This document shows positions 1 through 64,000 of a DNA stretch of 64,000 bases, piece after piece; positions within the stretch are counted from its first letter, which is position 1; every line of letters begins with the position of its first letter. The position numbers and the translations under genes are program-made. The stretch is from Dastarcus helophoroides (Eukaryota > Arthropoda > Insecta > Coleoptera > Bothrideridae): contig CM053337.1 of the NCBI GenBank assembly GCA_028583605.1, forward strand, positions 15,147,639 to 15,211,638. The letters run 5' to 3'. The notes beneath the pieces were generated by a model. The model worked only from the letters and a program-made list of their open reading frames with translations. It was not told the DNA's origin and ran no database searches.

Positions 1-2395
1 AATTGTTGTATAATTCCCATGTTAGATCGTCCTTAGACCACACCATAGAGCGAGGGTGGCCAACACATCGACTGTTCAAATTTTTATTTTTTGATTTCCG
101 TTGTAAACTCAAGTTCAGAATTTTAATATTTTTTGAGAAACTTCAATGTTTGTTTTACAAACTTGAATTTCAAGTCTTACTTTTTTCCTAAGTGTTCAAA
201 AACTAAGTGAATGGTCTAGAAATGTTGGCTCATTTACGAGATTTCAATTTGTTTTGTAGAAAAACTCGAAAATGGTATTACCGACACCAAGGGCTGTATT
301 CTCTCGCATGAAAACGGTACCTGTTACCTGTCACGTTGAGATAGGGGGCTTCTAATTATTCTCCAAATGATTCTATTTATTCTCCAAATGCTTCTATTTA
401 TTCTCCAAATGCTTCTATTTATTCTCCAAATGCAAACTTACAATAGCACTAAATCGTGACAGTTTGGGGGTTGAATTGTTGTATAACTCCCATGTTAGAT
501 CGTCCTTAGACCACACCATAGAGCGAGGGTGGCCAACACATCGACTGTTCAAATTTTTATTTTTTGATTTCCGTTGTAAATCAAGTTCGGAATTTTAATA
601 TTTTTTGAGAAACTTCAATTTTCGTTTTTAAAACTTGAATTTTAGGTCTTACTTTTTTCCTAAGTGTTCAAAAACTAAGTGAATAGTCTGGAAATTTTGG
701 CTTATTTACGAGATTTTAATTTGTTTGTAGAAAAAATCGAAACTGATATTACCGACACCAAGGGCTGTATTCTCTCGCATGAAAGCGGTATTTGGTACCT
801 GTCACGTTGAGATAGGGGGCTTCTAATTATGTTCCAAATGATTCAATTATTCTCCAAATGCTTCTATTTATTCTCCAAATGCAAACTTACATTAGCACTA
901 AATCGTGACAGTTTGGGAGTTGAATTGTTGTATAACTCCCATGTTAGATCGTCGTTAGACCACACCATAGAGCGAAGGTGGCCAACACATCGACTGTTTA
1001 AATTTTTATTTTTTGATTTCCGTTGTAAACTCAAGTTCGGAATTTTAAAATTTTTTGAGAAACTTCAATTTTCGTTTTTAAAAATTGAATTTCAAGTCTT
1101 ACTTATTTTCTAAGTGTTCAAAAACTAAGTGAATAGTCTCGAAATTTTGGCTCATTTACGAGATTTCAATTTGTTTTGTAGAAAAACTCGAAAATGGTAT
1201 TACCGACACCAAGGGCTGTATTCTCTCGCATGAAAGCGGTACCTGTTACCTGTCACGTTGAGATAGGGGGCTTCTAATTATTCTCCAAATGATTCTATTT
1301 ATTCTCCAAATGCTTCTATTTATTCTCCAAATGCTTCTATTTATTCTCCAAGTGCAAACTTACAATAGTACTAAATCGTGACAGTTTGGGGGTTGAATTG
1401 TTGTATAACTCCCATGTTAGATCGTCGTTAGACCACACCATAGAGCGAGGGTGGCCAACACATCGACTATTCAAATTTTTATTTTTTGATTTCCGTTGTA
1501 AACTCAAGTTCAGAATTTTAATATTTTTCGAGAAACTTCAATTTTCGTTTTAAAAAATTGAATTTCAAGTCTTATTTTTTTCCTAAGTGTTCAAAAACTA
1601 AATGAATAGTCTAGAAATGTTGGCTCATTTACGAGATTTCAATTTGTTTTGTAGAAAAACTCGAAACTGGTATTACCGACACCAAGGGCTGTATTCTCTC
1701 GCATGAAAGCGATACCTGGTACCCGTCACGTTGAGATAGGGGGCTTCTAATTATTCTCCAAATGATTTTATTTATTCTCCAAATGCTTCTATTTATTCTC
1801 CAAACGCTTCTATTTAGTCTCCAAATGCAATCTTACAATAGCATTAAATCGTGACAGTTTGGGGGTTAAATTGTTGTATAACTCCCACGTTAGATAGTCG
1901 TTAGACCACATCATAGAGCGAAGGTGGCCAACACATCGACTGTCCAAATTTTTATTTTTTGATTCCCGTTGTAAACTCAAGTTCGGAATTTTAAATATTT
2001 TTGAGAAACTTCAATTTTCGTTTTTAAAAATTGAATTTTAAGTCTTATTGGTTTCCTAAGTGTTCAAAAACTAAGTGAATAGTCTAGAAATTTTGGCTCA
2101 TTTACGAGATTTCAGTTTGTTTTGTAGAAAAAATCGAAACTGGTATTAATGACACCAAGGGCTGTACTCTCTCGTATGAAAGCGGTACCTGGTTCCTGTC
2201 ACGTTGGGATAGGGGGCTTCTAATTATTCTCCAAATGCTTCTATTTGTTCTCCAAATGCTTCTATTTGTTCTCCAAATGCTCCAATTTATTCTCCAAATG
2301 CTTTTATTTATTCTCCAAATGCAAACTTACAATAGTACCAAATCGTGACAGTTTGGGGGTTCTATTGTTGGATAACTCCCATAGGTCGATTTCTT
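1..2395 (+). repeat. ~470-bp tandem satellite, five copies plus a fragment, in an NPC1 intron
   Basis: Head-to-tail copies are marked by the phrase ttgttgtataactcccat at about 3, 476, 925, 1399 and 1869, with a broken copy at 2363. Each unit holds a run of 3-5 short subrepeats (tattctccaaatgcttct) and a conserved block beginning gacaccaagggctgta. No exon is visible. The array stops about 20 bp before the splice acceptor of the first visible NPC1 exon. Open frames of 60-94 codons in it are satellite frames, not genes. Confidence 0.93.
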
Positions 2396-2399
2396 TTAG

Positions 2400-2584
2400 C
2401 TGAAAACCGAATCTGGGATAGGCCTTAGGGACATATGTTATACACCAACAGTGACAGCATTTTCTAATATTGGGGATACTTCCGAATGCACAATTCAGTC
2501 CATATTTGGTTTGATAAACAACAATATTAGCTGGATTGATAGCAACTTGTATGGCATGTATGAAAAATTTGTGGAATGTTTCGA
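2400..2584 (+). CDS. NPC1: NPC1 exon (middle luminal domain, first part)
   Basis: Acceptor tttcttttag, donor gtaagt. Reads [17 protein letters not shown] and ends in MYEKFVECF, aligning to the luminal region of NPC1 with LQDIC. It contains a sequon (NNIS). Ends with two bases of a codon (GA), completed by the next exon. The phase of its start could not be tested because the previous exon is outside the window. Confidence 0.88.
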
Positions 2585-5500
2585 GTAAGTATCTGTTTCC
2601 AGCTCATTAATTAAATTTTTCAATGATTACATTACGCATTCTAATGATCAATTTTCAAACTGTTGCAGAAGCCCTTACAGAATTGAATGTTTGGCCTCTT
2701 ACGGTGGACCGATCCTTCCAGGTTTGGCTCTGGGTAATTATACGTTCGACAATTACACTGACGCTTCAGGCTTGGCGATAACGTTCATAGTAAACAACAA
2801 ATTAGACGACAACGAACTTAAGCCTGCCCTGGAATGGGAAAAAACGTAAGTGTCCTACCCTAGGAAACTAGCGTCGACTTTTGTGTGGCCAAATTTTGGA
2901 AGAATTGCAAGTGGTACAAATCCCAACGCAATTTTAGTAGGGTACGAACCAGCGACAGCGTGCACGAAAGCAAATGCCCAGTCTAGTACAGTCTGGCAAT
3001 AAAATCGCCGAACTCGTGTCTGCGACAAAGTTCTATGATTGTCTATAGACAAATGGGAAAAAATCGTTTGTTCTCCAACCCCCCGTGAACAAGCAGTAAT
3101 TCCACAGGTCGCTGCCTCACTTGTCATGATGTTTTGGATCCTAGTTTAGCGGAATTGCGCAATTGTGGATAACTGACAAAGTCCCTAGACCATTTTGAGA
3201 TTTGTTCCCGAACAATGCCGCTTTCATACGAGAGAGTACAGCCCTTGGTGTCGGTAATACCAGTTTTGATTTTTTCTACAAAACAAATTGAAATCTCGTA
3301 AATGAGCCAACATTTCTAGGCTATTCACTCAGTTTTTGAACACTTAGGAAAAAAGTAAGACTTAAAATTCAAGTTTTAAAAACGAAAATTGAAGTTTCTC
3401 AAAAAATATTTAAATTCTGAACTTGAGTTTACAACAGAAATCAAAAAATAAAAATTTAAGCAGTCGATGTGTTGGCCTCCCTCGCTCTATGGTGTGGTCT
3501 AACGACGATCTAACATGGGAGTTATACAACAATTCAACCTCCAAACTCTCACGATTTAGTGCTATTGTAAGTTTGCATTTGGAGAATAAATAGAAGCATT
3601 TGGAGAATAAATAGAAGCATTTGGAGAATAAATAGAAGCATTTGGAGAATAAATAGAATCATTTGGAGAATAATTAGAAGCCCCCTATCCCAACGGGACA
3701 GGTACCAGGAACCGTTTTCATGCGAGAGAGTACAGCCCTTGGTGTCGGTAATACCAGTTTTAATTTTTTCTACAAAACAAATTGAAATCTCGTAAATGAG
3801 CCAAAATTTCTAGACTATTTACTTAGTTTTTGAACACTTAGGAAAAAAGTAAGACTTAAAATTCAAGTTTTAAAAATGAAAATTGAAGTTTCTCAAAAAA
3901 TATTAAAATTCTGAACTTAAGTTTACAGCAGAAATCAAAAAATAAAAATTTGAACAGTTGATGTGTTGGCCACCCTCGCTCTATGGTGTGGTCTAACGAC
4001 GATCTAACATGGGAGTTATACAACAATTCAACCCCCAAACTGTCACGATTTAGTGCTATTGTAAGTTTGCATTTGGAGAATAAATAGAAGCATTTGGAGA
4101 ATAAATAGAAGCATTTGGAGAATAAATAGAATCATTTGGAGAATAATTAGAAGCCCCCTATCCCAACGGGACAGGTACCAGGAACCGTTTTCATGCGAGA
4201 GAGTACAGCCCTTGGTGTCGGTAATATCAGTTTCGATTTTTTCTACAAAACAAATTGAAATCTCGTAAATGAGCCAAAATTTCTAGACTATTTACTTAGT
4301 TTTTGAACACTTAGGAAAAAAGTAACACTTAAAATTCAAGTTTTAAAAACGAAAATTGAAGTTTCTCAAAAAATATTAAAATTCTGAACTTGAGTTTACA
4401 ACAGAAATCAAAAAATAAAAATTTGAACAGTCGATGTGTTGGCCACCCTCGCCCTATGGTGTAGTCTAACGACGATCTAACATGGGAGTTATACAACAAT
4501 TTAACCCCCAAACTGTCACGATTTAGTGCTATTGTAAGTTTGTATTTAGAGAATAACTAGAAACAAATGGTCTAGTTCCCAAACAAATTTCAAAATGGTC
4601 TAGTTCCCGAACAAATTTCAAAATGGTCTAGTTCCCGAACAAATCTCAAAATGGTCTAGTTCCCGAACAAATCTTAAAATGATCCAGGGACTTTGTCCAG
4701 GACTGTCTAGAGACAAAATTGTCAATTGGTCTAACGACAGTCGCGCGATTTTGTCTACGAGTGTGTACTACCCTTGAGATAGCTTAGGTCAGGATAGATA
4801 GCTTAGGTTAGGTTAGTTTAGCAGAATAGTCAGCCCTCGTTGTCTATGAAAAATATAAGAAAAGCGTCCAAACGAAAATTACCACCAAAAAACAAGAGTT
4901 ACTTTACCTTCTGCTGTCTTTTTGAAAATAATTCAAAAACAAGCACTAAGGATAAAACTTTATCGCAGTAAACTAGCACAATAATGAATCATTTAAAATA
5001 TATATGCATAAAAATGGAAGAAATTCTCACAAATGAATATAAAATAATCATTGTTTTTATAGCAGTTACTTCTTTAGTGGGTCAGATATCCCCCTGTTAG
5101 AAAAATTTATCCTACCGACTGCGCCACTACAGGCGAAATGCCTCGTTCCTTTGAGATCGTAAACCGATTTTTTTTCCGGGTTAATCTCAGGTATTTCTTC
5201 CTCCGAAATGTCCCCACCTTGCGCTTCTACATCTAAAATCTTAGTGCACACTTCCTCCGAAATTCCAACTATGCTATCGACAAATTTTCTCGCCACTTGC
5301 TCCACGGTTCCATACTCTTGTTTGGGGCCTTCATTGGGAGTTATATTGGCGATGAGTCCCGATAGGATATTCTTATATTTCGCTTTTGGTGGTTCTTTGA
5401 CGAATTTTCTCGCCACTTGCTCCACGGTTCCATACTCTTGTTTGGGGCCTTCGTTGAGGGTTGTATCGGCAACGAGTCCAGATAGGATACTCTTATATTT

Positions 5501-8500
5501 AGCTTTTGGTGGTTTTTCGACGAATTTTCTCGCCACTTGCTCCACGGTTCCATACTCTTGCTTGGGGCCTTCGTTGAGAGTTGTATCGGCGATGAGTCCC
5601 GATAGGATACTCTTATATTTCGCTTTTGGTGGTTTTTTGAGGTCAGTTGATGACGGTAAACGTGTTATGGTGCTTATAGCGTTTGTCTGTCGACCGAGTT
5701 TGGATTTTTTGTTGACTTGCGGTGGCGATGGCGCCTTAAAAGTTTCGTCTGCCATTTGCTTTAAAAAATCTTTCAATGAAAATAATCTAAAATATGACAG
5801 CTGTCACATGCATCAATACCATAGAGCAGGGGTGGTCAACACGTCGACTGTTTAAATTTTTATTTTTTGATTTCTGTTGTAAACTCTTGAGTTCAGAAAT
5901 TTCATATTCTGGGCCTGTTTTGAGAAACTCCAATTTTCGTTCTTAAAAATTGAATTTTAATTCTTACTTTTTTTCCTAAATGTTCAAAAGTTAAGTCAAT
6001 ATTCTAGAAATGTTGGCTAATGTACGAAATTTCAATTTGTTTTGTAGAAAACATCGAAACTGGTATTACCGACACCAAGGGCTATACTCTCTCGCATGAA
6101 AGTGGTCCCTTGTACCTTGTCACGTTAACGTAATGATAAAGTAAGACAACCGTCCAACCAAATTTAAAAAAATTTGTCTTCCATCTCAATCGCTTTCATC
6201 CGAACACCTTGACATTCGGTAGACAATTGAACGAATTAGATATAATTTATATTTTGATAAACGTTGATAAACGACATCAATATTTAATACTGAATTTTCA
6301 ACATCCACATCTCGACTGATCGCGCTAACACAAAATAAATAACAACCAGAAGGCTAACTCTCATCACGTTTGAGTCCCGTGACCTTCAAGCCCGCCTATG
6401 TTGAAAGCGCCAGTGCAGTAGAGATGGCAAGGTCCGAGATTTTAAAGGAATCGAATCTGCTTATATATCCAACTCTTGGATCCTTTTCTTTAGAATTGAA
6501 GTATCATATTTCGTTCTACCAATGTTAGTGTAGGATTTAATTCTTGAAAAAAATTCATAAAATTATTGAAAGATTATCAAAACACAATAATTTAAATAAG
6601 ATGCGGTACGCCTATATAACATTTCAAGGTTACAGGTTATCGTCATCGACCACAAAGAGATGAAGCAAGAGTTAATCTTTTGGTTGTTTCTTATTTTGTG
6701 ACTCACCTCTCGATGGATCGCGATAAGCTGCTTCAACGCAGTAGTTTGATTCATAGGCGTAGGTAGAATAGGGCAGGATACGCCGCTTGCAGCTAAACAA
6801 AAATTTATATTCAACTGAGAATGCTTTTTCTAAAAAAAATTCCATTTTTTTCAAAATTCGTCCTTTCCTTGAGATATCGAAAATTTCTCAACGAATTATT
6901 TTTCAAAATTCGGCTTTTTTACACAAAATTTGTCCTTTTCCTTTGAAATTTCTTTATTCTTAGAATTGGACTTCTCTGAATCTGAGAATACTTTAACTAA
7001 AAATAAATTTATTTCTTCAAAATTCGTCCTTGAGATATCGAAAATTTCTCGAAGAATTATTTCTCAAAATTCGGCTTTTTTCACAAAATTTGTCCTTTTT
7101 CTTTGAAATTTCTTTATTCTTAAAATTGGACTTCTCTGAATCTGTCTTGCTCAAAATCTCGCATTTTTATCGGAAAATTCATCGTTTTTTCCAAATTTCA
7201 TCATTTCTCAAAATTCGTTTTTTCCAAAAATTTTTACTTTTCCTTAAATTTTAGTTTTATACAAATTTCAATTTGTTTATCATTTATCAATTATCATTAT
7301 CAATTATCATTTTCTTTGAAATTAGTTTTGAATCTTGGACTTTTTGAACATTTTTAGAAAATGTTTATTTGAACGTTTCTAGAAAATGTTTAATAATATT
7401 CTTTTCGCATTTCTTTCATCTCAAAATTTTTTACAATCTTCCATTTTTTTTCGCAAAATTACGCAATTAAACTGGAAATTGCCGCTTTAGGGATTGTAAT
7501 TTTATTTTGAATTTTAATTTCGAAAATTTTTTTCTTGAGATTTCGAGTTTAAATTTGGAATTCTTACACAAATTCTCGGTTTACTGTTTAAATTTTTATT
7601 TTTTTGATTTCATTGTAAACTCTAAAGTTTAGAAGGTTAATATTGTGGGCTTTTTTTGAGTAACTTCAATTTTTGTTTTTAAAAATTGGATTTCAATTCT
7701 GAACGTTTTTCCTAAATGTTAGAAATTTAAGTTAATGTTCTGGAAATTTTGCCCCATTCACGAAATTTTTATTTGTTTTATAAAAAAAGTCGAAATTAGG
7801 ATATTCTGACACCAAGGGATGTACTCTCCCGCATAAAAGCTGTATCTGGTACCTGTCACGTTAACGTAATGAGAAAGAAAGTTGACTGGTTACCCAAATT
7901 ATAGACAAATTCTGTTGACCCAAATTATAAACACATTCGTCTCCCATCATAATCGTTATCATCCAAACACTCGGTATGAACGACTGAGCGAATTAAATAT
8001 GATTTATATGTGATAAACGACATCATTTTTTGGTAGAACGGGCTAGTCTTTGGTTATCTTCAAAAATGATACACAAATCTTGTCCCCTGAAATGAAGAAA
8101 GAATAAAGAACACAACAGTTGCTCTAACGCGTTTCGATAGCCAAGCTAAATGTTTGAAAATGAAGCCAATATTTGAGAAATGTTGGCTTATTTACGAAAT
8201 TTTAATTTGTTTTATAAAAAAAGTCGAAATTGTTATATCCGACACCAAGGGCCGTACTCTCCCGCATAAAAGCGGTATCTGGTACCTGCCACGTTAACGT
8301 AATGAGAAAAAAGTTGACTGTTGACGCAAATTATAAACAAACTCGTCTCCCATTACAATCATTATCATCCAAATACTCGGTATGAACGACTGAACGAATT
8401 AAATATGATTTATATGTGATAAACGACATCAATTTTTTTGGTAGAACGGACTAGTCTTTGGTTATTCTTCAAAAATGATACACGAATCTTGTCCCCTGAA

Positions 8501-11500
8501 ATCAAGAAAGAATAAAGAACACAACAGTTGCTCTAACGCGTTTCGATAGCCAAGCTAAATGTTTGAAAATGAAGCCAATATTTTAGAAATGTTGGCTTAT
8601 TTACGAAATTTTAATTTGTTTTATAAAAAAAGTCAAAATTGTTATATCCGACACCAAGGGTCGTACTCTCCCGCATAAAAGCGGTATCTGGTACCTGCCA
8701 CGTTAACGTAATGAGAAAGAAAGTTGACTGGTTACCCAAATTATAAACAAATTCTTCTCCCATCATAATCGTTATCATTCAAACGCTCGGTATGAACGAC
8801 TAAACGAAGTAAGTATGATTGATATGTGATAAGCGACATCAATTTTTTATTGTTAGAACGGACTAGTCTTTGGTTATCTTCAAAAATGATACACAAATCT
8901 TGTCCCCTGAAATCAAAAAAGAATAAAAAACACAACAGTTGCTCTAACACGTTCCGATAGCCAAGCTAAATGTTTAAAATTGAAGTCAGTATTCTAGGAA
9001 ATTTTGCCTCATATACGAAATTTTAATTTGTTTTATAAAACAAGTCAAAATTGGAATATCCGACATCAAGGGTTGTACTCTCCCACATAAAAGCGGTATC
9101 TGGTACCTGTCACGTTAACGTAATGAGAAAAAAAGTTGACTGTTGACGCAAATTATAAACAAATTCGTCTCCTATCATAATCGTTATCATCCAAACGCCC
9201 GGTATGAACGACTAAACGAAGTAAGTATGATTGATATGTGATAAGCGACATCAATTTTTTATTGTTAGAACGGACTAGTCTTTGGTTATCTTCAAAAATG
9301 ATACACAAATCTTGTCCCCTGAAATCAAGAAAGAATAAAAAACACAACAGCTGCTTTAACGCGTTTCGATAGCCAAGCTAAATGTCTAAAAATAAAGTCA
9401 ATATTCTAGGAAATTTTGCCTTATTTACGAAATTTTAATTTGTTTTATAAAACAAGTCTAAATTGGAATATCCGACATCAAGGGTTGTACTCTCCCACAT
9501 AAAAGCGGTATCTGGTACCGGTCACGTTAACGTAATGAGAAAAAAAAGTTGACTGTTGACGCAAATTATAAACAAATTCGTCTCCTATCATAATCGTTAT
9601 CATCCAAACACCGGGTATGAACGACTGAGCGAATTAAATATGATTTATGTGATAAGCGACATCAATTTTTTTTTGGTAGAACGGACTAGTGTTTGGTTAT
9701 CTTTAAAAATGATACACAAATCTTGTCCGCCGAAATGAAGAAAGAATAAAAAACACAACAGTTGCTCTAACGCGTTTCGATACCTAAGCTAAATGTTTGA
9801 AAATGAAGTTAATATTCTAGAAATTTTCGCCTATTTACGAAATTTTAATTTGTTTTATAAAAACAAATCTAAATTGTTACATCCGACACCAAGGGCTGTA
9901 CTCTCCCGCATAAAAGCGGTATCTAATACCTGTCACGTTAACATAGTGAGAAAGAAAGTTAACTATTTACCCAAATTATTAAAAAATCGTCCCTTATTAT
10001 AATCATTATCATCTAAAAACCCGGTATTAACGACTGAGCGAATTAAATATGATTTATATGATATAAACGACATCAATTTTTTTTGGTAGAACGGACTGGT
10101 CTTTGGTTATCTTCAAAAATGATACACAAATCTTGTCCCCTGAAATCAAGAAAGAATAAAAAACCTAACGCGTTTCGATAGCTAAGCTAAATGTCTGAAA
10201 GTAAAGTCAATATTCTAGGAAATTTTGCCTTATTTACGAAATTTTAATTTGTTTTATAAAACAAGTCGAAATTGGAATATCCGACATCAAGGGTTGTACT
10301 CTCCCACATAAAAGCGGTATCTGGTACCTGTCACGTTAACGTAATGAGAAAAAAAGTTGACTGTTGACGCAAATTATAAACAAATTCGTCTCCCATCATA
10401 ATCGTTATCATCCAAACACCCACTATGAACGACTGAACGAATTAAATATGATTAATATGTGATAAACGACATCAAATTTTTTTTGGTAGAACTGGACTGG
10501 TTTTTGGTTATCTTAAAAAATGATACAAGAATCTTGTCCCCTGAAATCAAGAAAGAATAAAAATTATAACAGTTGCTCGAGCGCGTTTCGATAGCCAAGC
10601 TAAATGTTTGAAAATGAAGTCAATATTCTATTTTTTCCTAAATGTTCGAAATTTAAGTTAATGTTCAGGAAATTTTGCCTCATTTACGAAATTTTAATTT
10701 GTTTTATAAAAAAAGTCCAAATTGGTATATCTGACACCAAGGGCTGTACTCTCCTGCATAAAAGTGATATCTGGTACCTGCCACCCTAACGCAATGAGAA
10801 AGAAACTCGAACAGTTCACCCAAATTATAAAAAAATTCGTCTCCCACCATAATCGCTATCATCCGAAGGCCCAGTATGAACAACTGAACGAATTAAATAT
10901 GATTTATATGTGATAAGCGACATCAATTTTTTATTGGTAGAACGGACTAGTCTTTTGTTATCTTCAAAAATGATACACAAATCTTGTCCCCTGAAATCAA
11001 GAAAGAATAAAAAACACAACAGCTTGCTTTAACGCGTTTCGATAGCCAAGCTAAATGTCTAAAAATAAAGTCAATATTCTAGGAAATTTTGCCTTATTTA
11101 CGAAATTTTAATTTGTTTTATAAAACAAGTCGAAATTGGAGTATCCGACATCAAGGGTTGTACTCTCCTACATAAAAGCGGTATCTGGTACCTGTCACGT
11201 TAACGTAATGAGAAAAAAAGTTGACTGTTGACGCAAATTAAAAACAAATTCGTCTCCCATCATAATCGTTATCATCCAAACACCCACTATGAACGACTGA
11301 ACGAATTAAATATGATTAATATGTGATAAACGACATCAATTTTTTTTGGTAGAACGGACTGGTTTTTGGTTATCTTAAAAAATGATACAAGAATCTTGTC
11401 CCCTGAAATCAAGAAAGAATAAAAATTATAATAGTTGCTCGAGCGCGTTTCGATAGCCAAGCTAAATGTTTGAAAATGAAGTCAATATTCTATTTTTTCC

Positions 11501-14500
11501 TAAATGTTCAAAATTTAAGTTAATGTTCAGGAAATTTTGCCTTATTTACGAAATTTTAATTTGTTTTATAAAAAAAGTCCAAATTGGTATATCTGACACC
11601 AAGGGCTGTACTCTCCTGCATAAAAATGGTATCTGGTACCTGCCACCCTAACGCAATGGGAAAGAAACTCGAACGTTCACCCAAATTATAAAAAAATTCG
11701 TCTTCCACCATAATCGCTATCATCCGAAGGCCCAATATGAACAACTGAACGAATTAAATATGATTTATATGTGATAAGCGACATCAATTTTTTATTGGTA
11801 GAACGGACTAGTCTTTTGTTATCTTCAAAAATGATACACAAATCTTGTCCCCTGAAATCAAGAAAGAATAAAAAATACAACAGCTGCTTTAACGCGTTTC
11901 GATAGCCAAGCTAAATGTCTAAAAATAAAGTCAATATTCTAGGAAATTTTGCCTTATTTACGAAATTTTAATTTGTTTTATAAAACAAGTCAAAATTAGA
12001 ATATCCGACATCAAGGGCTGTACTCTCTCACATAAAAGCGGTATCTGATACCTGCCACGTTAACGTTATGAGAAAGAAAGTTGACTGGTTACCCAAAATA
12101 TAAACACATTCTTCTCCCATTATAATCGTTATCATCCAAACACTCAGTATGAACGACTAAACGAAGTAAATATGATTGATATGTGATAAACGATATCAAT
12201 TTTTTTTTGTAGAACGGACTGATCCTTGGTTATCTTCAAAAATTGATACACAAATCGTGTCCCCTGAAATCAAGAAAAATTAAAAAACACAACAGATGCC
12301 CTAACGCTTTTCGATAGCCAAGCTATCATCTTCAAAGAGATTACTATTTAATTTATACGAAATTGAATTTAATTCTGAATTTTCAGTACTAACCTCTCAG
12401 CTGAGGCTGATTGTGGTAAGCTGCTCCAGCGCAAGAGTTTGACTCAGTTTTTCCATCTTACATCCCCGAAGGCGATCAATTCAAAAATTGGATTCCTTCT
12501 CACAAAATTGACACTTTAAATTTAAACTCGATCACTTTCTCTACAATTTGACTTAGCAACTTCTAATTTAATTAAATTAATTGAACTTTTTCCCAAACTT
12601 CCTATTTCTAATTTAGAAGTTGATTTTTTGTGAAACAATGTCGCCTTTTTTTTAAATTTTGAATTCAGTGTATAAAAAGTTAAAATCTTGACATAAATGT
12701 TTAAATTTCGATTTTTTGTAGCGTATAGCGTCTATATTTAGGATTTTTGATTTAAAACCCAATTTCCCAATAAAATAAAGTTGTTTCTAGATAAATCTCA
12801 ATTTTGTGATCAAAATTTTGAGATTGAGATTGAAATTTTGAGTTCGAAATTTTGGGATTGAAATTTTGAGATTGAAATTTCGAGATTGAAATTTTGAAAT
12901 CGAAATTTCGAGATTGAAATTTTGAGATCGAAATTTTGATATCGAAATTTTGGGAAACAACTTGAAGTTTCAGCATTAAGTTTCGAAATTGGCGACCAAA
13001 TGAAATCTCGATAATGTAATTTCGTTTCAGTTTTATCGATTTTATGAAAAATTGGAGCGCTTCTCTGGAAGATGAAAATGAACGAATATTGGATGTGGCA
13101 TTTTCCTCTGAGAGATCAATTCAAGATGAAATAGCGAGAGAATCTCAATCGGAAATTTTGACTGTCGTCATCAGCTATCTGGTCATGTTTATATACATTT
13201 CGGTGTCTCTGGGCAAATTTTCTTACCTGGTAAGTAGTTTTCTACTCACTTTTTCGCACGCTAAAATTGTATTTCACTTCTTACTTGTTTTTCCTTCTTA
13301 TAGAAATTCCCAGTCTACTGTTTTGTTTATTTTTTGATTTGTATTGTTAGCTCTAAAGTTCAGAATTTTAATACTATGGGCTTTTTTGAGAAACTTCAAT
13401 TTTTGTTCTCAAGAATTGGATTTTAATTTTTACTTTTTTTCCTAAATGTTCGATAGTTAAGTCAGTATTCTAGAAATTTTGGTTCATTTACGAAATTTTG
13501 ATTTATTTTATTTAAAAAGTCGAAATTGGTATTACCGACACCAAGGGTTGTACTCTCCCGCATAAAAGCGGTATCTGGTACTTGTCCATTAGGTCCGCTA
13601 AGTTGATATTATTCTATACTGATGAGGTCAAGGAATGTCGAAACTCCTCTCGGGTTGTTGGTTGCAAAAATGTTTAACTGTAGCACGTTCGACTGTTTCA
13701 GTACAAACTATTTAATTCACTAACAGAACTTCCTCTTTCTAAAAGTAGAAAAATTCTGGTTGGCTGGATCAGTAACGATCGGTGCCACGATCGTTATTGA
13801 TCATACGACTCTTTTTATTACAAAATATTGAATTGACTAACACAAACACTTCCTGTTTTTAAAGGCAAAAAAATTTGATTCGTGGAATCAATAACGATCG
13901 GTGTCACGATCGTTATATTGATACCAACAAGCAGCCAGGTGATCAATAAAGATCGGTGCCACGATCGTTATTGATTCCACCAATCTATGCAACCTTTCAG
14001 TCTGAGACCAAATTGCTGCTCGGTCTCGGGGGAGTTCTGGTGGTTCTCGCCTCCGTTCTGTGTTCCATTGGTATATGCGGCTACGTGGGGATCGCCACAT
14101 CTCTTCTGACCATTGAAGTTATCCCATTCCTCGTTTTGGCGGTCGGCGTTGACAACATATTCATCATAGTTCAAACTTACGACAGACAACCAAGGCACGT
14201 GATCCGTACGTATCATAGCGCGATTGTGTTAACCTCAGCTCGCTCAGAATTTCAGAAAATGTTGAAGACAACGTCGCTGAAGTCATGGCGAATATTGGCC
14301 CTAGTCTACTACTGACAAGTACCACGGAAATCTTCTGTTTTGCAATCGGTGAGTAAAACTTTGGTTTCAACTTTTTATTGCTCTTCCAACTAAGAGAGCC
14401 AAGAAGCGAAGCAAAGATGAAATTGGGGAAAAAAGAGGGATACTAAAAGAGACATTTTTAGAAAATTTAAACGTTTCTAGAAAATGTTTAATGATATTCT

Positions 14501-17500
14501 TTTCGCAACTGCTTTTATCTCAAAATTTATCACAATCTTTTATTTTTTTCACAAAAGTACGCAATTAAACTGGAAATTAAAGCTTTAGGGATTGTCACTT
14601 TATTTTGAATTTTAACTCCAAACATTTCTTTCTTGAGATTTCGAGTTTAAATTTGGAGAATTTTTACACAAATTCTTAGTCTACTGTTTAAATTTTTATT
14701 TTTTAATTACTATTGTAAACTCTCAGGTTCAGAATTTTAATATTATGGGCCTGTTTTGAGAAACTTCATATTTTCGGTTTTAAAAATTGGATATCAATTC
14801 CGACTTTCTTTTTAAATGTTTGAAAATGAAGTCAATATTCTAGAAATGTTGGTCCATTTACGAAATTTTAGTTTGTCCTATAATAAAAGTCGAAATTGGT
14901 TTATCCGACACCAAGGGCTGTACTCTCCCGCATAAAAGCGGTATCTGGTACCTGTCACGTTAACGTAATGAGTAAGAAAGAGGGAGAGTTTGCTAAAAGA
15001 GACGAGCTAATTTTTCTTCGAACTTCGTTTTTTTTTAGAAATTTGGACATTTTTGTCGAAATTCGTCTTTTTTCGAAATTGCGATTTTCTGGAAATTCGA
15101 CTTTTTCTTTAAATTTTTTTTTTCAAAATTCGTCTTTCTCATAATCAACTATTCTCAAACTTGACTTTTTTTTGAAAATTCGATTTTCTATGTAAAAATT
15201 CCATTTTTTAAATTAGTCGCTTTCTACAAAATTCGTATTTTTCTCGAAATTTCGACTACGTTTCGAGTTTAAATTTGGAATTCTTACACAAATTCTCGGT
15301 CTACGGTTTAATTTTTTATTTTTTAATTACTGTTGTAAACTCCTAGGTTCAGAATTTTAATATTATGGGCCGTTTTGAGAAACTTCAAAATTTCGTTTTT
15401 AAAAATTAGATTTCAATTCTAACTCTTTACCTCTATGTTTGAAAATGAAGCAAGTATTCTAGAAATGTTGGCCCGTTTACGAAATTTCAATTTGTTTTAT
15501 AATAAAAGTCGAAATTGAATTATCTGACACCAAGGGCTGTACTCTCCCACATAAAAGCGGTATCTGGTACCTGTCACGTTAACGTAATGAGTAAGAAAGA
15601 GGGAGAGATTGCTAAGAGAGACGAGCCAATTTTTCTTCGAACTTCGTTTTTTTTTAGAAATTTCGACATTTTAGTCGAAATTCGTCCTTTTTCGAAATTG
15701 GGATTTTTTGAAAATTCGACTCTTTCTTAAAATTTTGATTTTTTGTTCAAAATTCGTCTTTCTCGTAATCAACTATTCTCAAACTTGACTTTTTTTTGAA
15801 AATTCGATTTTCTATGTAAAAATTCCATTTTTTAAATTAGTCGTTTTCTACAAAATTCGTATTTTTCTCGGAATTTCGACTAGCGTTTCGAGTTTAAATT
15901 TGGAATTCTTACACAAATTCTCGGTCTACTGTTTAAATTTTTATTTTTTAATTGCTTTTGTACACTCTTAGGTTCAGAATTTCAATATTATGGGCCTGTT
16001 TTGAGAAACTTCAAATTTTCGGTTTTAAAAATTGGATTGTAATTCTAACTCTTTTCCTATATGTTTGAAAATAAAGTAAGTATTCTAGAAATGTTGGCCC
16101 GTTTACGAAATTTTAATTTGTTTTATAATAAAAAGTCGAAATTGATTTATCTGACACCAAGGGCTGTACTCTCCCACATAAAAGCGGTATCTGGTACCTG
16201 TCACGTTACCGTAATGAGGAAGAAAGAGGGAGAGATTGCTAAAATAGACAACCCAATTTTTCTTCGAACTTTGTTGTTTTCTAGAAATTTCGACATTTTA
16301 GTCGAAATTCATCTCTTTTTCGAAATTGGGATTTTTTGAAAATTCGACTCTTTCTTAAAATTTTGATTTTTTGTTCAAAATTCGTCTTTCTCGTAATCAA
16401 CTTTTCTCAAACTTGACTTTTTTTTGAAAATTCGACTTTCAATGTAAAAATTTCATTTTTTAAATCAGTCGTTTTCTACAAAATTCGTATTTTTCTCGGA
16501 ATTTCGACTACGTTTCGAGTTTAAATTTGGAATTCTTACACAAATTCTCGGTCTACTGTTTAAATTTTTATTTTTTAATTGCTCTTGTAAACTCTTAGGT
16601 TCAGAATTTTAATATTATGGGCCTGTTTTGAGAAACTTCAAATTTTCGGTTTTAAAAATTGGATTGTAATTCTAACTCTTTACCTCTACGTTTGAAAATA
16701 AGTAAGGTATTCTAGAAATGTTGGCCCGTTTACGAAATTTTAATTTGTTTTATAATAAAAGTCGAAATTGATTTATCTGACACCAAGGGCTGTACTCTCC
16801 CACATAAAAGCGGTATCTGGTATCTGTCACGTTAACGTAAGGTGTAAGAAAAAGGGAGAGATTGCTAAAAGAGACGAGCCAATTTTTCTTCGAACTTCGT
16901 TTTTTTTTAGAAATTTCGACATTTTAGTCGAAATTCGTCTTTTTTCGTAATTGGGATTTTCTGGAAATTCGACATTGTTATTGAAATTTCGATTTTTTGT
17001 TCAAAATTTGTCTTTGTTATAATCAATTATCCTCAAACTTGACTTATTTTTGAAAATTCGACTTTCTATGTAAAAATTCCATTTTTTAAATTAGTCGCTC
17101 TCCACGAAATACGTCTTATTCTCGGAATTTCGACTACGTTTTTCAAAATTTTGAGAACAATTTTAACATGTGGAGTCAAGTTTTCTTAAATAATTATCGA
17201 AATTTCAACTTTTAAAAGTCAAAGTTAGAGTTCTGTTTCTCAAAATTTTGACCAAATTCGATATTTTGACGTCTTGAGAGAAGGAGAGAATCAAAGACAC
17301 GAAAATCAAGTTGGGTAACTCAAGTAGACACTTTTTTTTCTAACTTATCATAAAAGAGTTGCTGATCATTTTTTTTTAATCCTTCAGGTGGGTTATCAAC
17401 CATGCCGGCGGTTAACACGTTCGCCATATACGCCACAGTGGCGGTGACATTCGATTTAGTTTTTCAGTTGACGGCTTTCGTTGCACTTTTCACTTTAGAC

Positions 17501-20500
17501 GAGCAACGTCATCAAGTGAGTGACTTATTTTTTGTGTTCGCGTGTATGAGGGGAAAGTTTAAGTGATTTCTTTCAGCAAAGGCGTCTGGACGTTCTATGT
17601 TGTTTGAAAGCCAAGAAAAGCGAAGAGAACGCTCCACCGTCCCCTGGGATAATTTACACCTATTTTAAGAACTTTTATGCCCCATTCATTTTAAGGTATT
17701 GCATTATTGTGTAAATATGAATACTGTTATTACTGTTTCTTTCAACAATATTCTTATGATTAAGAGAGCTCTAAATTAACCAACGAACATGATGCTAAGC
17801 TCTTAAAATACGTGTTTTCAGTAACTCGCATTTTGTGTATTAATTTTTGGATGTAATTCCCCTGTGACTTAAAAAAAAGTAATTGTAGATGCAATTAACA
17901 AAGTTCTTTCTTCAGATACTGGTGTCGAATAGCTATCATGCTAATATTCCTCTTGACAACTTCAATAAGTTTAATTCTGTGCGCTTCGGTCGAAATCGGT
18001 TTAGAGCAGCAGCTATCCATGCCGGAGGATAGTCATGTTTTAAAATATTTTAACGTAAGTAACAATACTACTCTTAATTTCTTTCCTACCCACCTGATAT
18101 GGTGGGGTACTATCCCACATCTGATGTCGTACTACCCCATATCTGATGTCGAACTACCCCACATCTAATACTGTACTACCTGACATCTGATGTTGTATTA
18201 TTATCTCACATCTAATCTGGTACTCATGATGGCACTACCCATCATCTGCTGCGGTACTACTTCATATCACAGCAGATTTGGTGAAGTACTACTCCACTCT
18301 GATGTATTACTCCACATCTGATGTGGTACCTATCCCATATCTGATGTGGTACTATTCCCACATCCGATGTGGTACTATCCCATATCTGATGTGGTACTAT
18401 CCCACATCTGATTTGGTACAATCCCATACTGGTATGGTACTATCCCACACCAGATGTGGTGATATCCTACATGTGATGTGGTACTTTCCCATATCTGATC
18501 TGGTACTATCTTACATCTGATGTGGTATTACCCCACGTCCTATGTGATACTCATGAGCTACTACTTATCAAATGTAGGACTATCCTACATCTGATGTGGT
18601 ACTACCTTACGTCCTATGTGATACTCATGATGATACTACCAATAAAATGTGGACAATCCTTCATCTGATGTGGTAGTATCTGATGTGGTACTAACCCACA
18701 TCTGATATGCTACCCCACATCTCATGTAGTACTTATGATGATACCACCCATTAGATGTGAGGTAGTACTACATCAGATGTTTGACAATACCACATCAAAT
18801 GTGGGGTACCTAAAATATTAGATGTAATGCAATGCTGTAGTACTACTTCATATAACAGCAGATTTGGTGAAGTACTATCCCATTCTGATGTACTATCCCA
18901 CATTTGATGTGGTACTATCCCACATTTGATGTGGTACTATCTCATATTTGATGTGGTACTATCCCACATCTGATGTGGTACTATCCCACATCTGATGTTA
19001 TAGTATCCCACAACTGATATGGTACCATCCCACACCAGATGTGGTGATATGTTACATCTGATGTGGTATTATCTCACATTTGATGTGGTACTATCCCACA
19101 TCTAATGTGGTACTATCCCACATCTAATGTGGTACTATCCCACATCCGATGTAGTACTGTCCCATATCTGATGTGGTACTACTCCACGTCCTATGTGATA
19201 TTCATAATGATACTACCCATCAAATGTGGACTACCCTACATCTGATGTGGTACTATCCCACCTCTGATGTGATACTATCACACATATGATGTTGTACTAC
19301 CCCACATCCTAAGTGGTACTCATAATGATACTACCCATCAGATGTGGACTATCCTAAATCTGATGTGGTACTACCCCATATCTCATATGGTACGTATGAT
19401 GATACCACGTATCAGGTATGAGGTAGTACTACATCAGATGTGGGACAGTCCACATCAGATCTGGGGTACCTAATAAATCAGATGTGGGACAATGCTGCGG
19501 TACTACTTCATATCACAGTAGATTTGGTGAAGTGCTATCCTACTCTGTGTTACTCCACTTCTGATGTTGTACTATCCCACATCTAATGTGGTACTCTCTT
19601 ACACTTGATGGTGCTATCCTACATCTGATGTGGTACTATTCCACATGCGATGTGACACTCTTACATCTACATGTACTACCTCACATCTCATGTGGTACTT
19701 ATGATGATACCACCCATCAGATGTGAGGTAATACTACATCATATATGGGACAGTACCACATCAGATGTGGGGTACCTAATACATCAGATGTGGGGCAATG
19801 CTTGGGTATTACTTCATATCACAGCAGATTTGGTGAAGTAATATCCTTTACTCTGATGTATTACTCCACATCTGATGTAGTACTATCCCACATCTAATGT
19901 GGTACTATCCCACATCTGATGTGGTACTACCCCACATCTCAGGTGGTACTCATGATGACACTACCCATCAGGTGTGGACTATTCTACATCGTATGTGGTA
20001 CTATCCCACATCTGATGCGATAAAATCCCACATCTGATGTGGTACTACAGTAGACTCCCGCTAAAGTTGCGCTCACCGTACTGGATCGACCGTTAAAGTT
20101 GCTACTCCCCGTCATCCCCACCATTGTCGAAAAATATATACGTTTTATTGCTCCTTGCGCAGTTAAGTGGCTTATTCAAAAGTGGCGCTAAAACTCGGAA
20201 GTACAATTCGTTGTTTGAAAACTAAATTGGGGGCATATCTATACAACTTCAACGATCGTATCCTGATATTTTTAACGAGCGGACAACATTAACAGGCCCA
20301 ACTTTAGCGAGAGTCGACTATACCCCACATCTGATATACTACTCAATATTTCATGTGTAGTACTCATGATGATACCACCCCTCAGATGTGAGATAGTACC
20401 ACATCAGATGTGGAATAGTACCACATCAGATGTGGAATAGTACCACATCAAATGTGGGGTTCCTAATACATCAGATGTGGGGTACCTAATACATCAAATG

Positions 20501-23500
20501 TGGGGTACCCGAATACATCAGATGTGGGGTAATGCTTTACCAGATCTGCTGTGACATGGAGTAGTACCGCAACAGATCTGGTGCGGTACCATGTCAGATG
20601 CGGTAACAGCTGCCATTTGTGATTACAGTTCATGGATGATCTCATGGGGATCGGTCCTCCAATATATTGGGTCACCAAGGGCAACGTGGATTACTCGAAT
20701 AAAAGTTTTCAACAAAAATTTTGCGGCTACTGCTGATTGTCCGGAAGATAGCATCGCTTCACAACTATTTTTAGCATCAAAGGTGTCCAATGTGTAAGTA
20801 TAGTCAAAATCGGATATAACGACATCGTTTACAGCGACGCATCGATTATTACGACTAACATGGCAATGTCCCGGCAGATTATTTTAAAAACTAACTGTAC
20901 TGACAGTTATATTGCTTATAACAACTACAGCGTCCTATAGTTTATGGTCCCTTCAATGTCGTTATATCCGGTTTCCACTGTAGTTGAAACTTCTGTCGTT
21001 TCTGTTGTCATTATTCATATTGAACAGGATATTATTCATATTGTCCGGATATTATTATCTTGCCCTGACATTATTTGTATTACCGGCAGTGCTGGATTTA
21101 CGTATAAGTCATACAAGCTATAGCTTAGGGCCCCTACCATCTTGGGGGACCCCAAATAGGGTTAAAGGCCTTTTTTAGTCGATAAAATTGTTAGTATGAA
21201 CCTTTTTTCATGCTCGCAACACTGACCCCATATCTCAACCAGCTTAGGGTCTCATCAAGTTTAAATCTGGTCCTGATTACCTGTCAATATTTACATTGCC
21301 TCAGCCTTATTGATTTTATCTAATTCGTATTTTAATTACTTAGTTCTTATGCAGTCAACGTCGGATATAACGAACTCCGCTTATAACGAACTTCGCATAT
21401 AACGAACTCCGCATATAACGAACTGCGCTTATAACGAATTGCGCTTATAACGAACTTCGCATATAACGAACTGCGCTTATAACGAACTTCGCATATAACG
21501 AACTTCGCATATAACGAACTTCGCATATAACGAACTCCGTATATAACGAACTGCACTTAGAACGAATTCCGTTTATAACAAACTGCGCTTATAACAAATT
21601 CCGCTTATAACGAACTTCGCATATAACGAACTCCACATATAACGATCTGAGCTTATAACGAATTCCGCTTTTGACGAGCACATAACGAACTGCGCTTATA
21701 AGGAACTTCGCATATAACGAACTCCGCTTATAACGAACTGCGCTTTTTGCATGTAACGAACTCCGCATAAAACGAACCACGCTTATAATGAACTCCGTTT
21801 ATAACGAGCTTCGCATATAACGAACTCCGCATATAACGAACTGAGCTTATAACGAATTCCGCTTTTAACGAGCATATAATGAACTACGCTTATAACGAAC
21901 TTCGCATATAACGAACTCCGCTTATAACGAACTGCGCTTATAACGAATTCTGCTTATAAAAATCTTTGCATGTAACGAACTCCCCATAAAACGAACCACG
22001 CTTATAATGAACTCCGCTTATAACGAACTTCGCATATAACGAACTCCGCATATAACGGACTCCGCATATAACGAACTCCGCATATAACGAACTGAGCTTA
22101 TAACGAATTCCGGTTATAACGAACTTCGCATATAACGAACTCTGCATATAACAAACTGTGCTTATAACGAAGTTCGCATATAACAAACTCCGCATATAAC
22201 AAACTGTGCTTATAACGAATTCTGTTATAAAAAACTTTGCATATAACGAACTCCGCATATAACGAACTGCGCTTATAACGAATTCTGCTAATAAAAAACT
22301 TTGCACATAACGAATTCCGCATATCACGAACTCCGCATATAACGAACTCCGCATGTAACGAACTGCGCTTATAACGGACTCCGCATATAACGAACTCCGC
22401 ATATAACGAACTGCGCTTATAACGAATTCCGCTTATAACGAATTTCGCATATAACGAACTCCGCATATAACGAACTGCGCTTATAACGAACTCCGCATAT
22501 AACGAATTCCGCATATAACGAACTCAGCATATAACGAACGGCCGCTTATAACGAACAAAGTTATGGTCCAAAATTCCATAAGAAAGTATGTATTTCGTGT
22601 TCGTTTATAACGAAAAATCGGTTACAACGAACTATTTAAAGATCCCCTTGGTGGATCGTTACATCCGAAGTTGACTATACATCCACGTAACATAAAAAAA
22701 CATACAAACCGCCAGCTTACCCATTTTTATTCCTCGTTTAATCAAATCAATGATCCGATTTTAGCACTTACATTGCCACTCAGTCCACGAATTGGGTGGA
22801 CGATTTCAACGACTGGAAATCCTCCGCAGATTGCTGCAAGTACTTCCCCCGAAATGACAGCTTTTGTCCAAATACGAATCCAGATTGTACGTCATGCGAG
22901 TTTGATCCAGGCAACGCGACGATATCAGAGGCAGACTATTTTAGAAAGTACTTTTCGTTTTTCCTGAGCGACAACCCGACCGCCAATTGTGGAAAAGGCG
23001 GCCACCCTTCATATTCCACAGTGAGTCAATTTTTTCACAAATTATTTTGTTACTACGTGCTCTCGTTGATTTTGGTGGAACGGACTGGTCCTTTGTTATA
23101 TTCAAAAATTGAAATACAAATCTTGTCCTCTGAAACCAAAAAAGATTAAAAAAACACAACAGAGGTTGCTCTAACGCGTTTCGATAGCCAAGCTATCATC
23201 TTCAGAGAGATACTATCTCACAACATAACAGAGGTTGCTCTAATTGCGTTTCGATAGTCAAGCTATCATCTTCAGAGAGATACCATCTCACAACATAACA
23301 GAGGTTGCTCTAATGCGTTTCGATAGTCAAGCTATCATCTTCAGAGAGATACTATCTCACAACGCAACAGAGGTCGCTCTAACGCGTTTCGATAACCAAG
23401 CTATCACCTTCAGAGCGTGTTTTTAATCTTTCTTGGTTTCAGAGGAGAAGATTTGTATCTCTATTTTAGAACGTTGATGTCTTATGTTTAATTCTGAACT

Positions 23501-26500
23501 GTCAACGCAGTGATCTAATAATTAGTAAAGTAGTTAATACTAAATATAGATTAGACAGTCGTAAACATTTGGAAAAATTTATTAAATCGGCAACCATCAG
23601 ATTTAACTTATATGTGGCAAACGAAAAGATCAATGAAAACGAGATTTAAAGAGCACATTCAAATCAGAAGCAACAGATGTGATAGTTATAGATTAATACT
23701 AATAATTTGAACTTGTTACGACCTGTTGCAAACGCTTTCGAACAGTTTTGAGGCCTCTGTCTTAAAAAAAAGTCTTCATTCAATTTGAAATACAGAACTT
23801 GTCCCCTGAAACCAAGAAAGATTAAAAACACAACAAAGGTTACTGGCTAACGCGTTTCGATAGCCAAGCTGTCATCTTCAGAGAGAAGCAGTTTCTCTCT
23901 GAAGATGACAGCTTGGCTGTCGAAACGCGTTAGAGCAACCTTTGTTGTGTTTTTTAAAGTTTCTTGGTTTCAGGGGACAAGTTCTGTATTTCAATTTTTG
24001 AAGATAACAGTCCGTTCCATCAAAATTCATTCAATTTGGTTAGGTAGTACCAAATCTGCGGCAAAAAGTAATCAAATTAATAAATACATTCAAACCTCAA
24101 AGATAGAGATGAATTATTATTTGTTTAGAAACTTGGGGAATTGATAGTTAATTCTTGGGGAATTGATAGTTAATTCCATTGCAGGGCATGGATTACGTTG
24201 TGGATGAAAATGGTGATACTAAAGTGCGCTCCTCTTACATATCAGCGTATCACACTATTTTAAAATCTTCCACTGATTACATAAACGCGTTGAAATACGC
24301 TCGACACATCGCTGATAACCTAACAAATTACTTGAATGTCCCTGAGGTGGAAATCTTCCCCTATAGGTAACATATGACTGATACTGGGACAGTGGGACAT
24401 ATACTCCAAGTTTGCAAATATTCTATTACTTTGTAGTGTCTTTTATGTGTACTTCGAACAATACTTGACGATTTGGAACGACGCTTCACTATCCTTAGGA
24501 TTATCGCTACTTCTGATATTCCTTACGTCCTTCGTTGTGATTGGTTTTAACGTGATGGCATCCACAATCATACTAGTAGTGGTGAGCATGACCACGTTGC
24601 ATATGATGGCGCTGATGTACCTATGGAACATACCCTTGAACGCAATCTCTTTGGTAAACCTAGTAATGGTGAGTATTGGGCTAGCAGTAGACACCAGAAA
24701 TCATCTTTGCAAGTGGCACGAGCAAGGAAGGGACTAAATACAAGGTCTATTTTATCACTATCGATGTGGGTGAAACTTCGACTTAGTTTCTTCCTTGCAC
24801 ATGTCACTTTGAAATATGATTTCGTAAACTTAATCTTAAGCCAGTGCTTTAAGACAACTGTTTTGCAACTAGCTTATTTGGTATGGAACAGTTACTAGGA
24901 TCCAGTTCCTAGGAATCATCTCTGCAAGTGTCACGAGCAAGGAAGGAACTAAATCCAAGGTCTATTTTATCACATCGATGTGGGTGAATCTTCGACTTAG
25001 TTTCTTCCTTGCACATGTCACTTGGAATTATGATTTCGTAAACGTAATCTTAAGCCAGGGTGTTAAGACAACTGTTTTGCAACTAGCTTATTTGGTATGG
25101 AACAGTTACTAGGATCCAGTTCCTAGGAATCATCTCTGCAAGTGGCACGAGAAAGGAAGGAACGAAGTCCAAAGAAGGTTTACCCCTTTATCACGTCCAT
25201 GTGGTAAAGGGGTAAACCTTTGGACTTCGTTCCTTCCTTTAAAGCTTGAACGTTGTTTGCAGTTTCTTTCTTGCTCATGTCACTTGCTAAGATGACTTCT
25301 TAAGTCTATTACACTTAGTTATAAACCTTAAGGCAACTATCCTGTTCTTTAAAGCAACTATTTTGTTACTGATTTATTTGGTATGGAACAGTAGGATCCA
25401 ATTACCAGAAATCAGTTCTGCAAGAAGCAAGGCAACGAAGAAACTAACTCCAAGGTTTACCACTGGAACACATCGATGTGATAAAGTAGTAAATCTTCTT
25501 AAACTTAATCATAAGTCAGTTCTTTAAGACAATTGTTTTGCAACTAGCTTATTTGGTATGGAACAGTTACTAAAATCCAGTTCCTAGAAATCATCTCTGT
25601 TAGTGGCACAAGCAAGCAAGGAACGAAGTCGAAAGAAGGTTTACCCTTTTACCACATCGACATGATAAAGGGGTAAAGCTTGGAAGTTGCGTGGAGTTTG
25701 TTTCTTGCCCACGTCACTTGCAAATATGACTTCTTAAATCTATTACACTTACTCATAAACCTTAAGGCAAGTATCCTGTCGTTTAAGGCAACTATTTTGT
25801 AACTGATTTATTTGGTATGGAACAATTAATAGGATCCAATTACCAGAAATCAATTCTGCAAGAAGCATGAGCAAGGAAGGAACTAAGGTCGAAGAAGATT
25901 TACCCCTTTACCACATTGATGTGATCAAAGGGTAAACTTCCTTAAACTTAATCATAAGCTAGTGCTTGAAGCCAACTGTTCTGTAATTGGATTATTTGGT
26001 ACGGAACAGTTAGGAGGATCCAATTACCAGAAATCAGTTCTGCAAGAAGTATGGGACGAGGAAGAAACTAACTTCAAGGTTTACCACTGGATCACATCGA
26101 ATGTGATAAAGGAGTAAACCTTCTTAAACTTAATCATAAGTCAGTGCTTTAAGACAACTGTTTTGCAACTAGTTTATTTGGTATGGAACAGTTACTAAAA
26201 TCCAGTTCCTAGAAATCATCTCTGCAAGTGGCACGAGCAAGGAAGGAACGAAGTCGAAAGAAGGTTTACCCTTTTACCACATCGACATGATAAAGGGGTA
26301 AAGCTTGGACGTTGCTTGGAGTTTGTTTCTTGCTCGTGTCACTTGCAAAGATGACTTCTTAAATCTATTACACTTACTCATAAACCTTAAGGCAAGTATC
26401 CTGTCGTTTAAGGCAACTATTTTGTAACTGATTTATTTGGTATGGAACAGTTAGTAGGATCCAATTACCAGAAATCAATTCTGCAAGAAGCATGAGCAAG

Positions 26501-29500
26501 GAAAGAACTAAGTTCGAAGAAGATTTACCCCTTTACCACATTGATGTGATCAAAGGGTAAACTTCCTTAAACTTAAACATAAGCTAGTGCTTGAAGCCAA
26601 CTGTTTTGTAAGTGGATTATTTGGTATGGAACAGTTAGGAGGATCCAATTACCAGAAATCAGTTCTGCAAGAAGCATGGGCAAGGAAGAAACTAACTCCA
26701 AGGTTTACAACTGGACCACATCGATGTGAGAAAGGAGTAAACCTTCTTAAACTTAATCATAAGTCAGTGCTTTAAGACAACTGTTTTGAAACTAGTTTAT
26801 TTGGTATGGAACAGTTACTAAAATCCAGTTCCTTGAAATCATCTCTGCAAGTGGCACGAGCAAGGAAGGAACAAAGCCGAAAGAAGATTTACCTTTTACC
26901 ACATCGACATGATAAAGGGGTAAAGCTTGGACGTTGCTTGGAGTTTCTTTCTTGCTCATGTCATTTGCAAAAATGATTTCTTAAATCTATTACACTTGAT
27001 CATAAACCTTAAGGCAACTATCCTGTCCTTTAAGGCAACTAGTTTGTAACTGGTTTATTTGGTATGGAACAGTTAGTAGGATCCAATTACCAGAAATCAA
27101 TTCTGCAAGAAGCATGAGCAAGGAAGGAACTAAGTTTGAAGAAGATTTACCCCATTACCGCATTGATGTGATCAAAGGGTAAACTTTCTTAAACTTAATC
27201 ATAAGCTAGTGCTTGAAGCCAACTGTTCTGTTATTGGATTATTTGGTACGGAACAGTTAGGAGGATTCAATAACCAGAAATCAGTTCTGCAAGAAGTATG
27301 GACGAGGAAGAAACTAACTCCAAGGTTTACAACTGGACCACATCGATGTGAGAAAGGAGTAAACCTTCTTAAACTTAATCATAAGTCGGTGCTTTAAGAC
27401 AACTGTTTTGCAACTAGTTTATTTAGTATGAAACAGTTACTAAAAGCCAGTTCCTTAAAATCATCTCTGCAAGTGGCACGAGCAAGGAAGGAACGAAGTC
27501 GAAAGAAGGTTTACCCTTTTACCACATCGACATGATAAAGGGGTAAAGCTTGGACGTTGCGTGGAGTTTGTTTCTTGCTCATGTCACTTGCAAAGATGAC
27601 TTCTTAAATCTATTTCATTTACTCATAAACCTTAAGGCAAGTATCCTGTCGTTTAAGGCAACTATTTTGTAACTGATTTATTTGGTATGGAACAATTAGT
27701 AGGATCCAATTACCAGAAATCAATTCTGCAAGAAGCATGAGCAAGGAAAGAACTAAGTTCGAAGAAGATTTACCCCTTTACCACATTGATGTGATCAAAG
27801 GGTAAACTTCCTTAAACTTAATCATAAGCTAGTGCTTGAAGCCAACTGTTCTGTAATTGGATTATTTGGTACGGAACAGTTAGGAGGATCCAATTACCAG
27901 AAATCAGTTCTGCAAGAAGTATGGACGAGGAAGAAACTAACTTCAAGGTTTACCACTGATTCACATCGATGTGATAAAGGAGTAAACCTTAAACTTAATC
28001 ATAAGTCAGTTCTTTAAGACAATTGTTTTGCAACTAGTTTATTTGGTATGGAACAGTTACTAAAATCCAGTTCCTAGAAATCATCTCTGTTAGTGGCACA
28101 AGCAAGCAAGGAACGAAGTCAAAAGAAGGTTTACCCTTTTACCACATCGACATGATAAAGGGGTAAAGCTTGGACGTTGCGTGGAGTTTGTTTCTTGCTC
28201 ACGTCACTTGCAAATATGACTTCTTAAATCTATTACACTTACTCATAAACCTTAAGGCAAGTATCCTGTCGTTTAAGGCAACTATTTTGTAACTGATTTA
28301 TTTGGTATGGAACAGTTAGTAGGATCCAATTACCAGAAATCAATTCTGCAAGAAGCATGATCAAGAAAGGAAATGAGTTCGAAGAAGATTAACTCCTTTA
28401 CCATATTGATGGGATCAAAGGGTACACTTTCCTAAACTTAATCATAAGCTAGTGCTTGAAGGCAACTGTTCTGTAACTGGATTATTTTGTGTGGAACATT
28501 TAGAAAGATCCTTGTGTTTGTTTTTTCCTTTGATAACGATCTAACTAAAACTAGTTTCAAAATTTAAGTGAAAGGATACAAAATGCAACATCGATGTGAT
28601 AAAAAGTTAACCTTCTTAAACTTAATCATAAGCTAGTGTTTACTTCAGTGCAGTAATTGTTCTGTAACTTCACTATTTGATATGGAAGAGTTAGTAGGAT
28701 CCATGTCTGCTTCTTTCTTGAACAACGATCAATCCAAAACTAGTTCCAAAATTTAATGGGAAGAACACAAATACCATATTGATATGATAAAGGGATGAAC
28801 CTTCTTAAACTTAATCATGATCCAGTGTTTCCTCCAGTGCTTTTAAGATGACTGTTCTGTAATTTAACTATTTGATATCGAACATTTAGTAGGATTCTTG
28901 TCTGCTTCTTGCTTGAACAACTATCGATCCAAAACTAGTTCTAAGATTTAAAGGGAAGGACACAAATCTCACATCGATATGATAAAGGGATGAACCTTCT
29001 TAAACTTAGTCATGATCCAGTGTTTACTCCAGTGCTTTAAGATAACTGTTCTGTAACTTGACTATTTCATATGGAACAGTTAATAGGAACGATGTCTGCT
29101 TCTTGCTTGAACAACCATCGATCCAAAACTAGTTTCAAAATTTCAAGGGAAGAACACAAATCCCACATCGATATGATAAAGGGATGAACCTTCTTAAACT
29201 CAATTATGATCCAGTGTTTTTCTCCAGTGCTTTGCTATTCTGTAACTTGATTATTTCATATGGAACAGTTAGTAGGAACGATGTCTGCTTCTTGCTTGAA
29301 CTACGATCGATTCAAAACTAGTTCCATAATTTAAAGGGAAGGATACAAATCCCACATCGATATGATAAAGGGATGAACCTTCTTAAACTTAATCATGATC
29401 CAGTGTTTTTCTCTAGTGCTTTACTATTCTGTAACTTGACTATTTCATGTGGAATAGTTAGTAGGAACGATTTCTGCTTCTTGCTTGAACAACTATCGAT

Positions 29501-30603
29501 CCAAAACTAGTTCCATAATTTAAAGGGAAGGACACAAATCCCACATCGATATGATAAAGGGATGAATCTTCTTAAACTTAATCATGATCCAGTGTTTACT
29601 CCAGTTCTTTTAAGATGACTGTTCTGTAACTTAACTATTTGATATGGAACAGTGAGTAGGATCCATGTTTGCTTCTTGTTTGCAGTACGATAGATTCAAA
29701 ATTAGTTCCATAATTTAAAGGGAAGGACACAAATCCCACGTCGATGTGATAAAGGGATGAACCTTCTTAAACTTAATCATGATCCAGTGTTTTTAAGATG
29801 ACTGTTCTGTAACTTAATTATTTGATATCGAACATTTAGTAGGATTCATGTCTGCTTCTTGCTTGAACAACTATTGATCCAAAACTAGTTCCAAGATTTA
29901 AAGGGAAGGACACACATTCCACATCGATATGATGAAGGGATGAATCTTCCTAAACTTAATCATGATCCAGTGTTTACTCCATTGCTTTAAGATAACTGCT
30001 CTGTAACTCGACTGTTTGATATGGAACAGTTAAGGTAGCTGTTCTGTAATTTGACTGTTTGATATGGAACAGTTAAGGTAGTTGTTCTGTAACTTGACTA
30101 TTTGATGTGAAACAGCAAGACCCTTGTATCTGCTTCTTCCGTTAGCAACGATCTATCCAAAACTAGTTTCAAAATTTAAATTGAAGGCACAAAAAGCCCC
30201 TAACTGCTCCATACAAAATAATCTAGTACCAGAACAGTTCCCCCAAGAAGATAGAGTTGTTCTAACTGTTCCAGAGTGCGGGGATATCTGTGGAATTTTG
30301 CGGCCACATCGTCCATTATTTTATGTATTCGGATCAAGACTCGTCTTTGGAGAAATCCAGAGATTCTTTGGTGAATATCGGAAGCTCTGTAAGATTTGAC
30401 TAACCGTAGCGATGTTTTGTTCTAACATTTTCCTTTCTAGGTATTTTCTGGGATAACTTTGACGAAATTCTGTGGGATTGTGGTCCTGGCTTTTGCCAAA
30501 TCTCAAATATTTAAAGTGTTTTATTTTAGAATGTACCTTGGTATGGTCATCATTGGCGCCCTACACGGTCTAGTGTTCCTCCCAGCGATCCTTAGCTTTA
30601 TAG
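2400..30603 (+). CDS. NPC1: NPC1 intracellular cholesterol transporter, 14 exons, 5' partial
   Basis: Niemann-Pick C1 is a polytopic late-endosomal/lysosomal membrane protein that exports sterol handed over by NPC2. Visible exons (2400-2584, 2669-2845, 13031-13229, 14001-14205, 14256-14348, 17388-17515, 17577-17695, 17916-18054, 20629-20793, 22765-23020, 24185-24366, 24437-24668, 30275-30388, 30441-30603) total about 785 codons. They cover the middle luminal domain, the sterol-sensing domain (hallmark [17 protein letters not shown]), the cysteine-rich luminal loop ([15 protein letters not shown]) and the C-terminal membrane helices ([18 protein letters not shown]). Phases match at each junction except inside 20629-20793. 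The N-terminal cholesterol-binding domain and signal peptide are outside the window. The extreme C-terminus is unresolved. Family assignment is near certain; whether the copy is functional depends on the frameshift. Confidence 0.95.
2669..2845 (+). CDS. NPC1: NPC1 exon (middle luminal domain, GGP segment)
   Basis: Acceptor gttgcag, donor gtaagt. Reads [20 protein letters not shown] and then [13 protein letters not shown], matching the conserved CxxxxGGPxxP and ITFxVNN segments of NPC1. Contains sequons NYT. The phase is 2 in and 2 out. The following intron is about 10.2 kb and is almost entirely repeats. Confidence 0.93.
2846..3174 (+). other. Start of the 10-kb NPC1 intron, non-satellite stretch
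   Basis: This stretch is less AT-rich than its surroundings. On the minus strand, 2935-3000 ends in gtcgctggttcgtaccc, which resembles the T-arm/B-box of a tRNA-derived SINE but has one mismatch to the B box and no convincing A box. A 90-codon minus frame (2855-3127) shows no recognisable protein. I see no exon. Confidence 0.4.
3175..4697 (-). mobile_element. 1.5-kb element with 39-bp terminal inverted repeats, filled with inverted satellite copies
   Basis: The ends 3175-3213 (starting gacaaagtccct) and 4659-4697 (ending agggactttgtc) are inverted repeats matching at about 34 of 39 positions. Between them lie three copies of the 1-2395 satellite unit in the opposite orientation. The right end also carries four 28-bp tandem copies of ggtctagttcccgaacaaat (about 4567-4680). 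No transposase is present, so this is a non-autonomous or foldback-type element. I did not identify its superfamily. Confidence 0.7.
4698..5065. other. Intronic sequence, 3' flank of the repeat-protein ORF
   Basis: Contains short paraphrases of gacaaaattgtc and gattttgtctacgag beyond the inverted-repeat end. A short ttaggttaggttag run lies at about 4802-4818; it resembles the insect telomeric TTAGG unit but is only 2-3 copies. No canonical AATAAA is seen downstream of the minus-strand ORF. Confidence 0.4.
5066..5755 (-). CDS. Unrecognised 229-residue protein with three 40-residue tandem repeats
   Basis: Intronless frame on the strand opposite NPC1, inside its largest visible intron. I chose the ATG at 5755 (context agcaaATGgc, protein start [17 protein letters not shown]); a longer frame begins only at a non-ATG codon. 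The basic, proline-containing N-terminus is followed by three near-identical 40-residue units (about residues 42-161; core [14 protein letters not shown], then EQVARKFV). An acidic part ([17 protein letters not shown]) and a basic tail follow. The DNA period is exactly 120 bp, so the frame is kept. Composition is less AT-rich than the flanks. I see no signal peptide, membrane segment or known domain. It could be a retrogene, a young orphan gene, or an unexpressed ORF. The last ~30 residues overlap a tRNA-like sequence. Confidence 0.5.
   Translation of the reverse strand: MADETFKAPSPPQVNKKSKLGRQTNAISTITRLPSSTDLKKPPKAKYKSILSGLIADTTLNEGPKQEYGTVEQVARKFVEKPPKAKYKSILSGLVADTTLNEGPKQEYGTVEQVARKFVKEPPKAKYKNILSGLIANITPNEGPKQEYGTVEQVARKFVDSIVGISEEVCTKILDVEAQGGDISEEEIPEINPEKKSVYDLKGTRHFACSGAVGRINFSNRGISDPLKK
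5095..5150 (-). repeat. tRNA-like A-box sequence (possible SINE head)
   Basis: Minus strand reads gtagtggcgcagtcggtagg, whose TGGCGCAGTCGG fits the Pol III A-box consensus (TRGYNNARNNGG) exactly. No good B box follows within the usual distance, so it is at most a degraded tRNA-derived SINE head. It lies inside the C-terminal codons of the repeat-protein ORF. Confidence 0.35.
5772..6140 (+). repeat. Dispersed relative of the satellite unit
   Basis: Single diverged copy of the family seen at 1-2395: it has the gtggtcaacacgtcgactgtttaa start, the ttcagaa.ttt block and the gacaccaagggctata core followed by tgtcacgttaacgtaatga. The latter ending is the one typical of the 7.6-12.3 kb family, so this copy is intermediate between the two. 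Confidence 0.75.
6141..7600. other. Intronic AT-rich sequence with a short repeat shared with 12.4 kb
   Basis: 6703-6760 (containing aagctgcttcaacgcagtag) recurs in diverged form at about 12400-12460 (aagctgctccagcgcaagag), next to a splice-like gtgagt or gttagt on the minus strand in each case. From about 6830 to 7600 the sequence is low-complexity, built of tttcgaaatt/aaaattcgtc motifs. No gene is recognised. Confidence 0.5.
7600..12335 (+). repeat. ~410-450-bp tandem satellite, 11 copies
   Basis: The phrase gtagaacggact recurs at about 8033, 8446, 8855, 9268, 9676, 10086, 10484, 10938, 11348, 11797 and 12210. Each unit combines the gacaccaagggctgta core, a block acacaaatcttgtcccctga, and a truncated copy of the gctctaacgcgtttcgatag motif found whole at 23.2-23.9 kb. 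Small open frames of 60-70 codons recur with the repeat period and are not genes. All lie within one NPC1 intron. Confidence 0.93.
12336..13030. other. Intronic AT-rich sequence with a ~20-bp simple tandem repeat
   Basis: 12400-12460 is a diverged copy of the 6.7-kb short repeat. 12800-12960 is a degenerate tandem repeat of gagattgaaattt. The remainder is plain AT-rich intron ending at the acceptor cgtttcag. Confidence 0.6.
13031..13229 (+). CDS. NPC1: NPC1 exon (entry into the sterol-sensing domain)
   Basis: Reads [12 protein letters not shown], then [17 protein letters not shown] (the conserved ERSIxDE luminal motif), then the hydrophobic helix [20 protein letters not shown], the first helix of the sterol-sensing domain. 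Donor gtaagt. One base completes the previous codon and the exon ends in phase 0. Confidence 0.95.
13230..14000 (+). repeat. Repeat-filled NPC1 intron with hammerhead-like relic and three palindromes
   Basis: Contains a gacaccaagggttgta satellite fragment (13330-13600) and a decayed hammerhead-like core (13619-13643). A duplicated ~110-bp unit then ends three times in a palindrome around cgatcggtgccacgatcg, at 13767-13802, 13887-13922 and 13941-13977. The last palindrome ends 23 bp before the exon. Confidence 0.7.
13600..13670 (+). ncRNA. Decayed hammerhead-ribozyme-like sequence
   Basis: CTGATGA (13619-13625) and GAAAC (13640-13644) flank a stem-II-like segment with the same 6-nt loop AAGGAA as the 33.2-kb copy. 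Stem II has lost pairing (one G-C, two wobbles, one mismatch), the cleavage triplet reads CTC instead of GTC, and stem I does not pair. Its 3' flank (cacgttcgactgttt) matches the 33.2-kb copy, so this is a degenerate relative, probably inactive. Confidence 0.5.
14001..14205 (+). CDS. NPC1: NPC1 exon (sterol-sensing domain core)
   Basis: Reads [20 protein letters not shown] followed by [20 protein letters not shown], the most conserved helix of the sterol-sensing domain, with the VGVDN signature. I place the donor at ccgtacgt because only phase 1 keeps the downstream frame. A continuous frame runs past it but loses NPC1 similarity and stops. Confidence 0.93.
14256..14348 (+). CDS. NPC1: NPC1 exon (sterol-sensing domain)
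   Basis: Reads [20 protein letters not shown] then [11 protein letters not shown], matching the NPC1 segment GxVGPSMxLTSxSE. Acceptor gaatttcag, donor gtgagt. The preceding intron would be only 50 nt. Two bases complete the incoming codon and one base is left for the next exon. Confidence 0.88.
14349..17387 (+). repeat. ~620-bp tandem satellite, four copies, in an NPC1 intron
   Basis: Copies start near 14681, 15298, 15921 and 16552 with gtctactgtttaaattttta. Each contains the gacaccaagggctgtactct core and ...tgtcacgttaacgtaatgag, followed by a pyrimidine-rich part of tttcgaaattcg motifs. 14349-14680 and 17160-17387 are unstructured AT-rich flanks. Confidence 0.9.
17388..17515 (+). CDS. NPC1: NPC1 exon (end of sterol-sensing domain)
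   Basis: Reads [20 protein letters not shown] followed by [20 protein letters not shown]. It matches the MPAVxTF motif and the last sterol-sensing-domain helices. Phase 1 in, phase 0 out. Donor gtgagt. Confidence 0.95.
17577..17695 (+). CDS. NPC1: NPC1 exon (cytosolic loop after sterol-sensing domain)
   Basis: Reads [20 protein letters not shown] then [15 protein letters not shown]. The RxRLDxxCC motif follows the sterol-sensing domain in NPC1 proteins. Intron of 61 nt upstream. Ends with AG, completed to Arg by the next exon. Confidence 0.95.
17916..18054 (+). CDS. NPC1: NPC1 exon (membrane helix and start of C-terminal luminal loop)
   Basis: Hydrophobic helix [20 protein letters not shown] followed by [20 protein letters not shown], matching the conserved GLxQxLSMPxDS motif. 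Donor gtaagt, phase 0 out. The 22-bp minisatellite starts about 40 bp downstream. Confidence 0.95.
18080..20560 (+). repeat. 22-bp palindromic minisatellite (around 100 units)
   Basis: Degenerate units of gtactatcccacatctgatg with frequent perfect ccacatctgatgtgg palindromes. Segments of opposite orientation occur (about 18750-18830, 19440-19490, 19710-19790, 20400-20530). The array is interrupted by a 273-bp MITE at 20048-20320. It fills the NPC1 intron from just after one exon to about 70 bp before the next. Confidence 0.93.
20048..20320. mobile_element. 273-bp MITE with pogo/Tc1-like termini inside the minisatellite
   Basis: Left end cagtagactcccgctaaagt and right end (reverse complement) tagtcgactctcgctaaagt are ~20-bp terminal inverted repeats, flanked by TA on both sides (20046-20047 and 20321-20322). 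TA target sites and this type of terminus are usual for Tc1/mariner/pogo-derived MITEs. No coding capacity. Confidence 0.75.
20629..20793 (+). CDS. NPC1: NPC1 exon with an apparent frameshift
   Basis: The first frame reads [18 protein letters not shown]...KFCG, then reaches a TGA at 20734-20736. NPC1 similarity resumes one base later in frame as [19 protein letters not shown]. The exon is 165 nt, whereas the entry phase (0) and the exit phase (2, confirmed by the next exon) require 164 or 167. Treating the T at 20728 as extra gives a Cys-Gly-x3-Cys spacing like that of other NPC1 proteins. It may be a sequencing indel or a true inactivating change. Confidence 0.88.
20801..20980. mobile_element. 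180-bp MITE immediately after an NPC1 splice donor
   Basis: Left end tagtcaaaatcggatataac and right end (reverse complement) cagtggaaaccggatataac are terminal inverted repeats, with TA on both sides (20799-20800, 20981-20982). Pogo/Tc1-like. The insertion begins 7 nt past the exon boundary, just after the gtaagt donor. Confidence 0.72.
20983..21351. other. Intronic sequence between two MITEs
   Basis: Non-repetitive within the window. It contains agcttagggcccctaccatc and similar moderately GC-richer pieces. I see no gene. The 64-codon plus frame at 20984-21178 has no recognisable product. Confidence 0.4.
21352..22678. mobile_element. MITE whose interior has expanded into a 16-bp minisatellite
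   Basis: Left end cagtcaacgtcggatataac and right end (reverse complement) tagtcaacttcggatgtaac are terminal inverted repeats of the same type as 20801-20980; TA follows the right end. The interior (21365-22560) is about 75 copies of a 16-bp unit such as ataacgaactccgcat, which is itself the inner part of the terminal repeat. The 63-154-codon frames here have 16-residue periodicity and are artefacts. Confidence 0.8.
22765..23020 (+). CDS. NPC1: NPC1 exon (cysteine-rich luminal loop)
   Basis: I placed the acceptor at gattttag (22764) rather than the later cactcag because only this one supplies the base needed by the upstream phase; it gives [17 protein letters not shown]. Then follow [19 protein letters not shown] and [19 protein letters not shown], all conserved in NPC1. 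Donor gtgagt, phase 0 out. Confidence 0.93.
23150..23430 (-). repeat. Four tandem ~65-70-bp units with hammerhead-like core
   Basis: Read on the minus strand, units at about 23164-23210, 23232-23280, 23302-23350 and 23371-23416 contain CTGAAGA (last copy CTGAAGG), a GATAGC...CTATC stem and GAAACGC. Only the first keeps both core and GTT cleavage-like triplet. Upstream at 23060-23150 is the common flank gaacggactggtcctttgtt ... cttgtcctctgaaaccaa of this mobile family. Confidence 0.75.
23164..23210 (-). ncRNA. Hammerhead-like motif (variant with extra U after core)
   Basis: Minus strand: CTGAAGA, U, stem II GATAGC/GCTATC with loop TTG, GAAAC, GC, GTT, and stem I CTCT/AGAG. All conserved core nucleotides of a type I hammerhead are present, but one nucleotide sits between A9 and stem II, which would be expected to weaken or abolish cleavage. 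It may instead be a structure only related to a hammerhead. Confidence 0.4.
23431..23780. other. Intronic sequence without recognised features
   Basis: AT-rich and non-repetitive within the window. It separates the tandem hammerhead-like units from the foldback. I see no exon or element here. Confidence 0.4.
23781..24000. mobile_element. Foldback element with ~100-bp arms
   Basis: 23781-23890 and 23893-24000 are reverse complements with few mismatches: the left reads ...cttgtcccctgaaaccaaga ... gtcatcttcagagagaa and the right mirrors it. Both arms carry the hammerhead-like motif. Related fragments occur at 23060-23150, 33975-34035 and 61938-62070, and half-units in the 7.6-12.3 kb satellite. 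Confidence 0.85.
23891..23939 (+). ncRNA. Hammerhead-like motif on the right foldback arm
   Basis: CTGAAGA (23899-23905), one extra U, stem II GACAGC/GCTGTC closed by TTG, GAAAC (23922-23926), loop GC, GTT (23929-23931), then AGAG pairing CTCT before the core, extended by AAC/GTT after one mismatch. Compared with 23164-23210, stem II has changed T-A to C-G at one pair, a compensatory change. The extra nucleotide after A9 keeps activity uncertain. Confidence 0.45.
24185..24366 (+). CDS. NPC1: NPC1 exon (end of luminal loop)
   Basis: Reads [20 protein letters not shown] then [20 protein letters not shown], matching the NPC1 segment with YHT.L..S.D.I.AL..AR. Contains a sequon only if N is followed by x-S/T (DNLTNY has NLT). 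Acceptor attgcag; ends in AG with donor gtaac. Confidence 0.93.
24437..24668 (+). CDS. NPC1: NPC1 exon (C-terminal membrane helices)
   Basis: Reads [20 protein letters not shown], matching VFYVFYEQYL of NPC1, then two hydrophobic helices and [12 protein letters not shown] place the donor at ATG|gtgagt because SAGISVEF in the next exon continues the NPC1 alignment. The readable frame beyond it loses similarity. Confidence 0.93.
24669..28500 (+). repeat. Satellite with ~180/185/260-bp subunits in ~620-bp higher-order units
   Basis: The phrase tttggtatggaacagtta recurs with spacings that repeat as about 180, 185 and 260 bp from 25564 on; higher-order copies start near 25564, 26183, 26805, 27430 and 28047. 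Units contain hairpins of the type tttaccccttta-ccacat...gtggtaaaggggtaaa. The array begins within 200 bp of the NPC1 splice donor. Small recurring frames (61-62 codons) follow the repeat and are not genes. Confidence 0.92.
25152..25240. repeat. Long inverted repeat with ~41-bp arms
   Basis: Left arm starts aaaggaaggaacgaagtcc and runs through ggtttacccctttatcac; the right arm mirrors it from gtggtaaaggggtaaacc to ggacttcgttccttccttt. Mismatches are limited to one base and a small bulge, and the loop is about 6 nt. This is the most complete hairpin form of the motif repeated in the surrounding satellite. Confidence 0.85.
28501..30120 (+). repeat. ~190-bp tandem satellite, about eight copies
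   Basis: The phrase gataaagggatgaaccttct recurs at about 28790, 28985, 29175, 29370, 29563, 29752 and 29940. It is a diverged single-unit descendant of the preceding array: same ggaacagttagtaggat start and aaacttaatcat block. 30121-30274 is its degenerate end before the next NPC1 exon. Confidence 0.9.
30275..30388 (+). CDS. NPC1: NPC1 exon (GISVEF membrane motif)
   Basis: Acceptor ctgttccag, donor gtaaga. Reads [20 protein letters not shown] then [12 protein letters not shown], matching the NPC1 motif CGISVEFCSH and the ...MGSS end before VFSGIT. Exactly 38 codons in phase 0. The fit closes the alignment gap between the flanking exons. Confidence 0.95.
30441..30603 (+). CDS. NPC1: NPC1 exon (last conserved helices)
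   Basis: Reads [20 protein letters not shown] then [20 protein letters not shown] and [11 protein letters not shown], the conserved end of NPC1. A good donor (gtgagt) follows at 30604. If it is not used the frame continues to a TAG at 30732-30734, adding about 43 unrelated residues. The true last exon was not found. Confidence 0.92.
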
Positions 30604-31378
30604 GTGAGTTTTTCCAGACTGAAATTTTGGTGAAGTTTGGTCGGTCTTTTGAGCTGTGTCGTCAAATTGGAATTTGGACAAAACCCAAAATAGGTAGTTT
30701 TTTAAGTACAATCACTTTTGAAGCGCTACAGTAGGAGGATGATGATCAATCAGTGAGCAAAAAATTGAACAACGAAATAAAAAAAAGTCGTATTTTGAGA
30801 AAAGTCAAATCAAAGAATAATCGAGAAAAATCTGAATTTTCAAATGGATGTCGAAAGTTTTACAAAAAAGTCATCCTGGCTGAACTCGACTTTCTGAAAC
30901 AAAGTTTCCCCTACCCCATGATAGCTACCCTCATAATGTCAAAAATAATTTTGTGTAGCAAACCCCCATTAGCAATTCATCCTCGTATATTACATGTCTC
31001 ATTACTCACTCGGGGTTATTGTCTAGGAGTTTATTGGCGTCTACGCTAAAACTAATAAAGAAAACAATAAAAATTTCATTTAAAATCGATACCAGCGCGG
31101 ACAGCACTCGCGCTATTTAGTCATACAGCTTACGCACAAATAATTGTTCACCGTTAAAAATAGGTGTCAATATTTTCCCTATTCCACCTAGCTTTGGTCA
31201 CGTAATCCGAAGGATATTCCAGATTCGCGGTTTATTTGCAAACGCGCAGCCGTAGATATACAAACTCCGTTGCACTTATCTCGTTGCAAATAACTAATCG
31301 GCGAAATACATCAAAATCGACTTGCGACAATTACGTAAGTTCCAATTACCTTCCGCCCGAGCTACGATCATATTCGAA
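30604..31378 (+). other. NPC1 3' end region and COX6C upstream region
   Basis: Holds the likely NPC1 3' UTR (AATAAA at 31054-31059 and 31066-31071) and then about 300 bp upstream of the COX6C start that are richer in C+G than the surroundings. That second part is presumably the COX6C promoter and 5' UTR, but I see no diagnostic TATA box. A 98-codon frame at 30753-31049 has no recognisable product. Confidence 0.5.
31054..31071 (+). promoter_or_regulatory. Tandem poly(A) signals, probably of NPC1
   Basis: Two AATAAA hexamers 12 nt apart, about 450 bp after the last recognised NPC1 exon and about 310 bp before the COX6C start codon, on the coding strand of both genes. Confidence 0.55.
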
Positions 31379-31548
31379 ATGAGCGAGAGTGTTTCCAAAA
31401 TTCCGAGACCGGCCCAAATGAGAGGCTTTATGCGTAGCCAAATAAAACGGAATTTAATCCTCGCCTTCTGCAGTTGTACCGCCGCTGCTTTCTACATGAA
31501 GTTCATCTATGGGGATGGGAATAAGGCGAAGTACGCCGAATTCTACAA
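31379..31548 (+). CDS. COX6C: COX6C exon 1
   Basis: ATG to the donor gtgagt at 31549. Encodes MSESVSKIPRPAQMRGF through the transmembrane segment to AKYAEFY, plus AA of a split Lys codon (phase 2). Confidence 0.95.
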
Positions 31549-33420
31549 GTGAGTACTTTAGTGACGATTTTTTTTTTATTTCCAAGGATCTGTTGCTCTT
31601 CTGTAGTTTTTTCTCTGATCTCATACGACATCTATCGTGTTCTAGTGGCGAAATTTAAGTAGAACATTCCAAAAGAGCTTTTTATTTTCACCCTTCTTCT
31701 GTAGCTTTCAAACGCGAACTTCAGTAAAATTTTTCGTATTTTAGGAACAAGTTTTGCGAAAACAATTTTAACTAGAGAATTTTAAAAAAGTTAACTTTTT
31801 TTTTGATTGGTTGGTTAAATTAAGACAAAATTGTCGAATTGTTCCAAATTTCGGTTTCTGTTTCGGCCAGTTTCGGCCTCAGTTCGATTTCTGCTCAGTT
31901 AAAACTTCAAATTTTAAGTTTAAATTCGAACTTTTAAGAAGACCTAACATTTTCAGAAAAAAAACTTGTCATTTATAAAACGAGTTCGAGATTCTGTTTT
32001 TAAGTTGAACTTTTATAAAAAAAATAACTTTCAAGTTCAAACTAAGAAGTTTCATCAAAAAGTCGTAATTTAAAAAAACTAGAAATTAACAATAAAAGTA
32101 TGTTCTCAAATTTTTGGGTTTAATCAAGAAATATCTCGTTTTTTTCACGGTTCTGTATATACCGGTTATATCGAAAAATTACATGAATTTGGCACATTAT
32201 CAAATAAATACTTTTAAACATCAAAGGATAGAAATTTCAACAAGTTCTTTCAAAGTTGATTCACAAAGAGAACTCTCCTACGTTTAGAAATGACAATGTT
32301 AATTTAGGTTCACAGCTTTCAACTTTTTATCTTAGTTGAGTGTCTAAATATGAACTCGATTTTAAATATTTTTTACAAGGACTTCGCCTGCCTAAACGCA
32401 ACATAAAAGAACGACCATTAAAATAAATTCTTATGATTAGCTTCGTTATAAAAAAAGCTTTAAATATCTAAAACTTCCAGTAAAGTTTTAACTTGAGAAA
32501 ATGCTTGTTTTTGTTAATTTTTAAAAATGACAATTGTGGGCGCATTTGCCTAGGTCAGAGGTCAGGAAATCGCGGCTCGCGAGCCGCATGCGGCTTTTTA
32601 AATTCCTCTAAAAAGCTTGAATGGATAGACACTCAGAAAATGATTACTCATTAAACAAGTGACCTACAAACAAAATAGATATTAAAAAAGAAGACTAATA
32701 ATAATCAAAAAAAGGTGAGAGGAATAACCAGCCAAAATTTGTCGTGACGTACTGCTGCTCCTTGGCAAAAAGAGTTTAAATTTTGGCGATGACAAAAACG
32801 TCAAAGAAAATAAATGCACCATTTATTAAAAAAAAGTGCATTTGAACTGAAAAATCGTTTAGATAATAAGCCTTGTATATACGAATATATACAAGTTTAT
32901 TACGATGCAATTGAAATCTAATTTCATTAGAATCTAATGAAAATGAGACTGCAATTGCAAAGTTCACGTAGATGAGGCAAAGCTTGTATCACGGGTTGCA
33001 TCGCAACATCCATAGATACAAACGTCCTCGAGAGAGAGTAATGCTTCAATTAGCATGTGGCGAAAATGTTTGTGTAATAAACAGTTAAAAGTCAGTTACA
33101 AGTCACCCAATGGAGGTTTGCTCTCTTGGATACTTATACGACTGACTAACGGCTTTAAATTGGAAGTGTATACAACCACCGTACCATGCTGACGAGGCCA
33201 AGGAAGGCCGAAACTAGTCTATGGTTGCGGTTGTACATATTTTCAATTTTAAGCACGTTTAACTATTTAATTACAGAACATTTAATTGGTCATTTGTGAA
33301 AAATCGTTAACAAAAATAAATCTAATTTTGTTTATTTTTTTTTCCAGGAACTACGACATCGATAAGGAGTTCGAAATAATGAGGAAGAAAGGACTTTTTG
33401 ATTCCTGCGATAAGGATTAA
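31379..33420 (+). CDS. COX6C: Cytochrome c oxidase subunit VIc, complete, two exons
   Basis: Exons 31379-31548 and 33348-33420 give an 80-residue protein, close to the usual 75 or so. COX6C is a nuclear-encoded single-helix subunit of respiratory complex IV in the inner mitochondrial membrane. Family features seen: a basic N-terminus (RPAQMRGFMRSQIKRNL), one hydrophobic segment (ILAFCSCTAAAFYMKF), and the tail YAEFYKNYDIDKEFEIMRKK then GLFDSC. Start chosen at the first ATG (gaaATGa). It follows NPC1 on the same strand with its own upstream region. The 1.8-kb intron carries a hammerhead ribozyme candidate. Stop TAA at 33418-33420. Confidence 0.95.
32558..32605 (+). mobile_element. hAT-like terminus fragment
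   Basis: cagaggtcaggaaatcgcgg followed by ctcgcgagccgcatgcggct resembles the CAGNGGT...GCGGCTCGCGAGCCGC ends common in hAT-type non-autonomous elements. The opposite terminus and target duplication were not located, so this may be a solo end. Confidence 0.4.
33171..33235 (+). ncRNA. Type I hammerhead ribozyme candidate
   Basis: Core CTGACGA at 33189-33195; stem II GGCC/GGCC (33196-33199 with 33206-33209) with loop AAGGAA; GAAA at 33210-33213; stem III A-C paired with G-U around loop TA; cleavage triplet GTC at 33217-33219. Stem I pairs 33083-less? no: 33183-33188 (accatg) with 33220-33225 (tatggt), then an internal loop (33178-33182 against 33226-33228), then 33171-33177 (tacaacc) with 33229-33235 (ggttgta). 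All conserved core nucleotides are present and the stem I internal loop is where loop II contacts occur in active type I ribozymes. It lies in sense orientation in the COX6C intron, and its 3' flank is shared with 13.7 kb and 37.4 kb. Confidence 0.82.
33348..33420 (+). CDS. COX6C: COX6C exon 2
   Basis: Acceptor tttttccag. The G completes Lys, then NYDIDKEFEIMRKKGLFDSC and three more residues before TAA. The conserved YDxxKxFExMRKxGxFxS pattern of COX6C is evident. Confidence 0.95.
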
Positions 33421-34740
33421 AGGAAACTTTGATAAATCTAGTTGTCATTTAGAAATAATTATTAATACAGTAATATGTTTCGTCATGAATTTTCATTACT
33501 TCTTAATTTATCAGAAAGTTATGACAATATGGACGCCACATTTACAATGGCAAATCTAGGAACCGATACACTCTATGCATGAACCTTTTCGAATTCGAAG
33601 TTTCAAGAAAAAGATCAACATCTCCAAAGACATTTGAAAAAAAATCTTCCCAAAAAGTCAAAATTTTGCAAAAAATCTAAATTTTGAACAAGTAGTGAAA
33701 ATATTCAAAATTTGGAGATAAAAATTTTAAAAAAATCGAAATTTTAAAAAATCCAGTATTAAAAAAATCCACTAAGAAATCCAAAATGAATAGCTTCAAA
33801 AAAATCGAATTTTTCGATTTTTAATTAAAATCTAATCTACTACATAGAAGTGGAAACTTCGAGAAAATGTCGACATTTTTGAAAAGAAAGTCGGAATTTT
33901 TAATAAAAGTTGAAATTTCGAGAAAAAGTCAAAAGTTTGAACAAAGGTCGAAATTTTCCAAAAAAAATTGGAGATTTTTTTGGTGGAACGGTCTGGTCCT
34001 TGGTTATGTTCAAAAGATTTGTATTTCAATGTGGATATTTTTAAAAAGGTACAGGTTTAAGAAAAACAATATTTCAACATAAGCAGATTTATAAAATGAA
34101 ATCGAAATTTAAAAAAAATCGTAATTTGGAAAAAAATTGAAAATTTCAAAATATTCAATTTTCTGAAAATGTCGACATTTTTTTTCATATATTTTCGTTT
34201 TCTCGAATATTTTAAAATGTGAAAATTTTCAAAATAATTCGAAGTTTTCAATAAAAAACGAATCTTCAAAAAAGTCGAAATTTTCAAAAAAAGTGGCCCA
34301 AGAATCCTGTCTCTTGTTTCACGCAGATGAAGGCGAGGACAGCAGCTAGTTTTCAAATAAAACAAGGTTTATCATCTAGTCTTTATTTAGAATTCTTTTA
34401 AGATTCTTTAATAAAAATTTCATTCAAATCAACAAAAAATTAAACAACATTCTTACAAAAATTATTATAATGACTAAATTATTATCACAATAACTCTTAA
34501 GGTAAAAATAAAACATCGAGGTTTACAATAACTTTTCGAAATTTCAACTTTCCTTCTAAATTTTTTTGTTCCAAGGTACAGTGATGAAGAAAAATTCAAA
34601 TAAGCTCGTCAAGTCGTATTTTTTAAGAAAACGCTGTAACTTAGAAGAATAATTTGGAAACATGACTGTAAAATCGATATCGAAAAAAGTTATAAAAAAA
34701 AGAACTTCTTCAAAGTTTGGAGGAAAAGTCCAAAATTTTG
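33421..34740. other. AT-rich sequence downstream of COX6C
   Basis: COX6C 3' UTR at the start, without a canonical AATAAA close to the stop. From about 33600 it is low-complexity aaaaaagtcgaaattttcaa sequence. 33975-34035 holds a piece of the gaacggtctggtccttggtt mobile family. No gene seen. Confidence 0.5.
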
Positions 34741-37190
34741 ATCAAAAATCGGAAGTTGTCAAAAAAAAGTTGGGAATTTTCAAAGTAACGTTGGACATTT
34801 TTAAAAGAAACTTGGGAATTTCCAAAAAAAGTTGGGAACTTTCAAAAATGTATCTGGAATTGAGAAAAAGCGGGTCTGAATTCAAAAAACGTATCTGAAT
34901 TTCAGAAAAACGTGCTAGAATTTCAAAAACGGGGGGGTTTGTGGGTGGGTCTGAATTTAAAAAACGCGTCTGAATTTCGAAAAAGACGAATACACTGACG
35001 AAAATCGATCATTTCGATCAAAAATCGGAAGTTATCAAAAGAAAGTTGGTAATTTTCAATCACGTTGGAAATTTTCGAAGAAACTTGGAAATTTCCCAAA
35101 AAAAAGTTTGGGAACTTTCAAAATGTTGTCCTGAATTGGAGAAAAACATGTCTGGAATTTCAAAAAACGTATCTGATTTCAAAACGTGTCCTGACTTTCA
35201 AAAAACGTGTCTGAATTTCCAAAACGTGTCTGACTTTCAAACCGTGTCTACATATTAAAAAACGTGTCTGACTTTCAAAAAACGTGTCTGAATTTCGAAA
35301 AAGACGAATACACTGACGAAAAAATCGATCAACTTCGATCAAATATTGCAAGTTGTCAAAAAAAGTTGGGAATTTTCAAAATAACGTTGGAAATTTTCAA
35401 AAGAAACTTGGGAATTTCCAAAAAAAGTTGGGAACTTTCAAAAATGTGTCTGAATTGAGAAAAACATGTCTGACTTTCAAAAATGTGTCTGGATTTCAAA
35501 AAACGTGTCTGAATTTCAAAAAATGTGTCTGACTTTCAAAACACGTATCTGATTTTAAAAAACGTGTCTGAATGTTAAAAAACGTGTCTGGATTTCGAAA
35601 AAGACTAATACACTGACGAACAAATCGATGAATTTCGATCAAAAATTGGAAAATGTCAAAAAAAAGTTGGAAATTTTCAAAATAACGTTGGAAATTTTCA
35701 AAAGAAACTTGGAAATTTCCAAAAAAAGTTGGGAACTTTCAAAAATGTGTCTGAATTGAAAAAACGTGTCTGACTTTCAAAAAACGTATCTGCATTTCAA
35801 AAAACGTGTCTGACTTTCAAAAAACCTGTCTGAATTTTAAAAAACGCTGAATTTCAAAAAACGTTCGAATTTCAAAAACGATGACCAATTGATCAAAAAT
35901 GGAAGTTTCAAAAAAAGTTGGGAATTTCAAAATAACTGTTGAATTTCAAAAAAACTTCGGACTTTCAAAAAAAGTACTGAATTTCAAAAACGTGTCTGGA
36001 TTTCAAAAAACGTGTCTGTTTTCAAAAACGTGTCTGATTTCGAAAAGACGATAACTGACAAAAATGATAAATTTCAACAAAAATCTTGTACATAAAACTG
36101 GAATTTTCAAAAAACTTGAATTTCGAAAAAGTTGACTTTAATAAAACGTCATGAATTAGAAAAAACGTATCTGGATTTCAAAAAACGTGTCCGACTTTTA
36201 AAAAACGTGTCTGGATTTCAAAAAACGTGTCTGACATTTAAAAAACGTGTGTGAATTTCAAAAGACGTGTCTAAATTTCGAAAAAGACGAATACACTGAT
36301 GAAAAAATCGATCAATTTCGATCAAAAATCGAAAGTTGTCAAAAAAAAGTTGGAAATTTTCAGAATAACGTTGAAAATTTTCTAAAGAAACTTGAGAATT
36401 TCCAAAAAAAGTTGGGAACTTTTCTTAAAAAAGTGTCTGAATTTGGAAAAACGTTGAAATTTTCAAAAAACTTGAATTCCAAAAAAAGTGAATTGATTTC
36501 AAAAAACGTATCTGGTTTTCAAAAAACGTGTCTGGTTTTCAAAAAACGTGTCTGACTTTCAGAAAACGTGTCTGCATTTCAAAAAACTTTGTCTAACTTT
36601 TAAAAAACGCGTCTGAATTTCGAATCGGACAAATAAACGACAAAAAATCGATTAATTTCGATCAAAAATCGGAAGTTGTCAAAAAAAGTTGAAAATTTTC
36701 ATATAAAAGTTGGAAATTTTCAAAAAAAGGGAATTCAAAATGTTCTGAATTGAAAAACGTATCTGATTTAAACGTTGATTTGAAAAACATGTCTGACTTT
36801 CAAAAAACGTATCTGGATTTCAAAAAACGTGTCTGAATTTCAAAAAACGTGTCTGCATTACAAAAAACGTGTCTGAATTTCGAAAAAAACGAATACACTG
36901 ACGAACAAATCGATCAATTTCGCTCAAAAATTGGAAGTTGTCAAAAAAAAGTTGGGAATTTTCAAAGGAACGTTGGAAATTTTCAAAAGAATCTTGAGAA
37001 TTTCCAAAAAAAGTTGGAAACTTTCAAAAGTGTGTCTGAATTGAGACTTTCAAAAAACTTATCTGGATTTCAAAAAACGTGTCCGAATTTCAAAAAACGT
37101 GTCTGCATTTCAAAAAACGTGTCTGAATTTCGAAAAACGTGTCTGACTTTCAAAAAACATGACTGAATTTCGAAAAAGATGAATACACTG
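34740..37190 (+). repeat. 20-bp minisatellite with higher-order units, plus orientation
   Basis: Tandem gtctgaatttcaaaaaacgt units (20 bp; frames repeat every 20 residues) are punctuated every 240-390 bp by a spacer with gacgaatacactgacgaa ... gttgggaattttcaaa (about 34983, 35305, 35602, 36285, 36625, 36887, 37170). The 35830-36130 and 36700-36780 parts are visibly eroded. Frames of 64-105 codons are satellite artefacts. Confidence 0.93.
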
Positions 37191-37812
37191 ACAAAAAATC
37201 GAAATTTTTCCATTAAATTCAAAATATTGACAATGGTTAAGGCCGAATTAAATTAACGATCTTTTTTGAATTGGATTTCAATGAAACAACTACGATGTAG
37301 GATGTAACCAATGTTACAATGATCACCAGTGGTATTAAGGGTTGTCGCACAACAACAATCTCCAGCGTCGCATTTGTTGTAAATATTATCAACTTTGGCG
37401 CGTTCAACTGTTTAATTACAGAACATTTAATTTGTCGTTCAAGAAAGTCAATCAAGTTTAAGTTCTGCGAAGAAAATAACGTCAAGGTTAAACCACAGAA
37501 GGTTGAAATTTCGAGAAAAACTGAGAAATTTGAAAGAGGTATCTACCCTAAGATTGATAAGACTGATAACTGATCTTAGAAGTAAAAAACTTTATCCGTA
37601 TAACGATCAATGCAAGGAATTGTATAAGTATTAACAATTTCTGTCAAACTATACATCAAATTCCCCAGTAGCATGCAAAAATTTTCAACGACATTATCCC
37701 AAAGAGTGCCCTAAATATAACACAAAAAAAAAACACGTGCCTTATGTAAAAACTTAACAACATTCACATCAAAAGTCAGAATTTTTTATTTTTTTCTAAT
37801 TTTCCTCGCTTG
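37191..37812. other. Region between the satellite and the nvy stop codon
   Basis: 37290-37450 contains a diverged relative of the hammerhead-bearing element's 3' flank (cgcgttcaactgtttaatta cagaacattt), but the ribozyme core is absent. 37785-37790 on the minus strand is AATAAA, 23 nt past the nvy stop, a candidate poly(A) signal. Confidence 0.5.
37785..37790 (-). promoter_or_regulatory. Candidate nvy poly(A) signal
   Basis: AATAAA on the minus strand just downstream of the nvy stop codon. The distance (23 nt) is short and the region is T-rich on the plus strand, so a chance match is possible. Confidence 0.35.
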
Positions 37813-38025
37813 TCACTTTTTGCATTTGGCCGCCAGATCTGTAGATGGCACCGCCGTCGTCGATATACCAGGTGTGCTCGTTCTCAAAGGTCGAGCAGCT
37901 TTCTCTTTGGAGCACACCTGGTGGTGGTTCTCCCAGTCTTTGTGTTGGCAAAAGGGACCGCAATAGCGCGCCACCCCGCAACCCGAGCACGTCTCGTGGG
38001 CCTTCCTGCCGCAGTTCCAGCAGGC
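37813..38025 (-). CDS. nvy: nvy last exon: MYND zinc finger (NHR4)
   Basis: Acceptor ttcttgcag. [17 protein letters not shown]... shows the full MYND ligand set: CxxC, x7, CxxC, x5, CxxxC, x7, H, x3, C. MYND domains of MTG proteins bind corepressor peptides. A 30-residue tail rich in S/T/P/K ends KCKK before the stop at 37813-37815. Confidence 0.96.
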
Positions 38026-41000
38026 CTGCAAGAAACTGGCATTAGTTCAAACTAGTAATAACAAATTAAGTTGTGCTTCCACTGTAAATTGAACTTTTAT
38101 TTGAGAAATTTGATTTTTGTAAAATTGAATTTTTCTCTCAAGATTTTCAACATTTTCGAACTATTTCCAGAATTTTTTATTTCAAATTTCGACCTTTTAT
38201 CATCAAAATTTCGACTTTTTTGGAAAGTTATAACTTTTTTTTAAATTTGTTTTCATTTGAAAATTTCTTCTTTTTTTTTAATTTCGACTTTTTTTTGGTT
38301 TGGTTTTCACTTTTTTGAAGAATTTTAGTTTTTTTAAACTTTCGATTTTTGGTCAAAATTTTGATTTGATTTTCGCTTTTTTAAAAAAATTCCATTTTTG
38401 TTCAAACGTTTTATTTTTCGAAGTTTTGACTTTTTTTTTGAAAATTTCGGTTTTTTTTTTTTTCAGAAATATTATTGTTTCTCAAAGTTTCGATCTTTGT
38501 GAAGTAAATTGAGCTTTTATTTGAAAAATTCGACTCTTTCCCAAACATATTTCGAAGTTTCTATCTTTTTTCAAAACTTGTAAAAACTTCGACATTTTTT
38601 TAAAAATTGTTTTGGAAAGTATTGACCGTTTTTTCGAAAATTCGAATTTTTGCATCTTTGACTTTTTCAAAAGTTTGCCTATTCTTAAGTTTTTTGTTTT
38701 TTTGAAGAATCTAAGTTTCCAAATTGCGAACTTGTTTTCGAAATTACTCTTTTTAAAAGTTCAAACTTTTTTGAAAATATCGACACGTTTTCAAAGTTTT
38801 TTTTTAATTTTTAAATGTTTTCTGGAAACTTCAATGTAATTCTGACTTCTTGAAAAATTCGCCTGTTCCTGAAAGTTTTTAATATTTTTGAAGAATCTTA
38901 CTCTTCAAAAACTATGAATTTTCAAATTTTGTACAAATTCCATAAAACGAATTCGAGATTTTCGACTTTAAGCTGACATTTTAAAAAGAAGCATTTTTCG
39001 AGATTAAACTGAGACTTAACAAAAGTCGAAATTTTGGCTTCAATTTACAAATTACGATCTGTCGGCTTCGTTTCCAAATTTTGCCTTTGAATTAAAATTT
39101 CGAAAAACAGTTTTGAAGAAATTCTGAACCTTTTTTGGCCTCAATCACTCCATTACGACTTTAGTGTAGAAATTTTAACTTTAACCATGAAATTTTAACT
39201 TTAGATATGAAATTGTAACTTTAGATATGAAATTTCAACCTTAAATTAAAAAAATAATTCATAAAAAGCCAAAAGGCGTACTGATCACCTGAAAAAATTT
39301 GGATTAATGTATATAGACACATTGACCAACGATATCAGCTCCCAACGCGTATAGGCAACTTCAAATACAACCGCGTGTGCGTTGCATACATTTTAATTGT
39401 ATTTAATGGCTATTTTTACCACCTTAGAGGCTGAATATTGAAAAATCCCTTAATGCTCACCTACGTATTACGGGGAACATCTACGCGAAATTTCATGTTC
39501 CTGGTCTGTTTAGGCTGTGGGTTGTCTGTCAGTCAGTGCTCAGAGTTTAATTAAATACATTTCTTATTGTTATTCTTCGTATAAATGTGGTTTTACAAGG
39601 AAATTGGAAAATATAAAAAACAACTAACTTAAATAATCACCATCAATTTAACAATTCAGTTATACATTTACTTACGTTTTGCTGAGAAGGTGCCGGCTGT
39701 GTAAGAACCGGGGGCGATACGCTGTTCTCCCCGCTTTCCGCATGATTCGTTGAATTTTCCTCGGTTGATTTCCGCGCTTCTAAAAACATTTTGAATGTTA
39801 ATTGGTTCGTTACGCAATTAGTGACGTATGAGAAGACTTTTCCTATCGCTTTACGAATCCAACAAACTCAATCTTAAGCTGCACCACATTAATAAAAATT
39901 TGTCTTGTGCGTTGTATTTTGAAACTTATAAATCATGTTTTTCGCGCAAGGACAACTATTTTGTGGCACAAATAATTATGTTGTGCGTTGTACCACCGAA
40001 TGCGCTCGAGTGCGTTCTAAATTCTTCAAATACGATGCAAAAATCGTAAATTTAACCTAACTTTTTGTAATAAATACGAAGCGCACAACACAAATTTTTA
40101 TTCATGTGGATCCAACTTTACAAATCGGAAAATTCATTTTACTTAATTAGAAATTTAAAAAAAATAACTGTCCACGTAAAGTGCATCTTCCACTTTCAGT
40201 GAGTGCATAAAAGAAACAAAACCGAGCTTAAAATTACGATGCAAAGAGACTGCAGCCCGCTAAACTTCTTCGAATTAGTTTTGTGGAATTCGTACAAAAT
40301 TTAAAAATTCATAATTTTTTAAAGAGTTAGATCCTTCAAAAATATTAAGAATTTTCAGGAACAGCATTTTGATTTCTTTATATTTCGATTATATTTGAAA
40401 AGTGTCTTGATAACATTTTGATTTTTTTTTCAAAAATCAAACTTTTTTGGTATACTTTTTTTGAAAATTTCTCTGTACTTTTCAAAATTGCAGGTTTTTT
40501 TTTTGAAAATGTCGAAATAAAATGAAAATGACGTTTTTTTATAAGTCAAACACGTTTTTTGAAATTCAGACACGCATTTTGAAATTCAGACACGTTTTTT
40601 GAAATCTAGATACGTTTTCTGAAAGTGAGACGTGTTTTTCTCAATTCAAACACATTTTTTAAAGTGCCCAACTTTTTTTTAGAAATTCCCAAGTTCCTTT
40701 TAAATATTTCCAACGTTATTTTGAAATTTCCCAAATTTTTTTTTATAACTTCCGATTTTTGAGCGTAATTGACCGATTTGTTCGTCAGTGTATTCGTCTT
40801 TTTCGAAGTTCGGACACGTTTTTTGAAAGTCAGACACGTTTTTTGAAATGCAGATAAGTTTTTTGAAAGTCAGACACGTTTTTTGAAATGCAGATACGTT
40901 CTTTGAAATCCAGATACGTTTTTTGAAATCCAGATACGTTTTTTGAAAGTCAGACACGTTTTTTGAAATTCAGATACGTTTTTTGAAATCCAGATACGTT

Positions 41001-44000
41001 TTTTGAAAGTCCAACGTTATTTTAAAAATTCCCACTTTTTTTTTGACAACTTCCAATTATTGATCGAAATTGATCGATTTGTTCGTCAGTGTATTCGTCG
41101 TTTTTAAAATTCAGACACGTTTTTTGAAAGTCAGACACGTTTTTTGAAAGTCAGACACGTTTTTTAAAATCCAGACACGTTTTTTGAAATCCAGATACGT
41201 TTTTTAAAATTCAGACACGTTTTTTGAAATCCAGATACGTTGTTTGAAATCCAGATACGTTTTTTGAAATTCAGACACGTTTTTTGAAATCCAGATACGT
41301 TTTTTGAAATCCAGATACGTTTTTTGAAAGTCAGACATGTTTTTCTTAATTCAGACACATTTTTGAAGGTTCCTAACTTTTTTGGAAATTCCCAAGTTTC
41401 TTTTGTACATTTCCAACGTTATTTTAAAAATTCCAAACTTTTTGACAACTTCCAATTATTGATCGAAATTGATCGATATGTTCGTCAGTGTATTCGTCTT
41501 TTTTGAAATTCAGACGCGTTTTTTGAAATTCAGACGCGTTTTTTGAAAGTCAGACACGTTTTTTGAAAGTCAGACACGCTTTTTAAAATTCAGACACGTT
41601 TTTTGAAATCCAGATACATTTTTTGAAATCCAGATACGTTGTTTGAAAGTCAGACATGTTTTTCTTAATTCAGACACATTTTTGAAGGTTCCTAACTTTT
41701 TTGGAAATTCCCAAGTTTCTTTTGTACATTTCCAACGTTATTTTAAAAATTTCAAACTTTTTTTTTGACAACTTCCAATTATTGATCGAAATTGATCGAT
41801 TTGTTCGTCAGTGTATTCGTCTTTTTCGAAATTCAGACACGTTTTTTGAAATCCAGATACGTTTTTTGAAATCCAGATACGTTTTTTGAAATCCAGATAC
41901 GTTTTTTGAAAGTCAGACACGTTTTTTGAAATTCAGATACGTTTTTTGAAATCCAGATACGTTTTTTGAAAGTCCAACGTATTTTAAAAATTCCCAACTT
42001 TATTTTTGACAACTTCCAATTATTGATCGAAATTGATCGATTTGTTCGTCAGTGTATTCGTCGTTTTTAAAATTCAGACACGTTTTTTGAAAGTCAGACA
42101 CGTTTTCTAAAATTCAGACACGTTTTTTGAAATCCAGATAGGTTTTTTAAAATTCAGACACGTTTTTTGAAATCCAGATACGTTTTTTGAAATCCAGATA
42201 CGTTTTTTGAAAGTCAGACATGTTTTTCTCAATTCAGATACATTTTTGAAAGTTGCCAACTTTTTTTGGAAATTGCCAAGTTTCTTTTGTAAATTTCCAA
42301 CGTTATTTTAAAAATTCCCAACTTTTTTTTTTGACAACTTCCAATTATTGATCGAAATTGATCGATTTGTTCGTCAGTGTATTCGTCTTTTTTGAAATTC
42401 AGACGCGTTTTTTGAAAGTCAGACACGGTTTTTGAAAGTCAGACACGTTTTTTAAAATTCAGACACGTTTTTTGAAATCCAGATACGTTTTTTGAAATCC
42501 AGATACGTTTTTTGAAAGTCAGACATGTTTTTCTTAATTCAGACACATTTTTGAAGGTTCCTAACTTTTTTGGAAATTCCCAAGTTTCTTTTGTACATTT
42601 CCAACATTATTTTAAAAATTCCAAACTTTTTTTTTGACAACTTCCAATTATTGATCGAAATTGATCAATTTGTTCGTCAGTGTATTCGTCTTTTTTGAAA
42701 TTCAGACACGTTTTTTGAAAGTCAGACACGTTTTTTGAAAGTCAGACACGTTTTTTAAAATCCAGAAACGTTTTTTGAAATCCAGATACTTTTTTTAAAA
42801 GTCAGACACGTTTTTTGAAATCCAGATACGTTTTTTGAAATCCAGATACGTTTTTTGAAAGTCAGACATGTTTTTCTTAATTCAGACACATTTTTGAAGC
42901 TTCCTAACTTTTTTAGAAATTCTCAAGTTTCTTTTGTACATTTCCAACGTTATTTTAAAAATTCCCAACTTTATTTTTGACAACTTCCAATTATTGATCG
43001 AAATTGATCGATTTGTTCGTCAGTGTATTCGTCTTTTTTGAAATTCAGACACGTTTTTTGAAAGTCAGACACGTTTTTTGAAAGTCAGATACGTTTTTTA
43101 AAATCCAGACACGTTTTTTTGAAATCCAGATACGTTTTTTGAAATTCAGACACGTTTTTTGAAATCCAGATACGTTTTTTGAAAGTCAGACACGTTTTTT
43201 GAAATCCAGGTACGTTTTTTGAAATCCAGATACGTTTTTTGAAAGTCAGACATGTTTTTCTTAATTCAGACACATTATTGAAGGTTCCTAACTTTTTTGG
43301 AAATTCCCAAGATTTTTTGTAAATTTCCAACGTTATTTTATAAATTTTTAACTTTTTTTTTGACAACTTCCAATTACTGATCGAAATTGATCGATTTGTT
43401 CGTCAGTGTATTCGTCTTTTTTGAAATTCAGACGCGTTTTTTGAAAGTCAGACACGTTTTTTGAAATCCAAATACGTTTTTTGAAAGTTGGACATGTTTT
43501 TCTCAATTCAAACATATTTTTGAAAGTTCCCAACTTTTTTGGAAATTCCCAAGTTTCTTTGGAAAATTTCCAACGTTATTTTGAAAATTCCCAATTTTTT
43601 TGACATCTTAGGATTTTTGATCGAAATTGATCGATTTTTTCGTCAGTGTCTTCGTCTTTTTCGAAATTCAGACACGTTTTTTGAAAGTCAGACACGTTTT
43701 TTTGGAAGTCAGACACGTTTTTTGAAAGTCAGGCACGTTTCTTAAAATCCAGACACGTTTTTTGAAAGTCAGACATGTTTTTCTCAATTCATGAAAGTTC
43801 CCAACTTTTTTTGGAATTTCCCAAGTTTTTTTTGAAAATTTCCAACGTTATTTGGAAAATGTCTAACTTTTTTTTTGACAACTTCCGATTTTTGATCGAA
43901 ATTAATCGATTTTTTCGTAAGTGTATTCGTCTTTTTCGAAATTCAGACACGTTTTTTGAAATCCAGATACGTTTTTTGAAAGTCAGACATGTTTTTTTCG

Positions 44001-47000
44001 ACATTTTCAAAATGTTTACGAATATTTTTAAATCCTAATATTTTTCTAAAAATGTTAGTCTTTGGAAATTTATATAAAAATATCGATATTTTTGAAAATT
44101 TCGTATTTTTCAAAAATGTCAATTTTTAAAAATTTTTTAATTTTTCTTTCAAATTGTCGCTTAAATTTAGATTTTCTTTCTAATTTTTGACATCTTTTCA
44201 AAATGTTTTTTTGGTCAAAATTTTGACTTCTTAATATTTCGATTTTATTTGAAAATTCCTTTGACAATATTTTGATTTTTTTCAAAACCTAGACTTTTGG
44301 AGAATTTCGTTTTTATTTGAAAATTTCTTTGTATTTGTTTAAAATTACAATGTTTTTTTTTGAAAATTTTGACTTTTTCAACATTTTTGCGATTTTTTTT
44401 AAATTTCAATTTTCCTCTAAAATTTTTATTTTCTGGAAAAATATGTAAAAATATAAATATTTTTGAAAATTTTTATAAAAAGTGAAAATTTTAAAAAGGG
44501 GAGATATTTTCAAAAAGAATCCAATTGTAAAAAAATTATACCTTCGAGAAAAAGTCGAAACCTTAATGATAAAACGTTGACATTTTCAAAAAAAATCAGA
44601 AATTCTGAAAAAATTCGGAAATTTTAAAAAGTCGCAATTTTGAAAAAAAATCTATTATTCAAACAAAAAGTGAATATTTTTGAAAAAGAGTGGAATTTTT
44701 TAAACAAACGCCCAATTTACTTCACAAAAATCAAAACTGTGGGAAAGAGACAAAATTTCCGAAAAAATGTCGAAATTTTGAAAAAAATTCGAGAATTTCA
44801 AAAATTCGCAATTTTGAAAAAAAATCGATTTTTCAAAAAAAAGTAAAAATTTTTGGAAGAGTCGAATTTTTCAAATAAAAGCCTAAATTATTTCATAAAA
44901 GTCTAAAATTTGAGAAAAAGAAAATGTTTGAAAAAAAAGTCGAAATTTTCAGAAAATTGAATATTTTGAAAATTTCGACATTTTTTTCATATATTTTTTT
45001 TGAATTGTCTACTTTTAAGAAATAAATTAGGTTTTTTTTTGAAAAATTCGGCTCTTCCAAAAATTGTAACTTTTTTGAAAAATTGATTTTTTTTCAAAAT
45101 TGCAACAAAAAGTTTGAACAAAAATTGTCGAAATTGTCAAAAAAAATAAATATTTGGAAAAGTGGTAGAGGTTTTCCAGAAAACAACATTTTAAAAAACC
45201 ATATTTAATTAAAAAAACCAAAATGTTGAAAAAATCAAAATTTTCAGAAAATAGCTTTGTGTCAATTTTTTTACAAAAAGACGAAATTTAAAAAAAACGT
45301 AGAAATTAAAAAAAATTAAATTCGTTCTAAAAAAAGTTATAACTCCGAAAAAAAGACGACATATTGGTGATAAAAGGTCAAAATGTTCAACAATAAAAGG
45401 TGAAAATTCTGAAAAAAATCAGCAATTTTAAAATGTCGCAGTTTTGGAAAAAACCAATTTTTCAAAGAAAGGTGAAGATGTTTGTAAAAAAGCCAAAATT
45501 TTTACAGTCGAGTTTTTTTAAAAAATTTTTGTCGCTTTTTTTTAAAGTTTGACTTTTTAATATTTCGATTTTATTTGAAAATGTTTTTGACAGTATTTTG
45601 ATTTTTTTCAAAACCTAGACTTTTGGAAAATGTCGTCTTTTTTTGAAAATTTCTTGTATTTGTTTAAAATTACTCAGTAATCATAGGTAGCCAAACTACC
45701 AACAGTGAACCCACCGACGTTTAGCAGAAGTGACTCTCTGGCAAAGTCCAGAGTGTTACTCTCATTCCTAGTCTAACGAGATTTAACAAGATCGAGGTTT
45801 GGGAACCAAACACCAAAGAAGATTTATCAGATCCAGAGTTTGGGCACCAAACAACAAAGTTTGAAGATTTATCAGAACCAAAGTTTAGGAACCAAACATT
45901 GGATCTGATAAATTAAATCAAAAACTTTGGTGTTTGGTTCCCAAACTCTGGATTTAGTAAATTTAGAAGATTTGAAAGATTGAAGACTTATCAGATCCAG
46001 AGTTAGAGAACCAAACATTGGATCTAATAAATAAAATCAAAAACTTTGGTGTTTGGTTCCCAAACTCTGGATCTAGTAAATTTAGAAGATTTGAAAGATT
46101 GAAGACTTATCAGATCCAGAGTTAGAGAACCAAACATTGGCTCTGATAAATAAAATCAAAAACTTTGGTGTTTGGTTCCCAAACTCTGGATCTAGTAAAT
46201 TTAGAAGATTTGAAAGATTGAAGACTTATCAGATCCAGAGTTAGAGAACCAAACATTGGATCTGATAAATAAAATCAAAAACTTTGGTGTTTGGTTCCCA
46301 AACTCTCGATCTAGTATATTTAGAAGATTTGAAAGATTGAAGATTTATCAGATCCAGAGTTAGAGAACCAAACATTGGATCTGATAAATAAAATCAAAAA
46401 CTTTGGCGTTTGGTTCCCAAACTCTTGATCTTATAAATCTAGAAGATTTGAAAGACTGAAGATTTATCAGATCCAGAGTTTTGGAACCAACCGAATCTGA
46501 TAAATCGTCAAATCGTATTTGGTTCCCAAACTCCGAATCCGATAAATCTTCAAGCTTTAAAGAGACTAATTTATATTAAGAGAGGGGGCAACTCACCGCT
46601 CAGGAGCTTCTCCATTTTGGCCTTTTCCGCCGCGACCAGCTCGTTGGCTTTGGTCTCGGCAGCCGCCACCGCTTTCTGCAGTTCTATCACAGCTTGCCTC
46701 TTGACGTCGTTGACGGCCTCTTCCGCCCTCCTTTTCACTTCGGCCACTCGCTCTTCTGTTTGTTTGACGGCTTGCACCATGATTTCGTTGGCCGCTTTCT
46801 TCAAGTCGACGCTCACGTCTTGTTTCCTTAGCCATTCGTTGGTGAGGTCTTGGTTGTTCCTCTGTTGGAGTATCGTGAGGGCTCTTTTCGTTTTTTCGAC
46901 CATGGAGAGGATACAGTTGAGCATGACGTGGATGTTCTTCCATTCTTCGTCGACTCTGTTAGTGGAGGGGTCCTCTGGACGTTGCTGGTGTTGAGCGTAG

Positions 47001-50000
47001 TCGAGGAAATGGGTGGATGGTAGGGTGGTCGGCATGGTGGGGAGGAAAATTCCTTGATGGGGGAACACAAACGGGTTTTGATTAGTGAAGACTTTTCTGG
47101 CAGAGGAGAAGTCCTGCAGGTCGAAGTGGTGGCCATTCATTCCATTTTCATACAAGCTAAAAATTTTTCATTTACATCATTGCGTCTAAATGGAGAAATT
47201 TTGAAATTTAGTCGAAATTTTCAAAAAAAAAGAAGTGTCCACATTTTTGGGAATGTACAAATTTGAAAATATAAATTTTTCAAAGTAGGAAAACTTCAAA
47301 AAAAGTCAAGACTTTCAGTTCATAAATACGATTTGTTTTTTGAAAATTTCGATTTTGTTGAAGAGAATCTTGTCAAATTTGATGCTCATTTTTGAAGATT
47401 TTGACTTTTTCTTTAAGTCGATAGTTTAATGATAAAATATTGACTTTTTGTCAAAGTTTTGGCATTTTTCAGTATTTTTTGAGCTTTTTTCAAAATTTTG
47501 ACTTACGCGAAACATCAAATTTTTCGAAAATCGACTTTTTGAAAAATTCGACAATTCCCAAAAGTTTCGAATCTGATTAAACAAAAAGTTAAAATTTAAA
47601 GGGATTTTCCAAATGATGACATTTTGAGGCTCCCAAAGTTTCGAAATTTTCAAATTTTTATCAAATTTCCTAAGATCAAAACACAAAAATCATTATTTAG
47701 GATTTAAAAGTACCATATCATAAAGATTTTGATCCGTAGATTACGAAACTGAAAACCAAATTAAGCTACGACTTGTGGTTTGGAAGATATGACAGTTCAA
47801 AGTTACGAAAAAAGTTCAAAGGGGGAACCCTTCCTCAAAAACATGCAAAATTTTCAATTTTTGAAAATTTGTTTATAGCATTTTCTTAGAGTTTTCGGGG
47901 CGTAGAATAGGAATCTCAAAACCAAATTGCGCTATGACTAACCGTTTACGAGATACAAGTCTCCAAAGTTTCGAAATTTTTAAATTTTTATCAAATTTCC
48001 TAAGATCAAAACACAAAAATCATTATTTAGGATTTAAAAGTACCATATCATAAAGATTTTGATCCGTAGATTACGAAACTGAAAACCAAATTGAGCTACG
48101 ACTTGTGGTTTGGAAGATATGGCAGTTCAAAGTTACGAAAAAAGTTCAAAGGGGGAACCCTTCTTCAAAAACGTGCAAAATTTTCAATTTTTTAAAAATT
48201 AGTTTATAGCATTTTCTTAGAGTTTTCGGGGCATTAAATAGGAATCTCAAAACCAAATTGCGCTATAACTAACCGTTTACGAGATACAAGCCTCCAAAGT
48301 TTCGAAATTTTCAAATTTTTATCAAATTTCCTAAGGTCAAAATTCAAAAGTCATTACTTAGGATTTAAAAGTATCCTATTATAGAGATTTGGATCCGTAG
48401 ATTCCGAAATCGAAAACCAAATTGAGCTACGACTTTTGGTTTGGAAGATATGGGAGTTAAAAGTTTCGAAAAAATTCCCCTTGATACATAACTTGAAAAA
48501 TTTTCTATTTTTCGAAATTGAGTTTATAGCATTTTCATGGATGTTTCATGCATGTTTTCTGGGCGTAGAACACGAATCTGAACACCATATTGCGCTATGA
48601 CTAAAAAACATTAAATTGAACAAATTTTCTTTTAAAACTGTGAAATCATAATTTTTTTTGAAATTTTTGCGAATTTTTTATATAAATATGTTTTGTGTAT
48701 CTCGAAAACGGCTCTAACGATTTGAATCAAATTTTGTATTTAGGTAGGGTTTTGCGTTATAAATATATCTGTGTAAGCGTTTTTCCTGAAAAAATTCGAG
48801 AAAATGCCCTAACCTTGAATTTCTTTTTTTTTATTTCCGAGATACCAAATGATGACATTTCAAGAAAAAACACTAAATTGGACACATTTTTTTTGTAAAA
48901 TGGTGAAATTATAATTTTTTTTGAAATTTTTGCAAATTTTGTATATAAATATGTTTTGTGTATCTCGAAAACGGCTCTAACAATTTGAACCAAATTTTGA
49001 ATTTAGGTAGAATTTTGCATAATAAATAAATCTGTATAGAAGTTTTTCCTGAAAAAATGCGAGAAAATGCCCTAATTTCCAATTTCTTTTTTTTCCATTC
49101 CGATGTACCAAATGATGACACTTCGAGAAAAAACACTAAATTGGATAAATTTTCTTGTAAAATGGTGAAATTATAATTTTTTTGAAATTTTTGCGACTTT
49201 TTATAGTAAATATGTTTCGTGTATCTCGAAAACGGCTCTAACGATTTGAACCAAATTTTGTATTTAGGTAGAGTTTTGCATAATAAATAAATCTGTATAG
49301 AAGTTTTTCCTGAAAAAATTCGAGAAAATGCCCTAACTTTGAATTTCTTTTTTTTTAATTCCGGGATACCAAATGATGACACTTCGAGAAAAAACACTAA
49401 ATTGGATAAATTTTCTTGTAAAATGGTGAAATTATAATTTTTTTTGAAATTTTTGCGAATTTTTTATATAAATATGTTTCGTGTATCTCGAAAACGGCTC
49501 TAACGATTTGAACCAAATTTTGTATTTAGGTAGAGTTTTGCATAATAAATAAATCTGTATAGAAGTTTTTCCTGAAAAAATTCGAGAAAATGCCCTAACT
49601 TTGAATTTCTTTTTTTTTAATTCCGGGATACCAAATGATGACATTTCAAGAAAAAACACTAAATTGAACAACTTTTCTTCTAAAAATGTGAAATTATAAT
49701 TTTATTTTGAAATTTTACCAATTTTTTTATATAAATATGTTTTATGTATCTCGAAAACGGCTCTAACGATTTGAATCAAATTTTGTATTTAGGTAGGGTT
49801 TTGCATTATAAATATATCTGTGTAGGCGTTTTTCCTGAAAAAATGCGAGGAAATGCTCTAATTTCCATTTCTTTTTTTCCATTCCGAGGTACCAAATGGA
49901 TGACACTTCGAGAAAAAACACTAAATTGGACAAATTTTCTTGTAAAATGGTGAAATTATACTTTTTTTTGAAATTTTTGCGAATTTTGTATATAAATATG

Positions 50001-53000
50001 TTTCGTGTATCTCGAAAACGGCTCTAACGATTTGAACCAAATTTTGTATTTAGGTAGAGTTTGCATTAATAAATAAATCTGTATAGAAGTTTTTCCTGAA
50101 AAAAATTCGAGAAAATGCCCTAACTTTCCAATTTCTTTTTTTACATTCCGGGAGTACCAAATGATGACACTTCGAGAAAAAACACTAAATTGGACAAATT
50201 TTCTTGTAAAATGGTGAAATTATAATATTTTTTGAAATTTTTGCGAATTTTTTATATAAATATGTTTCGTGTATCTCGAAAACGGCTCTAACGATTTGAA
50301 CCAAATTTTGTATTTAGGTAGGAGTTTTGCATAATAAATATAATCTGTATAGAAGTTTTTCCTGAAAAAATTCGAGAAATGCCCTAACTTTGAATTTCTT
50401 TTTTTTAATTCCGAGGATACCAAATGATGACACTTTCGAGAAAAAACACTAAATTGGACAAATTTTCTTGTAAAATGGTGAAATTATAATTTTTTTTGAA
50501 ATTTTTGCGAATTTTGTATATAAATATGTTTCGTGTATCTCGAAAACGGCTCTAACGATTTGAACCAAATTTTGTATTTAGGTAGAGTTTTGCATAATAA
50601 ATAAATCTGTATAGAAGTTTTTCCTGAAAAAATTCGAGAAAATGCCCTAACTTTAAATTTCTTTTTTTTAAATTCCGGGATACCAAATGATGACATTTCA
50701 AGAAAAAACACTAAATTGGACAAATTTTCTTGTAAAATGGTGAAATTATAATTTTTTTTGAAATTTTTAGCGAATTTTTTTATATAAATATGTTTTCGTG
50801 TATCTCGAAAACGGCTCTAACGATTTGAATCAAATTTTGTATTTAGGTAGAGTTTTGCGTTATACATATAATCTGTATAGGCGTTTTTCCTGAAAAAATT
50901 CGAGAAAATGCTCTAACTTTGCAATTTCTTTTTTTTTAATTCCGAGGATACCAAATGATGATACATTCAAGAAAAAACACTAAATTGGACAAATTTTCTT
51001 GTAAAATGGTGAAATTATAATTTTATTTTGAAATTTTACCAATTTTTTTATATAAATATGTTTTATGTATCTCGAAAACGGCTCTAACGATTTGAATCAA
51101 ATTTTGTATTTAGGTAGGGTTTTGCATTATAAATGTATCTGTGTAGGCGTTTTTCCTGAAAAAATGCGAGGAAATGCTCTAATTTCCAATTTCTTTTTTT
51201 TCCATTCCGAGGTACCAAATGATGATACTTCGAGAAAAAACACCAAATTGGGCAAATTTTCTTGTAAAATGGTGAAATTATAATTTTTTTTGAAATTTTT
51301 GCGAATTTTGTATATAAATATGTTTCGTGTATCTCGAAAACGGCTCTAACGATTTGAACCAAATTTTGTATTTAGGTAGAGTTTTGCATAATAAATAAAT
51401 CTGTATAGAAGTTTTTCCTGAAAAAATTCGAGAAAATGCCCTAACTTTGAATTTCTTTTTTTTTAATTCCGGGATACCAAATGATGACACTTCGAGAAAA
51501 AACACTAAATTGGACAAATTTTCTTGTAAAATGGTGAAATTATAATTTTTTTTGAAATTTTTGCGAATTTTTTATATAAATATGTTTCGTGTATCTCGAA
51601 AACGGCTCTAACGATTTGAACCAAAGTTTGTATTTAGGTAGAGTTTTGTATAATAAATAAATCTGTATAGGTGTTTTTCCTGAAAAAATTCGAGAAAATG
51701 CGCTAACTTTGAATTTCTTTTTTTTTAATTCCGGGATACCAAATGATGACATTTCAAGAAAAAGCACTAAATTGGACAAATTTTCTTTTATATTGTGAAA
51801 TTATAATTTTTTTTTTGAAATTTTAGCAATTTTTTTATATAAATATGTTTTATGTATCTCGAAAACGGCTCTAACGATTTGAATCAAATTTTGTATTTAG
51901 ATAGGGTTTTGCGTTATACATATATCTGTGTAGACGTTTTTCCTGAAAAAATGCGAGAAAATGCTCTAATTTTCAATTCTTTTTTTTTCATTCCGAGGTA
52001 CCAAATGATGACACTTCGAGAAAAAACACTAAATTGGAGAAATTTTCTTGTAAAATGGTGAAATTATAATTTTTTTTTGAAATTTTTGCGAATTTTGTAT
52101 ATAAATATGTTTTGTGTATCTCGAAAACGGCTCTAACGATTTGAACCAAATTTTGTATTTAGGTAGAGTTTTGCATAATAAATAAATCTGTATAGAAGTT
52201 TTTCCTGAAAAAATTCGAGAAAATGCGCTAACTCTGAATTTCTTTTTTTTTAATTCCGGGATACCAAATGATGACATTTCAAGAAAAAACACTAAATTGA
52301 ACAACTTTTCTTCTAAAAATGTGAAATTATAATTTTATTTTGAAATTTTACCAATTTTTTTATATAAATATGTTTTATGTATCTCGAAAACGGCTCTAAC
52401 GATTTGAATAAAATTTTGTATTTAGGTAGGGTTTTGCGTTATAAATATATCTGTGTAGGCGTTTTTTCTGAAAAAATGCGAGGAAATGCTCTAATTTTTA
52501 ATTCTCTTTTTTTTCATTCCGAGGTACCAAATGATGACACTTCGAGAAAAAACACTAAATTGGACAAATTTTCTTGTAAAATGGTGAAATTATAATTTTT
52601 TTTTGAAATTTTTGCGAATTTTGTATATAAATATGTTTTGTGTATCTCGAAAACGGCTCTAACGATTTGAACCAAATTTTGTATTTAGGTAGAGTTTTGT
52701 ATAATAAATAAATCTGTATAGGTGTTTTTCCTGAAAAAATTCGAGAAAATGCCCTAACTTTGAATTTCTTTTTTTTTAATTCTGAGATACCAAATTATGA
52801 TATTTCAAGAAAAAACACTAGATTGAACAAATTTTCTTTTAAAATTGTGAAATTATAATTCTTTTTTTGAAATGTTAGCAATTTTTATATATAAATATGT
52901 TTTGTGTATCTCGAAAACGGCTCTAACGATTTGAATAAAATTTTGTATTTAGGTTAGATTTTCTCTTATAAATATATCTGTATGGGTGCTTTTCCTGAAA

Positions 53001-56000
53001 AAATTCGATTTCGCACAAAAAAATTTCATTTCATTTTCTATAGCGCCTTCTCATTAATCTATAAGGTACTTGCATTGTTGCTACTCAATATTAGCATACT
53101 ATTCTCTACGTGATAGTGCTAGAAAACAAAAAAGCTTAAAATTAACGCGAAAAATCGAGATTTAAACACAAAAATTGCAAAACCAAAAAGATGTTTAAAT
53201 TTAATAAGAGAAAAGGTTGAGCGAAATTCGATCGCTCAAGTACGAAACATTCTACTAAAAGTACTAAAACATAAATATTTTAAGGGTTTCAATGAATAGA
53301 ACTAATTAGGGCGCGTACAAGAATTCTTTCCTAGTTGCAGAGGTGCGCCGGTTTGAAAATGTTTGCCAGGCGATTGATTAACATGACACAAACAAGCAGA
53401 AATTAAGGTTTTTGTCCTAAAATTTCAAAAGTTCACGTCAGTGAAGTAATTAAAAGGCAGGAGAAGCGTGCAACTGACGCAAGTCGAGGGGGTAGGTAAA
53501 AAGCTCCTGTTAGAGCCAGATGGCACCGCCGGCGCAACGTGCACCTTCTGAAAGAAACCATTACTCATTTTAATAAAATGTCGGTATGCAGACTATTGGA
53601 TATAACCGGCCAGCTAGTGCTCTAATTCCGGGGGCCGTTACCGATATGTGCAAAGCTCTGCGATTTTTATCCATTCGATTGCAACACGTGGGGTGGAAAT
53701 TTCGCACTGTTTGCGTTTATTTTCGCCCGATGGCCAACGACAGCGGCAGTTATACGTAAGATATGGGGGGCCCCGGGGGTAGTTACTGACGAAATGAAAC
53801 ACGAACTTAACAGTTTTGAGCAAGCAGCAACATTAACCCAAAACCAAAGAACCTTCGTCTGAAATCTTCGCAGGAATTACATGAATCGTTTCTTCTTCTT
53901 CGGAGTCTGTTTTCCACCTTTTTTTTAATAGAGCATTAGTTGGTATTTTCACATAATTTTGTACTTTTAAATACGAATTCCCCTAAGGGAACGATTTGTC
54001 AAAAATTCTGATACAACAGGCTTATTTATAAATTGAAATCTAAACACCAATTTAGTTTACTTGCAAAAGTAAAGATCATGACAATGTTCAAATTTTCATC
54101 CCTTATTTAACACCCTTGGGGGAAGAATTTTCAAAAAACCTTTCTTAAAACTCACATATGGTATATAACGCTCTCGTGTGCAAAATTTCGTGATTTTTGA
54201 CTCATCAGTTTACGCTGTGTCATGTCTGTCACTTCAGCGTTTTATTAAATAGATATTTTGGATTTAAATTTCATTTTTTTTTGGACATTCAAAGTTAATA
54301 ACAAAGCATAACTTACCTTTCAATCTTTCGCTTTAGTCCACTGGCTGGACTACTTTCAGTCGATAAAAAGATTTCTGAAATCTCAGTTGGTGAATGAGCA
54401 GGATCCAGAATCACATGTTCGTGGTTCCTTACGTACTGAAATGGTGACTGAAAAATAAAAGTTAATTTTATTTAAATTATGCACGCATCCATCGAATAAT
54501 GAGAAAGTCAAATAAAAACTTGGGGGGACCTGCCAACAGAAGTGAAAATTTCCAGCGTTTTTTCTTCTCTGATATAGTCAGCTTTTAACGTATACTGTAG
54601 GCGTAAGGATAAGTTATCAAGCGAATTAAGCGTTTAATCCAACAAGAGGGTATAGCGCAATGGGTAAAGCAATTGGTTCTTGCGTGGGTAAGTAGCGAGT
54701 TCAAACCCCACTGCCGATTACGCGTTTTTTAATTCTATTAAGTACCTTACTCATACTATATAATCTGTTATTATTAGAGTGATGGGGAATTAGAGTGATA
54801 GTGACGCGAAAGTAGCTTTTACATAAAAAAATTGTAGCCTATGTCTGCATCATATAGTGTAGATCTTCCCTAAAATCTGTCGATCGCAAACGAAAACTGA
54901 TTAACTACAGACGAATGAAATTCGATTAAACGTGCAACTCTCCACCTCCAAGCTAAAAATCCAAATCGAATGCGAAGGTGCCGTAAAAACTTTCACAATT
55001 ATTATTTGATTTATTCCCGAAGGTGTCGAATTTTTATTAAGTTTACGATTTATTTGTTTCGGCGAGCAATTTGCAAGTCGTAATTTCCGTTAACTTCGTA
55101 AATTACTTCTAGAAAATTAAAGTCGCCGGGCGCGCCTTAAGGCTCATAAAAGCTACAGAAGCAATAGAGGCAACTCACCTGTTTGTTCGCTCTGGCCAAC
55201 GCGTGGATTTCCCTCTGAAGTAAGGGCAGATGCGCCCTCAGAAACGGCAGGACGAACGGCCTTAATGGAAAATTGGTCACCTCTTGAAGAGAGTGGTGGA
55301 ATTCTTCGGTGCTCAAATTCGAACTCTGCAAGATTAAATTTACCTGAATTCACCCTTTTACCATATCAATACACCCCTTTACCACATCAATTTACTACTT
55401 TACTACATAAATTCGCTCCTTTACTACATCGATTCGCCCCTTTATTACATTGATTTTCCCCTTTACTACATCAATTCACCCCTTTATTACGTCAATTTGC
55501 CTAAGCGCATCGATTCGTCCCTTTACCACATCGATTCACCCCTTTACTACATCGATTCACCCCTTTACCACATCAATTTACCCCTTTACGATGTTAATTT
55601 GCCTTTTTACTAAATCAATTCACCCCTTTACCACATCAATTTGCCCCTTTACTACATCGTTTAACCCCTTTACTACACCGATTCACCCCTTTACTACATC
55701 GATTCACCCCTTTTCTATATTATTCACCCCTATACTACATCAATTCACCCCTTTACTAAGTCAATTTGCCTTTACCGCATCGATTTATCCCTTTACCACA
55801 TCAATTTACCCCTTTACCACATCTATTAGGCCCTTTACTACATCGATTTACCCTTTACCACATCAATTTACCCCTTTAAGATGTTAATTTGCCTGTTTAC
55901 TACATATTCACCTTCCAATCATCACCCCTTTACCACATCAATTCACCCTTTACTACATCGATTCCCCCTTTACCAACGATTCCCCTTTTCTAATAATTCA

Positions 56001-59000
56001 CCCTTTACTACATCAAGCACCCTTTATACGTCAATTCGCCTTACCCATCGATTTCGCCCTTTACCACATCAATTCACCCCTTACATTTCACCCTTTACAT
56101 AATTACCCCTTTACATAATTTGCTTTACTAAATCAATTCACCTCTTCCACATCGATAATCGATTTGCCCTTTACTAGCATCATTCACCCCTTTACTACAT
56201 CGATTCACCCCTTTACCACATCAATTTACCCCTTTACCACATCAATTCACCCCTTCACAACGTCAATTTGCCTTTACCGCATTGATTTGTTCCTTTTCTG
56301 CATCGATTCACCCCTTTACCACATCAATTTACCCCTTTACGATGTTAATTTGCCTTTTTACTACATCAATTCACCCCTGTACCACATCAATTCGCCCCTT
56401 TACTACATCGATTCACCCCTTTACTACATCGATTCACCCCTTTACCACATCAATTCGCGCCTCTGCTACGTCGATTCACCCCTTTACTACATCGATTCAT
56501 CCCTTTACCACATCGATTCGCCCTTTTACCACATCAATTCATTCCTTTTTACATTAATTCACCCCTTTATCACATCAATTCACCCCTTAACTACGTCAAT
56601 TTGCCTTTACCGCATCGATCCGCCCCTTTACTACATCGATTTACCCATTTAAAACATCAATTTACCTCTTTACCACATCAATTCACCCCTTTACGATGTT
56701 AATTTGCCTTTTTACTACATCAATTCATCCCTTTACCACATCAATTCGCCCCTTTACTACATCGATTCACCCTTTTACTACATCGATTCACCCCTTTACC
56801 ACATCGATTCGCCCCTTTACTACATCGATTCACCCCTTTTTTACATTAATTCACCCCTTTACCACGTCAATTTGACTTTACCACATCGATTTGTCCCTTT
56901 AACACATAAATTTACCCCTTACCACATCGATTTACCCCTTAACTACATCGATTTACCCCTTTACTGCATCAATTTACTTCTTTACGATGTTAATTTGCCT
57001 TTTTACCACATCAATTTACCCCTTTCCCACATCGATTCGCCCCTTTACTACATCGATTCACCCCTTTACCACATCAATTCACCCCTTTATTACATCAACT
57101 CAGCCCTTTACTACGTCAATTTTTCTTTACCGCATCGATTTGTCCCTTTACTACATCGATTCAGCCCTTTACCACATCAATTTACCCCTTTGAGATGTTA
57201 ATTTGTCTTTTTACCACATCAATTCACCCCTTTATTACCTCAATCACCCCTTTACCTCATCAATTCTAATCTTTTGTCTTTTTCCATCAATTTTACCCAT
57301 TTAACACATCGATTCGAATTTTTACAGCAGATTTAATTACTTACTTACCATATCAATTCACCCCTTTACCACATCAATTCACCCCTTTACTACGTCAATT
57401 TGCCTTTACCGCCTCGATTTGTCCCTTTACTACATCGATTCACCCCTTTACCATATCAATTTATCCCTTTACGATGTTAATTTGCCTTTTTACCACATCA
57501 ATTCACCCCTTTACTACGTCAATTCACCCCTTTACCGCATCAATAATTCTTATTTGTTAGAAATGTGGTAAAAGGGGAAAAATTCAGTGCCCAAGAAATT
57601 GAAATATTGAACAAAGTGCAATAAATTGAAACCCAAAATTTGTCAATTTTTCTATTCCAATTTTAAAAATCAAGATTTAAAAAACTAGGTTGGAATTTTC
57701 AGATTATTAAATTTACTTACTTTACCATATCAATTCACCCCTTTACTCCATCAATTCACCTCTTTACTCCATAAATTCATTCCTTTACCACTTCAATTTG
57801 CCCTTTTACCATACTAATTCAACTCTTTACCACATCAACTCACCCCTTTACCAAATTATTTCACCTCTTTACCCCAACAATGCATCTCTTAACGACATCA
57901 ATTCACCCCTTTGCCGCCACTATAATACTTATTAGTTGGAAATGTGATAAAAGGGGAAAAATTCAGTGCCCAAGAAATTGAACTAATGAAAAAAAGTGCA
58001 ACAAATTGAAATCTAAAATTTGTCAGTTTTTCTTTTCCAATTTTAAAAATTAAGATTCAAAAAAATAGGTTGGAATTTCTAGATTATTAGATTTACTTAC
58101 TTTACAACATCAATTCACCCTTTTGCCGCATCAATTCACCTTTTTACCACATCAATTCACCTCTTTCTCTTTATCACATCAATTTACCCCATAGATTTAC
58201 CCCTTTACCAAATTAATTCACACTTTTATAACAATGGACCCGTTTACCGCATCCATTCGCCCCTTTGCCGCATAGATAATTCTTATTAGTTGGAAATGTT
58301 ATAAAAGGGAGAACATTCAGTGCCCAAGAAGAGTACCATAAATTGAAACCCAAAATTTGTCTATTTTTCTTTTCCAATTTAAAAAATCAAAATTCAAAAA
58401 AACAGGTCGACATTTCTAGATTATTAAATTTACTTTTTTACCATATCAATTCACCCCTTTATCGCATCAATTAACCCCTTTACCACATCAATTTAATACT
58501 TTACCACATGAATGCACTCCTTTACCACATCCATTTACCCCATTACCACATCAATTCACCTCTTTACCAGGTCCATTCACCCCTTTACTAGTTGGAAATG
58601 TACTTAAACTACAAAAATTTAATGTCCAAGAAATCGAAATATTAAAAAAAGTGCAATAAATTGAAACCCAAAATTTGTCAGTTTTTTTTCAAATTTTAAA
58701 AATTAAGATTTAAAAAAATAGGTTGGAATTTTTATATTATTAAATTTACTTACTTTACCAGATCAATTTACTCCTTTACGGCATCAATTTACCCCTTTAC
58801 CATATCAGTTCACCCCTTTACCACATCAATTAACTACTTTACCACATCAATTCACCCCTTTAATACATTAATTCACCCCTTTACCACGTCAATTCACCCC
58901 TTTACCACGTCAATTCACCCCTTTACCACGTCAATTCACCCCTTTACTAGTTGGAAATGTGTTTAAAGGAAAAAAATTTAGTGTCTAGAAATCAAAATAT

Positions 59001-61011
59001 TGAAAAAAAGTGCAATTAATTGAAACCCAAAATTTATCAGTTTTTCTTTTCCAATTTTAAAAATCAAAATTCAAAATAATAGGTTAAAATGTCTAGATTA
59101 GTAAATTTACTTACTTTACCACATCAATTCACCCCTTTACCACATCAATTCACCCCCTTACCACATTAATTCGCTCTTTTACCATATCAGTTCACCCCTT
59201 TACCACATGCATTTACTACTTTACCACAACAATTCAACCCTTTACCATATCAATTCATCCCTTTAACACATCAATTCACCCCTTTACTAGTTGTAAATGT
59301 GGTTAAAGAAAGAAAATTTTGTGCCCAAGAAATCGAAATATTGAAAAAAAGTGCAATAAATTGAAACCCAACATTTGTCAGTTTTTCTTTTCCAATTTTA
59401 AAAATCAAGATTTAAAAAAATAGTTTAGAATTTCTAAATTATTAAATTTACCTACTTTACGACATCAATTCACCCTTTTACCGCATCAATTCACCCCTTT
59501 ACCACATTAATTCGCCTTTTACCATATCAGTTCAACCCTTTACCACATCAATTTAATACTTTACCACATCAATGTAACCCTTTACCATATCAATTCACCC
59601 CTTCACCACATCAATTCACCCTTTTACTAGTTTGAAATGTGGTTAAATAAAAAAATGTTGTGCCCAAGAAATCGAAATATTAATTCACCCCTTTACCACC
59701 TCAATGTTATACTTTACCACATCAATTCACCCCTTTACCATATCAATTTACCCTTTTGCCATATCAATTCACCCTTTTACCGCGTCAATTCACTCCTTTA
59801 CTAGATGGAAATTTGGTTAAAGGAAGATAATTTAGTGCCCAAGAAATCGAAATATTGAAAAAAGGGCAATAAATTGAAACCTAAAATTTGTCAATTTTTA
59901 TTTTCCCATTTTTTAAAATTATGATTCAAAAAAATGGGTCGACATTTCTAAATTATTAAATTTTTCAGAAAAAGAAGATTCTTCAGAATTCTGGAATTCG
60001 TCTTCTTTACCATTTTGGTTTTACAGCCGAAATTTTCAATTTGAAATCGAAATTCTGCGACTAAAATTGGCACTTTAAGAAAAAGTTCGAATTTAGAGTT
60101 TTGATCGAAAATTTCCTAATCAGACTTTTCAATTCCAAATTTAAGGATGACATTTGAAATGAATAATTCTAATTTTTATTGTGACAGTTTAACTTTAAAG
60201 CCAATAAGTAATGCGAATTAAATTTTGAAAAAAAAATCAAATTTGTAATGACTTTAAAGATGAGTTGAAGACGAAATTTCGACGAAAGTTAACATTTGAG
60301 GAAAAATTTGAAATTGCAAAGGAAATATATTTCCTTAAATTGCTGTCTCTTGTCCTTTCGTGATAATGTGACATTTACTTTAAAAATTAATTAATTCAAA
60401 AATAAAATAATATCAAAATTTTAAATTAATCGATTAATTTTATAAATGATTCATTCTTTGACTCGTGTGCAGGTGTCTAGGCGTCTAGAACATATTAGAG
60501 AATTCCCCGAGATGGAAACTTCCCGAGCAGGTGTCGGATAAATGGAAATAAAATCATCAATTATTTCTGTTAATAGTCGCTTTCTCACGGTGCCCAAAAA
60601 CGTGCCAGCAATTACAAAATGCTTTACACACTTTTTCAAAAACCTCAAAAATACTCACAACCAAATTTAGCACCAAAGTCCTAACGCGTTCCCCCACGTC
60701 GGCCCCGATATCGTTGCCGAATTGCACAAGGGTGCTGAGAAATCTCTTGACTTTGACCAGTGGTCTAGTCATTGGATAAGTATGACCGGTTTGGCCCAAA
60801 TGCTGCGCTTGCGCATTATCCAGATTTATGGACAAAGCCGTCGATGCTGGTAATGGGGGCGTGAGGCTGTCGGTGGATCCCCCGTTGATGGGTGAAGCCG
60901 CACCATTCAAGGGATGTCTCGGTGGCGAGGACTGTGTCGGTGATAGCGGGGCCGCAGCCTGTCTAGCACCTTCCGGGGAATCCGGCGTCCTACAGCGATC
61001 TTTGTTGGGCC
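37813..61011 (-). CDS. nvy: Nervy/MTG (RUNX1T1-ETO family) corepressor, six exons, 5' partial
   Basis: Exons in transcript order: 61011-60659, 55325-55179, 54447-54317, 47156-46597, 39779-39676 and 38025-37813, about 501 residues plus stop. All phases agree. Module order is that of the MTG family: NHR1/TAFH ([16 protein letters not shown] ... [31 protein letters not shown]), NHR2 oligomerisation helix ([20 protein letters not shown]), NHR3 ([20 protein letters not shown]) and a MYND zinc finger ([20 protein letters not shown]). MTG proteins are nuclear scaffolds that recruit histone deacetylase complexes to DNA-binding factors; Drosophila Nervy is also described as an A-kinase anchor. The N-terminal exon(s) are beyond 61011 and were not found. 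Introns are rich in satellites. Confidence 0.95.
38026..39675. other. nvy intron
   Basis: 38090-39260 is low-complexity T-rich sequence (ttttcgaaatttcgac). 39280-39560 is more complex and includes gcgaaatttcatgttcctgg ... gttgtctgtcagtcag, a form typical of insect SINE/LINE 3' parts. A diverged relative lies at 54160-54240. No gene seen. Confidence 0.45.
39676..39779 (-). CDS. nvy: nvy exon (linker between NHR3 and MYND)
   Basis: Acceptor tgtttttag, donor gtaagt. Two bases complete Glu, then [20 protein letters not shown] and a proline-rich end to QPAPSQQN. Low conservation expected for a linker, but both phases (1 in, 0 out) match the neighbours. Confidence 0.88.
39780..40539. other. nvy intron, unique part
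   Basis: Unique AT-rich sequence between the linker exon and the inverted satellite. The 73-codon plus frame at 39828-40049 has no recognisable product. Confidence 0.4.
40540..44005 (-). repeat. 20-bp minisatellite with higher-order units, minus orientation
   Basis: Reverse-complement version of the 34.7-37.2 kb array: gaaattcagacacgtttttt units with the spacer gatttgttcgtcagtgtattcg at about 40765, 41075, 41470, 41800, 42035, 42360, 42665, 43010, 43385, 43630 and 43905. Better preserved than the plus-orientation array. Frames of 60-93 codons here are artefacts. Confidence 0.94.
44006..45670. other. Low-complexity AT-rich nvy intron
   Basis: Built from aaattttgaaaaa/tttttcaaaatttcg motifs in both orientations with no clear period. 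Small frames of 60-70 codons are lysine/phenylalanine-rich and unsupported. Confidence 0.55.
45780..46550. repeat. ~120-bp hairpin-forming tandem repeat, five to six copies
   Basis: gaagatttgaaagattgaag recurs near 45966, 46086, 46206, 46325 and 46443. Within each unit agatccagagttagagaacc and ggttcccaaactctggatct are inverted relative to each other, so each unit can fold into a hairpin with ~25-bp arms. The array ends about 50 bp beyond the nvy exon donor at 46596. Confidence 0.9.
46597..47156 (-). CDS. nvy: nvy exon: NHR2 and NHR3
   Basis: Acceptor atttttag, donor gtgagt. The first C completes the Ser codon of the previous exon, giving [14 protein letters not shown]2 is about residues 75-105 of the exon ([30 protein letters not shown]), followed by NHR3 ([20 protein letters not shown] and [11 protein letters not shown]), a predicted coiled coil. 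186 full codons. Codon composition is clearly richer in C+G than the introns. Confidence 0.95.
47270..48600. repeat. ~360-bp tandem repeat, about 2.5 copies
   Basis: tttcgaaatttttaaatttt ... gatccgtagattacgaaactg ... acgacttgtggtttggaaga occurs at 47640-47950, 47960-48290 and, more diverged, 48300-48600. The unit resembles the insensitively worded insect repeat family of the next array (aaaccaaattgcgctatgac, acgagataca). Confidence 0.85.
48600..53000 (+). repeat. 262-bp tandem satellite, 17 copies
   Basis: gtatctcgaaaacggctcta recurs at about 48698, 48960, 49220, 49482, 49745, 50007, 50268, 50536, 50798, 51066, 51327, 51590, 51855, 52117, 52380, 52641 and 52905. The phrase ctcgaaaacggctctaacga is common in arthropod retroelement-derived repeats. 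Two or three subtypes alternate (tgcataataaataaatctgt versus gcgttataaatatatctgtg). Frames up to 162 codons are repeat artefacts. Confidence 0.95.
53001..54316. other. nvy intron, unique part with a GC-rich block
   Basis: 53460-53830 is markedly richer in G+C than the rest of the intron and contains ggccccccc-type runs and two splice-like units on the minus strand (acceptor at 53549; acceptor/donor pair bounding 53642-53785). 54120-54250 resembles the SINE-like fragment at 39.4 kb. No confirmed exon. Confidence 0.45.
53642..53785 (-). CDS. nvy: Candidate nvy cassette exon (unconfirmed)
   Basis: Minus strand: cag acceptor, 144 nt, donor gtaacg. Entering in phase 2 (as exon 54447-54317 leaves it) the segment is open for all 48 codons and exits in phase 2, which is what exon 47156 needs. 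The reading [18 protein letters not shown] is not recognisable as MTG sequence and the pyrimidine tract is weak. The gene is already in frame without it. Confidence 0.2.
54317..54447 (-). CDS. nvy: nvy exon (after TAFH domain)
   Basis: Acceptor tatttttcag, donor gtaagt. Reads [20 protein letters not shown] then TEISEIFLS and SGLKRKIE, matching the MTG segment PxQYxxxHExLLLD that follows NHR1. Phase 0 in, phase 2 out (AG, completed by C of exon 47156). Confidence 0.94.
54448..55178. other. nvy intron
   Basis: Contains the tRNA-like Pol III unit at 54646-54730. The rest is unique sequence without recognised features. Confidence 0.45.
54646..54730 (+). repeat. tRNA-like Pol III unit (tRNA pseudogene or SINE head)
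   Basis: A box TAGCGCAATGGG matches TRGYNNARNNGG exactly; about 34 nt later gttcaaacc matches the B-box core GWTCRANNC. A T6 run follows at 54725, a Pol III terminator. The 5' gagggta cannot pair with the 3' end, so there is no acceptor stem: this is not a functional tRNA but could be a tRNA-derived element with an intact internal promoter. It is antisense to nvy. Confidence 0.6.
55179..55325 (-). CDS. nvy: nvy exon (second half of NHR1/TAFH domain)
   Basis: Acceptor atcttgcag, donor gtgagt. 49 codons in phase 0: [20 protein letters not shown] then [20 protein letters not shown]. This is the conserved [23 protein letters not shown] block of the TAFH domain. Confidence 0.97.
55340..57540 (+). 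repeat. 21-bp minisatellite
   Basis: About 100 units of caattcacccctttaccaca in tandem. Because 21 is a multiple of 3, all frames give 7-residue repeats (PFTTSIH) and long false frames up to 165 codons. It starts about 15 bp from the nvy acceptor at 55326. The motif acccctttaccacatcgat also forms the hairpin arms of the 24.7-28.5 kb satellite. Confidence 0.95.
57541..59960 (+). repeat. 21-bp minisatellite organised in ~340-390-bp higher-order units
   Basis: Blocks of ttaccacatcaattcacccc alternate with a spacer gtgcccaagaaattgaaata ... ttagattattaaatttactt at about 57580, 57960, 58310, 58610, 58970, 59310, 59640 and 59830. No coding sequence. Confidence 0.93.
59961..60658. other. nvy intron, AT-rich
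   Basis: Low-complexity sequence with no period. The 60451-60648 minus frame is a continuation past the exon donor and has no independent support. Confidence 0.5.
60659..61011 (-). CDS. nvy: nvy exon (N-terminal linker and first half of NHR1/TAFH)
   Basis: Acceptor gtttctttcag, donor gtgagt. Two bases complete the incoming codon, then [20 protein letters not shown] (matching the PDSP motif of MTG N-termini), [17 protein letters not shown], and [20 protein letters not shown] ... VRTLVLNLV. The phase-0 junction gives [13 protein letters not shown]. An upstream exon with one base of the first codon is required and must be beyond this point. Confidence 0.95.
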
Positions 61012-62540
61012 CTGAAAGAAACCACCAAATAAATAGGGGATCACTATTTTAAAGATGCAGTTTTCCGCAATACTCCATTTGCACAAAATCTAATTTTTCC
61101 AAAATTTTGAATTTTTAACTCAAAATTCTTTGGTTTCATTTTCGAGAAACAGTAAGGATTTTTTGAAAATTGTCAACATATTTCCTGAAAGTTGAACTTT
61201 TTCTTTAAAAAAAATCGTCTTTTTGTCGTAAAATAACTCCAAATTCGTCGGATTTTTTAGACAGTTCGGGATTTTTTAAAAATTTTGGACGTAGTTTACA
61301 GAAATTTTGGACGTGCTTCCAGAAATTTTGGAACGTAGTTTTCAAAAATGTCTACTTTTTTCTAAAAACTTCGTCTTTTTGTCGTAAAGACTTTGTATTA
61401 TTTTAAATTTTGAATTTATTCTTAAACATCAACGTTTTTGCTTAATATCTGATTTTCTCAAAATTATGAATTTTTATTCCAAAACTTGTCAGACTATTAT
61501 TTGGAAAATTTCATCATTTGTCCTAATTCAGGTTTTTCTAAAAAAATTCCACTTTTTTATATGTCTTTCTTGTTAAAATTTTTCTTAAGATTCAGTCGAT
61601 CTCTTGGTAAAAAGTCAAAATTTGAAGAGAATTAATGAACGTTTTCAGAATTACTATTTTTTGAATTTTTCTTAAAAATACCAAAATTGCAATTTTCTTC
61701 TCAAATTTTGATTATTTTCTCAAAAAAAATTACTTACTATGCAAACATTCGCCATTTTAAGAAAAAGGCAGATTTTGAGAAATTAGTCTTTTTCAAAACT
61801 TCGCCTTTTTTTCAAAATTTTATACTTTTTCTTAACATGGACTTTTTCTGGTAATTCCAATTTTTTTAGAATTGATTATTTCGACTGATTTATTAAAAGT
61901 TCATATTTTTTTCGACATTTTGATTTTTAAAAATTGAAATACAAATCTTGTCCCTTGCAACCAAAAAAGATTAGCAACCTTTGTTGCGTTTCCAATCTTT
62001 CTTGGTTTGAGGGGACAAGATTGGTATTTCAATTTTTGAGATAACCAAGGACCAGTCCGTTGCACCAAAATTTTGATTTTTCGATTTTAAGTGATTCTGC
62101 AAATTTTGACTTTTTCCTAGAACTTCGATTTTTTCCTCGAAATTCGAATTTTTCCCCGAACTTCATCTATTTCTAGAAATTTTGTTATTTTTTCTTGAAA
62201 TTAGTATTTTGCTCAAAATTCGCATTTTAAGAAAAAGAGTATTTTGAGCAATTCTTTTTTGGAATTTCGGTTTCATTTTCAAAATTTGGAACTTTTCTTT
62301 AAAAAAGCGTTTCTTTTTTACAAAATTTTGGAATTTTTCTTAATATTCGTCTTTTTTTAATAAGTTCGTCTTTTCTGAATTTGACTTTTCAGTGATTTCG
62401 ACTCATTTTTTTAACTCAGGTTTTTTTAAATAAATTTTCTTCTTAACATTCTTTTTTTTATTTCTTTTCTTCTCCTAGAAATAGAAAAGTTTGGAGTTGG
62501 CTTGAAATTTTGACGTTTTGACGAAATTTTGACTCTAATT
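61012..62540. other. nvy intron or upstream region, AT-rich
   Basis: Low-complexity tttcgaaattttgac sequence. 61938-62070 is a small foldback of the gaacggactggtccttggtt family. No nvy first exon found. Confidence 0.5.
61938..62070. mobile_element. Short foldback of the 23.8-kb family
   Basis: ttgaaatacaaatcttgtcc ... aaccaaaaaagatt is followed by its inverse aatctttcttggtttgaggg ... gacaagattggtatttcaat and ccaaggaccagtccgttgca. The arms are ~45-50 bp. The hammerhead-like motif has been lost; only gcaacctttgttgcg remains between the arms. Confidence 0.75.
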
Positions 62541-64000
62541 CCGGGATTTTGGAAAGTTTAATTGTGAAATGTTATCTTCCTTTCTTCTTTTCTTTACTTC
62601 CTTTCGTTTTCCCTCCTTCCATTTTCATTCCATTTCTTCCTTTCGTTTTTCGTCTTTCTTCTTTCTTTCTCCCTTTTTTTCATTTCTCTTCCCTCCGCCG
62701 CTTTCCTTTTCCTTTCTCTGTCTTCCTATTTCTCCTTCCTTTCCATCATTTTTTGTTCTTCCTTTCTCTGTTTTACTTTTCATTAGTTTTTTTTTTCTCC
62801 CTTCCTGTTCATTGCTTCTTTATTGTTTTTCCTCTTGTCTCATTTTTCTTTCTTTCTCTTGCTTCTTTCCCTTTCCTTCATTTTCCATTCTTCATCTTCC
62901 TTCTTCCCCCTCCTTTATATTTCTTCCTCTTTCTTCTTCCTTATTTTTGTTTGCTTCTGTCTTCATTTTTTCTTCCTTTCTCTGTTTTCTTTTTATTCTT
63001 TTTTCTTCCTTACCTTTCTTTCTTCATTCTTCCTCCTCTCTTTCTTTCTTCCTGTTCCTTGCTTCTTCATTGTTGTTCCTCTTGTTTCATTTTTCTTTCT
63101 TTCTCTTGCTTCTTTCCTCTTCCTTCTTCCCCCTCCTTTACATTTCTTCCTCTTTCTTCTTTGCTTATTTTTGCTTCCTCTTTCTTCATTTTTTCCTTTC
63201 TCTGTTTTCTTTTTACTCTTTTTTCTTCCTTCTTTTCTTTCATCATTCTTCCTCCTCTCTTTCTCCCTTCCTGTTCCTTGTTTCTTCATTGTTGTTCCTC
63301 TTGTCTCATTTTTTTTTTATCTTGCTTCTTTCCTCTTCCTTTATTTTCTATTCTTCCTTTTCCTTCTTCCCCTCCTTTATATTTCTTTCTCTTTCTTCTT
63401 CTTTACTTTTGCTTCCCTTTTCTTTATTTTTTCTTCCTTTCTCTGTTTTCTTTTTATTCTTTTTCTTTCTTTACCTTCCTTCTTCATTCTTCCTCCTCTC
63501 TCCCTCATTTTTCTTTCTTATCCTTCCTTCCTGTTCCTTCATTTTCCTTCCTTCCTGCTTTATTTTCTTCTTCCTTTTATCCATCTTTCTCTTTTTCCCT
63601 CTTTATTTCTTCTTCCTTCACTTTCCTTTCTCTTCATTTCTCTTTCTTCTTCCTTCTTCTTTCTTCTTTCTTCCTCGTTTCTCTTTCTTCTTTCTCCTTA
63701 ATTTTGCCTTCCTCTTTTTCATTTTCCTTTCTTGATCTTTTCATCTTCTTTCTCTCTTTGGCTTTATTTTAGTTTTCTTTTTTCCTTCTCTTCTTTTTTT
63801 TTAGTTCTTCATTTTCGTTCCTTTTCTTCTTCTTTCCTGTTCCTTCACTTTCTTTCTCTTTTTTTCCTTCATTTTCCTTTCTTAACCTTTTCCTCTTCCT
63901 TCTTCATTATCTTTTCTTTTCTTCTATTCGTTTAGTTTTCTTTCTTCCTCTTTCTTTTTTCTTCTTTCTTTTTCCCTTTTCTTTCTTTCGTTCTGCTTTC
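62541..64000 (+). repeat. Polypyrimidine (CT-rich) tract of about 1.4 kb
   Basis: Almost pure ttcttcctttctt on the plus strand (purine-rich on the nvy sense strand), with a loose ~250-bp period (ttgcttcttcattgttgttc near 62811, 63059 and 63279). The 292-407-codon frames of Phe/Ser/Leu on the plus strand are a product of the base composition. Confidence 0.9.

What the first reader, a model, noticed from the sequence alone, without database searches (positions are those of the whole stretch)
33171..33235. Complete type I hammerhead ribozyme in the COX6C intron
Every invariant core nucleotide is present (CUGACGA, GAAA, GUC), stem II is four perfect pairs, stem III is a 2-bp stem with 2-nt loop as in retroelement hammerheads, and stem I has 6 bp (one G-U), an asymmetric internal loop and 7 more pairs. 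Chance occurrence of all these is very unlikely. In sense orientation it could cut the COX6C intron after C33219. Related flanks at 13.7 and 37.4 kb point to a dispersed retrozyme or Penelope-like source.
Basis: partly seen in the sequence, partly recalled or inferred. Interest (0 to 1): 0.87.

Follow-up and report, generated by a model that had tools for sequence, protein, structure and literature searches.

The report
Beetle hammerhead retrozyme inserted by twin-priming
The self-cutting RNA motif in this beetle gene is one copy of a small jumping element that probably copies itself through an RNA ring, and the shape of its copies suggests that a Penelope-type enzyme starts copying the ring at two fixed points, one for each strand of the cut DNA.

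Summary
The hammerhead at 33171-33235 is real as sequence and structure (1 descriptor hit in the window, 0 in 300 shuffles) but misses Rfam's gathering score. It lies in an insertion, 32860-33296, in the last COX6C intron of a beetle, with a perfect 12-bp target duplication. At least 40 identical copies of the region lie elsewhere; the unit is 466 bp, partly in tandem: a non-LTR retrozyme. Stem III is better read as a 6-nt palindrome (ACUAGU), as in dimeric hammerheads.

The surprise is the architecture. In 35 mapped insertions all 54 cDNA starts fall at two points of the circle (22 at P1, 32 at P2). All 19 two-ended insertions, the COX6C copy included, are antisense-then-sense with one end at P1 and the other at P2; inner junctions vary. 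The two cDNAs of one insertion agree better with each other than with other insertions. A second, 377-bp family (4 of 4) and an RT plus GIY-YIG Penelope-like element (3 of 3 fetched, plus two old window copies) show the same two-point ends. Best reading: a Penelope-type enzyme twin-primes one RNA circle at two sites. Transcription, cleavage, circularity and enzyme are inferred; two of three fetched Penelope-like copies are perfect palindromes, which this does not explain.

The parts
33171..33235 (+). Type I hammerhead ribozyme (stem I outer and inner, internal loop 5/3, core, stem II)
   Evidence: covariation with family 2
33213..33218 (+). ACUAGU, palindromic stem III sequence; predicted cut after C33219
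   Evidence: sequence; palindromes ACCGGU and ACGCGU at the same place in the other two hammerhead families
32860..33296 (.). Whole retrozyme insertion in the COX6C intron
   Evidence: mapped on the 466-nt circle and bounded by the duplication
32848..32859 (+). Left copy of target duplication TGAAAAATCGTT
   Evidence: (D15)
33297..33308 (+). Right copy of target duplication TGAAAAATCGTT
   Evidence: (D15)
32861..33030 (-). Antisense segment: cDNA started at P1 (circle 192 down to 23)
33031..33032 (.). Strand-switch junction, 2-nt filler
33033..33302 (+). Sense segment with the hammerhead: cDNA started at P2 and stopping just at P1 (circle 466 down to 197 by alignment; the last 6 nt are shared with the duplication)
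31379..31548 (+). COX6C exon upstream of the intron
33348..33420 (+). COX6C last exon
13614..13717 (+). Old diverged copy of the family (circle 348-451), hammerhead decayed
37375..37441 (+). Old diverged copy ending at P2 (circle 393-460)
23071..23471 (.). Old insertion of Penelope-like element B end sequence with minimal hammerheads; left end at S2, right end near S1, 7-bp duplication CGTTGAT by eye
23782..24024 (.). Second element B insertion; left end at S1, right end at S2, duplication CATTCAATTTG by eye; minimal hammerhead at 23899
23582..23677 (+). Fossil of a Penelope-type GIY-YIG endonuclease
   Evidence: 54% over 33 aa, E 2.6e-4

Best explanation
The motif is the hammerhead of a non-autonomous, non-LTR retrozyme. 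Proposed cycle: copies are transcribed, hammerheads (likely in pairs through the ACUAGU palindrome) cut the RNA into 466-nt units, and a host ligase closes them into rings (inferred). A Penelope-type RT with GIY-YIG endonuclease cuts both strands of AT-rich DNA about 12 bp apart. It primes one cDNA from each DNA end on the same ring: one at P1 (circle ~194-197), the other at P2 (~460-466). Each RT runs round the ring a variable distance, sometimes several laps. The two cDNA ends are then joined with 0-3 bp overlap or a few added bases, which leaves an antisense-then-sense insert between duplications. Shown by sequence: insertion, duplications, two fixed starts, one per end, variable junctions, multi-lap copying, likeness of the two cDNAs. 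Inferred: transcription, cleavage, ring closure, and the identity of the enzyme.
For: 54 of 54 cDNA starts in 35 insertions lie at P1 (22) or P2 (32); 19 of 19 two-ended insertions are P1+P2 (about 1e-6 if each end chose freely). Target duplications in 22 of 35, 18 of the 19 two-ended; control 8 of 1190 mismatched flank pairs. Junction coordinates never within 20 nt of each other on the circle (0 of 19, 1.7 expected). 23 of 54 cDNAs exceed one lap, longest 3.13 (L004, with an internal gap), next 2.94; no stop at the ribozyme cut site. Outside the selected hammerhead region the twin cDNAs of one insertion differ at 0.8% of compared positions, laps of one cDNA at 1.7%, different insertions at 3.3%; 0 of 500 resamplings as low for either. 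Family 2 (377 bp): 4 of 4 two-ended copies with ends at 149 and 370-377. Penelope-like element B (RVT_1 and GIY-YIG above cut-off): three copies fetched because they were inverted pairs each have one end at S1 and one at S2, about 36-40 nt apart, duplications 9-14 bp, and a minimal hammerhead with palindrome ACGCGU. A purified Anolis Penelope-like enzyme cuts and extends both strands and starts internally at two sites (PMC11167929).
Against: No RNA or enzyme data. The retrozyme circles show no convincing sequence similarity to element B, so the enzyme is named by architecture alone. Two of the three fetched B copies (L051, L052) are almost perfect palindromes whose arms meet at one coordinate; that looks like snap-back or hairpin synthesis, not free joining of two cDNAs, though their outer ends differ. 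P1/P2 lie 196/270 nt apart, not 30-40 as in Penelope tails; in the Anolis assay the two strands did not differ in start site. Laps of L004 and L021 differ a lot (55 of the 79 lap differences). By the rule, 3 of 3 P1-only and 9 of 13 P2-only copies have no duplication. Gene conversion between the arms could also make twins alike. Loci were chosen by an identical hammerhead region, which favours P2 starts.
Confidence: 0.74

Rival explanations
1. The template is a long multimeric transcript of tandem genomic copies, not a ring; the same enzyme twin-primes it internally, and the ribozyme plays no part in transposition.
For: In the Anolis element ribozyme mutants still insert and unprocessed RNA is called the dominant substrate (PMC11167929). 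No cDNA stops at the cut site.
Against: 23 of 54 cDNAs run past one unit, while 30 of the 35 mapped insertions are shorter than two units and 19 hold an inversion; the 19 inversion junctions all differ, so none was inherited from another mapped copy. Laps within most insertions agree closely. I did not search the internal gaps of L004 and L025 for carried-over flank.
Confidence: 0.16
2. A LINE-type element mobilises it, and the inversions are ordinary L1-like twin priming.
For: Target duplications and inverted 5' parts occur with LINEs (recalled); LINE-like RT pieces are seen in the flanks (by eye). A 2024 review names LINEs or Penelope-like elements as possible helpers (PMC11722881, passages).
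Against: Ordinary twin priming inverts at scattered places (recalled); here both starts are fixed and never the same at both ends. Element B shows two fixed end points too.
Confidence: 0.06
3. The inverted form arises by snap-back self-priming of one cDNA (the reading offered for Penelope head-to-head repeats on an antisense template, PMC3846280).
For: Head-to-head repeats with palindromes at the junction in rotifer elements (passages); element B copies L051 and L052 are almost perfect palindromes of 3.5 and 3.3 kb.
Against: In the retrozyme 0 of 19 junctions join circle positions within 20 nt, and the two outer ends are two different fixed points. In L050-L052 the outer ends differ too, which simple snap-back would not give (inference).
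Confidence: 0.07
4. The hammerhead has been kept for a host role in COX6C intron processing.
For: Sense orientation, intact core.
Against: The region is identical to at least 40 other copies and the insertion has a perfect 12-bp duplication, so it looks recent; no orthologous intron could be compared.
Confidence: 0.03

Closest known systems
Metazoan non-LTR retrozymes with type I hammerheads (Cervera and de la Pena 2020, PMC7229834)
   Same: Short tandem repeats with a type I hammerhead, target duplications over 4 bp, highly self-paired circle; insects named among hosts.
   Different: 466 and 377 bp (abstract: RNAs of about 170-400 nt; text: repeats of 150-450 bp). The words 'inverted' and 'twin' do not occur in that paper's main text, and the 2020 review says the repeats show no motif that points to the autonomous partner (PMC7761336).
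Penelope-like elements with inverted pLTR and tail (PMC3846280, PMC11167929)
   Same: Antisense-sense copies, two RT start points with one end longer than the other, target duplications of similar size, AT-rich targets, hammerheads.
   Different: The retrozyme is non-coding, shows no convincing similarity to element B, and its two starts are 196/270 nt apart on a circle.
Rfam RF02275 Hammerhead_HH9
   Same: Core, stem II and stem I internal-loop layout align end to end.
   Different: Scores 22.7 and 34.4 bits, below the gathering score of 52; the 5-nt loop of stem III is missing.
Newt and axolotl satellite hammerheads
   Same: Very short stem III with palindromic loop, more active as dimers (PMC7229834).
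   Different: Different host, unit and sequence; dimer action not tested here.

Membership tests
Type I hammerhead ribozyme | Invariant core CUGANGA / GAAA / NUH with three stems, open at stem I | tested here: met
   stems covary between families, 4 pairs changed on both sides, reached by 4 of 500 shuffles (5 rows). Stem III only as a dimer or 2-bp stub
Type I hammerhead ribozyme | Curated covariance model at gathering score | tested here: not met
   RF02275 22.7 bits, gathering 52
Type I hammerhead ribozyme | Self-cleavage | not testable with these tools
   no RNA or assay
Metazoan non-LTR retrozyme | Dispersed short repeat with hammerhead, often tandem | tested here: met
   42 listed matches, 466-bp spacing
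Metazoan non-LTR retrozyme | Target duplications larger than 4 bp | tested here: met
   22 of 35, 10-14 bp by the rule used; 13 of 35 none
Metazoan non-LTR retrozyme | RNA size about 170-400 nt | tested here: not met
   unit 466 bp for family 1; 377 bp for family 2 fits
Metazoan non-LTR retrozyme | Expressed as circular RNA | not testable with these tools
   no transcriptome; circular template inferred from laps
Penelope-like element (autonomous) | RT and GIY-YIG in the element itself | tested here: not met
   a 466-bp unit is too short to code for them; not filed as a Penelope-like element. Element B meets it
Mobilised by a Penelope-like element | Insertion signature: antisense-sense copies, two fixed RT starts, one per end, AT-rich target duplications | tested here: met
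   but inner junctions of L051 and L052 differ in kind from those of the retrozyme
Mobilised by a Penelope-like element | Shared RNA sequence or start-site motif with the partner | tested here: inconclusive
   no convincing blastn match; UCAAA at both P2 and S2 by eye only

The most novel reading that the evidence does not exclude
Animal retrozymes are circular-RNA parasites of Penelope-like elements, and the Penelope integration complex works as a paired machine: two RT units bind two designated sites of one RNA, each engages one of the two cut DNA ends, and both copy the same RNA away from those sites. The 'tail', the inverted pLTR and the retrozyme ends would all be results of this one asymmetric double start.
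Probability: 0.5. Interest if true: 0.87.

Novelty: new variant of a known kind. Interest (0 to 1): 0.73.

Why it matters
A 2020 review states that the repeats give no clue to the machinery that moves animal retrozymes (PMC7761336), and how Penelope-like elements come to be inverted is left open (PMC3846280, passages). The insertion ends read here offer such a clue and turn both questions into one test: an enzyme, a ring RNA and a cut DNA, with predicted start points. The genome holds young copies, two retrozyme families and a candidate partner with long open frames.

Tried and rejected
Rfam at gathering score gave nothing. Snap-back self-priming was tested for the retrozyme and disfavoured. 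Clustering of P2-primed stops at P1 (6 of 32 in 183-197) is suggestive, but a scan-corrected simulation gives p 0.065, so it is not used as proof. 'Both starts lie in hairpin loops' holds in the family 1 fold; in the family 2 fold both points lie at or near unpaired bases but not in hairpin loops, so I do not claim a loop rule. A first regex missed the element B hammerhead because of a bulged U; one search corrected this. A duplication test on the two window B insertions taken as one gave none; taken apart, duplications were seen by eye. Papers not held: PMC4209133, PMC5785218, PMC8557442. Nothing on twin priming of retrozymes was seen in the listings; subscription papers are mostly absent from that library.

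Rows dropped: L006 (same site as L005); HSPs under 85% identity; clusters under 100 bp; in L011 an 86% older copy and in L008 a small piece left of the insertion; for segments under 60 nt, 8 nt at each segment end, overlaps under 15 nt and circle 314-424. L017 enters as many pairs. One search counts motif hits in overlapping loci twice (L005/L006, L019/L038). Family 2 pieces in L034 (2548-2699, 3075-3256), L047 and L027 were not classified. Odds lowered on checking: the palindromic B copies L051 and L052 were first left out of the evidence against, so confidence went from 0.78 to 0.74 and the novel case from 0.55 to 0.5.

Full report
Site. The hammerhead is at the stated place with every stated part. 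A strict descriptor (6-bp stem I, 4-6-bp stem II, GAA, short stem III, NUH) hits once in the window, on the plus strand at 33189, and never in 300 dinucleotide shuffles. Rfam gives no gathering-level match in the window; on 170 bases the best is RF02275, 22.7 bits, E 0.0011. It is in the sense strand of the intron between COX6C exons 31379-31548 and 33348-33420. The 80-aa protein is closest to beetle COX6C (Asbolus 71%, Tribolium 65%; 14 hits), so the host is taken to be a beetle.

The insertion. A 111-base query around the motif finds 42 listed matches in the own 539-Mb assembly, 40 of them 100% over the whole query; 1008 candidates were seen and only 40 scored, so this is a lower bound. Neighbouring matches lie 466 bp apart. 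I fetched the loci of all 42 matches, 34 sites on two contigs (C1, C2), and added the window: 35 insertions. Mapped on a natural 466-bp unit (L005:1188-1653), the window copy runs antisense from circle 192 to 23 (32861-33030), has 2 filler bases, then runs sense from 197 to the end at P2 (33033 onward), between two copies of TGAAAAATCGTT.

Two start points. If a leftmost antisense segment or a rightmost sense segment is read as the start of a cDNA, the 35 insertions give 54 starts: 22 at circle 192-205 (P1; 194 and 197 commonest) and 32 at 458-466 (P2); none elsewhere. Nineteen insertions have both ends: all 19 are P1 at one end and P2 at the other. With the overall usage and free choice, that has a chance of about 1e-6. 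Thirteen are P2-only and three P1-only. Because the loci were chosen by an identical stretch at circle 314-424, the single-ended numbers are biased towards P2; the pairing rule is less exposed to this. Among the older pieces outside the selection listed, two have an end at these points: L011:739-850 at 197 and window 37375-37441 at 460. The others (window 13614-13717, and weak matches in L011 and L012 that belong to family 2) say nothing.

Target duplications. By one fixed rule 22 of 35 insertions have a duplication (10-14 bp, median 12, 75% A+T), against 8 of 1190 mismatched flank pairs; 18 of the 19 two-ended insertions have one (L018 with one mismatch), L030 does not. Of the single-ended, 4 of 13 P2-only and 0 of 3 P1-only have one. 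In L019 the retrozyme sits inside a Penelope-like ORF; with the flanks joined the frame reads through and aligns with relatives, which shows the empty site.

Junctions and template. The inner junctions pair circle coordinates that are never within 20 nt of each other (0 of 19; 1.7 expected) and show 0-3 bp of overlap or 1-8 added bases. This argues for end joining of two cDNAs and against snap-back in the retrozyme. Twenty-three of 54 cDNAs are longer than 466 nt; the longest is 3.13 laps (L004, which has an internal gap and unlike laps), the next 2.94 and 2.90 (L017, L020); none stops at the ribozyme cut (380-388). Outside the selected region the two cDNAs of one insertion differ at 33 of 4272 compared positions, laps of one cDNA at 79 of 4671 (55 of the 79 from L004 and L021), different insertions at 13198 of 402770; no resampling of 500 was as low. 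So both cDNAs were most likely copied from one RNA molecule, read round and round. Gene conversion could imitate this. The unit as a circle folds far better than shuffles (-152.4 against -98.3 with sd 5.4, 100 shuffles).

A second family. A search of the fetched DNA for related motifs showed another hammerhead, CUGACGAGAUCUAACAAGAUCGAAACCGGUA, in a 377-bp unit; RF02275 34.4 bits, E 6e-7. Four two-ended copies were seen (L036, L037, L048, L052); all have one end at 149 and the other at 370-377, with 9-14-bp duplications. They turned up beside family 1 or Penelope-like loci; L036 and L037 were fetched to complete two of them. Between the families the stems covary: on 5 rows, 4 pairs have changes on both sides (4 of 500 shuffles; slid controls 0-1), 89% of cells paired. 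Six of the 7 broken cells are in the old 13616 copy.

Stem III. Families 1 and 2 and the Penelope-like element B have ACUAGU, ACCGGU and ACGCGU after GAA. Of 75 motif hits in the DNA held, 74 are palindromic, though 60 of them are the one family and some loci overlap. A dimer with a 6-bp stem III is the natural reading; more activity as a dimer is published for axolotl hammerheads with a short stem III (PMC7229834, Results parts 1-2 of 3 read) and, by title only, for Penelope-associated ones (Lunse 2017, not held).

Penelope-like elements. Open frames in L019 match RVT_1 (5e-14) and GIY-YIG (0.0016, below cut-off); the RT is nearest to beetle proteins with RVT_1 and PF26215 (189 hits). The genome search with this RT scored 141 of 2425 candidates. 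One group is mostly 81-95% identical to L019. A second (B, 54-55%) makes up 40 of the 141 rows; 14 of these 40 lie as 7 inverted pairs, minus then plus, about 1-2.3 kb apart. Three such pairs were fetched. Each has one end at S1 (GUGUUUCAAUU) and one about 36-40 nt further at S2 (CCAUCAAA), with duplications of 14, 9 and 12 bp. The B protein has RVT_1 and GIY-YIG above cut-off and the element a minimal hammerhead. Two old B insertions in the window, 23071-23471 and 23782-24024, also have one end near S1 and one at S2. This is like the inverted pLTR with a tail on one side described for rotifer elements (PMC3846280, passages). The Anolis enzyme cuts and extends both strands and starts at two internal sites (PMC11167929, parts 1-2 of 4); there the two strands did not differ in start site, which does not fit the strict rule seen here.

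A result against the unified picture. L051 and L052 are palindromes (99.7% and 99.5%) whose arms meet at one coordinate, a different one in each; only L050 has unequal arms. That is what snap-back or hairpin synthesis would give, and the free joining of two cDNAs would not. Yet their outer ends differ, which simple snap-back would not give. So the B copies share the two-point ends with the retrozyme but not, in two of three, the kind of junction. I have no explanation for this.

What is known and what is new. Retrozymes with type I hammerheads in insects are stated in print, and Penelope-like elements are named as likely helpers from co-occurrence (PMC7761336, passages and section 7; PMC8969392, passages; PMC11722881, passages, which also names LINEs). 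The fixed two-start, one-per-end insertion signature on a circle, seen in two retrozyme families, I did not find in the searches listed under Tried and rejected. Most subscription papers are missing from that library, so this is no proof of absence.

Limits. No RNA, no enzyme, one genome, no genome-wide count, and, for family 1, loci on two of 50 contigs plus the window. The retrozyme circles show no convincing similarity to element B; its role is an inference from the insertion ends.

Noticed in passing
L011, L012, L034, L036, L037, L048, L052; old pieces in window 46515-46553 and 45679-45706: A second retrozyme family of 377 bp with its own hammerhead and the same two-point insertion ends.
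   Followed up: partly
window 23071-24024: Two old Penelope-like element B insertions with minimal hammerhead motifs about 70 bp apart (motif hits at 23205, 23275, 23344, 23881 on minus and 23899 on plus), and a GIY-YIG fossil between them.
   Followed up: partly
L051, L052: Almost perfect 3.5- and 3.3-kb palindromes of element B whose two outer ends differ (S1 and S2); neither twin priming with free joining nor simple snap-back explains both facts.
   Followed up: no
C1:40525807/40527999, C8:3483238/3485039, C10:20984904/20986085, C3:25315200/25316738 (element B); C1:45329688/45330213, C11:30703888/30705199, C46:40413/41002, C3:4473839/4474581 (group of L019): Further head-to-head inverted RT pairs, minus then plus; not fetched.
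   Followed up: no
L019:1906-2157: A retrozyme copy inserted inside a Penelope-like element's coding region, a nested insertion in a relative of its presumed helper.
   Followed up: yes
circle positions 183-197, P2-primed cDNAs: Six of 32 P2-primed cDNAs stop at or just before P1, as if blocked there; p 0.065 after scan correction.
   Followed up: partly
P1, P2, S1, S2: P2 and S2 both read UCAAA at the start point, and P1 and S1 have UCA there; noted by eye from four sites, not tested.
   Followed up: no
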